This document shows positions 1 through 64,000 of a DNA stretch of 64,000 nt, piece by piece. The stretch comes from Ghiorsea bivora (lineage in GTDB: Bacteria; Pseudomonadota; Zetaproteobacteria; Mariprofundales; Mariprofundaceae), in NCBI RefSeq assembly GCF_000744415.1, contig NZ_JQLW01000012.1:1-64000 (forward strand). The letters run 5' to 3'. A program made the translations under genes and the position numbers. Position 1 is the first letter of the stretch. Each line of letters starts with the position of its first letter. The notes beneath the pieces are model-generated. The model did not search any database. It was given only the letters and a program-made list of their open reading frames with translations, and was not told where the DNA came from.

Positions 1-213
1 ATAGTGTCTTGAAGATTGACTCTCCAATGCCATCGTAATATCACGCAGGCTTTTACGCTCTCCAAGATGACCTGTGAGCAATGCAACAAACTGCGACCAT
101 CTCGGCAAGGCATCCCTTCTGCGCTTGCCATCATGAGCTTTGCTCAATGAATCAAATTTATGTCTAGGTAGTAATTTTAGAACTTGAGACAAAACTGTGT
201 TATGATGTACCAT
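1..213 (-). CDS. IS4-family transposase, N-terminal part (cut by window edge)
   Basis: Reading leftwards from the ATG at 211-213 gives 71 uninterrupted codons that run off the window. The protein starts MVHHNTVLSQVLKLL and continues with LPRWSQFVALLTGHL and RKSLRDI. This is the N-terminal DUF4372-type region that precedes the DDE domain in one group of IS4-family transposases. The catalytic residues lie outside the window, so integrity of the element cannot be judged. An imperfect inverted repeat follows directly at 214-283. Confidence 0.75.
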   Translation of the reverse strand, partial: MVHHNTVLSQVLKLLPRHKFDSLSKAHDGKRRRDALPRWSQFVALLTGHLGERKSLRDITMALESQSSRHY

Positions 214-283
214 GGTCTGATTTTCCTTTTATTACAATGGTTTGTGTGGTGCAACCATGATAACATATAAGAAAAGTCAGACC
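214..283. repeat. Imperfect inverted repeat beside the IS4-type transposase start
   Basis: The sequence GGTCTGATTTT at 214-224 is mirrored by AAAAGTCAGACC at 272-283, giving arms of about 12-18 bp with a few mismatches around a 35-base centre. It could be a terminal region of the IS4-type element or a transcription-blocking hairpin. The outer IS boundary cannot be fixed from this window. Confidence 0.4.
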
Positions 284-339
284 TACTTCTTTTTTATAAG
301 TGGGACAGCGGTGGCTCTGACCCCTTTGCACTCTCAATT

Positions 340-592
340 CAAACAGATTGGACGTAAAACTGGATTAAAAGTTTACTTTGTAGACCCATACTCTGCATGG
401 CAAAGAGGTTACAATGAAAATACCAATGGTTTGTTGCGGCAATATTGCCGCAAAGGATCTGACTTTTCTAAGCTGACAGACAGTAAACTTGCCAAGGCTG
501 TCAAAAAGCTAAATCATCGACTACGAAAGTGCCTAGGCTATCGAACTCCGCATGAAGTCTTGTTCAAATTTAATGGTGCGCTTGGAACTTGA
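340..592 (+). pseudogene. IS30-family transposase, C-terminal remnant
   Basis: About 80 in-frame codons ending at 592 carry the typical C-terminus of IS30 transposases: VYFVDPYSAWQRGYNENTNG, LLRQYCRKGSDFS, then LNHRLRKCLGYRTPHEVLF. The glutamate of the final DDE triad is probably the E in GYNENTNG. Everything upstream (helix-turn-helix and both catalytic aspartates) is missing. The ORF extends upstream to an ATG at 257, but residues before about position 340 do not look like transposase. It is a dead fragment, and the left junction lies near 335-345. Confidence 0.8.
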
Positions 593-611
593 ATTCATCG
601 CGTATTTATCT

Positions 612-1007
612 TTATTTAAGTTGCCGAAACAATCGATGTTTCGATGCTTTTTTATCAAAGGTGACCGTATATTCGCAGCCAGACGCATGATTCATATGGG
701 TAATCAAGTAATCCGAAAAATCAGCGTTACCCTTTGCAAAGTCTTGCAGTGCTAACCAAGCTTGTTCTTGTTGTTCCACAACCAACTCGGCAGCTAAGAG
801 AATCTGCTTTAATACATTTTGAACCATTGTTTTCTCATACCCATATGCTCGGGAAAGCACCCAAGCTGTCTCGCAAAGCACGATAGCACTGATCCACCCA
901 GGCTCAGTTACGCTGCAAGCTTCTATCGCGTTCGTAGCAAGGGCAGCCTGTTGTTCATCATCTTGCACGATATAACGGACAAGCACATTGGTATCAATCC
1001 CAATCAT
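612..1007 (-). CDS. vapC: VapC-type PIN-domain ribonuclease toxin
   Basis: This 131-residue protein has the PIN fold start MIGIDTNVLVRY and acidic residues spaced as in VapC: D5, E46 (in LCETAWVL), D96 or D99 (in GNADFSDY) and D118 (in VTFDKKA). Family knowledge: Mg-dependent endoribonucleases that cleave tRNA or rRNA when released from the antitoxin. Its start overlaps the antitoxin stop by 4 bp (1004-1007), the usual translationally coupled arrangement. It lies beside IS debris, consistent with an accessory module. Its RNA target cannot be predicted. Confidence 0.9.
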   Translation of the reverse strand: MIGIDTNVLVRYIVQDDEQQAALATNAIEACSVTEPGWISAIVLCETAWVLSRAYGYEKTMVQNVLKQILLAAELVVEQQEQAWLALQDFAKGNADFSDYLITHMNHASGCEYTVTFDKKASKHRLFRQLK

Positions 1008-1231
1008 CCTGTTTGCTCACGAATCACGCTATCCATTTCATCCAAGCTGATGACTTTTTTAGGCTTGCTAACCATGCCTTTCAAATCTTTGACAGAGCCA
1101 CTAAGGGGAATAATTTCTACGCTGTGTTCATGCAATACAAACTCAAGTTTATCGCCTTCTTTGAGGTGCAAGCGATTTCTTACTGCTTTGGGGATAGTGA
1201 CTTGCCCTTTACTGGTTAAAGTTACACTCAT
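1004..1231 (-). CDS. vapB: AbrB/MazE-fold antitoxin of the VapBC pair
   Basis: This 75-residue protein starts MSVTLTSKGQVTIPKAVRNR, the swapped-hairpin AbrB/SpoVT DNA-binding motif. A short acidic tail (residues 50-75) is expected to wrap the toxin. The start ATG at 1229-1231 is preceded by AAGGAG. By family analogy it represses its own promoter, alone and with VapC. A promoter with good boxes lies just upstream (1256-1283). Confidence 0.9.
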   Translation of the reverse strand: MSVTLTSKGQVTIPKAVRNRLHLKEGDKLEFVLHEHSVEIIPLSGSVKDLKGMVSKPKKVISLDEMDSVIREQTG

Positions 1232-1255
1232 ATGTTTCTCCTTACCACTTGTCTT

Positions 1256-1283
1256 ACTTTAGAGAAAGAAGGAAATGTGTCAA
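1256..1283 (-). promoter_or_regulatory. Predicted sigma70 promoter of vapBC
   Basis: On the minus strand TTGACA (1278-1283) is followed after 16 bp by TAAAGT (1256-1261), about 25 bp upstream of the vapB ATG. Box match and spacing are good. No experimental evidence is available. The rest of the 1232-1492 gap shows no further feature I can support. Confidence 0.6.
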
Positions 1284-1492
1284 TAAGGTGGTGCTTTAGG
1301 GGTAAGTTATGCAATCATATATTGATGTTCATGCGATGGGAATGCGTAAAAACAACAAAAAATGTAGTATTGTAAGACTTGAACTCTGAGTTTCTCATTC
1401 ATGATGGTGTTGGGTGGTTTTATTTTAGTGGTGTCGTTATGATATGAGGCAAAGTTAGCTGAAAATATATAGGCTTGGAAAAGGGTAGGGCG

Positions 1493-4330
1493 ATGATGCG
1501 TTGGTTATTATGTGGGGCGGTGTTGTGGGTATGCAGTGTTTCCTTGGCTTACGCAGGGATTAATCATGCCTCTAATCTTGATTGGAAAACCCAAGAAAGC
1601 ACACATTTTCGTATTCACTTTTATGCAGGTGAGCAAGCCTTGGCGAATCGTTCGTTGCACATTGCGGAGTCTGTTTATACTCGTTTAACACCCATTCTGA
1701 ATTGGTACCCAAAAGAAAAAACGGAGATTGTGTTAAGCGATGAAATGGATATGAGCAATGGTTTTGCTTTGCCTATTCCATCGAATCGCATTACTTTATT
1801 TGTTAGCCGACCCAACAGTGTCAGCAGCTTGGAAGACCATGCAGGTTGGTTGGAAACACTGATTTTGCATGAGTTTGTACACACATTGCATTTGGACAAA
1901 GCACGGGGCGGCCCTAAAAACATTCGCAATGTTTTCGGGCGCATACTTTTGGCATTTCCCAATGTGTTTATGCCTGCTTGGATGCATGAAGGTTTGGCGA
2001 CTTATTATGAAACGGATAAGAAGCTGGGCATTGGGCGTGGGCAAAGTGTTTATTTTCAAATGATGATGCGTATGGAAGTGGATGCAGGCATCAAACCTGT
2101 GAAGCAAATCAATCAACTTAATACCCTTTGGCCCTTGGCGACCAGCCGCTATTTGTATGGGGTGTATTTTTATCAGTTTATTGCAGATACTTATGGCGAA
2201 GACACCTTGCCCAAGATTGTAGAGACCTATTCGGATCATTGGCTTCCTTTTGCTATCAATGATTTGTATGAAGACGTGTTGGGCAAGGATATGACGGCGA
2301 TTTGGGATGAGTTTGAAACGTATGTAAACGCCAAATTTCAATCGCAAATAACGCACATCAAACAACAAGGTTTATATGAAGGCGAGCGTTTATCACAAAC
2401 GGGAGATTTTAAATCATCTGTGCTGCAAGCTGATGATGGGCGTATCTTTTATGTCAGTGACAACCTAGAAAATGGTGCGAAACTCAAAAAAATCTATCAA
2501 GGTAAGAGCCGCACACTGCTGGAGCTTAATGCAGGGGCAAGGTTGGACTGGCATGAACAGGCAGGGCTGCTGATGACGCAACCTGATATATGTGATAATG
2601 CCAACCGTTACTATGATATATATAGGGTTGATGCGGATGGAGACAGCAAGCAACTGACCCATTGCCAACGTTATATTTTTGCGGCTTGGTCGCCTGATGG
2701 TTCGCGCATTGCGGCGGTAAAAAACTACCGTGGGCAACATGCGATTCATTTGCTTGATGCGAAGGGAAAGCTGCTGCAAGTATTGTGGCAAGGGCATGAC
2801 GACGAAACATTGTCTGGTTTGGATTGGTCGGCAGATGGCAAGTTGCTTGTATCGTCTGTATGGCGTAAAAATTCGGGATGGGATGTTGAAACTTTTGATG
2901 TGACCAATCAATCATGGGTCAAAATCACTGATGATATATTGGTGGAAACCGATGCACGGTTTGTCGGCGGTAGCCATGATATCGTGTATGCCGCTGAACA
3001 TGAGGGCGTGTATAATATTTTTAAACACGAAGTTTCAGGTAAAGTTAAGCAATTGACCCAAGTGTTGGGTGGTGCATTTGCGCCCTTTATCAACCAAAAG
3101 GGGCAACTGCTTAGCATTGATTACCATGCCCAAGGTTTTGATGTGTATCAACTGGGTCAACCGCTGCACCAAGCTGTGTCTTTCACAAAAACAGCTAGCG
3201 TATTCCCTTATCCACAATTCCCTGAGCAAGACATCAGCATCAGTAAGCCCGTGCCATATTCAGCATGGGATAGTGCGTTGCCCACATCATGGCTACCAAA
3301 TTTAGCGCTGACCAATCAAGGGGTGGAATTGGGGGCATTTGTGTTTGGTTCGGATGTATTGAATCGGCATAATTATAGCTTGTATGCAGGGTATCAATCC
3401 TTGGTGTCATCGCCTGTGTTTAATTTGGATTATATTTATGATGGTTGGTATCCTTTGTTGAAGTTACATGCAGAACAGATGCAGCTTCCCAGTTTTGACA
3501 ACCAAAACAAGCTTGTTGCGCTAACAGAAAACCAACGTTTGGATGGTGAATTGATTTTTCCATGGTTGAAGCAGCAATCGCGGTGGACAGCCCATCTTGC
3601 GCTTAACCATGTTTCGCAATCCTTATCTTGGCTTGCGCCGCAATATACAGCACTGAATACTGACTTTCAGGATACATTATTGGGCGCTGCTTTGGTGTAT
3701 GATACCCGCTTAACTTATCCGCGTGGTATCAGCAGCGCATCAACAGGATATGTGTTATCCATACTTGCTGAATCAGGCAAAGGTTTGGGTGGCACTTACA
3801 CAGGTAATATGCTGATGTTGTCTGGGCGGCAGTTTAATCATTTGGGCAATGAGCAGGTATTGGCATTGCGCTTGGATGCAGGGTTTGCAGATAATACATC
3901 CCGTCCTTTTTCGGTGGGAGGAAACAACAGTATCAACATTATTCCTAACCTTTTAGACCCTTTGCCTGCCAGTGCATCATTCAATCAACGACAATACAGT
4001 TTAAGAGGTTATGCCGATGCTGCACTGATAGGTCAGCATATGTTGCTCGCATCCGCAGAATACCGTTTTCTGATTACCCGAATCGAAAAAGGTTGGATGG
4101 CACCACCCATAGGTATAGACAGCGTATTTGGGCAAGTATTTTTCGACGCTGCCCGCGTAGGCAATGACCTCAATGCAGCCAAAACTTATTCAGGCATTGG
4201 TGCAGAGTTGGGTGGCGATATGGTATTGTTTTATAGTCTTCCTGCTCGTTTACAGCTGGGTTATGCCAAAGGATTGGATGATGTGATTGGTGGCAATCAA
4301 GTCTATTTTAGGTTGGGCAGTTCTTTTTAG
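1493..4330 (+). CDS. Exported metalloprotease-like protein with TolB-type propeller and outer-membrane barrel
   Basis: This protein of about 945 residues starts with a signal peptide ending near LAYAG. A gluzincin-like site follows: HEFVH at residues 126-130 and H165-E166 in WMHEGLATYY, so E166 is the likely third zinc ligand. Residues about 290-560 hold repeated PDG/ADG-type blades (AAWSPDGSRIAAV, LDWSADGKLL) of a TolB-like beta-propeller. From about 600 onward the chain is beta-rich like a BamA/surface-antigen barrel and ends in an aromatic residue (GSSF). A TTG start at 1475 is possible, but the ATG at 1493 sits directly after AAGGGTAGGG. Substrate unknown; a role at the outer membrane is inferred. 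Confidence 0.75.
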   Translation: MMRWLLCGAVLWVCSVSLAYAGINHASNLDWKTQESTHFRIHFYAGEQALANRSLHIAESVYTRLTPILNWYPKEKTEIVLSDEMDMSNGFALPIPSNRITLFVSRPNSVSSLEDHAGWLETLILHEFVHTLHLDKARGGPKNIRNVFGRILLAFPNVFMPAWMHEGLATYYETDKKLGIGRGQSVYFQMMMRMEVDAGIKPVKQINQLNTLWPLATSRYLYGVYFYQFIADTYGEDTLPKIVETYSDHWLPFAINDLYEDVLGKDMTAIWDEFETYVNAKFQSQITHIKQQGLYEGERLSQTGDFKSSVLQADDGRIFYVSDNLENGAKLKKIYQGKSRTLLELNAGARLDWHEQAGLLMTQPDICDNANRYYDIYRVDADGDSKQLTHCQRYIFAAWSPDGSRIAAVKNYRGQHAIHLLDAKGKLLQVLWQGHDDETLSGLDWSADGKLLVSSVWRKNSGWDVETFDVTNQSWVKITDDILVETDARFVGGSHDIVYAAEHEGVYNIFKHEVSGKVKQLTQVLGGAFAPFINQKGQLLSIDYHAQGFDVYQLGQPLHQAVSFTKTASVFPYPQFPEQDISISKPVPYSAWDSALPTSWLPNLALTNQGVELGAFVFGSDVLNRHNYSLYAGYQSLVSSPVFNLDYIYDGWYPLLKLHAEQMQLPSFDNQNKLVALTENQRLDGELIFPWLKQQSRWTAHLALNHVSQSLSWLAPQYTALNTDFQDTLLGAALVYDTRLTYPRGISSASTGYVLSILAESGKGLGGTYTGNMLMLSGRQFNHLGNEQVLALRLDAGFADNTSRPFSVGGNNSINIIPNLLDPLPASASFNQRQYSLRGYADAALIGQHMLLASAEYRFLITRIEKGWMAPPIGIDSVFGQVFFDAARVGNDLNAAKTYSGIGAELGGDMVLFYSLPARLQLGYAKGLDDVIGGNQVYFRLGSSF

Positions 4331-4331
4331 T

Positions 4332-4664
4332 TTAAGCCGTAAAAGATTTTCCGCAGCCGCATTCGCCTTTTTTGTTGGGGTTTTTGAACACAAATGATGA
4401 GGAAAGCATATCTTCTTGGTAATCAATTTCTAAACCTTTGATGGCTTCATCATAAAACTGCTCTGCAATGTAGATGGTTAAACCATCAAATTCTGCAGCC
4501 AAATCGCCTGTTTCTGCTTTATCTTCAAAGTCGAGCACATATTCCAAGCCAGAGCACCCAGCTTCGCGCAAAGATAGGCGCACAGCTTGTTTGTTTGCTT
4601 CGTTTAATTTTTTGGCAAACTGGGCAATAGCTGCGGGGGTGAGGTTAATGTCGGCTTGTTTCAT
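4332..4664 (-). CDS. A-type iron-sulfur cluster carrier (IscA/ErpA/HesB family)
   Basis: The 110-residue protein has the three conserved cysteines of A-type carriers: C37 in AGCSGLEY, then C102 and C104 in the C-terminal GECGCGKSF. Family role: receives Fe-S clusters and delivers them to apo-proteins in the cytosol. Its ATG overlaps the ispH stop by 4 bp (4661-4664), so the two are co-translated. IspH is itself a [4Fe-4S] enzyme and a known client of ErpA in E. coli, so delivery to IspH is a reasonable inference. IscA and ErpA cannot be told apart from sequence alone here. Confidence 0.9.
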
Positions 4665-5617
4665 GCTTTTAACTCCTTGGGGATACTGAAATGCACATTT
4701 TCTTCTATCGTCTCGCGAGTGGAGACAATATTTTTATCGTGTTGTGATAATAGGCTGACGACTTCTTCAATCAATACTTCAGGTGCCGATGCACCTGCTG
4801 TGACACCGATATTTTCTTTGCCTTCAAGCATGGCTGATGTAATGGCTTGAGCATTTTCAATCAAATAGGCTTTACATCCTTCTTTTTCAGCAACTTCACG
4901 CAAGCGGTTGCTGTTGGATGAATTGGGTGAACCAACCACCAAAATTAAGTCCGATACTTTGGCTAAGTCTTTGACTGCCATTTGTCGGTTGCTGGTGGCA
5001 TAACAAATATCTTCTTTTTTTGGCGCTTGGATATTGGGGAATCGGGTTTGTAGGGCTGCGATGACATCTTTGGTATCATCCACGCTTAGTGTGGTTTGTG
5101 TGACAAAGGCGAGTTTGTTTTCATCGTTAACTATCAAGTTGGTGACATCTTCAGGGTCTGATACAAGCAATACTGCTCCTTCTGGTGCTTGTCCCATAGT
5201 GCCCTCTACTTCAGGGTGACCTTGGTGACCAATCAATATAATTTGGTCACCATTGGCATAATGACGTAAGAGTTCTAGGTGTACTTTGGTGACCAGTGGA
5301 CATGTTGCATCCATAACACGAAGACCACGTTGTTTGCCATCTTCTTGCACTTTTTTGCTTACACCATGTGCAGAAAAGATAAGTAGCGCACCATCAGGAG
5401 CATCTTCAACCTCTTTGATAAATACCGCTCCTTTTTGTTTTAAACCTTCAACCACATGTTTATTATGCACAATTTCATGGCGTACATAAACGGGTGCACC
5501 AAAGACTTCAATCGAACGTTCTACGATTTCAATGGCGCGCTCAACACCAGCACAAAAACCACGCGGTTGGGCTAAAAATACTGATTTTGGCTGGATTTTT
5601 ACGGTCTGTTGCTGCAT
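4661..5617 (-). CDS. ispH: 4-hydroxy-3-methylbut-2-enyl diphosphate reductase
   Basis: This 318-residue protein matches IspH (LytB) throughout. The three cluster cysteines are visible at C22 ([10 protein letters not shown]), C106 ([11 protein letters not shown]) and C205 ([10 protein letters not shown]), and the substrate region contains [11 protein letters not shown]. It catalyses the last step of the non-mevalonate isoprenoid pathway, giving IPP and DMAPP. It is the first gene of a two-gene operon with the A-type Fe-S carrier. ispE, an earlier step of the same pathway, lies at 46869-47750. Confidence 0.97.
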
Positions 5618-5681
5618 TTTTTGTGTCCTTGGGTTACGGTTTGCCGCATAGTGTACGCAAAAAGTAGGTAGAGGTGAAATA

Positions 5682-6164
5682 ATGACTGATTACACATTAA
5701 ATGTAGGGGATAAAGCACCACTTGATTTGGAAGTGAATATTTACCCTGAAGCCAAGTTTAAATTGGCGGATAAGTTGGGTAAATGGGTGATTGTTTATTT
5801 TTATCCTAAAGATAACACATCAGGTTGCACTACAGAATCTTGCGAGTTTCGTGATGCCAAACCTGACTTCAGTGCGGCAGATGCTGAGATTGTGGGTGTG
5901 AGCCGTGATTCGCTGAAATCTCATGCAAACTTTATTGAAAAATATGATTTTAATTTCCCTTTGATTTCTGACCCTGATGAAGTTTTTTGCAAAGCTTTTG
6001 ATGTGATTCAAGAAAAAATGAATTATGGCAAAAAATATATGGGTGTGGAGCGTTCTACATTTATCATCAACCCTGAAGGGATGTTGGTGGAAGCTTGGCG
6101 TAAAGTTCGAGTGAAAGACCATGTGGCAACGGTGTTGGCACGCCTAAAAGAGCTTCAAGCTTAA
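5682..6164 (+). CDS. bcp: Thiol peroxidase of the BCP/PrxQ family
   Basis: The 160-residue protein carries the peroxiredoxin core [19 protein letters not shown]. The peroxidatic cysteine is C49 and the resolving cysteine C54, the atypical two-Cys arrangement of BCP. It reduces peroxides with thioredoxin as likely donor. It is divergent from ispH across a 64-bp gap, and coaBC follows with essentially no gap. Confidence 0.95.
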
Positions 6165-6167
6165 GTG

Positions 6168-7355
6168 ATGTTAAAAGGCAAACGTATTTTACTTGGTGTG
6201 GGTGGCGGCATAGCCGTGTATCGCGCTGTGGAGTTGATGCGTTTGTTTATCAAGCAAGGTGCTGAAGTGCAGGTAGTGATGACCAAGTCTGCGACTGAAT
6301 TTGTCACCCCATTAACCTTTGAAGCCTTGTCGGGCAATAAAGTACATACCGACTTGTTCGATTTAACCGAGCAACACGGCATGGGACATATCCAATTGGT
6401 ACGTTGGGCTGATGCTGTAGTGTTAGCACCTGTGACAAGCAACCTTTTGGCAAAAATAACACATGGCATTGCCGATGACTTGTTGACGACACTCATGCTG
6501 GCAAATGAAAAACCTGTGTTGCTAGCACCTGCGATGAATGTATCTATGTGGTTAGCTGATGCGACGCAGCGTAATGTTAACATGCTAAAAGAGAGAGCTT
6601 GTGCCGTTGTTGAACCTGCAACAGGGGAGCTGGCGTGTGGTGAACAAGGGTCGGGGCGTTTGGCAGAACCTGCGAGGATAGTACAAAACCTTTTACCGTT
6701 ATTAACCAAGCAGGTCTTAAAAGGGCAACATTGGGTGATTAATGCAGGTCCTACGGTTGAGGCTTGGGATGCGGTACGCACCATGAGCAACCGAGCTTCA
6801 GGTGGTTTGGGTGCAATGCTTGCTGATGCTGCAGCTATTCAAGGTGCAAGTGTGTGTTTGGTTGCAGGTAAAGGTACACCAAAAACAAGGCAAGATGTAG
6901 AGCGGGTAGATGTAGAAAGTGCGGCAGAGATGATGCATGCTTGTGTGGATGCAGCGCAAGGTGTGGATGTCTTTGTGGGGACTGCAGCCGTGAGCGACTT
7001 TCGCTTTGCAAAACCTTTGCAGCACAAATTAAAGCGTCAGGGTAATGGTAATATTCAAGTCGAATTGATTGAGAACCCAGACATTGTAGCCGCAGTGGCT
7101 ACAATGAAGCAACGCCCGCTTCAAGTGATTGCTTTTGCAGCAGAAAGTGAAAATCATGTGGGATATGCGCAAGACAAATTGCAGCGCAAAGGTGTGGATG
7201 CCATTGTTGCCAATGATGTGTCGAATATGGGCAACAATCTTGCTTCGGGCTGGTGGGTGAGCAAACAAAACCAAGAGGTTATCAAGCGTATGCCAAAAGC
7301 TAAGTTTGCAAAGTGCTTGATACAGTTTATTCATGGTTTGCAAGATGAGAGATAG
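6168..7355 (+). CDS. coaBC: Bifunctional phosphopantothenoylcysteine decarboxylase / phosphopantothenate-cysteine ligase
   Basis: The protein of about 395 residues has the flavodoxin-like CoaC half (GGGIAVYRAVELMR, GHIQLVRWADAVVLAPVTSN and PAMN) and the CoaB half (INAGPTVEAWDAVR and NRASGGLGAMLAD). It makes 4'-phosphopantetheine from phosphopantothenate, cysteine and CTP on the route to coenzyme A. A GTG at 6165 immediately precedes the ATG at 6168, and I prefer the ATG. It begins directly after the bcp stop codon, so it is probably cotranscribed. Confidence 0.95.
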   Translation: MLKGKRILLGVGGGIAVYRAVELMRLFIKQGAEVQVVMTKSATEFVTPLTFEALSGNKVHTDLFDLTEQHGMGHIQLVRWADAVVLAPVTSNLLAKITHGIADDLLTTLMLANEKPVLLAPAMNVSMWLADATQRNVNMLKERACAVVEPATGELACGEQGSGRLAEPARIVQNLLPLLTKQVLKGQHWVINAGPTVEAWDAVRTMSNRASGGLGAMLADAAAIQGASVCLVAGKGTPKTRQDVERVDVESAAEMMHACVDAAQGVDVFVGTAAVSDFRFAKPLQHKLKRQGNGNIQVELIENPDIVAAVATMKQRPLQVIAFAAESENHVGYAQDKLQRKGVDAIVANDVSNMGNNLASGWWVSKQNQEVIKRMPKAKFAKCLIQFIHGLQDER

Positions 7356-7365
7356 GGGTTAGAAA

Positions 7366-7908
7366 ATGGAAAAATTTATGTGGTTTATGATGTTAGTGAT
7401 GATGGGCTTTGCATCACCAGCTTGGGCAAGTAAAATGAATATTGACCCTTATTTTGCGGTTGATGTGTCAGCGCTACAAGCAAACTTGGCAGGTAGTAAC
7501 GCGACCTCAGCAGCATTCTCGTTTATAGCGGGTAGTACGCTGAATTGGATTAGCCCAAATCTTGGTGCAGAAGTTCGTGTGGGTTTTGGTGGACAAATCC
7601 CAACCTTTGGTGGAAGTATCAATAGTTACACGGCATATTTCCTTAAACCTAGTATGGAAGTGACACGTCGCCTTGATGTCTATGCTTTGTTAGGGGGCAC
7701 AACGATATCTATGGATATTGCCGGTTTCTCATATGCTGATACATCCCCCAGTTATGGGTTAGGTTTTACCTACCATGTACCCAATGAGTCTTTGTCATTT
7801 GCTGCTGAGTGGGTGCAATATCGAAGAAATAGTGATCAAAGTAGTACCAATATTAGTGGCGTGTCCATATCGGGTGTATCGGCTAGTTTTGTATTCTCAT
7901 ATTATTAA
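7366..7908 (+). CDS. Small outer-membrane beta-barrel protein
   Basis: The 180-residue protein has an N-terminal signal peptide ending at PAWA/S. The remainder is short alternating beta segments rich in glycine, serine and aromatics (GSTLNWISPNLGAEVRVGFG, RRLDVYALLGGTTISMD), finishing in the aromatic FSYY. This resembles OmpA-transmembrane or opacity-type 8-stranded barrels. No ligand is evident. The stop overlaps the stop of the convergent LysR gene by 3 bases, with no terminator between them. Confidence 0.7.
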   Translation: MEKFMWFMMLVMMGFASPAWASKMNIDPYFAVDVSALQANLAGSNATSAAFSFIAGSTLNWISPNLGAEVRVGFGGQIPTFGGSINSYTAYFLKPSMEVTRRLDVYALLGGTTISMDIAGFSYADTSPSYGLGFTYHVPNESLSFAAEWVQYRRNSDQSSTNISGVSISGVSASFVFSYY

Positions 7909-8795
7909 GTTGGTGTTTGCCAATCAATTTCCTGTAGTGTTGACCATAACAATTGCTCTACAGGACCTATAAATTTATTGTTTTTTCTAACCAAATGTAT
8001 GGGGGTACTGAAGGTTTGAACAGCGTCAAACTGAAGTACGGATAACCTACCTTGCGTAATGTCTTCTCTTACCAAGTGTAGCGGCATTCTTCCCCAGCCT
8101 TTTCCTGAGCAAAGAATACGTCGTTTGGTTTCAAAATCATTAACAATCCATTGTGGTGTACCCTCCAAGACGCCTTTACTCATGCGTGTGGAATGATGAC
8201 TGGTATCACGCACAATAATCATGGTTTCATTTTCTAAAGCTTCTTCGTTTATATTTTCAGTACATTGTGCCCACTTGGATGTGCTTGGTACAACGGTAAC
8301 AAAAGGAATTTCAGCTAAGATAAGTCCTTCATATTGTACATCGGGTTCAAAAGCATCAGTGATAGCAATATCCGCATCATCATCGTAGATACGTTCCATA
8401 ATACCATTTAAGTTTTCTAGTAATAAAGTAATGCGTGTTTCAGGGTGTTGATGATTGATATGATTTAGCGCCTCAATAATAGGTTCCAAGGGAATGATAC
8501 CGCTCACAGCAAGGCGTAATTCTGCTTCGTGACCTTGGGCTAGGTGGCGAGCTAGGTCGTGTATTTCACGGCTGTTGTTGAGAACTTTCTTTGCTTTCGC
8601 GTAAATTGCTTTGCCTGCGTGGGTTAATATTGGGCGATAACCACTGCGCTCAAAGAGTTTGATGTTTAACTCATGTTCAAGTTTTTGAATGCTTATGCTT
8701 AATGATGATTGGCTGCGAAACACAGACTCAGCAGCAGCGCGAAAACTTCCATGTTTTACGATGGCATCAAGGTATTTTAACTGCTCTAAGGTCAT
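7905..8795 (-). CDS. LysR-family transcriptional regulator (YhaJ-like by context)
   Basis: The 296-residue protein starts with the LysR helix-turn-helix (MTLEQLKYLDAIVKHGSFRA, then SQSSLSISIQKLE) and has a periplasmic-binding-like effector domain from about residue 90, ending in WGRMPLHLVRED. It is divergent from a cytochrome b561-pirin-CDGSH-YceI-GST-pirin-nitroreductase run. E. coli YhaJ is a LysR protein encoded beside a pirin (yhaK) and near yqjG, so this may be the same quinone/electrophile-responsive regulation. It is not OxyR: the cysteine pair is absent. Confidence 0.9.
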   Translation of the reverse strand: MTLEQLKYLDAIVKHGSFRAAAESVFRSQSSLSISIQKLEHELNIKLFERSGYRPILTHAGKAIYAKAKKVLNNSREIHDLARHLAQGHEAELRLAVSGIIPLEPIIEALNHINHQHPETRITLLLENLNGIMERIYDDDADIAITDAFEPDVQYEGLILAEIPFVTVVPSTSKWAQCTENINEEALENETMIIVRDTSHHSTRMSKGVLEGTPQWIVNDFETKRRILCSGKGWGRMPLHLVREDITQGRLSVLQFDAVQTFSTPIHLVRKNNKFIGPVEQLLWSTLQEIDWQTPT

Positions 8796-8852
8796 AAAAA
8801 CCCCTGGATATTGAAAATATTAATCATAATGATGAATTATATATGCTTTTTT

Positions 8853-8866
8853 ACTATCATGATAGT
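8853..8866. promoter_or_regulatory. Perfect 14-bp palindrome in the LysR/cytochrome b561 divergent region
   Basis: ACTATCATGATAGT is a perfect dyad roughly midway between the LysR start (8795) and the cytochrome b561 start (8910). LysR regulators bind interrupted dyads (T-N11-A) in exactly such divergent promoters, and this dyad contains T...A pairs of that kind. It is the best operator candidate here. The assignment rests on position and symmetry only. Confidence 0.5.
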
Positions 8867-8909
8867 GTGAATAATTCGCAAGGTGGTAGATGATAGGTTA
8901 GGAGTAATG

Positions 8910-9461
8910 ATGCAGCTTAGAAACACTAAAACTGCGTATGGCTGGGTTACGATTGTGCTTCATTGGCTGATGGCGTTGTTGGTGTTTGCGATGTTTGGGC
9001 TTGGTCTTTATATGGTGGATCTGACGTATGTTGATGCATGGTATAAAGCTGCGCCAGCTTTGCATATAAGCGTGGGGGTTATTTTGATGCTGCTATTAAC
9101 CTTTCGCTTGGTGTGGCGTTTAAGTAATCCTGCTCCTGAGGTTTATGGGCAAGCCTTCGAAAAAGTTGTGGGGTTGTTGGTACACCGGCTGCACTATGTT
9201 TTTATGTTTGTCTTAATGTTAAGTGGGTATTTGATGGTCACTGCAGATGGGCGTGGTATTGCAGTGTTTACTTGGTTTGAGGTTCCTGCTTTATGGGATA
9301 TCGAACAAGCAAGTGCAGTGCTTTTGGGTAAAATGCATATGACTTTAGCATGGGCGTTTATGGGGTTTGTTGTTTTGCATACGGCAGCGGCTTTAAAACA
9401 CCACTGGTTAGATCAAGATAGAACATTATTACGTATGTTAGGCATAAAAGATAACCAGTAG
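8910..9461 (+). CDS. Cytochrome b561 family protein
   Basis: The protein of about 183 residues has four hydrophobic segments and histidines placed as heme ligands of the bacterial b561/YodB/YceJ family: VLHWLMA, HISVG, HRLHYVFM and VVLHTAAALKHHW. It is an inner-membrane diheme protein expected to move electrons between quinone and a partner. An upstream GTG (8883) is in frame, but TTAGGAG at 8898-8904 places the start at the ATG at 8910 (or 8907). YceI at 10500 is often encoded beside b561 proteins, which supports one functional unit. Confidence 0.88.
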   Translation: MQLRNTKTAYGWVTIVLHWLMALLVFAMFGLGLYMVDLTYVDAWYKAAPALHISVGVILMLLLTFRLVWRLSNPAPEVYGQAFEKVVGLLVHRLHYVFMFVLMLSGYLMVTADGRGIAVFTWFEVPALWDIEQASAVLLGKMHMTLAWAFMGFVVLHTAAALKHHWLDQDRTLLRMLGIKDNQ

Positions 9462-9474
9462 TGAAGGATTAAAT

Positions 9475-10194
9475 ATGAATATTGAAATTAAAACGCGAGA
9501 GCAGCAACATAATGCTGATTTGTTTGGCGGACGATTGCATGAAAACAAACCAATTTCAGGTCAAACATACTCCAATCTTTTGTATTGGGCGCATGTAGAA
9601 GCTCCTGATGATGGCGCGTTTGGGATGCACCCCCATGAAAATATTGAAATATTAACTTTTATTTTTGAAGGTGGGTTAGAGCACTTTGATACAGCAACAA
9701 ATGTATGGACTCCCTTGCCTGCTGGAGGTGTTCAACACATACAAGCTGGGAGCGGGCTTCAACATGCTGAGAAATATAAAAAAGGTTCTCGAGCATTTCA
9801 AATTTGGTTCGATCCAGATTTTGAGAAAGCATCTAAAAAAGCCCCTTATTATAAAGACTTTCAACATGATTCTTTCTCATGGAAGAAAGAAGGAAACTTA
9901 GAAGTAAAAACATATGTAGGTGAAACAGCACCGATTCAAACTGCTGCGCCTGGCATCGAAGCAAACAGGTATAAATTGCAAAAAGGGAGCCATGCTTTTG
10001 CATTGGATACAGATAGTTTTTATTCATTGTATGTACTGAGTGGCACAGTTTTGATTGATGATGTTAAAATAATAGAGGATTCATTTGTGCGAATATCAGG
10101 TGTAAACACGATGAATATTGGAGCATTAGAAAATAGTGACTTATTTATTTTACGGTCTCCCACTAAGGTAGATTATAAGTTGGTTTCAGAGTAA
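9475..10194 (+). CDS. Pirin-family cupin protein (YhaK-like)
   Basis: The 239-residue bicupin has the pirin signature MHPHENIEILTFIFEGGLEH and GGVQHIQAGSGLQHAE, which supplies the metal-binding histidines and glutamate of the N-terminal cupin. The C-terminal cupin lacks obvious ligands, as is usual. Some relatives have quercetin 2,3-dioxygenase activity; others act as redox sensors. It lies 13 bp after cytochrome b561 and is followed by the CDGSH gene. The second pirin at 12024 is only distantly similar, so this is not a recent duplication. Confidence 0.9.
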   Translation: MNIEIKTREQQHNADLFGGRLHENKPISGQTYSNLLYWAHVEAPDDGAFGMHPHENIEILTFIFEGGLEHFDTATNVWTPLPAGGVQHIQAGSGLQHAEKYKKGSRAFQIWFDPDFEKASKKAPYYKDFQHDSFSWKKEGNLEVKTYVGETAPIQTAAPGIEANRYKLQKGSHAFALDTDSFYSLYVLSGTVLIDDVKIIEDSFVRISGVNTMNIGALENSDLFILRSPTKVDYKLVSE

Positions 10195-10216
10195 TAGAGT
10201 ATAAAAGGAGAGCAAT

Positions 10217-10474
10217 ATGAGTGAAGCAAAAAAAGATGAAGTGGTTGTTGCAGCGCATGGTCCAGCAAAGGTGAGCCTAAAAAAAGGACAAGAGTATTAT
10301 TACTGCACTTGCGGGCGCTCCAAAAGCCAACCTTTTTGTGATGGGTCGCATAAGGGTACAAGTTTTACACCCATGGCATTTACACCTGAACAAGATGGTA
10401 TTTTTAACCTTTGTCAGTGTAAACACACCAAACAGGCTCCATTTTGTGATGGTTCACATTTAAAACTACCGTAA
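10217..10474 (+). CDS. Double CDGSH iron-sulfur domain protein
   Basis: The 85-residue protein contains two CDGSH motifs with complete 3Cys-1His ligand sets: C30, C32, C41, H45 and C66, C68, C77, H81. Each should hold a [2Fe-2S] cluster of the mitoNEET/MiNT type. It has no membrane anchor or signal peptide, so it is probably cytosolic. A strong AAGGAG precedes the ATG. Bacterial two-domain CDGSH proteins are thought to be redox or cluster-transfer proteins; the exact role is unknown. It lies inside the pirin/YceI/GST redox run. Confidence 0.93.
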   Translation: MSEAKKDEVVVAAHGPAKVSLKKGQEYYYCTCGRSKSQPFCDGSHKGTSFTPMAFTPEQDGIFNLCQCKHTKQAPFCDGSHLKLP

Positions 10475-10499
10475 ACAAATAATAAATAAGGAGAAGACA

Positions 10500-11072
10500 A
10501 TGAAATTGAAGATGATGATACTTACAGGGCTACTGACATTAGGGCTGACCATGACAGCACAAGCCGCAACCTATGACATTGATGATAAAGGCGCACATGC
10601 ATTTATCCAGTTTAAAGTCAGCCATTTGGGATACAGCTGGCTGCTTGGTCGTTTTAATACTTTTGATGGTACATTTACTTACGATGAGAAGAACCCAAGT
10701 GCTTCCAAGGTTCAAGTGGTGATTGATACGGCAAGTGTGGACACCAATCATGCATTGCGTGATAAACACATAAGAAGTAAAGATTTTTTAATGGTAGACC
10801 GTTATCCAGAGGCCAAGTTTGTCAGCACATCATTCACAGAGAATGGTAATGATATTGAAATTAAAGGAAAATTTACCTTGCATGGTGTGACCAAAGATAT
10901 TGTGCTCAAGGGTAAACATATTGGCGCTGGCAAGGATCCATGGGGTGGTTATCGTCGTGGTTTTGAAGCTTGGACAAATATAAAAATGAAAGATTATGGT
11001 TTTTTGATGGATTTAGGTCCGGTATCACAAAATGTGGCGCTGTATTTTTCTATTGAAGGCATCAAACAGTAA
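10500..11072 (+). CDS. YceI-family periplasmic lipocalin-like protein
   Basis: The 190-residue protein has a clear signal peptide (cleavage after AQA) followed by the YceI lipid-binding barrel: YDIDDKGAHAFIQFKVSHLG, DTNHALRDKHIRSKDFL and GKFTLHGVTKDI. Family members bind polyprenyl or amide-type hydrophobic ligands in the periplasm and are frequently linked to cytochrome b561 genes, as here (8910). A GGAGAAG ribosome site precedes the ATG. Ligand unknown. Confidence 0.93.
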   Translation: MKLKMMILTGLLTLGLTMTAQAATYDIDDKGAHAFIQFKVSHLGYSWLLGRFNTFDGTFTYDEKNPSASKVQVVIDTASVDTNHALRDKHIRSKDFLMVDRYPEAKFVSTSFTENGNDIEIKGKFTLHGVTKDIVLKGKHIGAGKDPWGGYRRGFEAWTNIKMKDYGFLMDLGPVSQNVALYFSIEGIKQ

Positions 11073-11098
11073 TAAAAAGAGAAAAAAGGTGGCGTATC

Positions 11099-12013
11099 AT
11101 GGGGTTATTGGTTGAAGGAAAATGGGAGGATCAGTGGTATGACACCAAAGAAAGTGGTGGTAAATTTATTCGCCAAGACTCTGTTTTTAGACGGCATATC
11201 GGTGATGCTGACTTTCCTGCAGAAGCAGGGCGTTATCATTTATATGTATCATTGGCTTGCCCTTGGGCGCATCGAACACTGATTTTTCGTCAACTTAAAG
11301 GTTTGACCGATATTATCGATGTAACAGTAGTGTCGCCTGATATGCTGGATAAAGGTTGGGAGTTCAAACCTAAGGTTGAGCCGCTTTATGGTTATCATTA
11401 TGCATACCAGTTGTATACGCATGCTCAAGCCGACTACACAGGGCGGGTGGTAGTACCGATTTTATGGGATAAAAAGAAACAAACGATTGTTTCCAACGAA
11501 TCATCAGAAATTATTCGCATGTTTAATTCAGCGTTTAATCATATCACGGGCAATACAGATGATTATTACCCTGAAAGCTTGCGTCCTGAAATTGATCATA
11601 TCAATGCCATTGTGTATGAACATGTGAATAACGGGGTATATAAGGCAGGTTTTGCGACCAGCCAAGAAGCATATGATGAAGCATATGATGGTCTGTTTAA
11701 GACGCTGGATTTATTGGAAACGAGACTTGCTTCTAGCCGTTATTTGATGGGTGATGCGATTACAGAGGCTGACTGGCGTTTGTTTACTACGTTGATTCGT
11801 TTTGATGCGGTTTATTTTGGTCATTTTAAGTGTAACCAACATCAAATTTCAGATTATGCTAACCTATACAGATATTTATGTGATTTATATGGGCAACCAC
11901 ATATCGCAGATACTGTTCATATTGACCATATCAAACGTCATTATTATTACAGCCATGAAAGTATTAATCCCACGCGGATTGTACCAAAAGGTGTACCAGA
12001 ACTTTTTTGTTAG
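11099..12013 (+). CDS. yqjG: Glutathionyl-hydroquinone reductase (Xi-class glutathione transferase)
   Basis: The 304-residue protein has the Xi-class active site ACPWAHRTLIFR with catalytic C54, and downstream NESSEIIRMFN and ITEADWRLFTTLIRFD, typical of YqjG/EcmA. The family reduces glutathionyl-hydroquinones and so recycles quinone-glutathione adducts. Length is close to E. coli YqjG. Its place next to a pirin, a nitroreductase and a LysR regulator agrees with quinone or electrophile detoxification. The next gene starts 10 bp after the stop. Confidence 0.92.
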   Translation: MGLLVEGKWEDQWYDTKESGGKFIRQDSVFRRHIGDADFPAEAGRYHLYVSLACPWAHRTLIFRQLKGLTDIIDVTVVSPDMLDKGWEFKPKVEPLYGYHYAYQLYTHAQADYTGRVVVPILWDKKKQTIVSNESSEIIRMFNSAFNHITGNTDDYYPESLRPEIDHINAIVYEHVNNGVYKAGFATSQEAYDEAYDGLFKTLDLLETRLASSRYLMGDAITEADWRLFTTLIRFDAVYFGHFKCNQHQISDYANLYRYLCDLYGQPHIADTVHIDHIKRHYYYSHESINPTRIVPKGVPELFC

Positions 12014-12023
12014 GAGGTGTTGT

Positions 12024-12737
12024 ATGAAAAAGGTAGTCGCTTTAACGGTGCCAGAGGGTGATGGGGTGATGGTGAAAAGGTTGATGCCTAGGCAGGGTTT
12101 GATGAATTTTGACCCTTTTGTGTTGATGGATCACTTTGATATTGAAGCTGGTGGTTTTCCCGATCACCCACACCGTGGTTTTGAGGCGATTACTTATATG
12201 TTGGATGGTGGTATGCAACATGCAGATAATTTGGGGAATAAGTCCATTGTGCATGCAGGTGGTTTGCAGCGGTTTACAGCAGGTAAAGGGTTGGTGCACT
12301 CAGAAATGCCCCAAGGACGAGCGCAAGGCATACAGCTTTGGATTAACCTGCCGAAACGATTAAAACAAATGCAGCCAAGCTATCAACAGGTGGATGCTGA
12401 AGATATTCCTAGTGATAGCAATGATGGGGTTAGACTGCGTACACTTGTGGGTGAACAGGCACCTACGAAACTACAAACAGCAGTGTTGTATTTGGATATA
12501 AGTTTAAAACAGAGCAGTGTATATCAGCGGCATATTGACCATGATATGCGAGGTTTTGTATATGTGATTGAAGGTGAAGTTATACTTAATCAAGAGCGCT
12601 TAAAAGCAGCAGAAGCTATGTTTTTTGATGTTGGTACAACATTATCGCTGTTGGGAAAACAAAGCAGCCGCGTATTGGTTTGTTTTGGGGTGCCGCATGG
12701 TGAACCCATTCACCAACATGGTCCATATGTGGATTAA
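12024..12737 (+). CDS. Second pirin-family cupin protein
   Basis: The protein of about 237 residues has the canonical pirin core: DPFVLMDHFDIEAGGFPDHP, HRGFEAITYMLDGGMQH and AGKGLVHSEMP, including the metal-ligand histidines. The ORF can be extended upstream into the GST gene, but the strong AGGAGGTG at 12013-12020 places the start at the ATG at 12024. It is closer to classical pirins than the copy at 9475. A cytosolic iron-cupin in quinone or redox stress is the family-level inference. Confidence 0.92.
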   Translation: MKKVVALTVPEGDGVMVKRLMPRQGLMNFDPFVLMDHFDIEAGGFPDHPHRGFEAITYMLDGGMQHADNLGNKSIVHAGGLQRFTAGKGLVHSEMPQGRAQGIQLWINLPKRLKQMQPSYQQVDAEDIPSDSNDGVRLRTLVGEQAPTKLQTAVLYLDISLKQSSVYQRHIDHDMRGFVYVIEGEVILNQERLKAAEAMFFDVGTTLSLLGKQSSRVLVCFGVPHGEPIHQHGPYVD

Positions 12738-12775
12738 GCTGAAGATACTAAAAGGTATGTAAAGAGAGGTGTAGT

Positions 12776-13372
12776 GTGAGCCAAGAACAAGAAAATTCGG
12801 AATTTATAACGCATGAGTTATTTAAAAAACGATGGAGTACACGGGCATTTGATGCCGATAAGGATGTGTCATCGCAAGATTTAAATGAATGTTTGGAAGC
12901 AGCACGCTGGGCACCTTCGTGTTTTGGTGTTGAACCTTGGCGTTTTATTGTATGTCACAAAACATACGAGCCAGAAGCATGGAAAAAGTTATTGGCTTGT
13001 TTGGCACCGAAAAATCAAGAGTGGGCGCAATTTGCCCCAGTATTGTTGATGGCGTGTACACATAAGGTTTTTGAGCATAATGGTAAAGCGAATGCATGGG
13101 CTGAATATGATGCTGGTGCAGCCAGTGTGTCATTATGTTTACAAGCAGCAGCCTTGGGGTTGATGAGTCATCAAATGGGTGGCTTTGATGCAGAAGCTGT
13201 GTGCAAAAGTTTTGCGGTTCCTCAAGACTTTAAACCTATGGCGGCGATAGCTTTGGGTTATCACGGTGATTTGAGTCAGCTTGATGAAGATTTTCAAAAA
13301 ATTGAGCAGGCTAAACGTAAGCGTAAACCATTGATAGATATAACCTTTGCAGGTGGTTGGGGTAAGCGTTAA
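12776..13372 (+). CDS. Nitroreductase-family flavoprotein
   Basis: The 198-residue protein carries the FMN-binding signature KKRWSTRAFD near the N-terminus, ARWAPSCFGVEPWRFIV, and a C-terminal GYHGD region. It starts with GTG after AGAGAGGTG. Members reduce nitroaromatics, quinones or related electrophiles with NAD(P)H. It is the last gene of the LysR-linked redox run, with a 38-bp gap to the pirin upstream. Confidence 0.9.
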   Translation: MSQEQENSEFITHELFKKRWSTRAFDADKDVSSQDLNECLEAARWAPSCFGVEPWRFIVCHKTYEPEAWKKLLACLAPKNQEWAQFAPVLLMACTHKVFEHNGKANAWAEYDAGAASVSLCLQAAALGLMSHQMGGFDAEAVCKSFAVPQDFKPMAAIALGYHGDLSQLDEDFQKIEQAKRKRKPLIDITFAGGWGKR

Positions 13373-13378
13373 GGTGTG

Positions 13379-13603
13379 TTACCGCTGTCCTTGTCCTTTT
13401 TGATTGTACAACTCAATGAGTTTGTTTTCTAGTTGCTGGTTATCATTTTTGTAAGCATGACGAGCTTCTGCTGAAATAAATGAGGCATCAGTTTTGGGCA
13501 TATTGCGGTTGGCTGTTGCACGGGTCGCAGCGGTGCTTTGCTGCGATGTTTGTTGCAGCAAACGTGTGATAAAACCACTAGATGGTGAAACTGGAATGGC
13601 CAC
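13379..13603 (-). CDS. Small hypothetical protein (74 residues)
   Basis: A GTG start at 13601-13603 follows AAGGAG with about 7 bp spacing, which supports translation. The sequence is polar with a Gln/Ser/Thr-rich N-terminal half (LLQQTSQQSTAATRATANRN) and a charged, probably helical C-terminal half (EARHAYKNDNQQLENKLIEL). There is no signal peptide and no recognised domain. The good ribosome site and placement outside other genes make it a likely real gene of unknown function. Confidence 0.55.
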   Translation of the reverse strand: MAIPVSPSSGFITRLLQQTSQQSTAATRATANRNMPKTDASFISAEARHAYKNDNQQLENKLIELYNQKGQGQR

Positions 13604-13690
13604 AATATACTCCTTGTTTAAAACTCGAAGCCGAACAAACGAACTTCTGCAATAACATCTATCGCAGTATAAGGGTGAGACTTTAGCTTA

Positions 13691-13872
13691 GGAAGCTCCG
13701 AATAAGTCATGAATTGCCATCTTGTGTCCAGGGTACCCAAACTGCGTTGTGAGTTTGAGCAATAGCTTAAGCTATTCCATGCAACTCACGCCTCGCCTCC
13801 AAGCGCCTACTTTTGGTGATTTTGAATGCCCTGAATCACAATGTGCTTCATCCAGACTGATTCAGAGCTTCC
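13691..13872. mobile_element. Miniature inverted-repeat element (MITE), IS5-like ends
   Basis: This 182-bp noncoding element fills most of the 13604-13945 gap. The left end GGAAGCTCCGAATAAGTC (13691-13708) is matched by the reverse complement of the right end, GGAAGCTCTGAATCAGTC (13855-13872), 16 of 18 positions. Both ends are flanked by CTTA (13687-13690 and 13873-13876), a plausible 4-bp target duplication. The centre holds a hairpin with a perfect 16-bp palindrome (13761-13776) inside GTGAGTT/AACTCAC arms (13749-13755, 13783-13789). The ends resemble those I recall for IS5-type elements. No transposase is encoded. Confidence 0.75.
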
Positions 13873-13945
13873 CTTAGTTTAGTTTTACCTGTGGTTATTT
13901 ATAAATTGTTGTGATGTTTGCCTAGAATTTGATGAATTATGTGGG

Positions 13946-14458
13946 TTAAGTATTATAAATGATGCCTGATTGGCTGGCATACTGTTGCAATATGGCTGTA
14001 GCTTTATCACGCAATACTTCTTGACTGACCGTGATGTTACGTTGCTGTAGTGCGTTTATCCAGTCAGGATGTTTTGCTCCTTCATCAAAACCAATGGCTT
14101 CTGCGTCTGCTGAAGTAGCGGCATAAGCCAGATGTTGAATGCCCGACCACGGCAAAGCACCAAAACACATGGCGCATGGTTCACAACTGGTAAGCAATTC
14201 AAAGTTGCCATGTTCCTTTAAGTCATATGTTTTTAAAGCCTGTTGGGCAAGTGTGATAGCTGTCATTTCAGCATGATTGGTGCAGTTATGGCTGGGTACA
14301 ACGATGTTGACACCTACAGCCAATAACTGTTGGTTCTGCATATCAAAAATAGCAGCGGCAAAGGGGCCACCTGTTTGTTTGCTGACATTTTGTTTGCATA
14401 GTTGGATGACAAAATCCATGCGCGATTCAAGGCTGGAGAAGTCACCGTGAATACGCAC
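13946..14458 (-). CDS. Nucleoside/guanine deaminase family protein
   Basis: The 170-residue protein has the CDA-fold zinc site: NHAEMTAI (His ligand and catalytic Glu) and SCEPCAMCFGA (two Cys ligands). Length and the EGAKHPDW-type C-terminal region fit bacterial guanine or cytosine-type nucleoside deaminases rather than TadA. It probably acts in purine salvage, and purH lies just upstream on the same strand 86 bp away. The exact substrate cannot be read from sequence. Confidence 0.85.
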   Translation of the reverse strand: MRIHGDFSSLESRMDFVIQLCKQNVSKQTGGPFAAAIFDMQNQQLLAVGVNIVVPSHNCTNHAEMTAITLAQQALKTYDLKEHGNFELLTSCEPCAMCFGALPWSGIQHLAYAATSADAEAIGFDEGAKHPDWINALQQRNITVSQEVLRDKATAILQQYASQSGIIYNT

Positions 14459-14544
14459 GCAAGCACTAACCCAATCGTTGACCCAAGAAGGTAGGCTAAA
14501 ACCAGTGTTTGTTGTTTGGATATGATAAATAATGAGGCCTAAGC

Positions 14545-16101
14545 TTAATGCCTAAAGTGGCGAATGCCTGTGTAAATCATGGTTAAACCATGTTCATCAG
14601 CTGCTTTGATCACTTCTTCATCACGAATTGAACCACCCGGTTGAATCACTGCTGTTGCTCCAGCCTCAGCCAAAGCGTCTACACCATCGCGGAATGGAAA
14701 GAATGCATCTGACGCAACAGCAGAGCCTTTGATGGCCTCACCACCATGTTGCACTGCAATGCGCGTTGAGTTTACGCGGTTCATTTGTCCCGCACCCACA
14801 CCTAATGTCACGCCATTTTTAGCGAATACAATAGCATTGGATTTCACATGTTTGGCTACAGACCATGCAAACATCATATCAGCCCATTCTTCTTCAGTAG
14901 GCTGGCGTTTACTGACCACTTTGCACATATCGCGTGTTAAAATATGGTCATCGCGTTCTTGCACCAATAAACCACCGCTTACACGTTTGAATTCCAAACC
15001 GCCTTGTACAGGCGCAACAGATGGCGCGAGCAATACACGTAGGTTTTTCTTGGTGCTTAATGTTTGTAAGGCTTCATCCGAGAAGCCAGGTGCAATCACC
15101 ACTTCCATAAAGGTTTGGGCAATCAGTGATGCGGTTTCATCATCCAAAGGTTGATTAAATGCTGCAATGCCACCAAATGCAGAGGTGCTATCTGCTGCTC
15201 TTGCGCGTTCATAGGCTTCAGCTTGTTTGCCGCCTGTCGCCACACCACAAGGGTTGGCATGTTTCACAATCACGGCTGCATTTTCAGAAAAATCGCGTAC
15301 GCAGGCAAAGGCTGCATCTGCATCTGCGATATTATTATAAGACAATGCTTTGCCTTGTAATACTTCGCAATCGGCAAGTGAGGTTACTGGGTCTTCAACA
15401 TCGGCATAAAATGCACCTGCTTGATGCGGGTTTTCACCGTAACGAAGTTCATCGGCTGTTTTGATAAACTGACGTGTAAAAATATCAGGGAACTGACGTT
15501 TACTGCCATCGGTATTCAAAGCGGAAAAATGATTGGCAATAGCACCATCATAAGCCGCTGTATGGGCATAAGCTTTGACCGCAAGACCACGGCGTTTGTT
15601 TACATCCAATGAGCCATCTTTCATCGAATCAATCACCATGTTATAATCTGAAGGGTCAACCACAATGGTGACAAATTCATGGTTTTTTGCCGCAGCGCGA
15701 ACCATGCAAGGGCCACCAATATCAATGTTTTCAATCGCATCTGTAATGGTGCAGCCTTCTTTGGCAACAGCTTCGCGGAATGGGTATAGGTTCACACAAA
15801 CCATATCAATACGTTCAATGCCATGCTCTACCATCGAAGCCAAATCACCTTCATTATTGCGGCGCGCTAAAATGCCACCGTGAACTTTAGGATTTAAGGT
15901 TTTTACGCGACCATCCATCATTTCTGGGAAACCTGTGTAGTCGGAGACATCACGCACTTCAATGTTGGCTTTACGTAGCAATTTGGCAGTGCCACCCGTA
16001 GAAAGCAGGCTAAAGCCTTGTGCAATCAATTGGCTGGCAAAGTTTTCAATGCCTGTTTTGTCAGAGACACTTAATAAGGCGTATTGGATGGGGGTAGACA
16101 T
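14545..16101 (-). CDS. purH: Bifunctional AICAR formyltransferase / IMP cyclohydrolase
   Basis: The 518-residue protein shows the N-terminal IMP cyclohydrolase ([36 protein letters not shown]) and the C-terminal transformylase with the Lys-His active site in [12 protein letters not shown] and the end [15 protein letters not shown]. It carries out the last two steps of IMP synthesis. Length is normal and there are no frameshifts. It is a stand-alone gene, divergent from the cyclic-nucleotide-domain protein at 16245. Confidence 0.97.
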
Positions 16102-16244
16102 AGGTGTTGTTCCTCATAGTTTAAAATAAGGCAGCGTAAGCTACGCATCAAAAGAGCAAGTGCAATGGAAACCCCAATATGGTTTGTAATACAAGTTACA
16201 GATGGGTATAGCCTTTCTCGGTGCATGCGATTAGATTGTGCGTC

Positions 16245-17348
16245 ATGGCTCTGACGAAACAAGAAATGATGCAAGCTTACCAAGATTTAATCGCTGCTTA
16301 TCCTGAAGATTTGCGAATTGCCCGACCTTTGATTCAAATGCTGCAGGCAAGAGGGGATAAAGAAGCGGCACGAAATCTTGCGATGGAGATGGCTAGGCGC
16401 ATGGTATCATTGGGGTATTCAAGTTATGCCCTTGCCTTTTTGAGCCTTTGTGAGCAGCTGGGTCACCCTGATACAGATGAAATTGAATCTATGAAAACTA
16501 TTGCAGAGTTAACACTGGGTTCGCCACCGCAAAGCTTAAGTGAGGCTGGTAAGGTTTTTTCCTTGATTGAGGCTCTCTCGGACTCAGAATCCCAAGAGTT
16601 TCTTCGTCAAGGCACCTTGCGCAAAGTAAAAAAAGGCGAAGTGATTGTTAAGCAAGGTGAAATCAGCCATAATTTTTATTTGATTCTTGAAGGCGAAGTT
16701 CATGTGCAAGTGAACACTAAATCAGGAGAGCACTTTGAGGTTGGCTCACTGAAACAAGGTGACTTTTTTGGTGAAGTTGCGTGTATTTATCAGCTACCAC
16801 GTACGGCAACAGTTCAGGCTTTTGTGGATTCAACATTGTTAGAGTTTTCTGATAAAACAGTGGATGCAATGGTGCATATGTCTCCGATTGCCGGTGATAG
16901 TTTGATGAAAGTTGTGCAGCGCCGCATGATTGAAACCATTTCTTTTATGCACCCTGCTTTTACCAAGCTTGGCGCAGAAGATAGGCAGTGGTTGGAAGAG
17001 GACTCCGAATTGGTTGAATATTTTCCAGGACGTGTTTTGCGTAAAGATTCGGAAGCTGAAAAAACGTCTGTTTTTTATGTGATTGTCTTTGGTAAAGTTG
17101 AAGCTAAACGCAATGGGAAGACGAAATGCACATTGGGTGTGAATGCCATGTATGGTAATGCTAGCCCTATCTTACGGCTACCTGATGATACAGAGCTTGT
17201 GGCTGTGGAACGCACTTTGGCTTGCCGTATGCCGCTACAAATATTTGATACTTTTTACAATACGTATGCAGGTTTTGAACTTTGGGTGAATAACCATGTA
17301 GGTAAGCGTAATGGAGCCTTGGGCTCATCTGTCATTCTAAACAATTAA
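16245..17348 (+). CDS. Cyclic-nucleotide-binding-domain protein
   Basis: The protein of about 367 residues has a helical, TPR-like N-terminus (residues 1-85) and then a cNMP-binding jellyroll at about 105-215: GEVIVKQGEISHNFYLILEG, GSLKQGDFFGEVACIYQLPR and TVQAFVDSTLLEFS. A second, weaker jellyroll may follow at 235-340. No helix-turn-helix or kinase domain is seen, so it is a stand-alone sensor or adaptor. An in-frame GTG at 16221 exists, but the ATG at 16245 better fits the helical start. Ligand unknown. Confidence 0.82.
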   Translation: MALTKQEMMQAYQDLIAAYPEDLRIARPLIQMLQARGDKEAARNLAMEMARRMVSLGYSSYALAFLSLCEQLGHPDTDEIESMKTIAELTLGSPPQSLSEAGKVFSLIEALSDSESQEFLRQGTLRKVKKGEVIVKQGEISHNFYLILEGEVHVQVNTKSGEHFEVGSLKQGDFFGEVACIYQLPRTATVQAFVDSTLLEFSDKTVDAMVHMSPIAGDSLMKVVQRRMIETISFMHPAFTKLGAEDRQWLEEDSELVEYFPGRVLRKDSEAEKTSVFYVIVFGKVEAKRNGKTKCTLGVNAMYGNASPILRLPDDTELVAVERTLACRMPLQIFDTFYNTYAGFELWVNNHVGKRNGALGSSVILNN

Positions 17349-17425
17349 GCTTGATAGCTGAGTTTTATTTCAGCTTGTTAAACGTCATGGTATCTTAGTT
17401 TATTGTTCGCTGCAGTCAGTAAAAG

Positions 17426-17472
17426 AGCCTAGGCACAAGGATTAAGCTTGTACCTAGGCTAGTTTTTGTTTA
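17426..17472. terminator. Bidirectional rho-independent terminator
   Basis: AGCCTAGGCACAAG is paired with CTTGTACCTAGGCT (17426-17460) around a 7-base loop, followed by AGTTTTTGTTT. On the other strand the hairpin is preceded by AAAA. It separates the convergent cNMP-domain gene and the dsbC-like gene. The stem core CCTAGG recurs in the terminator at 36338-36366. Confidence 0.85.
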
Positions 17473-18171
17473 TTTCGAACCTTGTTGTAACCAAGTTTTG
17501 ATATCGCCGCCAGTATATTTGCGACCATCCTCTGCAAAAATTGTTGGTGTGCCGTGCACGTTAAGCTTTTCGGCAAGTTTCATGTTTTCATCAATGGGCG
17601 TTTTGCAAGTAGCTTTGTCTAGAGTTTTATTGTTTAGCATGACATCAAGCATGGCTTGGTGTTGATCTTTAGCACACCAGATAGACTTGGATTTCTCGTA
17701 GGCATCAGGATGCAGCTGGGTGAGCGGGAATAAGAAAGTATAAATGCGGATGCCTGTTACGTTTTTTAAATTTTCCTCTAAACGTTTGCAGTATGGACAG
17801 TCTGGGTCAGTGAACACTGCCATTTTAAGACCATTTTTAGGGCCACTAACAATCGCATCTTTCAAAGGTAAATCTTTCCAGTTGATGCGGTTGATATCAG
17901 CAAGGCGTTTGGCGGTTAAATCTTGTTTGATATGTGTGTCAAACATATGACCATTGATTAGGTATTGACCTGTTTTATCAGTGTAATAAATAGTATCACC
18001 AACTTGAACTTCATAAACACCCGTGATAGGCGTGGTGTGTATAGCTTTGATGGGCATATTTGAAAGTGTAGTGCGAATTGCAGCAGCAGTTTTGTCATTT
18101 GCAGCTTGCGTGTCTGCTGCCCAGCTGGTGAAAGGCAGGAGAAGTGTACAAAGTAATAATAATGATTTCAT
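17470..18171 (-). CDS. dsbC: Periplasmic disulfide isomerase, DsbC/DsbG family
   Basis: The 233-residue protein has a signal peptide (cleavage near SWAAD), an N-terminal dimerisation domain (residues about 25-85) and a thioredoxin fold with the CPYC active site at C125-C128 (FTDPDCPYCKRLEE). The cis-proline region is VHGTPTIFAEDGR. The pattern is that of DsbC, which corrects non-native disulfides in the periplasm and helps cytochrome c maturation. The extra Cys pair in the C-terminal half (SIWCAKDQ, KATCKTP) is also typical of DsbC. Confidence 0.92.
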   Translation of the reverse strand: MKSLLLLCTLLLPFTSWAADTQAANDKTAAAIRTTLSNMPIKAIHTTPITGVYEVQVGDTIYYTDKTGQYLINGHMFDTHIKQDLTAKRLADINRINWKDLPLKDAIVSGPKNGLKMAVFTDPDCPYCKRLEENLKNVTGIRIYTFLFPLTQLHPDAYEKSKSIWCAKDQHQAMLDVMLNNKTLDKATCKTPIDENMKLAEKLNVHGTPTIFAEDGRKYTGGDIKTWLQQGSK

Positions 18172-18271
18172 AGGTTTCCTCGCTTGTTGGTTGAATTTTT
18201 GTATGAAAAATTAAACCGAAGGCTAGCGGTTTATTTTGAAGTTGTCGCTGAATAAAGCTAACCTTGCCAGT

Positions 18272-18691
18272 ATGGAATGGATTAAAGTTTTACACATCAT
18301 GATGTTTACCTCTTGGTTTGCGGGCTTGTTTTATTTGCCGCGTTTGTTTGTGAATCATGCGATGACAGATCATGAGGCGGTACATCAACAACTGGCACTG
18401 ATGGAGCACAAACTTTATCGGTTTGTGACACCAATGATGTGGTTGACAGTGATTACAGGTGCTACGATGGCGTATAACCAATGGGAATACTTTGGTGGCC
18501 AACTTTGGTTTGGTCTTAAAGTTGCTACGGTGCTGTTATTAATGCTCTATCACTTTTATTGCGGGCACTTGGTGAAAGTTTTTGCACAAAGCGAAAATAT
18601 GCGAGACCATGTATTTTATCGCTTTTTTAACGAAATCCCCGTGTTTGGTTTGGTCGCTGTATTGATTTTTGTCATTGTGAGACCTTTTTAA
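18272..18691 (+). CDS. hemJ: Protoporphyrinogen IX oxidase HemJ
   Basis: The protein of about 139 residues has four hydrophobic helices and the HemJ signature WIKVLHIMMFTSWFAGLFYL with PRLFVNHA, plus YHFYCGHLVK and RFFNEIPVF. HemJ oxidises protoporphyrinogen IX in the inner membrane with a bound heme b and quinone as acceptor. A TTG at 18236 would add 12 residues, but family members start close to the WIK motif, so I chose the ATG at 18272. Neither start has a strong ribosome site. hemN lies at 42664. Confidence 0.9.
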   Translation: MEWIKVLHIMMFTSWFAGLFYLPRLFVNHAMTDHEAVHQQLALMEHKLYRFVTPMMWLTVITGATMAYNQWEYFGGQLWFGLKVATVLLLMLYHFYCGHLVKVFAQSENMRDHVFYRFFNEIPVFGLVAVLIFVIVRPF

Positions 18692-18728
18692 GATTTAAGG
18701 GCGGTTAAAAAAAGATAAGGAGATGCTT

Positions 18729-19673
18729 ATGCGCATAGTCTGTTTGTGTTTGGTGTTGCAGCTAGTGCCGAGCATCGCTTTTTCTGATGAACCGATTGTA
18801 CCTATTGTTGCGCCAGAGGGTTTGCAGCAAGCTAAAGTGTCGCTTGGAAAAAAGCTCTTTTTTGAAACGCGATTATCTGCTGATGGCAGCATCAGTTGTG
18901 CTTCATGCCATGATTTGGATTTTGGTGGTGTAGATAATAATATTGCTTCAATCGGGATAGATGGTAAAAAAGGTTCGATGAACGCGCCCACTGTGTTTAA
19001 CAGTGCATTAAATTTCCGTCAGTTTTGGAATGGGCGTGTTAAAACTTTGGAAGAGCAGGTGCCTTTTCCTCTTCAAGATAAATTAGAGATGGGCAACACA
19101 TGGAATAATGTGCTTCGATTTTTGCAACAGGATGAGGACTACAACGTATCTTTTGAACGTATTTATGATGATGGGGTTACGCAAGATAATGTTACCAATG
19201 CAATTGCAGAGTTTGAACGTTCTTTAACTCTTGTGGATTCGCGTTTTGACTTGTATTTAAAAGGTGATGCATCGGCTATTTCGGCAGATGAAAAGAAAGG
19301 TTATCAACTATTTAAAGACTACGGCTGTGTTGCCTGCCATCAAGGTGCTGCTTTAGGTGGTAATATGTTTCAAAAGTTTGGTGTGCTGGAAAATTATTTT
19401 GTTGATCGTGATAGGGCGATACAAACGGTTGACTTAGGGCGCTTTAATCAGACAAATAATGAAGAAGATAAATATGTATTTAAAGTTCCTTCATTAAGAA
19501 TGGTCATGCAAACGGCACCCTATTTTCATGATGGTAGTGAGCAAAGTTTAGACGAGGTGATTAAAATTATGGCGAAATATCAATTGGGGCGTGAGATACC
19601 TGATGCTGATATTCGTTTCATTAAAAGGTTTTTTAATACGTTGGCAGGTGTTTATCAAGGACAAGCATGGTAA
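18729..19673 (+). CDS. Di-heme cytochrome c peroxidase / MauG family protein
   Basis: The protein of about 314 residues has a signal peptide and two CxxCH heme sites, C57-H61 (SCASCHDLDFGG) and C200-H204 (CVACHQGAALG), typical of bacterial cytochrome c peroxidases. It ends with VPSLRMVMQTAPYFHDGS, the conserved C-terminal segment. Expected location is the periplasm and the reaction H2O2 reduction with a small cytochrome c. AAGGAG at 18717-18722 touches the ATG at 18723, so the ATG at 18729 (6-base spacing) is the better start. It overlaps the next gene by 7 bp. Confidence 0.92.
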   Translation: MRIVCLCLVLQLVPSIAFSDEPIVPIVAPEGLQQAKVSLGKKLFFETRLSADGSISCASCHDLDFGGVDNNIASIGIDGKKGSMNAPTVFNSALNFRQFWNGRVKTLEEQVPFPLQDKLEMGNTWNNVLRFLQQDEDYNVSFERIYDDGVTQDNVTNAIAEFERSLTLVDSRFDLYLKGDASAISADEKKGYQLFKDYGCVACHQGAALGGNMFQKFGVLENYFVDRDRAIQTVDLGRFNQTNNEEDKYVFKVPSLRMVMQTAPYFHDGSEQSLDEVIKIMAKYQLGREIPDADIRFIKRFFNTLAGVYQGQAW

Positions 19674-22399
19674 ACTTTAAAGAATTTATGCGAAAACAAG
19701 GTGTGAATGCAGTTATCATTTTTACGCTATGTGGTGTATTATTATTTCTTTATCAGCAGTCTGAGCGGGTAAATGTGGAAAGTTTTTACCACATGGAATC
19801 ATTGGTGGATAAGATTTTGTTTCAAGATGCTGAACTGGAAAAGGACATGACACTGTTGCTTGCAGGGCAATTGGCTCATTTTGACACGTTGGTGAGAGGA
19901 ATGGATGATCTTGATGCATTACGTATAAGTATTGATGAGGCAGCTGCTGGTATTCCTTCATTATCCTCTAGCCTCAATCAATTGCATATCGTTTTAGACC
20001 AACAAAAAGAACCTATGGAAAGGTTTAAGATGCAGCTTTCTATTTATTTGAATTCAGCACGATATTTACCAACGCTATTGGAGCAGGTACAGCATGAATA
20101 TCCTCAGCATTTGGGTATCTTGCTTAGTGTTTATCATGAGGTGCAACACTTGGTAACACAAAGGGGCGAATTTGATGATGTGAAAATTAGAAATCTTATG
20201 GCACAAATGCATGCACCTGAGTTGAAACCGATTGTGCAGCATTTACAGCTTATCTTGGAGCAGTATCAAGGTTTGGAGAGGGCATTTTATGCGTTTATTC
20301 ATTGTGGTGTGGATGATGCTGTAACGATGGTGAGTACTGATTATAAAGATTGGTTTAACCAAGGCTTAGTTAAAGCGGATAAGTTTAGGCTTTTATTAAT
20401 GTGGTTTGCAATACTTTTATTGGCATATGTGGCTATTGTGTTATGGCGGCTGCGAGGCTCCAATGATGCATTAAAGAAATCGCATGCGTTTTTACATTTT
20501 TTACAAAAAGGTTTGGATGATCATGCGGTTGTGTCCATTGCAAACAGTGATGGTGATATTACTTATGTGAATGATAAGTTTTGCGAAGTAAGTGGTTACG
20601 CTAGGGAAGAGGTGATAGGAGAAAACCATCGCATTTTAAAAACTGAGGAGCATGCGCCAGGTTTTTTTGCGCAGATGTGGGCAACGATAACCAGCGGTGA
20701 GACTTGGCATGGTGTGCTTAAAAATAAACGAAAAGATGGTTCATTTTATTGGGTGGACACAACAATTACACCTTTTTTGAACGATGATGGTAAGCCTTGG
20801 CAATATGTTGCTATTCGAACCAATATTACGCAGCAAATTGAGATAGAACAAAGTTTGAAAGAAAGCCATGAGCGGTATCGTACGCTATCAGAGTTAACAC
20901 CATTTGCCCTGGGTATTGTACAAAATGGGGCATGGGTTTATGTCAATCAAGCAGCACTAAATATATTTGGCGTGACTTCAGCAGAACAATTGCTACATCA
21001 ATCCATTCAATGTGTAGTCCCTCATGAATATCAAGAAAGTTTAATGCAAAGGCTTAAAACATCATGTGATCAACAGCAACCTATGAAGTTGCAAGAGTTT
21101 CAACTGCAAACCATGGATGGCAAAAGCTTTGATGCAGAGATACAAGGCGCACCTTTTCGTTGGCATGGTGAGCGTGCTATTTTGCTTGTCATCCATGATA
21201 TTACAGAACGCAAAGCGGAAGCCGAGGTTAAGCAAGCATATCAGGAGAAGATGGAACATACCCAACGCCTTGAATCGCTGGGTGTTTTGGCGGGCGGTAT
21301 CGCGCATGATTTTAATAATATTCTGACAGCTATTATGGGCAATACAGCTCTCGCCGTGACCCATGTTGAAGAGCCCCAAGTCTTGGTGCAAAATTTGGAT
21401 AAAATTAAAGCTGCCAGTATGCGTGCTGCGGAATTGTGTGAGCAAATGTTGATGTATGCAGGGGGTGGTGTGACGGATAAACAACCTGTTTTGTTGCATG
21501 AACTATTGCATGATGTGATGAATATGGTGCGGGCAACGCTAACCAATCAAATCACACTGGAAGAAGATATTGCTGCAGATATTTTGCCTGTTGAGGCGGA
21601 CATCAGGCAAGTGCAGCAGGTGATGTTGAATTTATTAACCAATGCTGCAGAAGCCATCGAAGAGGCTGGGGTTATTCGGGTAAAACTGGGAGTGACAACG
21701 ATTGATGGTGATGAAACTCAGGATTGGGTGGGTGAGCAAAAGCTTGTGCGTGGACAATATGTATTTCTTGAAGTGTCAGATACGGGGTGTGGTATGGATA
21801 GGCAGACCAAAGCGAAAATATTTGAGCCTTTTTTCACCACCAAATTTACAGGTCGTGGTTTGGGCATGAGCGCGTTGCTTGGTATTATTCATGCTCATGA
21901 TGGAGCTATTGCGGTTGATTCTGAAAAGGGTAAAGGGACAACTATTCGTGTGCTGTTTCCTGCTGTTGAAGCGGATGTGGTCGCACCTGAAATGCATGCA
22001 GTATCAGATACAAGTGCGACTAAGGTGTCGGGCAAGGTGTTGTTGATTGATGATGAGCCTGATATTTTAGAGTTTGCTGCTGCAGTATTAGAAGATGTGG
22101 GTTTTGAAGTGGTTACAGCCAACAATGGCGAAGAAGCTATTGCGCAATATCAAGCACACCAACAGACATTAACATTGGTGGTTTGTGATATGGTGATGCC
22201 GAAACTTGGCGGGGTAGCTGTGGCGAAACATATTCACGCGCATACACCTAATATGCCTGTGTTGTTGTCATCGGGTTATGATGAACGAAGCTTAGATAAA
22301 AGTAGCCAGTCTGATATTGCAGGATTTATACGAAAACCATATATGCCTGAAACTTTGGTGGATAGTATAGTTACAGTACTCAATGCGGCGAAGGAGTAA
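19667..22399 (+). CDS. Hybrid sensor histidine kinase with periplasmic helical sensor, two PAS domains and receiver
   Basis: The order in 910 residues is: N-terminal membrane helix (14-30); helical periplasmic region to about 240, resembling the DAHL sensor domain (DAELEKDMTLLLAG, HFDTLVRG); second membrane helix (about 242-262); PAS 1 (about 280-390, GEVIGENHRILKTEEH type); PAS 2 (about 400-520); HisKA with H547 in LAGGIAHDFNNIL; HATPase with DTGCGMDRQTKAKIFEPFF; and a C-terminal receiver with D841 (VVCDMVMP). Its start overlaps the di-heme peroxidase stop, so they are co-translated. The signal may be redox related, by inference. No separate response regulator is adjacent. Confidence 0.92.
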   Translation: MVNFKEFMRKQGVNAVIIFTLCGVLLFLYQQSERVNVESFYHMESLVDKILFQDAELEKDMTLLLAGQLAHFDTLVRGMDDLDALRISIDEAAAGIPSLSSSLNQLHIVLDQQKEPMERFKMQLSIYLNSARYLPTLLEQVQHEYPQHLGILLSVYHEVQHLVTQRGEFDDVKIRNLMAQMHAPELKPIVQHLQLILEQYQGLERAFYAFIHCGVDDAVTMVSTDYKDWFNQGLVKADKFRLLLMWFAILLLAYVAIVLWRLRGSNDALKKSHAFLHFLQKGLDDHAVVSIANSDGDITYVNDKFCEVSGYAREEVIGENHRILKTEEHAPGFFAQMWATITSGETWHGVLKNKRKDGSFYWVDTTITPFLNDDGKPWQYVAIRTNITQQIEIEQSLKESHERYRTLSELTPFALGIVQNGAWVYVNQAALNIFGVTSAEQLLHQSIQCVVPHEYQESLMQRLKTSCDQQQPMKLQEFQLQTMDGKSFDAEIQGAPFRWHGERAILLVIHDITERKAEAEVKQAYQEKMEHTQRLESLGVLAGGIAHDFNNILTAIMGNTALAVTHVEEPQVLVQNLDKIKAASMRAAELCEQMLMYAGGGVTDKQPVLLHELLHDVMNMVRATLTNQITLEEDIAADILPVEADIRQVQQVMLNLLTNAAEAIEEAGVIRVKLGVTTIDGDETQDWVGEQKLVRGQYVFLEVSDTGCGMDRQTKAKIFEPFFTTKFTGRGLGMSALLGIIHAHDGAIAVDSEKGKGTTIRVLFPAVEADVVAPEMHAVSDTSATKVSGKVLLIDDEPDILEFAAAVLEDVGFEVVTANNGEEAIAQYQAHQQTLTLVVCDMVMPKLGGVAVAKHIHAHTPNMPVLLSSGYDERSLDKSSQSDIAGFIRKPYMPETLVDSIVTVLNAAKE

Positions 22400-22509
22400 T
22401 ATGCAAGAAAGGTTGCCTTCATGAAGTAGGTTGGATTTCGACTTGATTTCAGGCATATTGCGCCGCCCTTAAAGATTGTTTGGTTGGTATTTTAACCTCG
22501 GAGAACCCC

Positions 22510-24024
22510 ATGTTTACCTTATATAAGAAGCACGTTTGGAGTGCTAAAGATGATATTTTATCTGGTTTAACGGTTGCGCTTGCGCTGGTTCCTGAGGCTG
22601 TTGCCTTTGCTTTTGTAGCAGGTGTGCATCCTTTGGTGGGGCTTTATGCAGCATTTATGGTGGGTTTAATTACTTCATTGATTGGTGGCCGCCCCGGTAT
22701 GATTTCTGGTGCAACGGGTGCATTGGCAGTGGTGATGGTATCGCTTGTGGCGCAACATGGGGTAGAGTATTTGTTTGCTACTGTGGTGTTGATGGGTGTG
22801 TTACAAATTATTTTCGGTTTGCTGAAGTTTGGTAAGTTTATTCGTATGGTGCCTTACCCTGTGATGCTGGGTTTTGTGAATGGTTTGGCGATTGTAATTT
22901 TCTTGGCGCAAATTCCACAGTTTAAAGTGGATGGGGCTTGGATGCAGGGTGCAGAGCTTTATATGATGCTTGGGCTGGTGTTTGCCACCATGTTGATTAT
23001 GCACTTTTTGCCTAAGTTTACCTCCGCTGTGCCTGCGGGTTTGGTGGCGATTGCAGGTTTGTCGGCGGTGGTGATTTTTGCAGGTTTGGATACCAAAACT
23101 GTAGGTGATATTGCATCCATTGGCGGTTCGCTTCCTCCTTTTCATATCCCTTCAGTGCCTTTAAACCTCGATACACTTTATATTATTTTGCCATATGCTG
23201 TGATTTTAGCAGCCATTGGTTTGATTGAATCGTTGTTGACCATGACGGTGCTTGATGAATTAACGGGTACGCGCGGGCAAGGTAATCGTGTTTCGATTGG
23301 GCAAGGTGCTGCCAATGTGGTCACAGGTTTCTTTGGTGGCATGGGTGGTTGCGCCATGATTGGGCAATCCATGATTAATATCTCTTCGGGTGGTCGGCGT
23401 AATTTATCGGGCATTGCTGCGGCATTATTTTTGCTGTCATTCATTTTGTTTGCCAATGAACTGATTGAAATGATTCCAGTGGCTGTGCTTGTAGGCATTA
23501 TGTTTATGGTGGTGATTGGTACATTTGAATGGGGCAGTTTTAATATGTTTAATAAAATCCCCAAACAAGATGTGTTTGTTGTGGTTTTGGTGACTGTGGT
23601 GACAGTATTCACTGACCTTGCTATTGCTGTGGTGGTGGGTGTGATTGCATCAGCATTGGTGTTTGCATGGCAAAATGCCAAACATATTTATGCCGTGCCC
23701 AAAGATTTAGAATCAGGTGAGCGTGTTTATGAAATGCATGGCCCGCTTTTTTTTGCATCAGTACATAAATTTAATGAGTTGTTTGACCCTAAAAATGATC
23801 CTGATGAAGTGATTATTGATTTTGCCCATTCTCGGGTTGCCGATCATTCTGCCATTGAAGCCATTGATAATTTAGCTGAGAAATATACCAAGCTGGGCAA
23901 AAAGTTACACTTGCGGCATTTAAGTAAAGACTGTAAAGAGTTACTTGAAAAAGCGGGAGGACTTGTTGAAGTGAATATTAAAGAAGACCCTCATTATCAT
24001 ATCGCTGACGATAAGCTGGCGTAA
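22510..24024 (+). CDS. SulP-family anion transporter with STAS domain
   Basis: The protein of about 504 residues has the SulP/SLC26 core, starting [20 protein letters not shown] with [16 protein letters not shown], then [17 protein letters not shown]. About 10-12 membrane spans follow and a C-terminal STAS domain (residues about 410-495, [20 protein letters not shown]). [13 protein letters not shown] is a conserved loop. The family carries sulfate, bicarbonate or dicarboxylates; the substrate is not evident. CGGAG at 22499-22503 supports the ATG at 22510 over the upstream TTG at 22480. Confidence 0.92.
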
Positions 24025-24030
24025 GCGCTC

Positions 24031-24750
24031 TTAGCGTTTGTTTATTTTATAAGTTGTAACACGGTAAAACTTTGAGAAAATATCGGTATGGGAAATGAGA
24101 GATGCTTGTTTTCCATGTTTGGCGGCTTGTATGTTTAACTTTTTAGTAAGGTTTTCGTGCCAAAAGTCGTTGAGAAAAGGTTCAAGCTTTGTGGTAATCC
24201 AGCGGGTTGGAAAAAACCAATAAAGAAAATGCTTTTTAGGAAGCTCTGCATATTCGGTAAGTAATAATGTGCCACCATCAGATAGGGTGCGCATGGTTTC
24301 AGATAACACGTTTTCTCTGGCTTCAATTGGTAGTTCATGTAGCAAAAAGAACAAGATGGTGGTGGTGAAACTATTATCTTTATAACCCAAGTATTCTGCA
24401 TTCATGCGTGTTTTGATTAGGCTAGAGGCTGGTGCCGCCTTGCTTGCAGCTAAACGTAATTGTACAGGGGCAACATCGGTGATATGTAAAGGTGAAGGCT
24501 TTATTTTTTCAATAAGCTTGGGGGTAAGCATACCATATACACATGTGAGTTGGAGAACTCGTGTATGATCAGTATGCTCTAGTTGTTGCATGGTTAGCTG
24601 CATAAGCTTTTTATATTGCCCGAAAAGAATGGCATTAATAATAGGTTGGTGGTCAAAGAACCATACTGATTTTTGCCATAAATACGCCCACCAATAATAA
24701 CGCGCCAAGTATTCAGGCATGCCATCAAGGAAGCGTTTATAAATTTTCAC
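24031..24750 (-). CDS. rquA: RquA-like protein (candidate rhodoquinone biosynthesis enzyme)
   Basis: The 239-residue class I SAM-fold protein lacks the canonical GxGxG loop and instead has VLQLTCVYGMLTPKLIEKI, followed by ITDVAPVQLRLA. The N-terminus reads MPEYLARYYWWAYLW with FDHQPIINAILFGQYKKLM. The middle has FFLLHELPIEAREN and LLLTEYAELP, and the end LEPFLNDFW. These match what I know of RquA, which uses SAM as amino donor to convert ubiquinone to rhodoquinone. Its start overlaps queA by 4 bp. The alternative is an RquA-like paralogue of unknown activity. Assignment is from motif memory, not alignment. Confidence 0.68.
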   Translation of the reverse strand: MKIYKRFLDGMPEYLARYYWWAYLWQKSVWFFDHQPIINAILFGQYKKLMQLTMQQLEHTDHTRVLQLTCVYGMLTPKLIEKIKPSPLHITDVAPVQLRLAASKAAPASSLIKTRMNAEYLGYKDNSFTTTILFFLLHELPIEARENVLSETMRTLSDGGTLLLTEYAELPKKHFLYWFFPTRWITTKLEPFLNDFWHENLTKKLNIQAAKHGKQASLISHTDIFSKFYRVTTYKINKR

Positions 24751-25778
24751 CGGACTGGTAGGCTACTTGGAATAAACATGGCATCGCCATAAGAGTAAAA
24801 ACGATATTGTTGTGTGATCGCATGTTGATAAGCTTGTTTGATGCGCGCTTGCCCAGCCAGTGCTGATACCAGCATTAATAATGTTGATTTAGGCAGGTGA
24901 AAATTAGTTAATAACGCATCGGTTATTTTGAACTGGTAGCTGGGTGTGATAAAAATATTTGTTCTATCGGCACCTGCGTTTATTTGTCCGCTTTGTCCTG
25001 CGGCCTCTAGTGTTCGTAAACTGGTTGTGCCTACGGCAACAATACGTTTATTGTCAGACTTAGCTTGATTGATGGTTTTGGCTGCCTCATCTGAAATAAT
25101 ATATGCCTCTTCATGCATCACGTGTTCATTCGTGTTTTCCACTTGAATAGGCTGGAATGTACCTGGCCCAACATGCAAGGTAACATGGACAAAAGTTGCA
25201 CCTGCACTTTTCATTTGATGTATTAAATCTGGGGTTAAATGTAAACCAGCGGTGGGCGCAGCAACTGCACCTTTATGTTGGGCAAATACAGTTTGATAGC
25301 GTTGTTTGTCTTCTTCGGAATCAGGGCGATTGATATAGGGCGGTAGAGGCATATGCCCGTGTTGTTCAATGGCTGTTCCAATATCGTCTGCTATGAGTTT
25401 TATTTCGATGTTTTTACCATTACGCTTGATAATTTGGCCTGAAAAAGTATCGGAGAAGTAAATATTTTGCCCTTCACTTAAAGGTTTGTTGCTTTTGCCC
25501 CATGCCGACCAAATATTACTTTGTCCCAAAGCCTCAAGCAATAGTACTTCAACTTTGCCACCGCTTTCCTTTTTTCCCATCAGCCGAGCGGGAATTACTT
25601 TGGTATCATTAACAACCCAAACATCACCTTGTTGTACAAGTCCAACAAGGTCTGGAATATGTTTATCCTGAAAATCATCTTCAGCCAATACCAACAAACG
25701 TGATGCATCACGTTTGGTTAAAGGTTGTTTGGCAATCAGGTTTTCAGGTAGCCTGAAATCGAAGTCGGAGACTTGCAT
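24747..25778 (-). CDS. queA: S-adenosylmethionine:tRNA ribosyltransferase-isomerase
   Basis: The 343-residue protein matches QueA end to end: MQVSDFDFRLPENLIAKQP, AAPTAGLHLTPDLI, VTLHVGPGTFQPI, GTTSLRTLEAAG and TNFHLPKSTLLMLVSALAG. It transfers the ribosyl moiety of SAM to preQ1 at position 34 of tRNA to make epoxyqueuosine. It is followed by the RquA-like gene with a 4-bp overlap and preceded by rpiA with a 7-bp gap, forming one minus-strand operon. Confidence 0.97.
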   Translation of the reverse strand: MQVSDFDFRLPENLIAKQPLTKRDASRLLVLAEDDFQDKHIPDLVGLVQQGDVWVVNDTKVIPARLMGKKESGGKVEVLLLEALGQSNIWSAWGKSNKPLSEGQNIYFSDTFSGQIIKRNGKNIEIKLIADDIGTAIEQHGHMPLPPYINRPDSEEDKQRYQTVFAQHKGAVAAPTAGLHLTPDLIHQMKSAGATFVHVTLHVGPGTFQPIQVENTNEHVMHEEAYIISDEAAKTINQAKSDNKRIVAVGTTSLRTLEAAGQSGQINAGADRTNIFITPSYQFKITDALLTNFHLPKSTLLMLVSALAGQARIKQAYQHAITQQYRFYSYGDAMFIPSSLPVR

Positions 25779-25785
25779 GAATGGT

Positions 25786-26454
25786 TTAGTCGAAAGTAAC
25801 TACGCCAGTTGGGGTTGCCATAAGGATAACATCTGCGCCTTGATGGGAGAAAATACCATTGGTAACAATACCAGGTACTTCATTTAAATCATCTTCAAGT
25901 TGGCGAGCGTTTTTAATGGTTAAACCCGTCACATCAATAATGATATTGCCGTTATCAGTGGTGAAACCTTCGCGGACTTGTGCTTTGCCACCCAAATTGT
26001 TGGCAATCGACATCACCAAGGTTTCAGCCATAGGAATCACTTCAATAGGCAGTGGAAATGCACCAAGAAAATCAACTTGTTTGCTTTCATCTACAATACA
26101 TACAAACTTTTCAGAGCCAGCAGCCACGATTTTTTCGCGGGTTAAAGCGCCGCCGCCGCCTTTGGTAAGGTTCTTTTGTGGGTCGAATTCATCGGCACCA
26201 TCGATATATACAGATAGTTTGTTTACTTGGCTAAGTGCATCATTGAGCTCAAATACAGGGATACCGTGCCCCCTTAGACGTTCGGCAGTGACTTCAGAGC
26301 TGGCTACCGTGCCTTTAATCTTATCTTTGATGGTGGCTAGCGCATCAATGAACTTGTTGGCAGTTGAGCCTGTGCCTACACCAACAATGGAGCCTTCAAT
26401 AACATAAGCGAGTGCAGCCTTTGCAACTTCTTCTTTCATTTCGTCTTGTGTCAT
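25786..26454 (-). CDS. rpiA: Ribose-5-phosphate isomerase A
   Basis: The 222-residue protein has the RpiA motifs GTGSTANKFIDAL, DGADEFDPQKNLTKGGGGAL (catalytic Asp/Lys/Glu region, followed by TREKIVA) and ETLVMSIANNLGG. It interconverts ribulose-5-P and ribose-5-P in the pentose-phosphate and Calvin pathways, feeding PRPP synthesis (prs at 47870). The start is supported by GGGAG upstream. It is divergent from rplM across a 248-bp region holding the rplM promoter. Confidence 0.96.
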   Translation of the reverse strand: MTQDEMKEEVAKAALAYVIEGSIVGVGTGSTANKFIDALATIKDKIKGTVASSEVTAERLRGHGIPVFELNDALSQVNKLSVYIDGADEFDPQKNLTKGGGGALTREKIVAAGSEKFVCIVDESKQVDFLGAFPLPIEVIPMAETLVMSIANNLGGKAQVREGFTTDNGNIIIDVTGLTIKNARQLEDDLNEVPGIVTNGIFSHQGADVILMATPTGVVTFD

Positions 26455-26581
26455 ATGTTTCTCCCTTGTGGATATGCTGTAATATATATAATAAGGTGGC
26501 GCAGCTTACTATCAAAAATAAAAATCACCAACCTAAGGGTGGTGAAGTAAGCTTGTAGGCAAACAACTTGCATAAAGGTGT

Positions 26582-26609
26582 TTGACATTATGAAACGGTT
26601 TCCTACAAT
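26582..26609 (+). promoter_or_regulatory. Predicted sigma70 promoter of rplM-rpsI
   Basis: A perfect TTGACA (26582-26587) and a TACAAT (26604-26609) are separated by 16 bp, giving a leader of roughly 85 bases before the rplM ATG. A GC-rich stretch follows the -10 box, as expected for a stringently controlled ribosomal promoter. A small inverted repeat (TCACCAACC/GGTGGTGA) lies upstream at about 26524-26545. I see no recognisable autoregulatory leader structure. Confidence 0.75.
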
Positions 26610-26702
26610 GCGCGACCCGTTCGACAGTAAGGCGAGAAGCCCTGTGGAATTTGGAGAGAAGTTTTTTCAGTCGGTTTTGATTGGATTTTTGGAGTGTCAA
26701 AC

Positions 26703-27134
26703 ATGTCTACTTGGACTGTTCGCCCTGGCGATATTGAACGTAAATGGTATATCGTGGATGCTGAGGATATGATTCTTGGTCGTCTATCTACTGAAGTTGC
26801 CCGCATTTTGCGTGGTAAACACAACCCTATGTATACCCCTCATGCAGATTGTGGTGACCATGTCATCATCATCAACGCTGAGAAAGTGAAAGTTACGGGT
26901 AACAAAGAAATGCAAAAAATGTATTACCGTCACAGCCGTTTTGCTGGTGGTTTGCATACGATTTCTTTGGAAAAACAACGTGAACGTTTTCCAGAACGTA
27001 TCCTTGAACTAGCAATTAAAGGAATGATGCCTAAAGGTCCATTGGGTCGTAAGCAGCTTCTTAAATTGAAAGTATATGCTGGTTCTGAACACCCGCACAC
27101 AGCGCAAGCGCCACAAGCGTTAGCAATTAACTAA
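26703..27134 (+). CDS. rplM: 50S ribosomal protein L13
   Basis: The protein of about 143 residues starts [20 protein letters not shown] with [20 protein letters not shown], and contains [20 protein letters not shown] and [19 protein letters not shown], the full L13 signature. An in-frame GTG at 26694 overlaps the ribosome site; GGAG at 26691-26694 supports the ATG at 26703. It is the first gene of the conserved rplM-rpsI operon. Confidence 0.98.
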
Positions 27135-27163
27135 AAGAATTATTGGAAGAATAGGTAAAGACA

Positions 27164-27556
27164 ATGGCAGATGATATGTACCGTGGAACAGGACGACGCA
27201 AGCGTAGTATTGCTCGTGTAATGATTAAAGCAGGCAGTGGTCAAATTAGCATCAATGGTCGCGATATGGAAAACTATTTCCCAATCGAAATCATTCGCCA
27301 AGAAGCATTGCGCCCATTAACACTTGTTGGTCTTACAGATCGTTTGGACATTCGTGTGAATGTTCAAGGCGGCGGCGTTTCTGGTCAAGCTGGTGCGATT
27401 CGTCATGGTATTGCCCGTGCATTGCTTGAGTATGACGGTGGTCTTCGCCCTCAACTGAAAGAAAAAGGTTACCTAACACGTGATGCGCGTGTTGTAGAAC
27501 GTAAGAAGTACGGCTTGAAAAAAGCACGCCGTGCACCACAGTTCTCGAAACGTTAA
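27164..27556 (+). CDS. rpsI: 30S ribosomal protein S9
   Basis: The 130-residue protein has the S9 core [40 protein letters not shown] and the basic C-terminal tail [12 protein letters not shown] that reaches the ribosomal P-site tRNA. It follows rplM by 29 bp and ends in a strong terminator. Length and ends are normal. Confidence 0.98.
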
Positions 27557-27578
27557 TTCGTTTTTGGTTCAAGATTCA

Positions 27579-27609
27579 AGGGAGAGCATTTGCTCTCCCT
27601 TTTTTTTTC
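27579..27609 (+). terminator. Rho-independent terminator of rplM-rpsI
   Basis: A perfect stem AGGGAGAGC/GCTCTCCCT with a 4-base loop (27579-27600) is followed by a run of nine T. It is the strongest intrinsic terminator in the window and closes the ribosomal operon. Confidence 0.95.
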
Positions 27610-27628
27610 TTTTTTGTATGTTTGTTGC

Positions 27629-27778
27629 GGAAATGCTGGTTTATTCAGTGCTTGCGTGCAGCCCATGGACGGGCTGCCAAGTCAATAGCGCAAGCGAATG
27701 ATTTGTAAGTGAAAGGAAAACGACGCTTTTTATTTCTCGTCTTGATGTTTGGCAGGATGCCAATAAATCGGCATTTCC
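27629..27778. repeat. 150-bp structured palindromic repeat, MITE-like
   Basis: The outer arms GGAAATGCTGGTTTATT (27629-27645) and the reverse complement of 27762-27778 (GGAAATGCCGATTTATT) match at 15 of 17 positions. Nested inside are GCTTGCG/CGCAAGC (27650-27656, 27689-27695) and a hairpin GCAGCCC/GGGCTGC (27658-27664, 27671-27677). The remainder is noncoding. No clear target duplication is seen. It sits between the rpsI terminator and argC. It could be a dispersed palindromic repeat or a small structured RNA; without other copies this stays open. Confidence 0.6.
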
Positions 27779-27843
27779 TTAGGTAGTGATATTTATAAAG
27801 GGGCATGTTAAGTTTGCCCTACGGATTGATAAAGGAGGGTAGG

Positions 27844-28875
27844 ATGAGCATTGCAGTAGCCATTCTTGGTGCAACAGGTTACACGGGGGCGGAACTTATT
27901 CGTTTGCTGGATGCACACCCTGAATTTGAAATCAAACATTTGGCTGCTTTTAGTCAAGCGGGCAAAAAAGTTTCTGAGGTGTTGCCAAGCATTGCCAGCC
28001 AAAGTGCGAGCATGACACTGGCTAAAGCAGACGATGTTATTCCTGATGAAGTACAGCTTGTGTTTACAGCGCTTCCTCATGCCGCAGCTGCAGCCAGTGT
28101 CAAAAAAGCATTGGATGCAGGCAAAAAAGTTATCGATTTAAGTGCGGACTTTAGGCATCCTGATACAGAGAATTATGAACAAGCTTATGGCTTACCACAC
28201 CCTTTTCCCGAATTATTGAACGATTGTGTTTATGGTTTAACCGAACATGCGAGAAAAGATGTGGCGCAAACTAAACTTGTGGCAAATCCGGGGTGTTATC
28301 CAACGTCGGTATTGTTGCCTTTGTTGCCGCTTTTGAAAGCGAATGTTATTGATACACAGTCGATTATTATTGATGCCAAGTCGGGCACATCAGGTGCGGG
28401 CAGAGCTGTCAAGACAGGTCTATTATATTGTGAAATCAATGAAAGTTTAGCTGCTTATGGTTTGCCCAAACATAGGCATGCTTGGGAAATGGAAGAATGG
28501 TCTAAGGCATATACAGGGCAGGATGTGCATGTGCGTTTTGTGCCACATATTATTCCTATGACCAGAGGTATGTTGAGCACCATTCATTTATCAGGTAAAA
28601 ATAGTGAACAATGGCATGGTGTTTTATCTGATGCTTACAAAGATGAACCCTTCGTTCGGGTGCTTCCTTTGGGCTCTTTGCCTGCTACAGGCGCAGTGAA
28701 AGGGAGCAATAGGTGTGAAATTGGAGTGGCAGTGTTGAGTGAAACCGAAGCCGTGGTTGTCAGTTGTATTGATAACTTGTTAAAGGGTGCATCAGGGCAA
28801 GCGATTCAAAATGCCAATGTGATGTTTGGTTTGGATGAAACCATGGGGCTGGCGGTCAATGCCAGTTGGCCTTAA
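27844..28875 (+). CDS. argC: N-acetyl-gamma-glutamyl-phosphate reductase
   Basis: The protein of about 343 residues has the N-terminal NADP fold VAILGATGYTGAELIRLLDA and the catalytic cysteine in VANPGCYPTSVLLPL, plus KSGTSGAGRAVKTGLLYCEI and the C-terminal DNLLKGASGQAIQNAN. It is the third step of arginine synthesis. AAGGAGG at 27832-27838 fixes the ATG at 27844; upstream in-frame codons from 27805 are not used. Its end is close to the next gene, whose ATG lies 15 bp downstream. Confidence 0.97.
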   Translation: MSIAVAILGATGYTGAELIRLLDAHPEFEIKHLAAFSQAGKKVSEVLPSIASQSASMTLAKADDVIPDEVQLVFTALPHAAAAASVKKALDAGKKVIDLSADFRHPDTENYEQAYGLPHPFPELLNDCVYGLTEHARKDVAQTKLVANPGCYPTSVLLPLLPLLKANVIDTQSIIIDAKSGTSGAGRAVKTGLLYCEINESLAAYGLPKHRHAWEMEEWSKAYTGQDVHVRFVPHIIPMTRGMLSTIHLSGKNSEQWHGVLSDAYKDEPFVRVLPLGSLPATGAVKGSNRCEIGVAVLSETEAVVVSCIDNLLKGASGQAIQNANVMFGLDETMGLAVNASWP

Positions 28876-28889
28876 CTGACGATTATCTG

Positions 28890-29573
28890 ATGTCCTTTTG
28901 GTTTAAATCAAGACAGGTTGTAGTGATGGATGCGCATGGAGGTAAACCTGCGCGTAATTTTTATGTGCGTAGCATTACGGTGTTGCTTTTTTTGGTATTG
29001 TTGATGGCTGTTCCATTTGCGCTTGGTGCGTGGTTTGCTCCTTTTCATAGTATTCAAGAAATGATTCCTGAGAATTTGAAGTTGAAACGGCAAAATCAAG
29101 AATTACAGCGAAAACTTGCAGATGTTAATACACTCAATGTGTTAAAAGATGAGCAGATAGATAGTTTGAAAGAACAAATAGGCGCGCAAGAGCGAGAAGT
29201 GTTGGGGCTTACCAAAGAGTTGCATATGTTTAAAAGCATTTTGGCAGAGCGCAAAGGTAAGGGGATTCAAATTCTTGCGCACAAGGCTGACTGGCAGAGT
29301 GATGGATTTCTTTTGTGGCAAGCATTGTTTGTGAAGGGGGGAAGTTATCCGCGTTATTTGACAGGTACTTATCAGGTATTTGCTTTAGATGAGCAAGGGC
29401 ATAGGCAGGCATTGTTTACGGATGAGGAACGTTATCGGTTTGAATCGCATACTGCGCTGGATAAAAAAATTGAGTGGAAGGAAATGTGGAAGCCGACTAA
29501 GCTTGAGCTTATCATTTACAATTATCGTAAAAAAGAAGTATTGAAACAAACAATACCGATTCAAGGGATATAG
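28890..29573 (+). CDS. Membrane-anchored coiled-coil protein next to bactofilin (DUF6776-like)
   Basis: The protein of about 227 residues has one membrane helix at about 28-48 (SITVLLFLVLLMAVPFALGA), a long coiled coil at about 65-125 (NLKLKRQNQELQRKLADVN, DEQIDSLKEQIGAQEREVLG), and a beta-rich C-terminal domain predicted outside the cytoplasm. A similar anchor/coiled-coil/C-domain protein (DUF6776) precedes bactofilin genes in other proteobacteria, as far as I recall. Immediate linkage to the bactofilin (3-bp gap) suggests a cell-envelope or cell-shape role. TTG at 28866 is a less likely start. Confidence 0.75.
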   Translation: MSFWFKSRQVVVMDAHGGKPARNFYVRSITVLLFLVLLMAVPFALGAWFAPFHSIQEMIPENLKLKRQNQELQRKLADVNTLNVLKDEQIDSLKEQIGAQEREVLGLTKELHMFKSILAERKGKGIQILAHKADWQSDGFLLWQALFVKGGSYPRYLTGTYQVFALDEQGHRQALFTDEERYRFESHTALDKKIEWKEMWKPTKLELIIYNYRKKEVLKQTIPIQGI

Positions 29574-29576
29574 GGT

Positions 29577-30005
29577 ATGTTTAGTAAAAAAGAACAAAAG
29601 CAGGTGAAACCAATGAAAGAAGCGCAACATATTGATACACTAATTGGTGTACATTCTGTGTTTACAGGCAACTTATCTTTTGAAGGTGCTGTACGCATTG
29701 ATGGGCGTTTTGAAGGTAATATCCAGTCAGAAAAAGATGGTACATTGATTGTTAGCGAAGGAGCCTTTATCAAGGGTGAAGTGAATGTACCTAACTTGGT
29801 TTTGCATGGTGATATCAATGGCAATGTTTGCGCTAGTCACAGTTTGAAGATTGGGGTGAAGGGTGTACTTAACGGAGATGTGGAGTACAAGGTTATTACG
29901 CTGGAAGAAGGTTCGGCAATTAATGGTCGCTGTGCACGTATAGATGATGTGGATGGGCAAGCGCGTAAACCCAAAGAAAAAGTAGAAGTGATAGAAGTAA
30001 AATAA
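29577..30005 (+). CDS. Bactofilin-family polymer-forming cytoskeletal protein
   Basis: The 142-residue protein has a short basic N-terminus and a bactofilin beta-helix at residues about 20-120: DTLIGVHSVFTGNLSFEGAV with RIDGRFEGNI, SEGAFIKGEVNVPNLVLHGD and GVLNGDVEYKVITLEEGSAI. Bactofilins polymerise without nucleotide and position cell-wall enzymes or polar structures. It lies between the coiled-coil membrane protein and the gamma-carbonic anhydrase, all tightly spaced. Confidence 0.93.
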   Translation: MFSKKEQKQVKPMKEAQHIDTLIGVHSVFTGNLSFEGAVRIDGRFEGNIQSEKDGTLIVSEGAFIKGEVNVPNLVLHGDINGNVCASHSLKIGVKGVLNGDVEYKVITLEEGSAINGRCARIDDVDGQARKPKEKVEVIEVK

Positions 30006-30006
30006 A

Positions 30007-30528
30007 ATGATTCGTTCGTATCTCGATTATACACCTGATGTTGATGCAACAGCTTGGTTGGCACCCAATGTTGACGTGATTGGTCGGGTGGAAGTAGGCG
30101 CGGATACTTCGATTTGGTATCAATCTGTGTTGCGGGGTGATGTCAATAGCATTACCATTGGTGAACGCTCGAATATTCAAGACCATACGGTTATTCATAA
30201 CAGTGGTGACGCACCTTGTGTGGTGGGTGATGATGTGACAGTGGGGCATAAAGTGTTGTTGCATGGTTGCGAAGTGCAAAACTTATGTTTGGTGGGTATG
30301 GGCTCTATCATCATGGATCATGCGGTATTGGAAGAAGGGTGTTTTTTAGCTGCGGGTTCACTTGTTCCAGAAGGTAAAGTGTTAAAAGGTGGTTATTTGT
30401 ACGCAGGTAGCCCAGCGAGAGAGCGCCGTGAATTAACGGACGAAGAAAAAGTATTTTTAATACAATCTGCAAAACATTATGTAAAGTTGAGCAAAGCACA
30501 CCGTGATACGGTAACGGATGTCACTTAA
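30007..30528 (+). CDS. Gamma-class carbonic anhydrase family protein (YrdA-like)
   Basis: The 173-residue protein is a left-handed beta-helix with hexapeptide repeats (VIGRVEVGADTSIWYQSVLR, GERSNIQDHTVIHN). Three histidines sit as gamma-CA zinc ligands: H in QDHTVIH and both in VGHKVLLHGCEV. Family members include YrdA and PaaY; real carbonic anhydrase activity varies and cannot be predicted. The gene begins 1 bp after the bactofilin stop and overlaps the start of the Ppx/GppA gene by 11 bp. Confidence 0.92.
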   Translation: MIRSYLDYTPDVDATAWLAPNVDVIGRVEVGADTSIWYQSVLRGDVNSITIGERSNIQDHTVIHNSGDAPCVVGDDVTVGHKVLLHGCEVQNLCLVGMGSIIMDHAVLEEGCFLAAGSLVPEGKVLKGGYLYAGSPARERRELTDEEKVFLIQSAKHYVKLSKAHRDTVTDVT

Positions 30529-31447
30529 AACCAAAGCTGTATTGGATATTGGCTCCAATACGATTCGTTTATTGATTGCTGAAGTTGGTGCAAACACCAT
30601 TATTCAGCGTATACATTATGAACATAAAATAGCGCGTTTGGGCGAAGGTTTGCAGCGCACAGGTATGTTGAGCAATGCTGGTATGCAACGCGCTTTACGC
30701 GTGTTTTCATCAATGAAAGCTGTATGCCAAGAGCATGGTATTGCTGTGTCGGATATTTATGCGGTGGCAACAGCGGCAATTCGCGAGGCAAAAAATGGAC
30801 AAAGCTTTGTGGCAGAAGTAATGCGCGCTATTGGCTTACGCATTCAGGTTATTTCAGGTGAACAGGAAGCAAGATTAGCATTGGTAGGGGCAAGACTTGG
30901 TTTACCCGATGAAGTTGGCAGTGATATGTGTTTGTTTGATATTGGCGGGGGGAGTACGGAGTTTACCTGCGTATTTCAAGGACAAGTTCGAGACAGTCAT
31001 AGCTTGAAACTTGGGGTGGTTCGGCTAACTGAGCAATGGGTACAACAACAACCTGTTGAACAAGCGTATGGGCAGATGAAGCAAGCAGTTATTCCTTTTC
31101 TGGAGAAGTTAGAAAGCTTTTGGGGTAAAGATGTTACACTACCACAGTACTTGGTTGGCACAGCAGGTACAGTGACAACACTGGCAGCTATTGCCCAAGA
31201 TATGCAGACATATGTGGCGAATAAAATTGATGGTTATGTGATGACAAAAAGTGCATTTAATAGCTTGCGAGATCAGCTTTTAAACATGAGTAATCAAGAA
31301 CGTTTGCAGATTCCAGCTTTAGAAAAAGGGCGTGAAGATGTTATCATTGCAGGCATTGTTATCATCGATGTGTTGTTTGAGCGCTGGCACTATACGGCTT
31401 TAATTTCGGTGGACTCAGGTTTGCTTGAAGGTTTACTCCTTGAATAA
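30518..31447 (+). CDS. Ppx/GppA-family phosphatase (exopolyphosphatase-like)
   Basis: The 309-residue protein has the ASKHA phosphatase motifs KAVLDIGSNTIRLLIAEVG, AVATAAIREAKNG, LFDIGGGSTEF and VGTAGTVTTLAAI. It has only the catalytic core, without the C-terminal HD-like domain of E. coli Ppx. It hydrolyses polyphosphate or pppGpp; sequence alone does not decide. The ATG at 30518 lies inside the end of the gamma-carbonic anhydrase gene. Confidence 0.9.
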   Translation: MSLKTKAVLDIGSNTIRLLIAEVGANTIIQRIHYEHKIARLGEGLQRTGMLSNAGMQRALRVFSSMKAVCQEHGIAVSDIYAVATAAIREAKNGQSFVAEVMRAIGLRIQVISGEQEARLALVGARLGLPDEVGSDMCLFDIGGGSTEFTCVFQGQVRDSHSLKLGVVRLTEQWVQQQPVEQAYGQMKQAVIPFLEKLESFWGKDVTLPQYLVGTAGTVTTLAAIAQDMQTYVANKIDGYVMTKSAFNSLRDQLLNMSNQERLQIPALEKGREDVIIAGIVIIDVLFERWHYTALISVDSGLLEGLLLE

Positions 31448-31565
31448 TTGTTGATTTGTCATTGCGTAGGCAATGGCTTTGTGTAAAGCTTAGCCTTCAT
31501 GCAAATATAGAGGGTAACCACCTTAGTTTTAGAATAAAAAACAGTAGGTAAATAAGGAGAGAGAT

Positions 31566-32981
31566 GTGAGCGATGCAATAAAAAAGGTCTTTGACCTTAT
31601 TGAAGAAAATGACTGCGAATTTGTGGATGTACGTTTTACGGACACCAAAGGTAAATGGCAGCATGTAACATTCCCTATTCATGAGTTAAGTGAAGATAGT
31701 TTTGAAGATGGGTTTGCTTTTGATGGCTCTTCGATTGAAGGCTGGTGTGACATTAACAACTCCGATATGTCCTTGATTCCTGACCCTGAAAGTGCACGTA
31801 TTGATCCTTTTTTTGAAGCTTCCACATTGGTGTTAGTATCACAAGTGATTGACCCAATTAGTGGTAAAGATTACAACCGTTGCCCACGCCAAGTGGCACA
31901 ACGCGCACTTAAATATATCAATTCAGCGGGCATTGCCGACACTGTTTATTTTGGCCCTGAGCTAGAGTTCTTCGTTTTTGATGGCATGCGCTACAGCAAC
32001 GAAATGGGTTCTTGCGGATACACAATTGATTCTGAAGAAGCTGCTTGGAATTCAAATGTAAGTTATGAAGGTGGTAATACTGGTCATAGACCTAAAGTGA
32101 AAGGCGGTTACTTCCCAGTACCACCAGTGGATACACTTCACGAAATGCGTAATGACATGTCTTTGGTTATGACTGATGTGGGTATCCACATGGAATGTCA
32201 TCACCATGAAGTAGCAACTGCAGGTCAATGTGAATTGGCAATGCGTTTTGGTGAGTTGGTTGAGCAAGCGGATAAAGCACAATGGTATAAATATGTGGTT
32301 CACAATGTTGCGGATGCACATGGTAAAACAGCTACATTCATGCCTAAACCAATCTTTAACGACAACGGTACTGCGATGCATGTACATCAGTCGATTTGGA
32401 AAGATGGTAAAAACTTGTTTGCAGGTGATAAATACGCCAACCTTTCACAAGAAGCATTGTGGTATATCGGTGGTATCATTAAACATGCACGTGCATTGAA
32501 TGCATTCACGAACGCATCTACCAACTCTTACAAACGTTTGGTTCCAGGTTTTGAAGCGCCAGTCATGCTTGCTTATTCAAACCGTAACCGCTCTGCATCG
32601 ATTCGTATTCCTGTGGTCAACTCTGACCCAGCACGTCGTATTGAAGTACGTTTCCCCGATTGTTCTGCAAACCCATATTTGGCATTCACAGCGATGTTGA
32701 TGGCTGGTCTTGATGGCATTGCCAATAAAATGGATCCAGGTGAAGCAGCAGATAAAAACTTGTATGACTTGCCTCCTGAAGAAGCACTTAAAATTCCAAC
32801 TGTTTGCTCTAGCTTAGACCAAGCATTGGATGCATTGGATGCAGACCGTGACTTCTTGAAAGTAGGCGGTGTGATGGATGATGATATGATTGATGCTTAC
32901 ATCGAAATGAAAATGGAAGATGTAACACAACTTCGTATGCGTCCGCATCCTATCGAAATGGAATTGTACTACTCAGTATAA
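31566..32981 (+). CDS. glnA: Type I glutamine synthetase
   Basis: The 471-residue protein is a complete [29 protein letters not shown], the nucleotide-binding [16 protein letters not shown], and NRSASIRIP. Tyr400 in [12 protein letters not shown] matches the adenylylation site of the E. coli enzyme. With glnE directly downstream, control by reversible adenylylation is very likely. The start is GTG at 31566 after AAGGAGAG; the overlapping ATG at 31564 is followed at once by TGA. I saw no convincing sigma54 promoter in the 118-bp gap upstream. Confidence 0.98.
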
Positions 32982-33022
32982 GTTTATTTCAGCTTAGGTT
33001 GTTTGAAATACAAAAGCTATTA

Positions 33023-33056
33023 CAAAAAGTCGTCACGTAAGTGGCGGCTTTTTTTG
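33023..33056 (+). terminator. Rho-independent terminator after glnA
   Basis: AGTCGTCAC pairs with GTGGCGGCT (using G-U pairs) around a GTAA loop at 33028-33049 and is followed by a T run. It separates glnA from glnE, so glnE may have its own promoter or rely on read-through. Confidence 0.85.
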
Positions 33057-33077
33057 TGCTTTGAAGTGGCGTAGGTT

Positions 33078-35804
33078 ATGCCTATGAACCTGCCTTATGC
33101 TGATGATATACCGAAAGGTTTGCACAAATCTGCCGAGCTGCTGCTGAAGCATTCTTCGTTGTTTGCCGCATTGTTGCGTGATGTTTCACCTGAAGTATGT
33201 GCCAAGCTTTTTAAGCCTAAAAAAACTGCGCTTCTACCTGAAGTTGCTGAGGTTTGGTTTCCTGAGATTGATTCAAATGATGTTGATGTATGTATGCAGC
33301 ATTTACGCCATTTAAAACAACAGGCTATGCGCCATATTGTTTGGTGGGAGCTGGGTTTACATGGTGATATTGAAACGTCTTACCGAAGTATTTCAGATAC
33401 AGCATCAGCGCTACTTTGCCAAGCTGTAGTCATGGCAAAAAGGTTGGTTGCACCAAGGTTTGGCCAACTGGAAGACTTTTCATTTTGTGTGATTGGTTTG
33501 GGTAAATTGGGTGGAAGAGAGCTGAATTTAGGTTCTGATGTTGACCTGCTTTTTATTTGGCAAGGTGAAGGTGATACACAAGGCGGTCGGAAATCAATTC
33601 CTGCCAAAGAATATTATAATCATTTTTCGCGGATGCTGATTCGTTTAATGGATGAGATTACCGCTGATGGTTTGGTTTGGCCTGTAGATATGCGCTTGCG
33701 CCCGGGTGGGGATGGTTCGCCGATTTGTTTAAACCTAGATGCTACCATGTCTCACTACTTGGAATATGGTCAGACTTGGGAAAGGGCGATGTTGATTAAA
33801 GCACGCCCTGTAGCAGGTGACTTGTTTTTGGGTGAGTCTTTTATTGCTGCAGTATCACCTTTTGTTTATCGACGTTACCTTGATTATAGCAGCGTGGCAG
33901 CACTTGCTGATATGAAACGGCGTATTGATGCGCAAACAGGCTCTATTGAAATTAAAGCAGGGTTTGATGTAAAAAAGGGAACAGGTGGTATTCGGGAAAT
34001 TGAATTTGTTATTCAGTCTTTACAGTTGATTCATGGTGGCCGCCATCCAGATCTAAGAAAACATGAAGGAAAAAGTGCGCTGGATGTTTTGGTCGAGCAT
34101 GGGTATTTGCCCAAAGAAGAAGCGGAGCAATTGTTTGATGCTTACTTGTTTTGGCGAAGAATCGAGCATGCAATTCAAGCAAGGAAGGGTGAGCAAACCC
34201 AACTTCTTCCTGAGGGTTATGAAACGTATTTTCAGCAAGTGTTGGGCTTAGAAAATGCGCAGGAGGCAATGCAAAAGACGAGTGAATGGGTTTCTTTTGT
34301 GTTTCACGAACGCGTGCTTCCGCTGTCAGGTGAGGAAGAATGTAACCAAGAAAATTGGTTGGATGGGCGTTGTTTGGATGAGATTGAGGACTTATCCGAT
34401 GTGGATAAAAAGCGAATATATCAAGCACTTTCGCAAATAGATAAACAACTTTTACGAGGTGTATTGCCTGAGCGAAGCCGACAACAAGTTGAATCCATTT
34501 TATGTATTGCTATGCCACGCTGGATGAAGAAGAAACGTGGGGTTGATGCTGTTCAAGCTTTTGCTGATTTGTTACATGCAATTTCAGGTCGAGCAACTTG
34601 GCTGGATTTATTAGCAACACATCGGGGCACCTTGGATTGGTTGGTTGATATATTATCTGCCAGTAAATACTTATCCTCGCAAATCATCAACAACCCATCG
34701 TGGTTAGAATGGCCATTAGAAAATGAGAATGGTACGTCTGAAAATCAACGTTTATGCACAACGATTGATGCATTGGATGGTTGTGATGAAGAAAGCTTTC
34801 TTCGAGACTTAGGCAGGACAGTGGATCAAGCTAGGTTACAATGTGCACTGCATATTCATGCTGATAGAGAAGACCCATTGGTGATTGGTGGCTGGCTTGC
34901 AGATGTTGCTGATCGTGTGACCCAAGCATGTTTACGCTCCAGCTTGCAGCAGCTTCAGTTGCCCCAAGATTTTCAGTTTGTGGCATTGGCATTGGGCAAA
35001 CATGGAAGCCGTGAAATGGGTTTGGTCTCAGATTTGGATATGGTATTTGTGTTGGTGGAAGACCCTGATAAAGAAATACATGGACGAACAAGCAGAGAAT
35101 GGGCACAACGTTTGGGTCGACGTATGATTCGTCAAATTACAGGCATGCCACCTTTTGGTGCGGGTTATGAGTTTGATGCGCGTTTGCGTCCATCAGGGAA
35201 TAGTGGTGTGTTGGTTGTGACATTGGGGAGTTTTACCGACTACCAATGGCATGAAGCTCAAACTTGGGAGCACCAAGTTCTGTGTCGTGCTAGGGCTGTG
35301 ACAGGTTCAAGTTATGCACGCAAGCAGGTGATGAAAGTTGTCTCGGATATCATTAAGCAGCCCCGTGATATGAAAGTTTTAGCACAAGATATTTTAACCA
35401 TGCGCAAGAAAATGCTAAAGCATTTAAGTAGTAAAGAAGCTGACACCATTAACCTTAAGCAGGATAAAGGTGGCTTGATTGATATAGAGTTTATTGCACA
35501 GTTCTTACGATTAATGTTTGGCGGCAATGAAGAAGGTACAGTTGCAACTTTAGAAAAAGGTGTTTCGAAGGCGCCGCTTAAGTGGCAAATGCATACTAAA
35601 AAAATGGCACAAATCTATGTTGAGTATAGAGAACTTGAAAATATTTTACGTGTGGAGATGTGGGCATCTATAGGTGAGCTTCCTACTGATGAGAACAGTG
35701 CTGAATGGGTATGTTTACAGCAGCGAGCCAAGATTACATCCCCAAAAGTTTTGCAAGAAGTTATGTCGGAAGTGCATTGTATGTTTCTAGAAATCTTAGC
35801 GTAA
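33078..35804 (+). CDS. glnE: Bifunctional glutamine synthetase adenylyltransferase/deadenylase
   Basis: The 908-residue protein has two nucleotidyltransferase halves. The N-terminal deadenylase has IGLGKLGGRELNLGSDVDLL and DMRLRPGGDGSPI. The C-terminal adenylylase has ALGKHGSREMGLVSDLDMVF and DARLRPSGNSGVLV, with the linker GTGGIREIEFVIQ and the matching KGGLIDIEFIAQFL. It is slightly shorter than E. coli GlnE. Normally it is controlled by PII and glutamine; no classical PII gene is adjacent. An alternative ATG lies at 33084. Confidence 0.97.
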   Translation: MPMNLPYADDIPKGLHKSAELLLKHSSLFAALLRDVSPEVCAKLFKPKKTALLPEVAEVWFPEIDSNDVDVCMQHLRHLKQQAMRHIVWWELGLHGDIETSYRSISDTASALLCQAVVMAKRLVAPRFGQLEDFSFCVIGLGKLGGRELNLGSDVDLLFIWQGEGDTQGGRKSIPAKEYYNHFSRMLIRLMDEITADGLVWPVDMRLRPGGDGSPICLNLDATMSHYLEYGQTWERAMLIKARPVAGDLFLGESFIAAVSPFVYRRYLDYSSVAALADMKRRIDAQTGSIEIKAGFDVKKGTGGIREIEFVIQSLQLIHGGRHPDLRKHEGKSALDVLVEHGYLPKEEAEQLFDAYLFWRRIEHAIQARKGEQTQLLPEGYETYFQQVLGLENAQEAMQKTSEWVSFVFHERVLPLSGEEECNQENWLDGRCLDEIEDLSDVDKKRIYQALSQIDKQLLRGVLPERSRQQVESILCIAMPRWMKKKRGVDAVQAFADLLHAISGRATWLDLLATHRGTLDWLVDILSASKYLSSQIINNPSWLEWPLENENGTSENQRLCTTIDALDGCDEESFLRDLGRTVDQARLQCALHIHADREDPLVIGGWLADVADRVTQACLRSSLQQLQLPQDFQFVALALGKHGSREMGLVSDLDMVFVLVEDPDKEIHGRTSREWAQRLGRRMIRQITGMPPFGAGYEFDARLRPSGNSGVLVVTLGSFTDYQWHEAQTWEHQVLCRARAVTGSSYARKQVMKVVSDIIKQPRDMKVLAQDILTMRKKMLKHLSSKEADTINLKQDKGGLIDIEFIAQFLRLMFGGNEEGTVATLEKGVSKAPLKWQMHTKKMAQIYVEYRELENILRVEMWASIGELPTDENSAEWVCLQQRAKITSPKVLQEVMSEVHCMFLEILA

Positions 35805-35931
35805 ATAGTGTTATGCTCAACTTTTTAGTGTAAGTATGTAGAACTTGATGCAGCGTAATAGTCATGCATATGCTAGTCTTTTGCGCTTGGGAAGTTAGGT
35901 TTGTGGCAGAAGAAAGTAGGAGTTGGTTTTT

Positions 35932-36315
35932 ATGAAAAGATTGTTTGGGTCTATTGTGCTGAGTTTGGTCGGGTTGGCGATATTTATTCTAGTGAGTATT
36001 TTTAGTAGAGCCGCTGTTGGACAATTTATTGTTGATGAAAATGCGCGTGCAGTATTATTCCCCGTACTTTTTATTTTTGCGGTGCTAGTTGGTTCTTTGC
36101 CTTGGATTTTTGCTGCACACTTAACATCTGAAGAGTCTTGGAAACAAGCCACCAAACTACTTTATTTCTTGCCTGTTTACTTTGCTGCACCATCATTCAT
36201 TTTGCCAGCAGTTTCATTTGCTATCATTTTTGTGCTAGCGCGTTTGCATTATATGAAACGAGAAAATGTTCCCTATCGTATGGAAGTGAATCATGATGAG
36301 AAGGGTGAAGCTTAA
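35932..36315 (+). CDS. Hypothetical small membrane protein
   Basis: The protein of about 127 residues has three to four hydrophobic segments (about 5-30, 42-65, 76-105), with a short charged tail (HDEKGEA). AGGAG at 35918-35922 with 9-base spacing supports the ATG at 35932 over the TTG at 35923. No known domain is recognised. It stands alone between glnE and a terminator. Real by coding pattern; function unknown. Confidence 0.7.
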   Translation: MKRLFGSIVLSLVGLAIFILVSIFSRAAVGQFIVDENARAVLFPVLFIFAVLVGSLPWIFAAHLTSEESWKQATKLLYFLPVYFAAPSFILPAVSFAIIFVLARLHYMKRENVPYRMEVNHDEKGEA

Positions 36316-36337
36316 ACGTTAAAGCGGAAGAGTAAGA

Positions 36338-36366
36338 AAAAAGCCTAGGTTTTGCCTAGGCTTTTT
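36338..36366. terminator. Bidirectional rho-independent terminator
   Basis: AAAAAGCCTAGG and CCTAGGCTTTTT form a near-perfect stem with a short loop. The A run on one side and the T run on the other let it work in both directions. It lies between the small membrane protein and the convergent outer-membrane protein gene. The stem core GCCTAGG is shared with the terminator at 17426-17460. Confidence 0.9.
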
Positions 36367-36422
36367 GTAGTTTTTCTCATGCTAACGGGAAGTCAGCAAT
36401 AAAAAGTTTCAAATAAAAAAGA

Positions 36423-36964
36423 TTAAAACTTAACTACTGCACTGATGCCAAAGGCTGTAGCACTCGCAGGATTGGTTCCACTATCGAGATCACCAAAATC
36501 TTCGTATTGCGCGCGTACTGCATATTTTTGGTTGATATTATACTCACCACCAAGTGCGTAATACAAAGATGTTTTGCTGTCACTAGCGCTAACACCAAAA
36601 TTACTCGTGATATCTACTTTATTACTTGCAAACCCAATTTTTCCGAGTAAAGACATTTGCTCACTGATTGGATAGCTACCAACCACTGCAGCAGTGAGCG
36701 ATGATACGCTTGCTGTTGCTGAAGCTCCGGTCGTAGCATCGATAAGTGTTGAGTCTCCAAAGATGTGATAGCTAAGTTCCGCTGCTAATGTGGGTGAAAA
36801 GCTATAACCAAGCCCGAAGTCAAATTTACCTGGGTTTGGAAAACCACCTGTATTTTTATAGGTTGCAGAGCTTAAGCCTACAGTTGAGTAAGCAGTGTTG
36901 TCAGCGGCAAATGCCGATGTTGTTAGCGCTGCAGATAAGGCAGCAATTGCGATTATTTTTTCAT
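36423..36964 (-). pseudogene. Outer-membrane beta-barrel protein with out-of-frame start (phase-off or frameshifted)
   Basis: From codon 36953 leftwards the reading frame is open to the TAA at 36423. It encodes a signal peptide (IIAIAALSAALTTSAFAADN) and then a barrel of about 155 residues ending in the aromatic VVKF. The only sensible start, ATG at 36962-36964 behind GGGGGA, is followed by six A and then TAATC, so translation would stop after three codons. Seven A would restore the frame. The ORF resumes only at a late GTG (36686). The promoter carries a C8 tract in its spacer (37020-37046). It could be phase-off, decayed, or an assembly error. Confidence 0.75.
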
Positions 36965-37019
36965 GTTATGAATCCCCCGAGGATTATATTTCTTATTTAG
37001 AATCAATAAGTTGGGTGTC

Positions 37020-37046
37020 ATTTTAGGTAGGGGGGGGTAGTGTCAA
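37020..37046 (-). promoter_or_regulatory. Promoter with poly-C tract between -35 and -10 (candidate phase-variable switch)
   Basis: On the minus strand TTGACA (37041-37046) and TAAAAT (37020-37025) are separated by 15 bp, of which eight are a C run (G run at 37030-37037 on the plus strand). The ATG of the barrel gene is about 55 bp downstream of the -10. Fifteen bp is short of the 17-bp optimum, and two more C would restore it. Tract slippage between the two boxes is the known switching mechanism of Neisseria porA and opc. The boxes and tract are directly visible; switching is inferred. Confidence 0.7.
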
Positions 37047-37165
37047 GATGTATATTTACGGTGTGCGTTTATAGCCCAGTGGATTGCTATGGTTTTAAAT
37101 TTCTACCTCAGCTTGCCTCATCCATTCATGGTGTCATTAGTGAGGGATGTAAATCCATGAATGTT

Positions 37166-38263
37166 TTAAACGTTAAAACGGAAGTGGAGGATATCACCGT
37201 CTTTGACGATGTATTCCTTGCCCTCTAAGCGCATTTTACCGGCTTCTTTACACTTGGCTTCACCACCAAGGTTGACGAAATCATCATAAGCAATGACTTC
37301 TGCGCGGATAAACCCTTTTTCAAAGTCAGTGTGAATCACACCCGCCGCTTGTGGTGCTGTATCACCCTCATGAATCGTCCAAGCGCGTACTTCTTTCACA
37401 CCTGCAGTGAAATAGGTGGCAAGCTTGAGTAGTTTGAATGCTGTGCGAATCACAGTGTTTAAACCTGGTTCGGTTAACCCCAAATCAGATAAAAATTCCA
37501 TTTTATCTTCTTCGTCCATCTCCACCAATTCAGACTCAATTTGTGCGGATACAACAGCGACTTCAGCATTCTCTGCTTTGGCAAATTCGCGTACTTGTTC
37601 AACATAGGCGTTACCATCAGGAAGTGAACCATCATCCACATTGGCAACATACAAAACAGGTTTTGCAGTCAGTAGGTTCAAAGGTTCGATAATTTCCATG
37701 ACTGAATCAGCATGTTGTTGGCGGCGGACAGTGGTGCCATTTTCCAGTTCAGCAAGAACGGCTTTCATGGCAGCCATTGCATTTTCAGCATCTTTATTGC
37801 CACCAGAGCGGGCAAGTTTTTGTTGGCGCTCCATGGCTTTTTCTAGGCTTTCCATATCTTTAAGCATAAGCTCGGTATCAATGGTTTCAATGTCAGAAAC
37901 AGGATCTACTTTATCATGGACATGCGTAACATTACTATCATCAAAGCAACGTACGACATGGGCAATCGCAGAACATTCACGAATGTTGCCGAGGAATTTA
38001 TTCCCTAAACCTTCACCACTTGCAGCCCCAGCCACAAGCCCTGCAATATCGACAAATTCAACCACGGCATGTTGTACTGCTTGTGGTTTCACAATATCAA
38101 TCAATGGCTTTAAACGTGGGTCGGGGACGGGCACTAAGCCGACATTGGGATCAATGGTACAGAATGGATAGTTGGCTGCTTCTGCGCCGCCGCCATTGAG
38201 CGCATTAAATAATGTTGATTTGCCAACATTGGGAAGTCCTACAATACCGATACTTAGTGCCAT
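37166..38263 (-). CDS. ychF: Redox-regulated P-loop ATPase/GTPase YchF
   Basis: The 365-residue protein starts MALSIGIVGLPNVGKSTLFN with LNGGGAEAANYPFCTIDPNV, the Walker A and switch regions of YchF. It has a helical arm (about 120-200) and the C-terminal TGS domain AWTIHEGDTAPQAAGVIHTD with DFEKGFIRAEVIAYDDFV. YchF (OLA1) prefers ATP and associates with ribosomes. It is downstream of pth on the same strand, the common pth-ychF order. Confidence 0.97.
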   Translation of the reverse strand: MALSIGIVGLPNVGKSTLFNALNGGGAEAANYPFCTIDPNVGLVPVPDPRLKPLIDIVKPQAVQHAVVEFVDIAGLVAGAASGEGLGNKFLGNIRECSAIAHVVRCFDDSNVTHVHDKVDPVSDIETIDTELMLKDMESLEKAMERQQKLARSGGNKDAENAMAAMKAVLAELENGTTVRRQQHADSVMEIIEPLNLLTAKPVLYVANVDDGSLPDGNAYVEQVREFAKAENAEVAVVSAQIESELVEMDEEDKMEFLSDLGLTEPGLNTVIRTAFKLLKLATYFTAGVKEVRAWTIHEGDTAPQAAGVIHTDFEKGFIRAEVIAYDDFVNLGGEAKCKEAGKMRLEGKEYIVKDGDILHFRFNV

Positions 38264-38286
38264 GATAAATCCTGTGTTATGTTCAT

Positions 38287-38859
38287 TTAGCTTTGTAATG
38301 TTTGGTGAATCTTGTTGGCTGCTTTATCACGTTCGCCTAAAATGAGCAGCGGAATTTGAGGCAATAAAGCATCAAATAAACGTAATTCGACAGCGTGGTC
38401 ACCCTCATCTGCACCACCCAATACCCAAGGGGTAATGTCGCCACTTGGGGGGCGACCAATACCAATTTTTACGCGAGTATAATCGGCATTGGGAAGGTGT
38501 TGATTCAAAGAACGCAAGCCATTGTGTCCACCATGCCCACCGCCTGATTTGATACGCAATTTACCCGATGGTAAATCTAAATCATCATAGATAACCGTGA
38601 TGTTTGAGGGTTCAATGTCATAATACTTGGCAAGGGGAGCGACAGATTCACCGCTGTTGTTCATGAATGTTTGTGGTTTGACGAGTAAAACCTTTTCACC
38701 ATTCATGGTTGTTGTAGCTGTGTCTGCCTGAAAACGAGGGGCAGAGCCAAAGCTCAACCCCTCGGTTTTTGCGAGTAAATCGAGAAAACGAAAGCCAATA
38801 TTGTGGCGTGTTTTCTCATACTTGGAGCCTGGGTTACCAAGCCCAACAAGCATTTTCAT
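38287..38859 (-). CDS. pth: Peptidyl-tRNA hydrolase
   Basis: The 190-residue protein has the Pth core MLVGLGNPGSKYEKTRHNIG with catalytic H19, VKPQTFMNNSGESVAPL, the Asp in YDDLDLPSGKLRIK, and GGHGGHNGLRS. It releases peptides from dropped-off peptidyl-tRNA. The start follows the rplY stop by 2 bp, the usual rplY-pth-ychF arrangement. Confidence 0.97.
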   Translation of the reverse strand: MKMLVGLGNPGSKYEKTRHNIGFRFLDLLAKTEGLSFGSAPRFQADTATTTMNGEKVLLVKPQTFMNNSGESVAPLAKYYDIEPSNITVIYDDLDLPSGKLRIKSGGGHGGHNGLRSLNQHLPNADYTRVKIGIGRPPSGDITPWVLGGADEGDHAVELRLFDALLPQIPLLILGERDKAANKIHQTLQS

Positions 38860-38861
38860 AT

Positions 38862-39509
38862 TTATGCTTCTTTGTCGCCTTCAGTAGATTCTGTTGTTGT
38901 TTCATCAGCAGCTTCATCAGTTGTTTCAGTTTCAGCAGCACGTTTTGGTGCGGAGATACTTAAAATAGTGAAGTTTACATCATGAACCACTTCAATACCT
39001 TCAGGAAAATCAACATCTTCAATATGTACGATTTGATCTAATTCAAATGCAGCACAGTCAATTTCAACTTGATCTGGAATTGCGTCTGCACGGCAAGTAA
39101 TTTCCAATTCATGACGAATCACTTGTAGCGCACCACCAGCTTTCACACCAGGGCAAATATCAACATTGATAGGATGAACAGGTACAGAAACAGTTACAGA
39201 ATCTTTGCCTGATACACGGAAAAAGTCCAAGTGCATAGGGGTATCATAAATGGAGTCCCATTGTGTATCTTTTAATAAAACAGTGTTTTTGCCACGTTTT
39301 CCTTTGACTTTGATTTCAAGCATTGAAGTGTAAAATGCTTCATCACGCAACATGATTTTTGCAATTTCATTGTAGTTCAACGTGATAGGTAAATCAGGTT
39401 TGTCACCACCATAAATAATGCCTGGTAATTTACCTGCGCGACGCAAGCGGCGAGTATGGGCTTTACCCAAGTCTTCGCGTAATTCTGCTTCTAAAACATA
39501 GTCAGTCAT
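38862..39509 (-). CDS. rplY: 50S ribosomal protein L25 (CTC/TL5 form)
   Basis: The protein of about 215 residues has the N-terminal L25 5S-RNA-binding domain (residues about 1-95: LEAELREDLGKAHTRRLRRA, GKLPGIIYGG) and the C-terminal TL5/CTC beta domain (about 100-190). The tail is a low-complexity acidic Glu/Thr stretch (ETETTDEAADETTTESTEGD). GGAG seven bases upstream supports the ATG at 39509 rather than the TTG at 39521. The long form is usual outside the enterics. Confidence 0.96.
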   Translation of the reverse strand: MTDYVLEAELREDLGKAHTRRLRRAGKLPGIIYGGDKPDLPITLNYNEIAKIMLRDEAFYTSMLEIKVKGKRGKNTVLLKDTQWDSIYDTPMHLDFFRVSGKDSVTVSVPVHPINVDICPGVKAGGALQVIRHELEITCRADAIPDQVEIDCAAFELDQIVHIEDVDFPEGIEVVHDVNFTILSISAPKRAAETETTDEAADETTTESTEGDKEA

Positions 39510-39657
39510 GTTGGACTCCAATATTATTCAATATATTCCGACGGGTTGACCCGTTACGGATTCCTCTATGCCTTGTTAATATGGCAAAAGGGCGCGCATT
39601 ATAATTCGGTTATTCTTAGGAGCAATCTTTTTGTGTTGTTGTGTGAGGGGAATTTGT

Positions 39658-40053
39658 TTATTTGGTGCAGGCTCTCAGGTGCACGTCAATTTTCATGATG
39701 TGGTTGACCAACCAGCTGGTCAGAAAATCCTTTAATTGCTGTAGTAAAGCGTCACTAATACCTTCGCGTTCTAGTTTCTGTTCAGCCTTGTGGAAAGCTG
39801 CCAAAAGTTTGGTGTGCTGGTCTTTGTTTTTTGCGGCAATAGGGCATTTGGCTTGACGCATGCATATTTCTTCATAGCAAAAATGGCTTCGGGTGTATAA
39901 GCTAAGCGCGCTCATGAAGTTTTCCACCCATTGCTGGGATGCCCCGTGTTCAATATGATCTTCTAGCTCATCGAGGTAGGCAAAGATTTGTTTGTGCTGT
40001 TTGTCGATTTCATCGTTGCCTGTTGCATATTTATCATCCCACTGAAAACCCAT
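39658..40053 (-). CDS. Bacteriohemerythrin with an altered metal ligand
   Basis: The 131-residue four-helix protein has hemerythrin ligands H20 (DKQHKQIF), H57 and E61 (RSHFCYEE), H80 (KDQHTKLL), H118 and D123 (VNHIMKIDVHL). The HxxxH pair of the third helix appears as N76-x3-H80, so one of the seven usual iron ligands is replaced by Asn. Bacteriohemerythrins bind O2 through a di-iron site and serve oxygen storage or sensing. The substitution could change O2 affinity or the site's metal content. It stands alone, facing away from cca. Confidence 0.85.
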   Translation of the reverse strand: MGFQWDDKYATGNDEIDKQHKQIFAYLDELEDHIEHGASQQWVENFMSALSLYTRSHFCYEEICMRQAKCPIAAKNKDQHTKLLAAFHKAEQKLEREGISDALLQQLKDFLTSWLVNHIMKIDVHLRACTK

Positions 40054-40182
40054 ACTTTACCTCTTTATAAAAAGCCACGAAAATGACATGGGAACTGTAG
40101 CGTGCCACAAACAAAGCCACAATATATTTGTGTCTGTTTGTTGGAGCTTGGTCTGAGTGCACCTTCTTGTTAGGTTTTCCCT

Positions 40183-41577
40183 ATGTTTAAACTTGATTTC
40201 AACAACGCTGTTCCTGAAGCGGTATTGCAGGTGTGTCGAGTGCTTCAAGAAGCAGGTGGCGTGGCGTGGCTGGTAGGTGGCTGTGTGCGAGACCTATCGT
40301 TAGGTTTTGTGCCCAAAGACTGGGATATTGAAGTCTTTGAGCTTGCTGAAGACAAGCTTGAACCGGCCTTGAGAAAGGTTGGACGCTGTGAGCATGTAGG
40401 TAAACATTTTGGGGTGTATAAACTGTGGTTATCACATTTTGAGGTTGATGTTGCTCTGCCGCGAAGGGAACGTAAAACAGGTGATGGTCATAAAGGTTTT
40501 GCTGTGATGGTTGATCCAAATTTAAAACCTGAGGTGGCAGTTTTACGTCGTGACTTCACGCTGAATGCGATGATGTTTAACCCTTTAAATCAAACCTTGC
40601 TAGATTTTCATGGTGGACTGCAAGATTTACGTAATAAACGGCTGAAACATGTGTCTCCTGCGTTTGCAGAAGACCCCTTGCGACCACTGCGTGCGATGCA
40701 GCTTGCGGGGAGATTAAAGTGTGTGTTGGATCAAAACACTGCAAAATTATGTCGTACTTTGCTTGCTGAAGCGCATACCTTGCCTATGTCTCGGGTTTGG
40801 CAAGAGTGGCTTAAATGGAGTAGTTCTGACAAGCCTTCTTTAGGGCTTGAGGCATTGCAGAATATGGGATGGGACAAGTTGTATCCTGAGTTGAAGGTGA
40901 TGCAAGAATGCCCCCAAGATAATTACTGGCACCCTGAGGGCGATGTGTGGGTGCATACGTCTATGGTTGTTGATGAGGCAGCACGTTTGGCTAAAGAGCG
41001 GGGTTTGCAGGGGCAGGATAAAGTTGTATTGCTGTTTGCGGCGCTGTGTCATGATTTGGGTAAACCTTTAACCACAGCAAAACTTGATGATGGGAAAATA
41101 GTGTGCCCAAACCATGGTGCTGCAGGGGTTCAGCCGAGCAGGGATTTTTTAAGTCGTATTGGTGCGCCAAAGTGGTTAAAACAAGCTGTTATTCCGTTGG
41201 TAAAAGAACATATTGTGCATTTTACAAGCAAACTGACAGATGAATCTGTGCGCTGTTTGGCGCACCGCTTACAGCCTATGCATATTTGTTTATGGGAGAT
41301 GTTGACCGAGGCTGACGCTTGTGGCCGCCACCCTGCGCCACCAGAGAGACCTGCGTTAGAATGGCTTAAACGTGCCGAGTTGTTGCAGGTTGTTTACTCA
41401 CCTGTAACACCTATTATCACAGGTAAACTTTTATTGTCTCAAGGTTTAAGACCCTCTGTATACATGGGTAAGTTGCTTGATTTTGCATATCAGGCGCAAA
41501 TGCGGGGTGACTTTAATGATAAAGCATCAGCACTTATTTGGCTCGGGAAACAGGGACTTGCAAACGTAAATAAATAG
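40183..41577 (+). CDS. cca: Multidomain CCA tRNA nucleotidyltransferase with HD domain
   Basis: The 464-residue protein has the class II nucleotidyltransferase head WLVGGCVRDLSLGFVPKDWD with IEVFEL, LRRDFTLNAMMFNPL and AEDPLRPLRAMQLAGRL. A C-terminal HD phosphohydrolase domain follows, with HTSMVVDEAARLA, CHDLGKPLTT and later VKEHIVHF. Proteins of this layout add or repair the 3'-CCA of tRNA and hydrolyse 2',3'-cyclic phosphates. Assignment to CCA addition rather than poly(A) addition rests on overall architecture. Confidence 0.9.
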   Translation: MFKLDFNNAVPEAVLQVCRVLQEAGGVAWLVGGCVRDLSLGFVPKDWDIEVFELAEDKLEPALRKVGRCEHVGKHFGVYKLWLSHFEVDVALPRRERKTGDGHKGFAVMVDPNLKPEVAVLRRDFTLNAMMFNPLNQTLLDFHGGLQDLRNKRLKHVSPAFAEDPLRPLRAMQLAGRLKCVLDQNTAKLCRTLLAEAHTLPMSRVWQEWLKWSSSDKPSLGLEALQNMGWDKLYPELKVMQECPQDNYWHPEGDVWVHTSMVVDEAARLAKERGLQGQDKVVLLFAALCHDLGKPLTTAKLDDGKIVCPNHGAAGVQPSRDFLSRIGAPKWLKQAVIPLVKEHIVHFTSKLTDESVRCLAHRLQPMHICLWEMLTEADACGRHPAPPERPALEWLKRAELLQVVYSPVTPIITGKLLLSQGLRPSVYMGKLLDFAYQAQMRGDFNDKASALIWLGKQGLANVNK

Positions 41578-41627
41578 GCGCAACATACCCATTTGTAATT
41601 ATTGTTACTGCGCCAAAAGGGGTTGCT

Positions 41628-42371
41628 ATGCGTCATTACCGTCGCTTTTCTGATACTTCTACCAGTGAGAAAATCCTAGATTCAATGTTTTTGTTGATGA
41701 TTGGCATAGCTTACTTTTTTGCGATTTTACAGACGTATTACACTCACCAAGGCCGTGATGGTAAGCCAGGGTTGTCTGTTCAAGATGTGATGATTGCTTA
41801 TTATGGTAAACATGAGCAAACGCGTCTGGGAGCAGCGATTGTGGGACCTATGGCAGGAAACTTCCCTTCAGAAAAAGCCAAACAAGATGTGTTGGATTGG
41901 ATTGAAAATGGTAGCTCTGAAGAAGGTTATCGAGCAAAAGTAAAACCCATATTAGATAGAAATTGTATCATGTGTCATTCACAAGAAAGCGGTATGCCTG
42001 TACCTTCGCTAGAGACCTATGATAGCGTTAAAACTTTAACCAAAGTGGATACAGGAGCTTCCATTCAAACCTTGGTTAGAGTGTCTCATATCCATTTGTT
42101 TGGTATTGGCTTTATTTTATTTTTGGTTGGGCGAATTTTCATTCTTTGTGAAATGCCAATATTGTGGAAGCGAGTGATTGTTGTGATTCCATTTGTAGCT
42201 ATTATGCTTGATATTATGGCGTGGTATATCACCAAAGTTGTACCTGGTTTTGCTTATGTTGTTGTTTTTGCAGGTGGTTTGATGGGAATATCCCTTTGGG
42301 TGCAAATTTTATTGTCAGGTTATCAAATGTGGTTTTTAAAAGGTGAAAAAAAAGGAGAGAAAAATGGGTAA
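41628..42371 (+). CDS. Membrane-anchored monoheme c-type cytochrome
   Basis: The 247-residue protein has an N-terminal membrane helix (about 20-38) and a periplasmic loop with one c-heme site C113-x2-C116-H117 (ILDRNCIMCHSQESGMPVPS). Three further helices follow (about 150-170, 176-198, 204-230) and a basic Lys/Gly tail. The next gene, a soluble cytochrome c, overlaps by 8 bp. I do not recognise a named family. The arrangement suggests a quinone-linked or respiratory electron-transfer unit with its soluble partner. Confidence 0.8.
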   Translation: MRHYRRFSDTSTSEKILDSMFLLMIGIAYFFAILQTYYTHQGRDGKPGLSVQDVMIAYYGKHEQTRLGAAIVGPMAGNFPSEKAKQDVLDWIENGSSEEGYRAKVKPILDRNCIMCHSQESGMPVPSLETYDSVKTLTKVDTGASIQTLVRVSHIHLFGIGFILFLVGRIFILCEMPILWKRVIVVIPFVAIMLDIMAWYITKVVPGFAYVVVFAGGLMGISLWVQILLSGYQMWFLKGEKKGEKNG

Positions 42372-42660
42372 TATATTTAAAGCTTTAGCACTTGTTGCAG
42401 GGGTAGCGCTATCATCTCAGGTTGGCATGGCTTCGGATATGCCAGACGGGGCAAAAATCTTTAGTAAGAAATGTAAAATGTGTCATGCGATTAATAAAAA
42501 GAAAGTTGGTCCTGCGGTGGCAAGCATGAATATGGATACAAATATGCTGATTGAAACCGTGACCAATGGTAGAAAACGTATGCCAAAATTTGGGCATAAG
42601 TTGTCGGCAGATGAGATTCAGGCGGTTGTTGCATTTATCCAAAGCAATCATGCTGAATAA
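42364..42660 (+). CDS. Small periplasmic class I cytochrome c
   Basis: The 98-residue protein has a signal peptide (cleavage near GMASD), a heme site C37-x2-C40-H41 (KKCKMCHAINKKKVGPAV) and the distal Met in NGRKRMPKFG (M73). AAGGAGAG at 42351-42358 supports the ATG at 42364 over the upstream GTG (42343). It is encoded in overlap with the membrane cytochrome and next to hemN. It is a likely soluble electron carrier; a link to a terminal oxidase or to the di-heme peroxidase is possible. Confidence 0.93.
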   Translation: MGNIFKALALVAGVALSSQVGMASDMPDGAKIFSKKCKMCHAINKKKVGPAVASMNMDTNMLIETVTNGRKRMPKFGHKLSADEIQAVVAFIQSNHAE

Positions 42661-42663
42661 GCA

Positions 42664-44058
42664 ATGGCGAAAGTAACAGGTACGGATTTATTCAATCTAG
42701 AACTTATCAAAAAGCACGATAAAGCAGGACCACGATATACATCGTATCCTACTGCTCCCATGTTCCATGATGGTGTGGGTTCATCGGTATATGCCAGTAC
42801 ACTTAAAAAGGTGGCTACGGATGATGCACCGCTATCATTATATATACATATCCCTTTTTGTAATACCGTGTGTTATTACTGCGGCTGCAATAAAATTGTT
42901 ACCAAACAGTATGATAGGGCTCAGCCTTATTTGGATTTGTTATTTAAAGAAATTGATACCGTTGCCGACTTGGTGGGTAAAACGCGCCCAGTGACCCAGC
43001 TTCACTTTGGGGGTGGTACACCAACATTTCTCAACGATAAACAAATCAGAGCTTTGATGGGGAAATTGAAAGCGTGTTTTCAATTTGTAGATGATGATAG
43101 CGCTGAATATAGCATTGAAATGGACCCTAGGGAGTGTACACCTGAAACGGTTAAAACACTGCGGGAAGTTGGTTTTAATCGCATGAGCATGGGGGTGCAA
43201 GATTTTGATCCTGTGGTGCAAAAAGCAGTCAATCGTATTCAAAGCAAAGAAGTGACCTTAAATGTGCTCAATGATGCGCGGCGAGAAGGTTTTAAGTCGA
43301 TGAATATTGATTTGATGTATGGTTTGCCGCATCAAACGGTAGAGACTTTTGATACAACGTTGAATCAAATTATAACATTCAGCCCTGATAGAATTGCTTT
43401 GTTTAACTATGCACATTTGCCTGAAATGTTTATGCCACAGCGGCGTATTGATGCATCAGCCATGCCTAGCCCGCAAGAAAAGCTAAATATTTTAGAGCAT
43501 AGCATTAATAAACTCATTGATGCGGGTTATGTGTTTATTGGTATGGACCATTTCGCTAAACCTGATGATGAATTAACCATTGCCCAAGCGCAGGGCAAGT
43601 TGTATCGAAATTTCCAAGGTTATTCTACCCATGCGGATTGTGACTTGATTGGTTTAGGTTTAACTTCTATTGGTTATGTGGGTGGTAGTTTCTTTCAAAA
43701 TCAAAAAGAAATGGATGTTTACCAAGCTTCAATTGAGCATGATGGTCTGGCAGTTTTTCGTGGTTATACGCTGTCCAAAGAAGACCATTTGAGGCGTGCT
43801 GTAATTATGCGACTTATGTGTGATTTTAAAATAGAATTTACTGCATTTGAACAAGAGTTTGGTATCAATTTTAAGCAACACTTTTTAGACTCTTTGGCAG
43901 ATTTGCAGGAAATGCAAGCCGATGGTTTGCTTGAATTGTCGGATACAGAGCTGCGTGTTTTGCCAGTAGGACGTTTGATGATTCGTAATGTTGCGATGGT
44001 GTTTGATGAACATTTGCGCCATAAAACAGAACAAAAACAGTTTTCTAAGGTTTTATAA
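42664..44058 (+). CDS. hemN: Oxygen-independent coproporphyrinogen III dehydrogenase
   Basis: The 464-residue radical-SAM enzyme has LYIHIPFCNTVCYYCGCNKI with the CxxxCxxC cluster motif and the fourth, HemN-typical cysteine. It also has LHFGGGTPTFL, NRMSMGVQDFDPVVQKAVNR and GMDHFAKPDDEL. It decarboxylates coproporphyrinogen III without O2. It follows the cytochrome c pair with a 3-bp gap, so heme supply and cytochrome production are probably coordinated. hemJ lies at 18272. Confidence 0.97.
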   Translation: MAKVTGTDLFNLELIKKHDKAGPRYTSYPTAPMFHDGVGSSVYASTLKKVATDDAPLSLYIHIPFCNTVCYYCGCNKIVTKQYDRAQPYLDLLFKEIDTVADLVGKTRPVTQLHFGGGTPTFLNDKQIRALMGKLKACFQFVDDDSAEYSIEMDPRECTPETVKTLREVGFNRMSMGVQDFDPVVQKAVNRIQSKEVTLNVLNDARREGFKSMNIDLMYGLPHQTVETFDTTLNQIITFSPDRIALFNYAHLPEMFMPQRRIDASAMPSPQEKLNILEHSINKLIDAGYVFIGMDHFAKPDDELTIAQAQGKLYRNFQGYSTHADCDLIGLGLTSIGYVGGSFFQNQKEMDVYQASIEHDGLAVFRGYTLSKEDHLRRAVIMRLMCDFKIEFTAFEQEFGINFKQHFLDSLADLQEMQADGLLELSDTELRVLPVGRLMIRNVAMVFDEHLRHKTEQKQFSKVL

Positions 44059-44568
44059 ATGAGTAAAATAGAAATTCCCGTTCCTGAACGTTTTTTGAGC
44101 TCAGCTTATGTGGCAGTGGTGGAAGATGGTGAACATGAACAGTTATGTAAGTTTGCCCCTGAAGCCATGCAAATGATGCAAAATGTTGCGGTTCAAGGTT
44201 ATCCTGATGAAATATGTGGTTTGTTGATTGGCAACGCTGATGCACAAGGGTGGCAAGTCAGTGAAGTTCGCCAAGTTGATAATTTAAATGAAGAGCGTGC
44301 TGCAGATAGGTTTCAGTTGGACCCAGCAGGGTATCAAGCCATTGATTCAGAACTTCGAGGTAGTGGCAAAGAAATTATTGGTGTGTTTCACTCTCATCCT
44401 GATTGCCCTGCGCAACCGTCCCCTACAGACTTAACCAGTGCATGGGAAGGTTTTGTGTATCCTATTGTAAGTGTGTGCAATGGAAGGGTAGCAGAGGTCA
44501 ATTGTTGGGTTGTTACGGATGAGGTAAGTATGGGTGGTAAATTTCAGAGGTTGCCTCATCAGGGTTAA
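44059..44568 (+). CDS. JAMM/MPN-domain metallopeptidase (M67 family)
   Basis: The 169-residue protein contains a perfect JAMM site: HSHPDCPAQPSPTD (HxH, seven residues, S, two residues, D) with an upstream Glu in DEICGLLIGN. The first 45 residues are a family-unrelated extension. Bacterial M67 enzymes process ThiS/MoaD-like sulfur carriers or cysteine-synthesis adducts, but no such carrier is next to it. The ATG follows the hemN stop directly. Confidence 0.9.
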   Translation: MSKIEIPVPERFLSSAYVAVVEDGEHEQLCKFAPEAMQMMQNVAVQGYPDEICGLLIGNADAQGWQVSEVRQVDNLNEERAADRFQLDPAGYQAIDSELRGSGKEIIGVFHSHPDCPAQPSPTDLTSAWEGFVYPIVSVCNGRVAEVNCWVVTDEVSMGGKFQRLPHQG

Positions 44569-44585
44569 GGTCGCATGGTTAGCCC

Positions 44586-46364
44586 ATGAATAATCGTTTT
44601 TTTCCCTTGGTCGCCTTGTTGTTATTGGCAAGTTGCGCAAACACAGTTAAACATACGAACGACGCTGTCGCGAATAAAAGCCTAGCACAAACGAAGCCGA
44701 AGCAACATGTTGCGATGCCTTTGGAGCGAATGGATGCCTCCTTCTTATATTTGGCTTACCAGCAATCCATGCAGCAAGGGCAGTTGGGTTTGGCGACACG
44801 TTTCTTAAAAGCCCTGATTAAAAAGGATCCGCATACATTTTCTTTAAAGATAGAGCTTGTGAATTTGTATTTAAATTCTGGGCGTGTTGATCAGGTAGCG
44901 GAAGCATTGCAAGTGATGGAGTCTGTTTCGACTGCGGATATTCAAAGTTTATCTGCCCAAGAACTGTCAGATTATCAATTGCTTTATGCCCGTGTTTTGA
45001 TGCTCAATGGACAGCAACAGCAAGCTGTATTGTTGCTTAAGAATTTATTGCAAACACAACCAAAAAATATTCAGGTACGCCTTCTTTTGGTGCGTATGTA
45101 TGCAAGACAAGGTAAGTTTCAGTACGCACACGGTCTATTGAAAGAAGGTATTAAACTTGTACCTGATGTGCGGCTGTATGAGGCACAAGTTCAATTGTTT
45201 GTGCAGCAAAAGGATTACAAAGCAGCAGATAAAAAGCTGCAAAGTATGCAAGTGAAGTATCCTGATCATGAAGATGTTGTTTTAAAACGCAGTCAACTTG
45301 CAGAGCAGGTTGGTGATGTGCTTAAGGCTGAAAAGTTACTTCAAGCATATATCGATAAACATGGTGCAGATGCTGTGCAGTCTTTTTCGATGCTTGCCAA
45401 CCTTTATGTGAGGCAGGATAGGTTAAAAGAAGCCGTTATTATGTTTAAACACTTGATTCCTTTGACGGCAAATGCAGGCTCTGTATATATGTCTTTAGGT
45501 AAGGTTTATTATCAATTGGCTGAGTTTGAGAAGGCATCTGAGACCTTTGCTCAAGCAGTACAGAAGTTTACACCACAGGCTCCGAAAAAACGGATTTCGG
45601 ACACACAGGCTGCAGCATATTTTTACTGGGCAGCAAGTCTGGAAGCATTGGGGCAAGATAAAGAAGCTGTTTTGGCATATAAAAAATTAAAATCGTATCA
45701 TACGTTTTATGTGGATGCTCAGCTTCGTTTGGCGAGCATGGCAATAGCCAAGGATGAGTTTCAGGCTGCTGAAACAAGGTTGTTGAAGCTTCTTAAGAGC
45801 AATCCGAAACATGTTGCCGTTTATGAAATGCTGTCGAACTTAAGGCTGCAACAAAAGGCATATGCCAAGCTGCTCGAAGAGACTGAGCCTGCCTTAGCCT
45901 TGGCGTTTTCACCTGTGTTGTTATTTAATCGTGCTATTGCTTTAGAAGCGCGTAAAGATTTCAAACATTTGGATGAAACTTTAAGTTTATTGCTGGAGCA
46001 GGATCCCAACCATGCCGAAGCACTCAACTTTTATGGTTATAGTTTGGCAGACCGAGGTGTTCGCCTTGATGATGCTTTGCTTATGGTTCAAAAGGCTCTA
46101 AAACAGAAACCCCAAGATGGTTATTATTTGGATTCTTTGGCATGGGTGTACTTTAAACAAGGGAAGTACCAACAGGCTGTTGATGTACAACGCAAAGCTG
46201 TGGTATTGGTGCCTGATGATGCTGTGATGCAAGAGCATTTGGGCGATATGTTTTGGAAAGCAGGTCAGCATGATGCGGCACGTGAGCGTTGGCAAAAAGC
46301 TTTAGAACTCAAACATGATAACCCGAGTGATGTACAAGGTAAAATTCGTCACGGATTAATGTAA
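44586..46364 (+). CDS. TPR-repeat lipoprotein
   Basis: The 592-residue protein has a lipoprotein signal (LVALLLLASC, lipobox Cys at about residue 17) and about ten tetratricopeptide-like repeats through residue 580, for example ALNFYGYSLADRGVRLDDAL and YLDSLAWVYFKQGKYQQAVD. Such proteins are usually outer-membrane scaffolds. It ends one base into the lolB start, so it is translationally coupled to the lipoprotein-sorting gene, a pairing seen in several proteobacteria. Confidence 0.9.
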   Translation: MNNRFFPLVALLLLASCANTVKHTNDAVANKSLAQTKPKQHVAMPLERMDASFLYLAYQQSMQQGQLGLATRFLKALIKKDPHTFSLKIELVNLYLNSGRVDQVAEALQVMESVSTADIQSLSAQELSDYQLLYARVLMLNGQQQQAVLLLKNLLQTQPKNIQVRLLLVRMYARQGKFQYAHGLLKEGIKLVPDVRLYEAQVQLFVQQKDYKAADKKLQSMQVKYPDHEDVVLKRSQLAEQVGDVLKAEKLLQAYIDKHGADAVQSFSMLANLYVRQDRLKEAVIMFKHLIPLTANAGSVYMSLGKVYYQLAEFEKASETFAQAVQKFTPQAPKKRISDTQAAAYFYWAASLEALGQDKEAVLAYKKLKSYHTFYVDAQLRLASMAIAKDEFQAAETRLLKLLKSNPKHVAVYEMLSNLRLQQKAYAKLLEETEPALALAFSPVLLFNRAIALEARKDFKHLDETLSLLLEQDPNHAEALNFYGYSLADRGVRLDDALLMVQKALKQKPQDGYYLDSLAWVYFKQGKYQQAVDVQRKAVVLVPDDAVMQEHLGDMFWKAGQHDAARERWQKALELKHDNPSDVQGKIRHGLM

Positions 46365-46876
46365 TGTTTAAGTATGGGCTACAGCTTTTTTTATTACTAT
46401 TAGTAACCACGAGCTGTGTAAAGCACAGCAATACACTGCAAGATTTTGAACCGATTACAACTTTTTCGGGGCGTTTGTTGGTGATAAGCCCTGAAAAACG
46501 CTTTCAAGTGGATGTAGACTGGCAAGGTACGTCTGAAAAAGGTCAGCTTCGTTTAACACATGGTTTGTCGGGGCGAGTTGTAGATGTTGCATGGCTGGGT
46601 CATCGGATGCGTTGGCGTGATAGTTCGCAAACCCAACAGTGGCGCGATCTTTCAGAAAAAGGTTTGTTGGATATGGGTGTGTTACTGCCACCTTGGACTT
46701 TGGCTAAGGTGTTTGCGAGAAAGATGCCGCCAAGCATGAAGGCGAAAGGGAATCATGTTTGGCAAGGGGTTTGGGGTGTTGTGCCATTAAAAATAAAGTG
46801 GGTTGGCGGGCAACGGCGCGTTGAGATTACGGATATGAAACATGGGCGGCGTGCGGTGGTTATCTTCAATGAGTAA
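46364..46876 (+). CDS. lolB: Outer-membrane lipoprotein receptor LolB
   Basis: The 170-residue protein has a lipobox signal (LLLLVTTSC) and the LolB half-barrel: TTFSGRLLVISPEKRFQVDV with WQGTSEKGQLRLTHGLSG, and LPPWTLAKVF. LolB accepts lipoproteins from LolA and inserts them in the outer membrane. Position directly before ispE matches the conserved lolB-ispE order. It overlaps both neighbours by a few bases. Confidence 0.88.
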   Translation: MFKYGLQLFLLLLVTTSCVKHSNTLQDFEPITTFSGRLLVISPEKRFQVDVDWQGTSEKGQLRLTHGLSGRVVDVAWLGHRMRWRDSSQTQQWRDLSEKGLLDMGVLLPPWTLAKVFARKMPPSMKAKGNHVWQGVWGVVPLKIKWVGGQRRVEITDMKHGRRAVVIFNE

Positions 46877-47750
46877 AGTATATCCTGCCCCAGCTAAAGT
46901 GAATTTGCATCTGGCTGTTACAGGTGTAACAGATCATGGTTACCATACGCTGGATACGAGTTTTGTTTATGTGGATGTTGGGGATTCCTTAACGATTGTT
47001 TTGTCTGAAGATTTGGATGTTTGTTGTAGTGATGACACATTAAGTGGTGAGCAAAACTTGGTCTATCAAGTTTTATCCGCTTTCAGGCGCGAACATCAAG
47101 TCAATGCGGGTTTAGATGTATTTATAGATAAGAAGCTACCTGCCATGGCAGGTTTAGGTGGTGGTTCATCAGATGCTGCAACAGCATTGTGGGTGGCGAA
47201 TCAATTATGGAAAGTACATTGCACAGTAGAGGAATTGATTGATTTTTCAGTGCTTTTTGGTGCAGATATTCCATGCTTTTTATTTGGTAAAGCAAGTCAG
47301 GCCTATGGGGTAGGTGAAAAACTATCGGTTTATAAGGGTGTTGTTCCGCGGCAAAATATTGTGCTGGCATGGCCTGGAGAAGGGGTCTCAACTGCAGCGG
47401 CATTTACCCACTTTGATCAAAATGAATTTCATGCATTGACGGACGAAAAAACAGTCGCTACAGTGCGCGCCCGTTCGGGTGCTGCAAGTTTTGATTTAGG
47501 TTATAACGACTTAGAAAAGAGTGCAGCTACTTTATGTTCACCGTTGTTGGCGATGTTAACAACCATGAAAGAGAAGTCGGAACGGGCATGGATGAGTGGA
47601 AGTGGGTCGGCTTGTGTAGCGGTTTGTCATTCATCCAAACAAGCTTATGCGCTTGCAAAATATTTGCAAAAACATAAGCTCGCTACTTGGATTCATACGG
47701 GTCATTTTTTACCGGAGCATCCATTGTTAGCATGTAAAATTGGGGCGTAG
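46869..47750 (+). CDS. ispE: 4-diphosphocytidyl-2-C-methyl-D-erythritol kinase
   Basis: The GHMP kinase of about 293 residues starts SKVYPAPAKVNLHLAVTGVT, has the ATP loop LPAMAGLGGGSSDAATALWV and the C-terminal MSGSGSACVAV. It phosphorylates CDP-methylerythritol in the same pathway as ispH. The start ATG at 46869 lies in the lolB end; the longer ORF from 46842 is not supported. The last three codons and the TAG stop (47748-47750) lie inside the tRNA-Gln gene. Confidence 0.96.
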   Translation: MSKVYPAPAKVNLHLAVTGVTDHGYHTLDTSFVYVDVGDSLTIVLSEDLDVCCSDDTLSGEQNLVYQVLSAFRREHQVNAGLDVFIDKKLPAMAGLGGGSSDAATALWVANQLWKVHCTVEELIDFSVLFGADIPCFLFGKASQAYGVGEKLSVYKGVVPRQNIVLAWPGEGVSTAAAFTHFDQNEFHALTDEKTVATVRARSGAASFDLGYNDLEKSAATLCSPLLAMLTTMKEKSERAWMSGSGSACVAVCHSSKQAYALAKYLQKHKLATWIHTGHFLPEHPLLACKIGA

Positions 47751-47815
47751 CCAAGCGGTAAGGCAGCGGGTTTTGATCCCGTCATGCGCAGGTTCGAATC
47801 CTGCCGCCCCAGCCA
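47741..47815 (+). tRNA. tRNA-Gln (anticodon TTG)
   Basis: The cloverleaf is complete: acceptor TGGGGCG/CGCCCCA (47741-47747, 47805-47811), D arm GCC/GGC, anticodon stem GCGGG/CCCGT with loop TTTTGAT and anticodon TTG at 47773-47775, T arm GCAGG-TTCGAAT-CCTGC, discriminator G and an encoded CCA (47813-47815). The first ten bases overlap the end of ispE. The lolB-ispE-tRNA-Gln-prs order is widely conserved. Confidence 0.97.
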
Positions 47816-47869
47816 TTTTATGACTGACGTTTTTTGATTGATGTGTCGTTTAGACGGAGGCTCTCTCTG

Positions 47870-48823
47870 ATGAGCAATGTTAAAAAGTTCCGCTTGTTTT
47901 CAGGTACTTCAAACCCTAAGTTAGCAGCAGATATGTGCACGCATATTGGTATGCCACTGGGCGAGATGCATATTCAAAGCTTTTCTGATGGTGAGATTTT
48001 CCTCCAATACCAAGAAACGATCCGAGGTTTGGATGTTTTCTTCTTACAGAGTACGTCAGTACCTGCCAATGATAACTTGATGGAACTTTTGATTGCTATT
48101 GACGCGGCTAAACGCGCATCAGCACGACAAATTTGTGCGGTGATTCCGTATTTTGGTTATGCAAGGCAAGATAGGAAAAGTGCGGGTCGTACGCCGATTT
48201 CGGCCAAGTTGGTTGCTGATATGTTAACCACTGCAGGTGTAACTCGCGTGTTAACCATGGATTTACATGCAACACAAATTCAAGGTTTCTTTAATATCCC
48301 TGTGGATAATATTTTTGCAGCACCATTGTTTGCCAAGGATATTCGTGATCATTCTACAGCTGAAGATGATGTTATTGTTGTTTCTCCAGATGTGGGTGGT
48401 GTGGTTAGAGCAAGAGCTTTGGCGAAAAGTTTGCATGTTGATATTGCCATTGTTGATAAACGACGCCCGGCACCCAATGTGGCGAAAGTAATGAATATTA
48501 TTGGTGATGTTGAAGGTAAACATTGCATACTTGTGGATGATATTGTAGATACAGCAGGTACAATTTGTGGTGCGGCAGATGCATTGATGGAGCGCGGTGC
48601 AACCAAGGTAACAGCTTATGCAACACATGGTGTATTGTCAGGGCCAGCTGCTGAGCGTATCTCAGCATCAGCTATGCATGAGCTTGTTATTACGGATAGT
48701 ATTGCACAACCTCAGGCTATTCTGGATACAGGTAAAGTACGTGTATTGTCTATTGGTTCACTGATGGGTGAAGCGATTATGCGTATATATGATGCGCGTT
48801 CGATTAGTAGTCTTTATAACTGA
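47870..48823 (+). CDS. prs: Ribose-phosphate pyrophosphokinase
   Basis: The protein of about 317 residues has RLFSGTSNPKLAADMCTHIG, the catalytic flexible-loop region YFGYARQDRKSAGRTPISAK, VVSPDVGGVVRARALAK and the PRPP loop CILVDDIVDTAGTICGAADA. It makes PRPP from ribose-5-phosphate and ATP for purine, pyrimidine, His and Trp synthesis. GGAGG about 9 bases upstream supports the ATG at 47870; the ORF start at 47834 lacks one. Confidence 0.97.
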   Translation: MSNVKKFRLFSGTSNPKLAADMCTHIGMPLGEMHIQSFSDGEIFLQYQETIRGLDVFFLQSTSVPANDNLMELLIAIDAAKRASARQICAVIPYFGYARQDRKSAGRTPISAKLVADMLTTAGVTRVLTMDLHATQIQGFFNIPVDNIFAAPLFAKDIRDHSTAEDDVIVVSPDVGGVVRARALAKSLHVDIAIVDKRRPAPNVAKVMNIIGDVEGKHCILVDDIVDTAGTICGAADALMERGATKVTAYATHGVLSGPAAERISASAMHELVITDSIAQPQAILDTGKVRVLSIGSLMGEAIMRIYDARSISSLYN

Positions 48824-48932
48824 GCGCAGTAAAAACTTTCTTTTCCTTTCTTTTTGGCTATATTGTGCGAAATAAGCATGGTCTCTTTTTTATATGGAGC
48901 AGCTTGATTTCACCATACCAAAGGAGCTTCTA

Positions 48933-49838
48933 GTGGTAAAACAACGCACACTTGACCACGCGATTCGCTGCAGTGGTATAGGCTTACATTCAGGTAAAAA
49001 AATTGAGCTTGTATTGAGTCCTGCCGATGTAGACACAGGTATTGTGTTTGTGCGTTCAGATTTGGGCGTTGAAATTAAAGGGCATGTTGACTCAGTTGTA
49101 GACACTCGCCTATGTACCACGATTGGTCATGGCGAGGCGACAATTGCTACGGTAGAACATATTATGTCAGCATTGGCTGGCTTGGGTATTGATAATGCTC
49201 GTATTGAGGTGAGTGGCGCTGAAGTTCCTGTGATGGATGGCTCAGCTTCACCTTTTATTTTTCTCATTCAGTGCGCAGGTATTGTTGAGCAAGATAAAGC
49301 AAAAAAAGTATTGCGGATTAAAAAACGTGTAAGCATTGAAGAGGATGATAAATCTTGTGCTTTATACCCTGCATCAGGTTTCCGTGTAGCTTACCATTTG
49401 GATTATGACCACCCTTTACTGACGGACTGTAAAGTAAGTTTTGATTTTTCAAGACAAGGTTATGCGCGAGAAGTGAGTCGGGCGCGAACGTTTGGTTTTA
49501 TTCATGAAGTTGAGGCGTTACAAAAAGCAGGTTTGGCGCTTGGTGGCTCCATGGATAATGCTGTTGTGTTGGATAAATACGGTGTGCTTAATGAAGGTGG
49601 CTTGCGTTATGTGGATGAATGTGCGCGCCACAAAGTATTAGATACTGTCGGTGATTTGTTTTTAGCGGGTTATCCTATTGTTGGTGCCTTTGAAGGTGTG
49701 CGCAGTGGGCATGCGATGAATTGTCAGATTGTAAAAGCTTTGCTTGCCGATGAAACTGCATGGAGCATTGAAGAGCTTGAAGATACAGTATCTCAACCCG
49801 CTGAGGTCACAGCTTCTACCTTACCACTAGCCACTTAA
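48933..49838 (+). CDS. lpxC: UDP-3-O-acyl-N-acetylglucosamine deacetylase
   Basis: The protein of about 301 residues has the LpxC zinc histidines in VEHIMSALAGLGIDNARIEV and in the C-terminal RHKVLDTVGDLFLAG, plus VPVMDGSASPFIF. It is the committed step of lipid A synthesis and a validated essential enzyme in Gram-negatives. The ORF reaches back to 48894, but AAGGAG at 48921-48926 places the start at GTG 48933, giving MVKQRTLDHAIRCSGIGLHS, aligned with other LpxC N-termini. Confidence 0.96.
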   Translation: MVKQRTLDHAIRCSGIGLHSGKKIELVLSPADVDTGIVFVRSDLGVEIKGHVDSVVDTRLCTTIGHGEATIATVEHIMSALAGLGIDNARIEVSGAEVPVMDGSASPFIFLIQCAGIVEQDKAKKVLRIKKRVSIEEDDKSCALYPASGFRVAYHLDYDHPLLTDCKVSFDFSRQGYAREVSRARTFGFIHEVEALQKAGLALGGSMDNAVVLDKYGVLNEGGLRYVDECARHKVLDTVGDLFLAGYPIVGAFEGVRSGHAMNCQIVKALLADETAWSIEELEDTVSQPAEVTASTLPLAT

Positions 49839-49914
49839 ACCTTTTGAGCACTCGCTCAAGTGTATAATGCATTTAATAGTCAACAATAAGTAACTTCGCT
49901 GTTACGCTTGCCCC

Positions 49915-50691
49915 ATGACTGAACAACCTTTAACAGAACAAATTTCAACAGAACAAACGCATTTTGGCTTTGAAACTGTCGCGGCAGATGAGAAAGCAGG
50001 TAAAGTCATGGAAGTTTTTTCTTCTGTTGCTTACAAATACGATATTATGAATGATGTGATGAGCGGTGGTATGCATCGCTTGTGGAAACGAAGTTTTATT
50101 GCTAAGGCAGTGTTGCCAAAAGGTGGCAGGGCTTTGGATGTAGCCGCAGGTTCAGGTGATATCGCTATTGGTTTGTTAAATAAGGTCAATCGTCAAGCAA
50201 GTGTTGTTTTAACAGACCTGAATGGCCCTATGCTTCACGAAGGGGCGAGGCGCACTTTAGATGAGGGTTTGTTACCAGGCATAGCAGACTGCATTCAATC
50301 GGATGGTACCAAGCTTCCATTTGCGGATAACAGTTTTGATTTGGTGACCATTGCTTTTGGTATTCGTAATTTTGTGGATGTACCTGCTGGTCTGGCAGAG
50401 TTTTACCGTGTACTCAAACCTGGTGGCCAGTTTATGTGTTTGGAATTTTCTAAACCTGTTTTACCTATGCTTGATGTTATTTATGATACCTACTCTTTTA
50501 ATGTCATCCCTGCTATGGGTGAAATGATTACGGGAGATAGAGACTCGTACCAATACCTTGTAGAATCTATTCGTCGTTTTCCAGACCAAAAGCGTTTTGA
50601 GAAGTGGATTAAACAAGCGGGTTTTTCTTTGGTGCGGCATGACAATATGACGGGTGGTGTTGTGGCAATGCATAGGGGTTATAAAGTATGA
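49915..50691 (+). CDS. ubiE: Ubiquinone/menaquinone C-methyltransferase UbiE
   Basis: The 258-residue protein has the family signature FSSVAYKYDIMNDVMSGGMH, SAM loop ALDVAAGSGDIAIGLL, and LVTIAFGIRNFVDVPAGLAE with FYRVLKPGGQFMCLEFSKP. It C-methylates the benzoquinol ring in ubiquinone synthesis (and menaquinone where present). The first 20 residues are a Thr/Glu/Gln-rich extension. It is coupled to ubiJ by a 4-bp overlap. Confidence 0.96.
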   Translation: MTEQPLTEQISTEQTHFGFETVAADEKAGKVMEVFSSVAYKYDIMNDVMSGGMHRLWKRSFIAKAVLPKGGRALDVAAGSGDIAIGLLNKVNRQASVVLTDLNGPMLHEGARRTLDEGLLPGIADCIQSDGTKLPFADNSFDLVTIAFGIRNFVDVPAGLAEFYRVLKPGGQFMCLEFSKPVLPMLDVIYDTYSFNVIPAMGEMITGDRDSYQYLVESIRRFPDQKRFEKWIKQAGFSLVRHDNMTGGVVAMHRGYKV

Positions 50692-51344
50692 GTGTGATGT
50701 TTTTACCCTTAAAGCTGATACCAGTGCCCGTACAATGCGTGGTTTTGGCTTCTGTATTGCAGGTATTCTTTAAAGATAATCAAGAATTGGCTTCAACTTT
50801 AGATGATTTAGAAGGTAAAGTTTTTCGTGTGTTTATTAAAGATACGGGTGCTGTGTTATTCATTGGTTTTAAAGCTGGTACGGTGTGGGTACACCCATCT
50901 TCAGAGCAACGGCCCGATGTGAAAATTGAGTCCACAGTCACTGGTTTTGCACGCCTTAGTTTTGCCAAGGAAGACCCTGATGCATTGGTGATGCAGCAAG
51001 TATTGAAGTTATCGGGTGATTCACAAGCCATGTTATTATTTCAAAAGCTATTGCATGAGCTGGATTTGGATTGGGAGTTTGAGCTTAGACGTGCTTTTGG
51101 TGATTTCTTTGGCCGTAAAGTTGCCAAAGCTGCTTACGGTCTGATTGATGCAGAGAAGAAAATGCGTGAACAATCCACCAAGTTGATTGACCATGCATTG
51201 CGCAGCATGGATACACCATCTGCAGAAAACTTGCAGCTTTGGCAAGCGGGTGTGGAATCGGTTGCCAGAAAGGTGAATAAATTGCAGCGCCAGTTGGATA
51301 AGTTGGAACATAAGATGCAACAAGCTCAACAAGAGAAGGTATGA
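50688..51344 (+). CDS. ubiJ: SCP2-domain ubiquinone biosynthesis accessory factor
   Basis: The 218-residue protein has an N-terminal SCP2-like lipid-binding domain (residues about 30-115: GKVFRVFIKDTGAVLFIGFK, VKIESTVTGFARL) and a C-terminal coiled coil (VARKVNKLQRQLDKLEHKMQ). UbiJ binds hydrophobic intermediates for the Ubi metabolon. Its identity is reinforced by the conserved ubiE-ubiJ-ubiB order with 4-bp overlaps on both sides. Confidence 0.92.
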   Translation: MSVMFLPLKLIPVPVQCVVLASVLQVFFKDNQELASTLDDLEGKVFRVFIKDTGAVLFIGFKAGTVWVHPSSEQRPDVKIESTVTGFARLSFAKEDPDALVMQQVLKLSGDSQAMLLFQKLLHELDLDWEFELRRAFGDFFGRKVAKAAYGLIDAEKKMREQSTKLIDHALRSMDTPSAENLQLWQAGVESVARKVNKLQRQLDKLEHKMQQAQQEKV

Positions 51345-52936
51345 TATTTAAAGGGCTACGTCGCAATATTCGACTACTGTATATTATTCATGTTTTAGCC
51401 ACGCATGGTTTGGCGGCGATTGCGGTTCGCTTGCATTTATTTAGCCCTTATATTTGGTTTATTAGTTTGTTTAGTTCCGAGTACAAACCCAAAGAACTGG
51501 GTGTGCAGATTCGTTTAGCATTGGAGCGCCTTGGCCCTAGTTTTATTAAGTTTGGACAGATGTTATCAACAAGGGTGGATTTATTGCCTTTGGATGTAGC
51601 TATGGAGTTGAAAAAACTGCAAGATAATGTGCCGCCTGAGTCTTTTGATGTGATTCACTGCTTGCTGAATAAGGCATATAAACGTGAGGCTATTGGTGCA
51701 GATGGTGTGTTTGCTAGCTTTGATGAGCAACCTGTAGCTGCGGCATCCATCGCCCAAGTACACTTTGCGACATTACACAATGGACAAGATGTCGCAGTAA
51801 AAATTCGCCGCCCACATATTGACCGCACGATTGAAGCTGACTTGTCTATTTTACGTATGTTGGCGAACCTGTTTGATCGTTATTTTCCTGAATATGAACG
51901 CCTAAAAGCACCGCAGGTTGTCGAAGAGTTTGGGGTGACTATTTTGGGTGAGTTAAACTTACGCTCAGAAGGTGCACATGCCAGTCGCTTTGCGGATCAA
52001 CTGGCGGATATTGAAGGTGTGGGTGTACCCCAAGTCTTCTGGGATTTTACCAATCAAGGGGTGTTGGTTACTGAGCGTATTCATGGCACGCCCATCGATG
52101 AGCGGGATAAACTTATTGCGGCAGGGCATGATTCGCTGACCTTGTGTAAGAATTTGCAAAATATGTTTTTCCATATGGTGTTTGTGGATGGTTATTTTCA
52201 TGCAGATTTACACCCAGGTAATATTTTTGTGTCGGATAAAGGTGAAATCTTGCTTGTAGATTTTGGTATTGTGGGTCGGTTGGAAATGCAAAGCAGGGTT
52301 TACCTTGCAGACATGATGTTAGCTTTTCTGAAGCAAGACTATAAACGTGCGGCAGAAGTGCATATTGAGGCGGGTTATGTGCCTTATGATACGGATGTAT
52401 CTGCTTTTGAGGATGCTTTAAGAGAAATTGCTGTGCCTATTTTTAACCGCCCGCTCAAAGATATTTCTTTGGCAGAATTATTGTTTTATTTGTTTGCTGT
52501 AACGGAACGTTTCCAAATGGAAACACAACCGCAATTGTTGTTGTTACAAAAAAGTATGGTGGTGATTGAAGGGGTAACACGTGAGTTGCACCCCGAGATT
52601 AATATTTGGGAATTGGCAAAACCATTGATTTCAAGTTGGGCGATGGAGCATTTGGGTCCCAAAGGTAAAACCCAGCGTTTAATCAAAGATAGCAAACATT
52701 ATATCCATGCGTGGATGCAATTGCCCAGTGAAATCAATGCACACTTCGCACAATTAAACAGACGTTTTCCAGAACGACAAAGTGGTATAAACCTATTTGC
52801 TTTATTGCCTGTTCTTGCAGTTTTATTGGGTGGTGTGCTTGCGGGTTTGTTTTGGACGCAAGCTTGGAACTCTCCACCACTTCTCTCATCTGCTGCTTTG
52901 ATTACTTTGGGTTTATGGTTGCAATGGCGTAAGTAA
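51341..52936 (+). CDS. ubiB: ABC1/ADCK-like kinase required for ubiquinone synthesis
   Basis: The 531-residue protein has the UbiB family features: the KxGQ motif in LGPSFIKFGQMLSTRVDLLP, the Ala-rich nucleotide loop AAASIAQVHFA, invariant Lys in VAVKIRRPHI, catalytic FHADLHPGNIFV and the DFG in LVDFGIVGRL. Two C-terminal membrane helices (about 485-530) anchor it. UbiB is an atypical ATPase that helps extract quinone intermediates. It is convergent with fumC, with only 5 bp between stops. Confidence 0.97.
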   Translation: MIFKGLRRNIRLLYIIHVLATHGLAAIAVRLHLFSPYIWFISLFSSEYKPKELGVQIRLALERLGPSFIKFGQMLSTRVDLLPLDVAMELKKLQDNVPPESFDVIHCLLNKAYKREAIGADGVFASFDEQPVAAASIAQVHFATLHNGQDVAVKIRRPHIDRTIEADLSILRMLANLFDRYFPEYERLKAPQVVEEFGVTILGELNLRSEGAHASRFADQLADIEGVGVPQVFWDFTNQGVLVTERIHGTPIDERDKLIAAGHDSLTLCKNLQNMFFHMVFVDGYFHADLHPGNIFVSDKGEILLVDFGIVGRLEMQSRVYLADMMLAFLKQDYKRAAEVHIEAGYVPYDTDVSAFEDALREIAVPIFNRPLKDISLAELLFYLFAVTERFQMETQPQLLLLQKSMVVIEGVTRELHPEINIWELAKPLISSWAMEHLGPKGKTQRLIKDSKHYIHAWMQLPSEINAHFAQLNRRFPERQSGINLFALLPVLAVLLGGVLAGLFWTQAWNSPPLLSSAALITLGLWLQWRK

Positions 52937-52941
52937 ACAGT

Positions 52942-54333
52942 TCAGGCATGCGGGTTTAACATTGATCTTGGGTCAAGCAATGTGTCCAACTCTGCAATGG
53001 GTAATATCTGTTCATCAATACATAACTGACGCACGGTTTTACCTTCTTTAACGGCTCTTTTTGCAATATCCGATGCCTTGTCATAACCAATGACAGGGGC
53101 AAGGGAAGTGACCATGCTCATGCTCCATTCAATTTGCTGCTCACACTTTTCAATATTAGCAGTTAAACCGACAATACATTTGTCTGTAAACATGATGGCG
53201 GCATTGGCAAGGATCTCTTCAGACTCAAGTAGATTATGTGCCATCATGGGTAACATCACATTCAAATCCAATAACCCTGATGCACCACCAAAGGTGATAG
53301 CGGCGTCATTTCCAATCACTTGCGCACAAACTTGCGCCATAGATTCGGCAATCACAGGGTTGACCTTACCTGGCATAATCGATGAACCAGGCTGAACAGC
53401 AGGCACAGATATTTCGGCAATGCCACAGCGAGGGCCCATGTTTAACAAACGTACATCATTGGCGATTTTCACCAAGGACACAGCGACTGTTTTCAGTGCA
53501 CCCGAAAGTTCTACGGCAGCATCTTGGGCGGCTTGGGCTTCAAAATGATTAGAGGCTTCATGAAAATCAATGCCATAACTTTCGGATAAGGTGACTGCCA
53601 TTGTTTTGCCAAAATCAGGATGGGTATTTAAACCCGTGCCCACAGCAGTGCCACCTTGGGCAAGTTCTGTGATACGTGGTAAACAAGACTCTAAACGTGT
53701 TATGCCAAGCTCGATTTGCCTTGCCCAACCTGAAATTTCTTGTCCCAAAGTGATAGGCGTTGCATCCATTAAATGGGTGCGCCCAATTTTGACCACATCC
53801 TTATTTTGAGTGGCTTTGTCTAGCAAAGCAGTATGCAAATGTTGTAATGCGGGTATCAATTGATGTACCAATACATCGGCTGCAGCCAGATGAATCGCTG
53901 TGGGAATCACATCATTGGAAGATTGCCCCATATTGATGTGGTCGTTGGGGTGAATGTTTGCGCCTTTGTTGAGCTGTGCGCAGCGGGAAGCAATCACTTC
54001 GTTGGCGTTCATATTGGTGGATGTACCTGAGCCTGTTTGGAAAATATCGAGCACAAAATGTGCATCCCACTTGCCTTGAGCAACTTCTAAGGCCGCTTGT
54101 TGAATAAGTTCTGCTTGTTTGTCATCAAGTTTTCCAAGTTTGACGTTTACAATTGCGGCTGCAGTTTTGATTTGCCCCAGAGCTTTGATGAATACACGCG
54201 GGAATCGCAGATTAGAAACGGGAAAGTTTTCTACGGCACGCGCAGTGCTTGCGCCATACATTGCCGTAGAAGGGACTTGCATTTCACCCATGGAGTCGGT
54301 CTCGATGCGGGTATGTGTATTTGTTGTGGTCAT
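52942..54333 (-). CDS. fumC: Class II fumarate hydratase
   Basis: The protein of about 463 residues has the fumarase/aspartase loop GSSIMPGKVNPVIAESMAQV, the substrate region TGSGTSTNMNANEVIASRCA and KIGRTHLMDATPITLGQEIS. It is the iron-free, oxygen-stable fumarase of the TCA cycle. GGAGAG six bases before the ATG at 54333 fixes the start; it overlaps the SpoIIE phosphatase stop by 4 bp. It is the last gene of the minus-strand operon that begins with the DUF1538 protein. Confidence 0.97.
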   Translation of the reverse strand: MTTTNTHTRIETDSMGEMQVPSTAMYGASTARAVENFPVSNLRFPRVFIKALGQIKTAAAIVNVKLGKLDDKQAELIQQAALEVAQGKWDAHFVLDIFQTGSGTSTNMNANEVIASRCAQLNKGANIHPNDHINMGQSSNDVIPTAIHLAAADVLVHQLIPALQHLHTALLDKATQNKDVVKIGRTHLMDATPITLGQEISGWARQIELGITRLESCLPRITELAQGGTAVGTGLNTHPDFGKTMAVTLSESYGIDFHEASNHFEAQAAQDAAVELSGALKTVAVSLVKIANDVRLLNMGPRCGIAEISVPAVQPGSSIMPGKVNPVIAESMAQVCAQVIGNDAAITFGGASGLLDLNVMLPMMAHNLLESEEILANAAIMFTDKCIVGLTANIEKCEQQIEWSMSMVTSLAPVIGYDKASDIAKRAVKEGKTVRQLCIDEQILPIAELDTLLDPRSMLNPHA

Positions 54334-55967
54334 GCGTCTCTCCGTTTTAAACATAACATCGTAATATCATCATCATGGGTAGTAAAACCCTCATCTTCTA
54401 AACGTGCCAATAATGATGTGGGCAATACGGATGGATCCAAGGCATGGCGTTCTCTAAACCATGTTTCAACGCGATGATCATTAAACATGTCAGATGTTTT
54501 ATTTTTAGCCTCGGTAATACCATCTGTGCAAGCGAAAAGTACATTACCCTGCATGAAATCCAATGTTTCTGTACGTAGAGGAAGGTCTTCCAACATACCC
54601 AAAGGAGGCGTGGTTGCTTCAAGCCGTATGATATGATTTTCCTGCCATACCAACGGCGGTATATGCCCAGCATTTAACCACTCTAATGTATGGGTTTGTG
54701 GGTTGAGTTCAGCCATGAACAGGGTAACAAAACGCCCGCCTTGTAAGGATTGGAATAATGATTGATTGGCGTATTTGACAGCATCAAATAATGAAATGTT
54801 TTCGCCATTGGCAAGTGCATGTAACATGGCTTGTAAATTGGCGACAGTTAGAGCTGCGGGGTAACCTTTACCTGCCACGTCTGCGATAACAAACCATATA
54901 TTACCATTTTCACGTTTGATATAATCATAATAGTCGCCACCCACGGCATAACAACTTTCTTGAAAACCAGAGACAGTATAACCTGTGATATTGGGTTCAC
55001 CACGTGGCATTAGCCCTTTTTGAATATCACTGGCAATGGCAAGTGCATCCTTGAGTGTATCCCGCTCTTTAAGGCCTGCAAGTGCAGTGTTGAGCCCACG
55101 TGCCAAGTCGCCCATATCATCATCCATCATGATGGCAACATGCCCATCAAATTTACCTTGGCGTAAGAAGTTGAGTCCTGATACCAGTTCACGTGTAATG
55201 CGGTAGATAGTGCGGCTGGTTACCCATACCAAGGCTGTGCCACCAAGAATCAAATGACAAAAAAGAACAATGGCTTGCATCAAGATAAAGTGTTGTTCTG
55301 TTTCATCTGTTGTGCCTAACATCAACCAAGTAAATACACCCAAGATACTGACTGGAATTAAACTGGTAATCGCAAAAATAAGCCAAGGTCGGTTGGATGA
55401 GCGAATAATCCAAGGGTAGGTAGAAAAATGCTCAAGGTTACCAATAAAAAGGTTTTGGTTGGATAATCGCTTACGTGATTTTGCCATCCATGCCATGGTT
55501 AGTGTCACAGCAATGGTGGGGGTGAGTATACCCAAACCAAAAGTGATGCTTAGATACAAGGCAACCATCATACGCGGCGTAAGTGGTTGCTCAGAGAACG
55601 AAGAGGAAATAGCAATAACAGCGAGTAAGTAGATAATATAAATTAAAGATGCCAAACCAAAAGCTTTGATGGCACGCATAGGTAAACTCGCCATGGCTTG
55701 TTCAAGCGCTAAGTGTTTATGTGTTTTTAATGCGTAGCGAATGGGCTGGTGAACCCAGAATGCAGCGATGGTAAAGGTGATTATAAAAATAATAGGCGCA
55801 ATCATGGATAACCAAGGTGAAATGGTTGTGAGTACGGGGTTGCTGGTCAAACGAATGATGGCTTGCATGGCAAGCAACAATACGGGCAGCACCCATAGAT
55901 GTTTCAGATATTGGGTAATGCTGATTTGTGGTGCATAGGCTTGCAAGTGAGTGTTACGCATTGGCAT
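54330..55967 (-). CDS. Membrane-bound SpoIIE/PP2C-type serine phosphatase
   Basis: The 545-residue protein has six to seven hydrophobic segments in the first 270 residues, a HAMP-like linker (about 255-305, RELVSGLNFLRQGKFDGHVA), and a C-terminal SpoIIE phosphatase. The latter has VGGDYYDYIKR, FVIADVAGKGYPAALTVANL, GRFVTLFMAELNP and FACTDGITEAKN, with the metal-binding aspartates present. RsbU-type enzymes dephosphorylate STAS antagonists in partner-switching circuits. An RsbW-like kinase and a STAS protein lie at 63310-64000. It overlaps the PII-like gene upstream by 14 bp. Confidence 0.92.
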   Translation of the reverse strand: MPMRNTHLQAYAPQISITQYLKHLWVLPVLLLAMQAIIRLTSNPVLTTISPWLSMIAPIIFIITFTIAAFWVHQPIRYALKTHKHLALEQAMASLPMRAIKAFGLASLIYIIYLLAVIAISSSFSEQPLTPRMMVALYLSITFGLGILTPTIAVTLTMAWMAKSRKRLSNQNLFIGNLEHFSTYPWIIRSSNRPWLIFAITSLIPVSILGVFTWLMLGTTDETEQHFILMQAIVLFCHLILGGTALVWVTSRTIYRITRELVSGLNFLRQGKFDGHVAIMMDDDMGDLARGLNTALAGLKERDTLKDALAIASDIQKGLMPRGEPNITGYTVSGFQESCYAVGGDYYDYIKRENGNIWFVIADVAGKGYPAALTVANLQAMLHALANGENISLFDAVKYANQSLFQSLQGGRFVTLFMAELNPQTHTLEWLNAGHIPPLVWQENHIIRLEATTPPLGMLEDLPLRTETLDFMQGNVLFACTDGITEAKNKTSDMFNDHRVETWFRERHALDPSVLPTSLLARLEDEGFTTHDDDITMLCLKRRDA

Positions 55968-56289
55968 GATCTTCTTGGATTTCTGCCAATGGGCTGATTA
56001 CAGCTTGTTGTACAGCTGTCACATAAATAATACCACCATGCGGCTGATCCAAACCAGCGGCATGAAAGATATAGGCAAAGATTTCATCTACTTGTTTTTT
56101 GTCTACGATTACACTAATGATAACTTTTTCTGTTTGTTGACCAAGTTTTTGTGTGCCTAAGGGGGAGCTTCGTCCAAAACCACGGGCAAAGTGGTTTACC
56201 ATGGCTTGTATGCCAAAGGTTTTAGCCACGCCTTCAATGGCCTCTTTGGCTTTGTCTTCGGAGGCAATACAGGTAATGAGTTTACGCAT
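55954..56289 (-). CDS. PII-like regulatory protein (first of two)
   Basis: The protein of about 111 residues has the ferredoxin-like PII fold: MRKLITCIASEDKAKEAIEG, KVIISVIVDKKQVDEIFAYI and HGGIIYVTAVQQAV. The T-loop region (FARGFGRSSPLGTQKLGQ) lacks the RGAEY uridylylation motif of GlnB/GlnK, so it is a divergent PII. The start is placed at 56289; the longer ORF to 56364 overlaps the neighbouring gene. It overlaps the second PII-like gene and the phosphatase. Confidence 0.85.
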   Translation of the reverse strand: MRKLITCIASEDKAKEAIEGVAKTFGIQAMVNHFARGFGRSSPLGTQKLGQQTEKVIISVIVDKKQVDEIFAYIFHAAGLDQPHGGIIYVTAVQQAVISPLAEIQEDHANA

Positions 56290-56665
56290 GTTTTTTTGCA
56301 GCCTCACTTTCGGCAATAGCATCCAAAATATGCTGTGGGATATATGTTGCGGCTTTTTCAACACGGGTGGAATAAATCATACCCATACCAGGAGTATCCA
56401 TGTGACCTGCAATGGACATTTTTTCAAAAATCATGTCGCGCAAGTCACTGGGTACAAGAATATTAATAATTTCTTTTTCAGTGTTAATTGCTACAGAGAG
56501 TACGCCAAGCAACTCTTGCACCCCAAAACCATGCCCATAATGAATGGTAGCACCTTGAGCGCCTGCATCTTGGGCAGCTTTGAGCACGGCTTTTGCACGA
56601 CCACGTTGTACAATACAGGTAATAAGGAATACATCGGTTAAGACATTAATATGTTGAATACTCAT
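56282..56665 (-). CDS. PII-like regulatory protein (second of two)
   Basis: The 127-residue protein has the PII-type fold with VFLITCIVQRGRAKAVLKAA, GAQGATIHYGHGFGVQELLG, EKEIINILVPSDLRDMIFEK and GMGMIYSTRVEKAATY. The classical T-loop tyrosine motif is absent. It starts within 4 bp of the DUF1538 stop (ATGA overlap), so it is translationally coupled to a membrane protein, the way GlnK is to AmtB and SbtB to SbtA. The ligand and binding partner are unknown. Confidence 0.85.
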   Translation of the reverse strand: MSIQHINVLTDVFLITCIVQRGRAKAVLKAAQDAGAQGATIHYGHGFGVQELLGVLSVAINTEKEIINILVPSDLRDMIFEKMSIAGHMDTPGMGMIYSTRVEKAATYIPQHILDAIAESEAAKKHA

Positions 56666-58449
56666 GCAAGGTCTCCTTCAATCTGGCGCTCATTTTTAAG
56701 GTGTTTTCTATAAATTTGGTACTGTACCCATAAACCTGTCATGAGCACAGTTAAAATAGGACCAATAGAAGCCAAGGATAAGATACCAAAACCTTCAATT
56801 GCATCCACAGCATTACCTAATCCTAAACCCATGGCCAACACCAAAGGCACGGTGACAGGGCCAGTGGTTACACCTGCACTATCCCATGCAACATTCACAA
56901 ATTCCTCGGTGGAAAACCAAGTGAGCACCAATGCTAAGCTATATAAAGGGATTAAAAACCATGATAAAGGTAAACCCAAAACAATTTTAACCACACCGAG
57001 TGCAATGCCACAAGCTACACCAAAAGCAACAGCATAAATGAGTAGTTTTTTCTCAAATGCACCATTGGTTAATGTTTCTACGGTATTGCCCAATGCATTC
57101 AGCGCAGGCTCAGCCACGGTAGCACCAAAACCAAGCAACCAAGCAAAGATTAAAGCAATGGTAAAACCAATTGTCCATGTATAGATGGGTGATTCTTTCA
57201 CGCTTTCAATCACTGCAAATGCAGATGATAAGAGTGCGCCGGCTTGTTCGCCAAGCAATGATAAACCAAAGCGAAGCCCAATGCTAAATATAATCATACC
57301 CAATACACATAAGATAATACCATAAATAATAATACCGGGTGTTGGTAACTTTTCACGCAATACCAAACGCAGAACCAACATTAAGAATACAACCAATGGT
57401 ACAATGGCTTGTAAGCCTGATAAGATTTCTGTGCTAGGGCTTGTTTGGTACCAAGCAGGTATCGTTGTAGATGCAATGTGTGTGCTATGTAATGCAGCAT
57501 CGATAATGGCTTCGGGGGTGGTGGTTGAAGCTACAAAAATAGTGAGCAACATGACACCAATAATAGGGAATAAGGATGCAAGTGTAACAATACCAAAACC
57601 TGATAAGGCACTATTGCCGCGACCAGCAGTTGAAGCAATGCCAATACCAAGGGCTAAGACCAAGGGTACAGTAACGGGGCCTGTGGTAACAGCGCCGCAA
57701 TCCCAAGCCAAACCGAGCACTTTGGCGAGTTCATCATCTTGCATCAACCATATAGTCAGCAATAAGGCGGGTGTTAATGAGCCATAAATAAATGGTTTAA
57801 GGCTCCAACCGTACAATAAACGCAATGTGCCAAGAACAACGGCAAAACCTACACCCAAACCTACAATAAGCACCAATGTGCCGCTCCATTCATTGAGCAT
57901 GGTGTACAAATAGGGTGCGTTTTGTACTTTGAGAATACTGCCTGCAGCTTGCAGTGCACCAATTGCAGGTTCGGCAAATGTAACACCGATACCGAGCATA
58001 AAGGCAATCATGAGTACAATGGGTAGCGACACTTTGGCAGGTAGGTTTTGCCCAATAACTTCACCAAAAGGCATTAAACCTTTGTTCAACCCCTCCATAA
58101 ATAACATTAAACCAATGATGACGGCGAGCAAACCTGAAGCAATCATCACAGGGGCACTCACGGCTTGGTTAAGCACGAGAATTTGGAACAGTATTAAATA
58201 GACTGCCAAGGGGATAACAGCTTTGGCTTGTTCAAGGAAACGACTGCTGATGTAAGGCGCAAGTAAACGGTATATATCAATGCCGCGTAAGGACACGCAG
58301 TTTTTCTTATTGTTTTTTTTCTTAAAGGCTTGTTGTTTTTTTGCAAAATCATTGAAACTCACAATATTCTGCCGTAGGGAAATATGGCGAATCAATTTAC
58401 CATAACGAATCTTTTGACCTTGTTCAGGTATATTGTCCTTGTTAGACAT
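56662..58449 (-). CDS. DUF1538 membrane protein with duplicated halves
   Basis: The 595-residue protein has about twelve membrane segments in two homologous halves. Half 1 carries FAEPAIGALQAAGS and WDCGAVTTGPVTVPLVLALG; half 2 repeats AEPALNALGN and WDSAGVTTGPVTVPLVLAMG, each followed by GFGI(V/L)(T/S)LASL/IGPI. This is the DUF1538 family, with no assigned function. The duplicated TTGPVTVP helix-break motifs look like a transporter core. The N-terminal 75 residues are soluble and basic. It is followed by two PII-like genes in overlap. Confidence 0.85.
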   Translation of the reverse strand: MSNKDNIPEQGQKIRYGKLIRHISLRQNIVSFNDFAKKQQAFKKKNNKKNCVSLRGIDIYRLLAPYISSRFLEQAKAVIPLAVYLILFQILVLNQAVSAPVMIASGLLAVIIGLMLFMEGLNKGLMPFGEVIGQNLPAKVSLPIVLMIAFMLGIGVTFAEPAIGALQAAGSILKVQNAPYLYTMLNEWSGTLVLIVGLGVGFAVVLGTLRLLYGWSLKPFIYGSLTPALLLTIWLMQDDELAKVLGLAWDCGAVTTGPVTVPLVLALGIGIASTAGRGNSALSGFGIVTLASLFPIIGVMLLTIFVASTTTPEAIIDAALHSTHIASTTIPAWYQTSPSTEILSGLQAIVPLVVFLMLVLRLVLREKLPTPGIIIYGIILCVLGMIIFSIGLRFGLSLLGEQAGALLSSAFAVIESVKESPIYTWTIGFTIALIFAWLLGFGATVAEPALNALGNTVETLTNGAFEKKLLIYAVAFGVACGIALGVVKIVLGLPLSWFLIPLYSLALVLTWFSTEEFVNVAWDSAGVTTGPVTVPLVLAMGLGLGNAVDAIEGFGILSLASIGPILTVLMTGLWVQYQIYRKHLKNERQIEGDLA

Positions 58450-60187
58450 TTATTGATCCTTGTTGGCAAAGACAAGTGTTTTGCGGATGTTTTTTTGTTT
58501 GATAAGCAGTAAGGCGGGTAAGAATAAGAGCCATAACCATAATGTATATATTGTTTGTTGTTGAGGTTAGGCATCCGCCACTGCTGCCACCGCTGTTTGA
58601 GGCAATGGGTGGGTTAGTGCTACTCAGCACGGGCAATGCTGGGGTTACACCATCTGTTAATTGCCATGTCATATTATCATTGGTTGCTGAAGTATTTGAA
58701 ATCACAAACGTAATTTTGGATAACCCTGTGGGGGGTGTCCATACAGCTTGCCCTGCGTTTAAAGGAATGGGGGTGAGTGAGTAAGCTCCGCCAGCTGTAT
58801 TTTGGCTAAGCACACTAAGTTTTGCTGTGCCTGTTGTGGTAAATGTATAAGTGCCTACAGGGTTTTGAATCAGTTCATATACGGTGGACAAATGTTTTTG
58901 TTTGCCAGAGAAGGGTTGAAGCGCAATAGAAGCATTGCTGCTGATATTGGCACCACCTTGAAATAAATTGTCACCCCAAGCAATAGGGTAGTCGGCACCA
59001 TTTTGGTATTGGGTTATATCAATATTCCAAATGCCAAACTCATGAAACGCGATAGAAAGGGATGAACCTATGTTTTTTAGCGATGTATCTATGGCGGTAT
59101 AGGTATTGTTCCCCGATGTTTGTCCCATTGCTGTGAGAATGTTTTTGATGAGTATATCACCATGTTTATCTGATAAATAACGTATCCAAACAAACCTTCC
59201 ATATTGTTCAAGCCCTGTTGCGGTGAGACCAAAGGAATCAAGGGGAAGTTCGGGGTAATCTTGGCTGCCAGACTCTCGTAAACCATTGCCATTTCTATCA
59301 ATGAAACTTTCACCAAGCGTAAATTGGCTATTGCCATCACTGTCTGTATAAACTTCACCAATATATTGCAAATTATCTTTGATGTTCGGGTATACCTTGT
59401 CTTCCATCCATGTGCTTAGAGACTCTAATACGGCAGGGAATTCGGTACCATCATAACCCATTTGTATGCTATGGAAGAACTCATGGGCAAGTGTGACTTG
59501 TGCAGGGGTAAGTGAGTTGGGGTAAGAAAATTGACTGGTTGAAAAATCATTGTCCAATACCATGTGTGTAAAAACGCTGTTCGGGTATGGTGAACCTGTA
59601 CGCACTTGAGGGTCGCCTGTGACATAACCATAGATGCCAACAGCACCTATATCTAAAAGGTAAATATCATACTTCCCATCACCACCTAAAGTTCCATCAG
59701 AGGGTGGGGCAGTGTAACCCATGGTAGTAGTTTCTTGTGTCCAGACCGTTTCAGCTTCGATGGCAAGTTGGGCAACAAATGCTGCGTTGGCTCGGTTGGC
59801 ATCATTGGGATATGCCGTGTCATCCAAATAATGAAATAAAAAATGCGTGGTTGATAGGGTTGAAAGATTTGGGATTTGCGTGTCAGTATAAAAGTTTACA
59901 CCAGATGGCGGACTACCAATGCCATTGTCTGGGCGTAGTAGCCAAGGATTTACCAAAGCTTGTGTTTCAGGGCTAAGTTGGTTCCAATTGTTTTGCGCAA
60001 GCATAAGCATAGGGGTCAGAGAGCGTGTTGGTGCATGAGTTGAAATAACACCTGTTGCAATTGGGTTTAGTGATTGAAAAAAGGAAGATACGGTTTGCTC
60101 GGTTGTGTTTTGAGCATAGGCAGAAGTATACCCTATAAAGGATAAGCAAATGCTAAGACAAACGTATGAGAAAAAACGCATGAACAC
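58442..60187 (-). CDS. Secreted metalloprotease-like protein with C-terminal sorting-type tail
   Basis: The 581-residue protein has a signal peptide (cleavage near AYAQ), a propeptide-like N-terminus, and a zinc motif H235-E-F-F-H239 in TLAHEFFHSIQMGYDG, as in the MXAN_6640-type putative metalloproteases. A DSDGNSQFTLGESFIDRNGN segment looks like calcium-binding. The end reads NSGGSSGGC, then a hydrophobic stretch and basic residues, resembling CTERM protein-sorting tails. The coding end overlaps the DUF1538 start by 8 bp. Confidence 0.75.
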   Translation of the reverse strand: MFMRFFSYVCLSICLSFIGYTSAYAQNTTEQTVSSFFQSLNPIATGVISTHAPTRSLTPMLMLAQNNWNQLSPETQALVNPWLLRPDNGIGSPPSGVNFYTDTQIPNLSTLSTTHFLFHYLDDTAYPNDANRANAAFVAQLAIEAETVWTQETTTMGYTAPPSDGTLGGDGKYDIYLLDIGAVGIYGYVTGDPQVRTGSPYPNSVFTHMVLDNDFSTSQFSYPNSLTPAQVTLAHEFFHSIQMGYDGTEFPAVLESLSTWMEDKVYPNIKDNLQYIGEVYTDSDGNSQFTLGESFIDRNGNGLRESGSQDYPELPLDSFGLTATGLEQYGRFVWIRYLSDKHGDILIKNILTAMGQTSGNNTYTAIDTSLKNIGSSLSIAFHEFGIWNIDITQYQNGADYPIAWGDNLFQGGANISSNASIALQPFSGKQKHLSTVYELIQNPVGTYTFTTTGTAKLSVLSQNTAGGAYSLTPIPLNAGQAVWTPPTGLSKITFVISNTSATNDNMTWQLTDGVTPALPVLSSTNPPIASNSGGSSGGCLTSTTNNIYIMVMALILTRLTAYQTKKHPQNTCLCQQGSINV

Positions 60188-60214
60188 CTTCCTGCTTTCA
60201 ATATGGATTAAAGC

Positions 60215-60781
60215 TTAGATGTTTTCTTTCTGAATTTGAAGCAAAATAGGTGCTTTAGGGCTATGTGGCACACAAATTTGTTCGAGTTTGAAATTGTTGG
60301 TGTGTGTATGTTTGTGTTGTAGCCAGGTAATTATTTGCGTCGCTTCTAGGTCACCACCATGATGCCCTGGGTAAAGCATGATACTTAAGCAGCCAAGGGG
60401 TGCTAACAGTTGCAAGCTGTGTTGCAGTGCAATAAGAGTGGTATCAGCATGCGTGATAATACTTTTGTCACCATGTGGCAGCCAACCAAGATTAAACATA
60501 ATGGCTTGAATATGACCATGCACTTCTTCAGGGATATGCTGGTGCATGGTTTCGTGACCGGCCAGAAAAAAACTTTGTTGGCAGGGCTGATGCTCCAATA
60601 ATGTTTTTGTAGCTGTGAGTGCTTGTTGTTGCACATCAAAGCCAAATACATGCCCCGTTTTGCCGACCTGCTTTGCTAAGAATAAAGTGTCAAAACCGTT
60701 GCCTAGTGTCGCATCAATAACGTTGTCACCTTCATGGATGTTGGTTGCTAGCCAAGCTTGTGCAATGTCTGTGAGTCTCAT
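60215..60781 (-). CDS. mnmM: MnmM-like tRNA methyltransferase (rRNA_methylase PF06962 family, YtqB-like)
   Basis: The 188-residue class I SAM methyltransferase has DNVIDATLGNGFDTLFLA (SAM loop), VFGFDVQQQALTATK, AIMFNLGWLPHGDKSIIT and LSIMLYPGHHGGDLEA. These are hallmarks of the YtqB family, recently shown in B. subtilis to be MnmM, which methylates nm5U34 to mnm5U34 in tRNA. A flavoprotein resembling the MnmC oxidase domain lies two genes away (61454). Assignment is from motif knowledge; the substrate is not proven here. Confidence 0.8.
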   Translation of the reverse strand: MRLTDIAQAWLATNIHEGDNVIDATLGNGFDTLFLAKQVGKTGHVFGFDVQQQALTATKTLLEHQPCQQSFFLAGHETMHQHIPEEVHGHIQAIMFNLGWLPHGDKSIITHADTTLIALQHSLQLLAPLGCLSIMLYPGHHGGDLEATQIITWLQHKHTHTNNFKLEQICVPHSPKAPILLQIQKENI

Positions 60782-61362
60782 GTTTTTAATGATGATGTTT
60801 CTTGTAAACTCATGATGCGAGTTGCTTGTGTGGAAAAACTTGCTGTTTTGTCTCGGATACGTTCGCGGAAGCGATAGTATACATCCATTAATTTGTTGAG
60901 CGCGACTTTACCGAGTAGGCTTCCAGCATGTAAATGATAAAGTAACGATAGATTATTGCTCTTGCTGCTGCTGACTACAAGATCCCCCTTTAGGATTAGG
61001 TAAACATAGTCAGCATAATCCCCTTTTTTCAAGAGCATAGCACCTTCATGCAAATGAACCTTACGCATATTGTATTTGAGTACGCTTAGCGTTTTAGCAA
61101 GAGGGGTGTAGTTTTCACTTATGATGGGTGTTTCATGCGAAGAAATAACATCGCACCTAAATTTATTAATCAAACCTTGCATTTCCTCTGGGTGTTTATG
61201 AGCCGGAATTTGATAGATTATCCGCGCCGGTATAAATAGTAAGGATTTCATGCCTTGATTGTAAGAAGTGACGCGTAAGTTTTCGGTGAGAAACAGGGGG
61301 TTGGGATGCGAAGCACAAAATCCTTTGAGTTTTTTTCGCGATGTTTGCTGACGCTCTGTCAT
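60778..61362 (-). CDS. Cyclic-nucleotide-binding-domain-like protein
   Basis: The 194-residue protein has a basic N-terminus and, at about residues 100-165, a cNMP-type jellyroll segment: KVHLHEGAMLLKKGDYADYV with YLILKGDLVVSSS, and LYHLHAGSLLGKVALN. No DNA-binding domain is visible, so it is not a plain CRP-type regulator. Its stop overlaps the MnmM-like start by 4 bp. The start codon is uncertain. Function unknown. Confidence 0.6.
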   Translation of the reverse strand: MTERQQTSRKKLKGFCASHPNPLFLTENLRVTSYNQGMKSLLFIPARIIYQIPAHKHPEEMQGLINKFRCDVISSHETPIISENYTPLAKTLSVLKYNMRKVHLHEGAMLLKKGDYADYVYLILKGDLVVSSSKSNNLSLLYHLHAGSLLGKVALNKLMDVYYRFRERIRDKTASFSTQATRIMSLQETSSLKT

Positions 61363-61453
61363 GTGAGAGTTCGTTCCTTAATGTCTTTGTATCCAAGTAA
61401 ATGTTAATGCGTGAAGCTTACAGTGGAGGTGTTGCTAATCCTAGTGGTAATTA

Positions 61454-62479
61454 TCACTGGTTAAGCAGATTGGAATACCGGCTGATATCCACTTTTGCAG
61501 GGATAGGGTCGTGTGTTAAGAGTGATTGGGTAAAGAGGTGGCTATACCAAGGGATGAGTAGGCTGCCTCGAGAGCCAAAACCATTAAATATAGCAGTGTT
61601 TTTTTGTTTGGGGTGAAAGCCAATGAAGGGTTGTTTGTCTAAGGTGGTGGGGCGTATGCCTGCTTGATGTTGGGTAACTTTGAAATTGTAGGATGCATGA
61701 AAAAGGCCATTGGCAAATGCCAGAAGTTGCTGTTTGGATGTTTCGAGTTGGGTGGGGGTGGTTATTTTTGTATCAAAAGTTGCACCAATACGGCAAGTTT
61801 TTTTATTCATAGGCAATAGCCATTTGCTTTTGTTGATGATGGCGTCTGGCAGTATGTTTTCTGTATTACAGGTGATGATTTCACCATGGGCAGGTTGTAG
61901 AGGTAGCCATGAAAACAATGGATTGGACATCATGTGATACCCTTCGCAGTAGATAGCTGTTTGTTCAGAATGAGTAGTTTCAACGTTGCGGTAGGTGATG
62001 ATGTTTTGCTGTTTAAAATAAGTATGTAAGGCATCCAGTAAGGTGTTTGTATCCAACCAAGCTGTATGTGTTTGCACAATGCTACCATGTTCTTGTTTGA
62101 GGTTTGTGGTTATGCTCTGTTCTTTGAGATAGTCCTTATATTTATTGTTTTTCAGGCGATTTTTACAGTTTTCTTGCTCTTTTTGTGAATTAAAGAGTCG
62201 AAACATGGTTTTTGTATGGAAGAATGAAACATTAAGGGTGTTTTCGATGTGGTGGTAAAACTGATGTGCAAAGTTTAGCATTTCGGGAGTTTGCTCTGCT
62301 AAAACGAAGCGTTGCCCTGTCACAGGGTTAATAAGCCCTGCGGCAACCCGTGAAGCGCAGGCTTTGTCGCCTGCGAAAATATGCACCTTTTTACCTTGCT
62401 GCAATAATGTCCACGCCAATAGGCAGCCAGCCAAACCGTTGCCCACAACTATTATGCCTTGTCCTGATAGAGTGTTCAT
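61454..62479 (-). CDS. FAD-dependent oxidoreductase resembling the MnmC oxidase domain (MnmL-like)
   Basis: The DAO-family flavoprotein of about 341 residues has the FAD loop GIIVVGNGLAGCLLAWTLLQ with QGKKVHIFAGD, then SRVAAGLINPVTGQRFV, WLPLQPAHGEIITC, and the C-terminal HQAGIRPTTLDKQPFIGFHP and FNGFGSRGSLLIPW. This matches the stand-alone oxidase half of MnmC, which converts cmnm5U34 to nm5U34 in tRNA. Other DAO enzymes (glycine oxidase type) remain possible. ATGs at 62479 and 62491 are both plausible starts; neither has a clear ribosome site. Confidence 0.75.
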   Translation of the reverse strand: MNTLSGQGIIVVGNGLAGCLLAWTLLQQGKKVHIFAGDKACASRVAAGLINPVTGQRFVLAEQTPEMLNFAHQFYHHIENTLNVSFFHTKTMFRLFNSQKEQENCKNRLKNNKYKDYLKEQSITTNLKQEHGSIVQTHTAWLDTNTLLDALHTYFKQQNIITYRNVETTHSEQTAIYCEGYHMMSNPLFSWLPLQPAHGEIITCNTENILPDAIINKSKWLLPMNKKTCRIGATFDTKITTPTQLETSKQQLLAFANGLFHASYNFKVTQHQAGIRPTTLDKQPFIGFHPKQKNTAIFNGFGSRGSLLIPWYSHLFTQSLLTHDPIPAKVDISRYSNLLNQ

Positions 62480-62556
62480 GACCGCTAGCATAAACGATGT
62501 GGCGATAGGCAGCAAAAAGCAGTATTGTTGCCAAAATTATAACTAAGGAGTTTATC

Positions 62557-62835
62557 ATGGCAAAAGCATCAGCACGTCACCTTTTGGTGAGTACAGAAGA
62601 AAAATGTTTAGAAGTTAAAGCGGAAATTGAAGCAGGTTTGGATTTTGGTGAAGCAGCTAAGAAATATTCATCATGCCCATCCAAAGCACAAGGTGGCGAT
62701 TTGGGTGAGTTTGGCCCAGGTCAAATGGTTCCTGAATTTGATAAAGTGGTATTCTCTGCAGACATTGGAACTATTGAAGGCCCTGTGCAAACTCAATTTG
62801 GTTACCACTTGTTGGAAGTTACAGCGCGTAGTTAA
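62557..62835 (+). CDS. ppiC: Parvulin-type peptidyl-prolyl cis-trans isomerase
   Basis: The 92-residue protein is a stand-alone parvulin domain, like E. coli PpiC: ASARHLLVSTEEKCLEVKAE, AAKKYSSCPSKAQGGDLGEF with GPGQMVPEFDKVVF, and VQTQFGYHLLEV. It has no signal peptide and is thus cytosolic. AAGGAG with 7-base spacing precedes the ATG. It is followed by the YcgN gene with a 3-bp gap. Confidence 0.95.
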   Translation: MAKASARHLLVSTEEKCLEVKAEIEAGLDFGEAAKKYSSCPSKAQGGDLGEFGPGQMVPEFDKVVFSADIGTIEGPVQTQFGYHLLEVTARS

Positions 62836-62838
62836 GAT

Positions 62839-63270
62839 ATGTCAACGTCAGTGCAAACCACTTGGCATGAGCATATCAATGAGGCGGATTGGGAAGCTTT
62901 GTGCGATGGCTGTGGCAAGTGTTGTATGCATAAGTTTGAAGATGAAGATACAGGCGAGATTCTAAGAACGAATGTTGCCTGCAAGCTTTTTGAAGCGAGC
63001 ACATGCCGCTGCACACAATATAAAGAAAGGTTTTCGCAAGTTCCTGAATGTTTGGATATTCGTAAACTTACCGATATAGAAATGTTGTGGTTGCCTGAAA
63101 CATGTGCTTATCGCTTAACATTTGAAGGTAAACCTTTGCCTCAGTGGCATCCGTTGAACAGTGGGGATGCAAGGTCGGTGAATAAGGCGGGGCACTCGAT
63201 GTCTGGTTTGTCGATTTCTGAAGTTGATGTGCCTGAAGATGAAATAGTAGATTATATTTTAACATCTTAG
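62839..63270 (+). CDS. YcgN-family cysteine-cluster protein (UPF0260)
   Basis: The 143-residue protein has the family cysteine pattern CDGCGKCCMHKFEDEDTGEI, NVACKLFEASTCRCTQYKER and VPECLDIRKL, and the closing WHPLNSGDARSV. The CxxCxxCC-type cluster could bind zinc or an iron-sulfur centre. Function is not known for the family. It is cotranscribed with ppiC, judging by the 3-bp gap. Confidence 0.93.
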   Translation: MSTSVQTTWHEHINEADWEALCDGCGKCCMHKFEDEDTGEILRTNVACKLFEASTCRCTQYKERFSQVPECLDIRKLTDIEMLWLPETCAYRLTFEGKPLPQWHPLNSGDARSVNKAGHSMSGLSISEVDVPEDEIVDYILTS

Positions 63271-63309
63271 ATAATAGATGCTAAGCTTGCTTTGTATAAA
63301 AAATGAGGA

Positions 63310-63780
63310 GTGGTTGAACTGAACGTTAAAGAATCTAAGTTTAAACTTCATTTGAGTGGCTGCAAAGAAGGTTTGCAGGCATTACAAGGTTTGGCTGAGC
63401 AAGCTTGCGAAGGGGTTTGTTTAAGTGATATTCAAATCAACCGGATTGCTTTAGCATTGGATGAGTTGTTTGCCAATATTCATGCACATGGTTATGTTAA
63501 TAAGGGTGGTGATATTGAGTGTTCAGCTCGGTGGACTGGGGTGAAAGGTTCTCCGTGTCAGCTGGAAATTAAGTTGCGAGATTTTGCACCAACCATTGAC
63601 GATGTTACAACGTGTAAAGGTGTTTGCCCAGAAACTTTAAAAGAAAACCCTGTAGCTGGTGGTTTAGGTATGCATTTGATTTATGCTATCACGGAAACGT
63701 TTGAGCATATCCCGCTCGAAGATGGCAACCTGTGGCGTTTGGTTTTTAATATTTCAGAAACAAAGGATAAAGAAGTATGA
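63310..63780 (+). CDS. RsbW-like serine kinase / anti-sigma factor
   Basis: The protein of about 156 residues has the HATPase_c_2 fold: IALALDELFANIHAHGYVNK (N-box), LEIKLRDFAPTIDD (G1-like) and VAGGLGMHLIYAIT (G2). RsbW-type kinases phosphorylate STAS antagonists and hold sigma factors or other targets. The GTG at 63310 is only partly outside its own GAGGAG (63305-63310), so the true start may be the CTG at 63319, which has better spacing. It overlaps the STAS gene by 4 bp. Confidence 0.88.
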   Translation: MVELNVKESKFKLHLSGCKEGLQALQGLAEQACEGVCLSDIQINRIALALDELFANIHAHGYVNKGGDIECSARWTGVKGSPCQLEIKLRDFAPTIDDVTTCKGVCPETLKENPVAGGLGMHLIYAITETFEHIPLEDGNLWRLVFNISETKDKEV

Positions 63781-64000
63781 GTCTTCATATTGAAACAGAA
63801 CATGTGGAAAAAGAAGCAACAGTTAGCGTCAAAGGTGATGTGACCATTCAAACATCACCAGAATTACGCAATGCATTGCAGCCTTTGTTTGCCAGTAACC
63901 TCGAAGTTGTTCGTGTGATTCTCAACGATGTAAAATTTATGGATTCATCAGGTATTGCTACATTGGTGGAAGGTTTACAATGGAGCAAAACATCAGGGGG
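63777..64000 (+). CDS. STAS-domain anti-sigma factor antagonist (cut by window end)
   Basis: The first 74 residues are present: MSLHIETEHVEKEATVSVKG, DVTIQTSPELRNALQPLF and LNDVKFMDSSGIATLVEGLQ. D-S-S-G contains the serine normally phosphorylated by RsbW-type kinases. It overlaps the kinase gene by 4 bp, the standard partner-switching pair. A longer protein or a MlaE-type permease partner beyond the window is possible. Confidence 0.88.
   Translation, partial: MSLHIETEHVEKEATVSVKGDVTIQTSPELRNALQPLFASNLEVVRVILNDVKFMDSSGIATLVEGLQWSKTSG

Follow-up and report, generated by a model that had tools for sequence, protein, structure and literature searches.

The window, as the whole stretch of DNA under study is called here, comprises 64,000 nucleotides of Ghiorsea bivora TAG-1, the analysed genome of which totals 2,154,483 bp in 13 contigs. 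On its minus strand, where all parts of this locus lie, a -35 hexamer TTGACA (37041..37046) and a -10 hexamer TAAAAT (37020..37025, matching the consensus at 5/6 positions) flank a 15 bp spacer, CTACCCCCCCCTACC (37026-37040), which reads CTA-C8-TACC and contains the sole C or G run of ≥7 in the 64-kb window (C8, 37030..37037). Judged by its sequence, a homopolymer is therefore placed between the -35 and the -10 of the promoter of an outer-membrane protein (OMP) gene, and the arrangement given in a preliminary description, TTGACA and TAAAAT 15 bp apart around C8, was confirmed at 37046-37020. Just 3′ of the -10 is an inverted repeat, CTTATT-N7-AATAAG (36992..37010), a possible operator; an RNA hairpin formed in the leader by the same repeat was set aside as weak, its fold being no better than those of shuffled sequences. 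A Shine-Dalgarno-like GGGGGA (36973..36978) follows, and an intrinsic terminator-like hairpin is predicted 3′ of the OMP gene (36338..36366). The upstream, co-directional gene (37166..38263), a possible source of read-through, encodes a GTPase that we take from its sequence to be YchF. A mechanical scan of positions 36200-37400 for other sigma-70 promoters, with 16–18 bp spacers, detected none.

The OMP gene itself is closed in the TAG-1 assembly. Its start codon (ATG, 36964-36962) is followed by six adenines and an in-frame TAA (36955-36953), shutting the frame after three codons (36953..36964), and the barrel frame (36423..36956) is open only one base out of phase with this ATG. The copies of all relatives read ATG-A7 and are open, so that TAG-1 carries a one-base deletion relative to each of them, and the only ORF listed at the locus is a fragment of 87 aa. 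Read in the shifted frame, the product has 177 residues, with a signal peptide and an OmpA/OmpX-type barrel: it matches PF13505 (E = 1.6e-20) and PF01389 (8.5e-13) in profile searches and OmpA and Ail/OmpX among PDB entries (about 1e-6), and its predicted structure has eight strands (mean pLDDT 80, pTM 0.73). After the frame break, then, the sequence encodes the signal peptide and eight-stranded barrel typical of PF13505/PF01389 proteins, and surface exposure as an outer-membrane barrel is predicted, yet the frame is closed. The signal-peptide barrel previously reported downstream of the promoter holds as to the type of protein (PF13505, eight strands) but not as to an open ORF: as ATG-A6-TAA closes the frame, no barrel can be produced from the gene as it stands in the assembly, and the 15-bp spacer together with the one missing A would leave it without expression in this form.

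The remainder of the barrel frame is intact, with no decay elsewhere in the gene, and the missing A is therefore either recent or an error. Poly-A tracts are treated as hypermutable at ≥11 (PMC5953494), a length far above A6 or A7. That the window copy is a recent pseudogene, inactive in TAG-1 today through a one-base mutation in culture, or that the break is a sequencing or assembly error, is accordingly a serious alternative, if one to which we give somewhat short of an even chance; the break set against A7 in all relatives favours it, and it is compatible with a family of variable promoters. However, it has no bearing on the promoter, whose conservation extends over four genomes.

Three further Ghiorsea genomes carry close homologues (76–80% identity), one of these genomes having two copies, and high-identity homologues of the barrel are confined to a few genomes of the genus. 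None of the five gene copies in the four genomes (TAG-1 included) has lost its -35, C-run or -10, the -35 reading TTGAC[AT], with TTGAC invariant, and the -10 being TATAAT-like (TAAAAT, TATAAT or TATATT in relatives). The preliminary description had proposed tract length in relatives as a check, and the tract proved not to be fixed at 8: C count and spacer are C8 and 15 bp in TAG-1, C9 and 15 bp in genome G013, C9 and 18 bp in G011, and C9 and 16 bp or C5 and 12 bp in the two copies of G006, a spacer range of 12–18 bp. The C8 of the window is below the usual poly-G/C cut-off of 9, a length reached in 3/4 relatives' copies (C9). The inverted repeat (CTTATT-N6/7-AATAAG) follows the -10 in 5/5 promoters, with one mismatch in G013; AACTTATTGAT...ATAAG is invariant across all five, and the Shine-Dalgarno-like element reads GGGGGA in G013 and G011 and GGGGAA in G006. 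The two G006 copies have in common ~480 bp that scarcely differ except in the C count (C5 vs C9), their only other upstream differences being one-base homopolymer indels. Because the G006 record is a pilon-polished MAG, and these nearby differences are also homopolymer indels, its C5 is uncertain and may be an assembly effect.

The C8 promoter, initially taken for a lone case, is one of a genus-wide set. Places with C8 or longer were listed in 16 Ghiorsea genomes and their contexts read; TTGAC lay ≤20 nt upstream of 19/128 distinct C-runs, compared with 6/128 when the same runs were read as G. A strict pattern, TTGAC-N(0-9)-C8-N(0-9)-TANNNT, matched 14/16 Ghiorsea genomes (20 distinct sites), 8/58 other Mariprofundaceae (10 sites) and 8/225 other Pseudomonadota (9 sites; Fisher p about 2e-15 for Ghiorsea against this last group). 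The reversed control gave 0 sites in Ghiorsea, 1 in the rest of the family and 17 in other Pseudomonadota, and matched 1/74 genomes of the family. A blind motif free of any C requirement, TTGACN{4,24}GCAAYTANNNTGCC, recovered 11 sites in the 74 genomes, and 11/11 had C7–C10 in the gap; the C-run is therefore part of a recurring promoter module. In Ghiorsea this takes the form TTGACt, C7–C11, often followed by (A)GCAACTANNNTGCC, and some members have a weak -10 (TAAGCT, 3/6). The choice of C on the coding strand is marked: the G-run version was rejected, G8 matching only 2/16 Ghiorsea genomes where C8 matches 14/16.

Poly-C runs of other kinds were also encountered. Loci starting TGCTATAGCTGCGCC were rejected as a dispersed repeat rather than promoters; in this repeat (L109, L114, L115, L131, L155, L168), present in several Ghiorsea genomes, C8–C9 is followed by TGCTATAGCTGCGCC or a variant, often ending near TTTCTTTGCTTCGTTTCTTT. 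Terminator-like hairpins with poly-C loops (L051, L129, L145, L149) were set aside as well. Runs of C17, C19 and C32+ occupy the loop of a conserved hairpin (GGCCTGTCAATT...AATTGGCAGG) in three genomes (L051, G000:C9:200681-200697; L149; L133), with the same gene downstream in both genomes where it is visible and a strikingly variable run length; at L133 the contig stops within the C-run, with the upstream arm alone visible. A C14 run lies 44 bp before a sodium/solute symporter-like gene (L050, G000:C6:194877-194890).

Exported proteins dominate the genes behind these promoters. An ORF with a Sec or lipoprotein signal lies about 35–70 bp beyond 19 of the 20 strict sites in Ghiorsea (the barrel of the window being counted in its shifted frame), whereas the same crude heuristic picks out 12/42 genes of the window (p about 1e-6); at the remaining site, L069, a PH-domain protein follows. 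The targets, mostly unrelated to one another, are barrels, lipoproteins of several families and large secreted proteins belonging to one family. TAG-1 itself carries at least three more, preceding a lipoprotein at L050 (C8), a secreted protein of 644 aa at L055 (C7) and another lipoprotein at L056 (C6); on the TAG-1 contigs the C8 tract is at position C6:196457, and the tracts of seven and six C belong to the promoters at C10:36541 and C6:218536. Seven hand-picked, tract-bearing lipoprotein genes with a less perfect -35 (L087, L102, L104, L126, L134, L154, L162) were excluded from the statistics. Outside Ghiorsea, thioredoxin-like genes of two other Mariprofundaceae genera have TTGACG-N2/3-C10 at the promoter position (L183, L184), their product not being exported; two genomes of another genus have a G-run version, TTGACCCGA-C/T-G9/G10-TATAGT (G095:C23:293-319 and G096:C20:16354-16381), and a PF13505 barrel gene with a C10 promoter tract is found in another genus (L176, G066:C234).

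Tract length varies between related promoters. Seven pairs had clearly homologous flanks, and in five of these the C count differed: C9/C8 in L102/L126 and L164/L171, C8/C9 in L104/L134, C5/C9 in L057/L058 (the pair from the pilon-polished MAG), and C9/C8 plus an extra TTTG in L062/L065. L087/L170 and L112/L132 showed no such difference. Exactly 15 bp was kept despite unequal C counts between the diverged homologues L050 and L068, and between the window and G013. Over all sites, spacers clustered at 14–16 and 19 bp, with 17 bp rare; on the assumption that sigma-70 recognises these promoters, the module would in most assemblies have been caught in a weak state. Missing mismatch repair was rejected as a cause of instability, mutS being intact in TAG-1 and found in 15/16 Ghiorsea genomes. 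Since mutS is present and C8 is near the short end, slippage rates may be modest; the cut-off applied to poly-G/C tracts in Neisseria is ≥9 (PhasomeIt), and siaD switches at G7 (PMC5953494).

Taken together, these data make it probable that the C8 tract is a variable promoter spacer, tuned by slippage and belonging to a genus-wide set. Slipped-strand mispairing at replication would add cytosines to the tract or remove them, and each gain or loss would alter the distance between -35 and -10 and with it the level of transcription, as at porA, fetA and opc of Neisseria; the window promoter would be one member of a Ghiorsea set that precedes genes for barrels, lipoproteins and secreted proteins. 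Slippage of this kind within a population would be expected to yield graded expression, and selection would presumably favour a variable surface. The porA/opc-type switch first suggested for the locus thus gains from the conserved layout, the varying tract and spacer and the enrichment in the genus, but its simple version sits poorly with a tract of C8 (<9), a 15-bp spacer retained between TAG-1 and two relatives despite unequal C counts, a frame-broken ORF, and ychF upstream with no terminator detected.

In the main rival view, the C-run serves a surface-protein regulon as a conserved cis element, either a regulator's site or the rigid spacer of a special promoter class, and differences in its length between species are neutral drift rather than a switch. 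Such an element would account for the downstream motif (A)GCAACTANNNTGCC, which is common to unrelated genes and exceeds what sigma-70 plainly needs, for the 15-bp spacer retained in two diverged homologue pairs, for spacers of 14, 19 and 22 bp that look poor for sigma-70, and for the strong strand preference for C. However, a protein site rarely needs an uninterrupted, variable homopolymer of 7–11 bp, different C counts occur on near-identical flanks, and the OMP family of the window retains the tract without the GCAA...GCC motif; we consider a cis element unlikely. Transcription of the OMP gene mainly by read-through from pth-ychF, leaving the poly-C site as a minor promoter, appears more doubtful still: the co-directional ychF stops 120 bp short of the -35, and the intervening DNA has no predicted terminator, but the two G006 copies lie in another context, with ychF not directly upstream, and keep the same promoter block. 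Chance placement of C8 between two hexamers, for which it may be said that the seven C8+ runs in the TAG-1 genome are about what base composition allows, is scarcely credible, and is refuted by conservation of the tract in all relatives, the genus-wide enrichment and the clean reversed controls.

The best reading of these sequences is therefore one of putative poly-C contingency promoters distributed across the genus, the window copy having been caught off or broken. A broader proposal, that a reusable poly-C module (TTGACt, C7–C11, GCAACTANNNTGCC and variants) constitutes a phasome of the genus, randomising the expression of many lipoproteins, barrels and secreted proteins and perhaps serving as a defence against phages, grazers or encrustation by minerals, is offered tentatively, as a possibility close to evenly balanced. 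Promoter switches built on homopolymers have been described chiefly in bacteria adapted to a host, in which immune pressure accounts for them. Were the proposal true, random surface switching would pay without an animal host, in free-living iron- and hydrogen-oxidising vent bacteria, and pressure from phages, grazing or biofilm life would be indicated; the analogy suggests that a non-pathogenic genus of deep-sea iron-oxidisers may tune its surface at random in the manner of Neisseria. The literature searched contained no report of phase variation in Zetaproteobacteria, the sole co-mention being in a review on another subject, single-cell methods. Switches of this kind are already known; their occurrence as a module common to a free-living genus is, so far as could be checked, new.

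Comparison with characterised systems places the Ghiorsea promoter closest to those of Neisseria. The barrel resembles the OmpA transmembrane domain and OmpX/Ail barrels in sequence match, in its families (PF13505/PF01389) and in its eight predicted strands, but is without a periplasmic domain and, at high identity, is confined to a few Ghiorsea genomes. As with porA and fetA, a homopolymer lies between -10 and -35, whereas the proteins are unrelated and the bacterial class distant; the porA tract, moreover, is poly-G on the coding strand, not poly-C, and porA can also vary through a coding poly-A tract. In nadA-type switches, too, the transcription of a surface protein is set by the number of repeats, as it may be here, but the Ghiorsea tract is inside the core promoter. 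The nadA tract is upstream of the core promoter and acts via NadR/IHF, in contrast to the tracts of porA, fetA and opc, which sit between -10 and -35, the homopolymer of porA and fetA being thought to alter sigma-factor binding (PMC2791445). Unlike opc, the Ghiorsea case concerns a free-living chemolithoautotroph, has a short tract (C8) and an ORF closed in the sequenced strain, and involves a promoter type that is repeated before many unrelated genes, where a flanking motif is often shared. With opc of Neisseria meningitidis it nonetheless shares an uninterrupted poly-C spacer, a small outer-membrane barrel and a tract length that differs between relatives.
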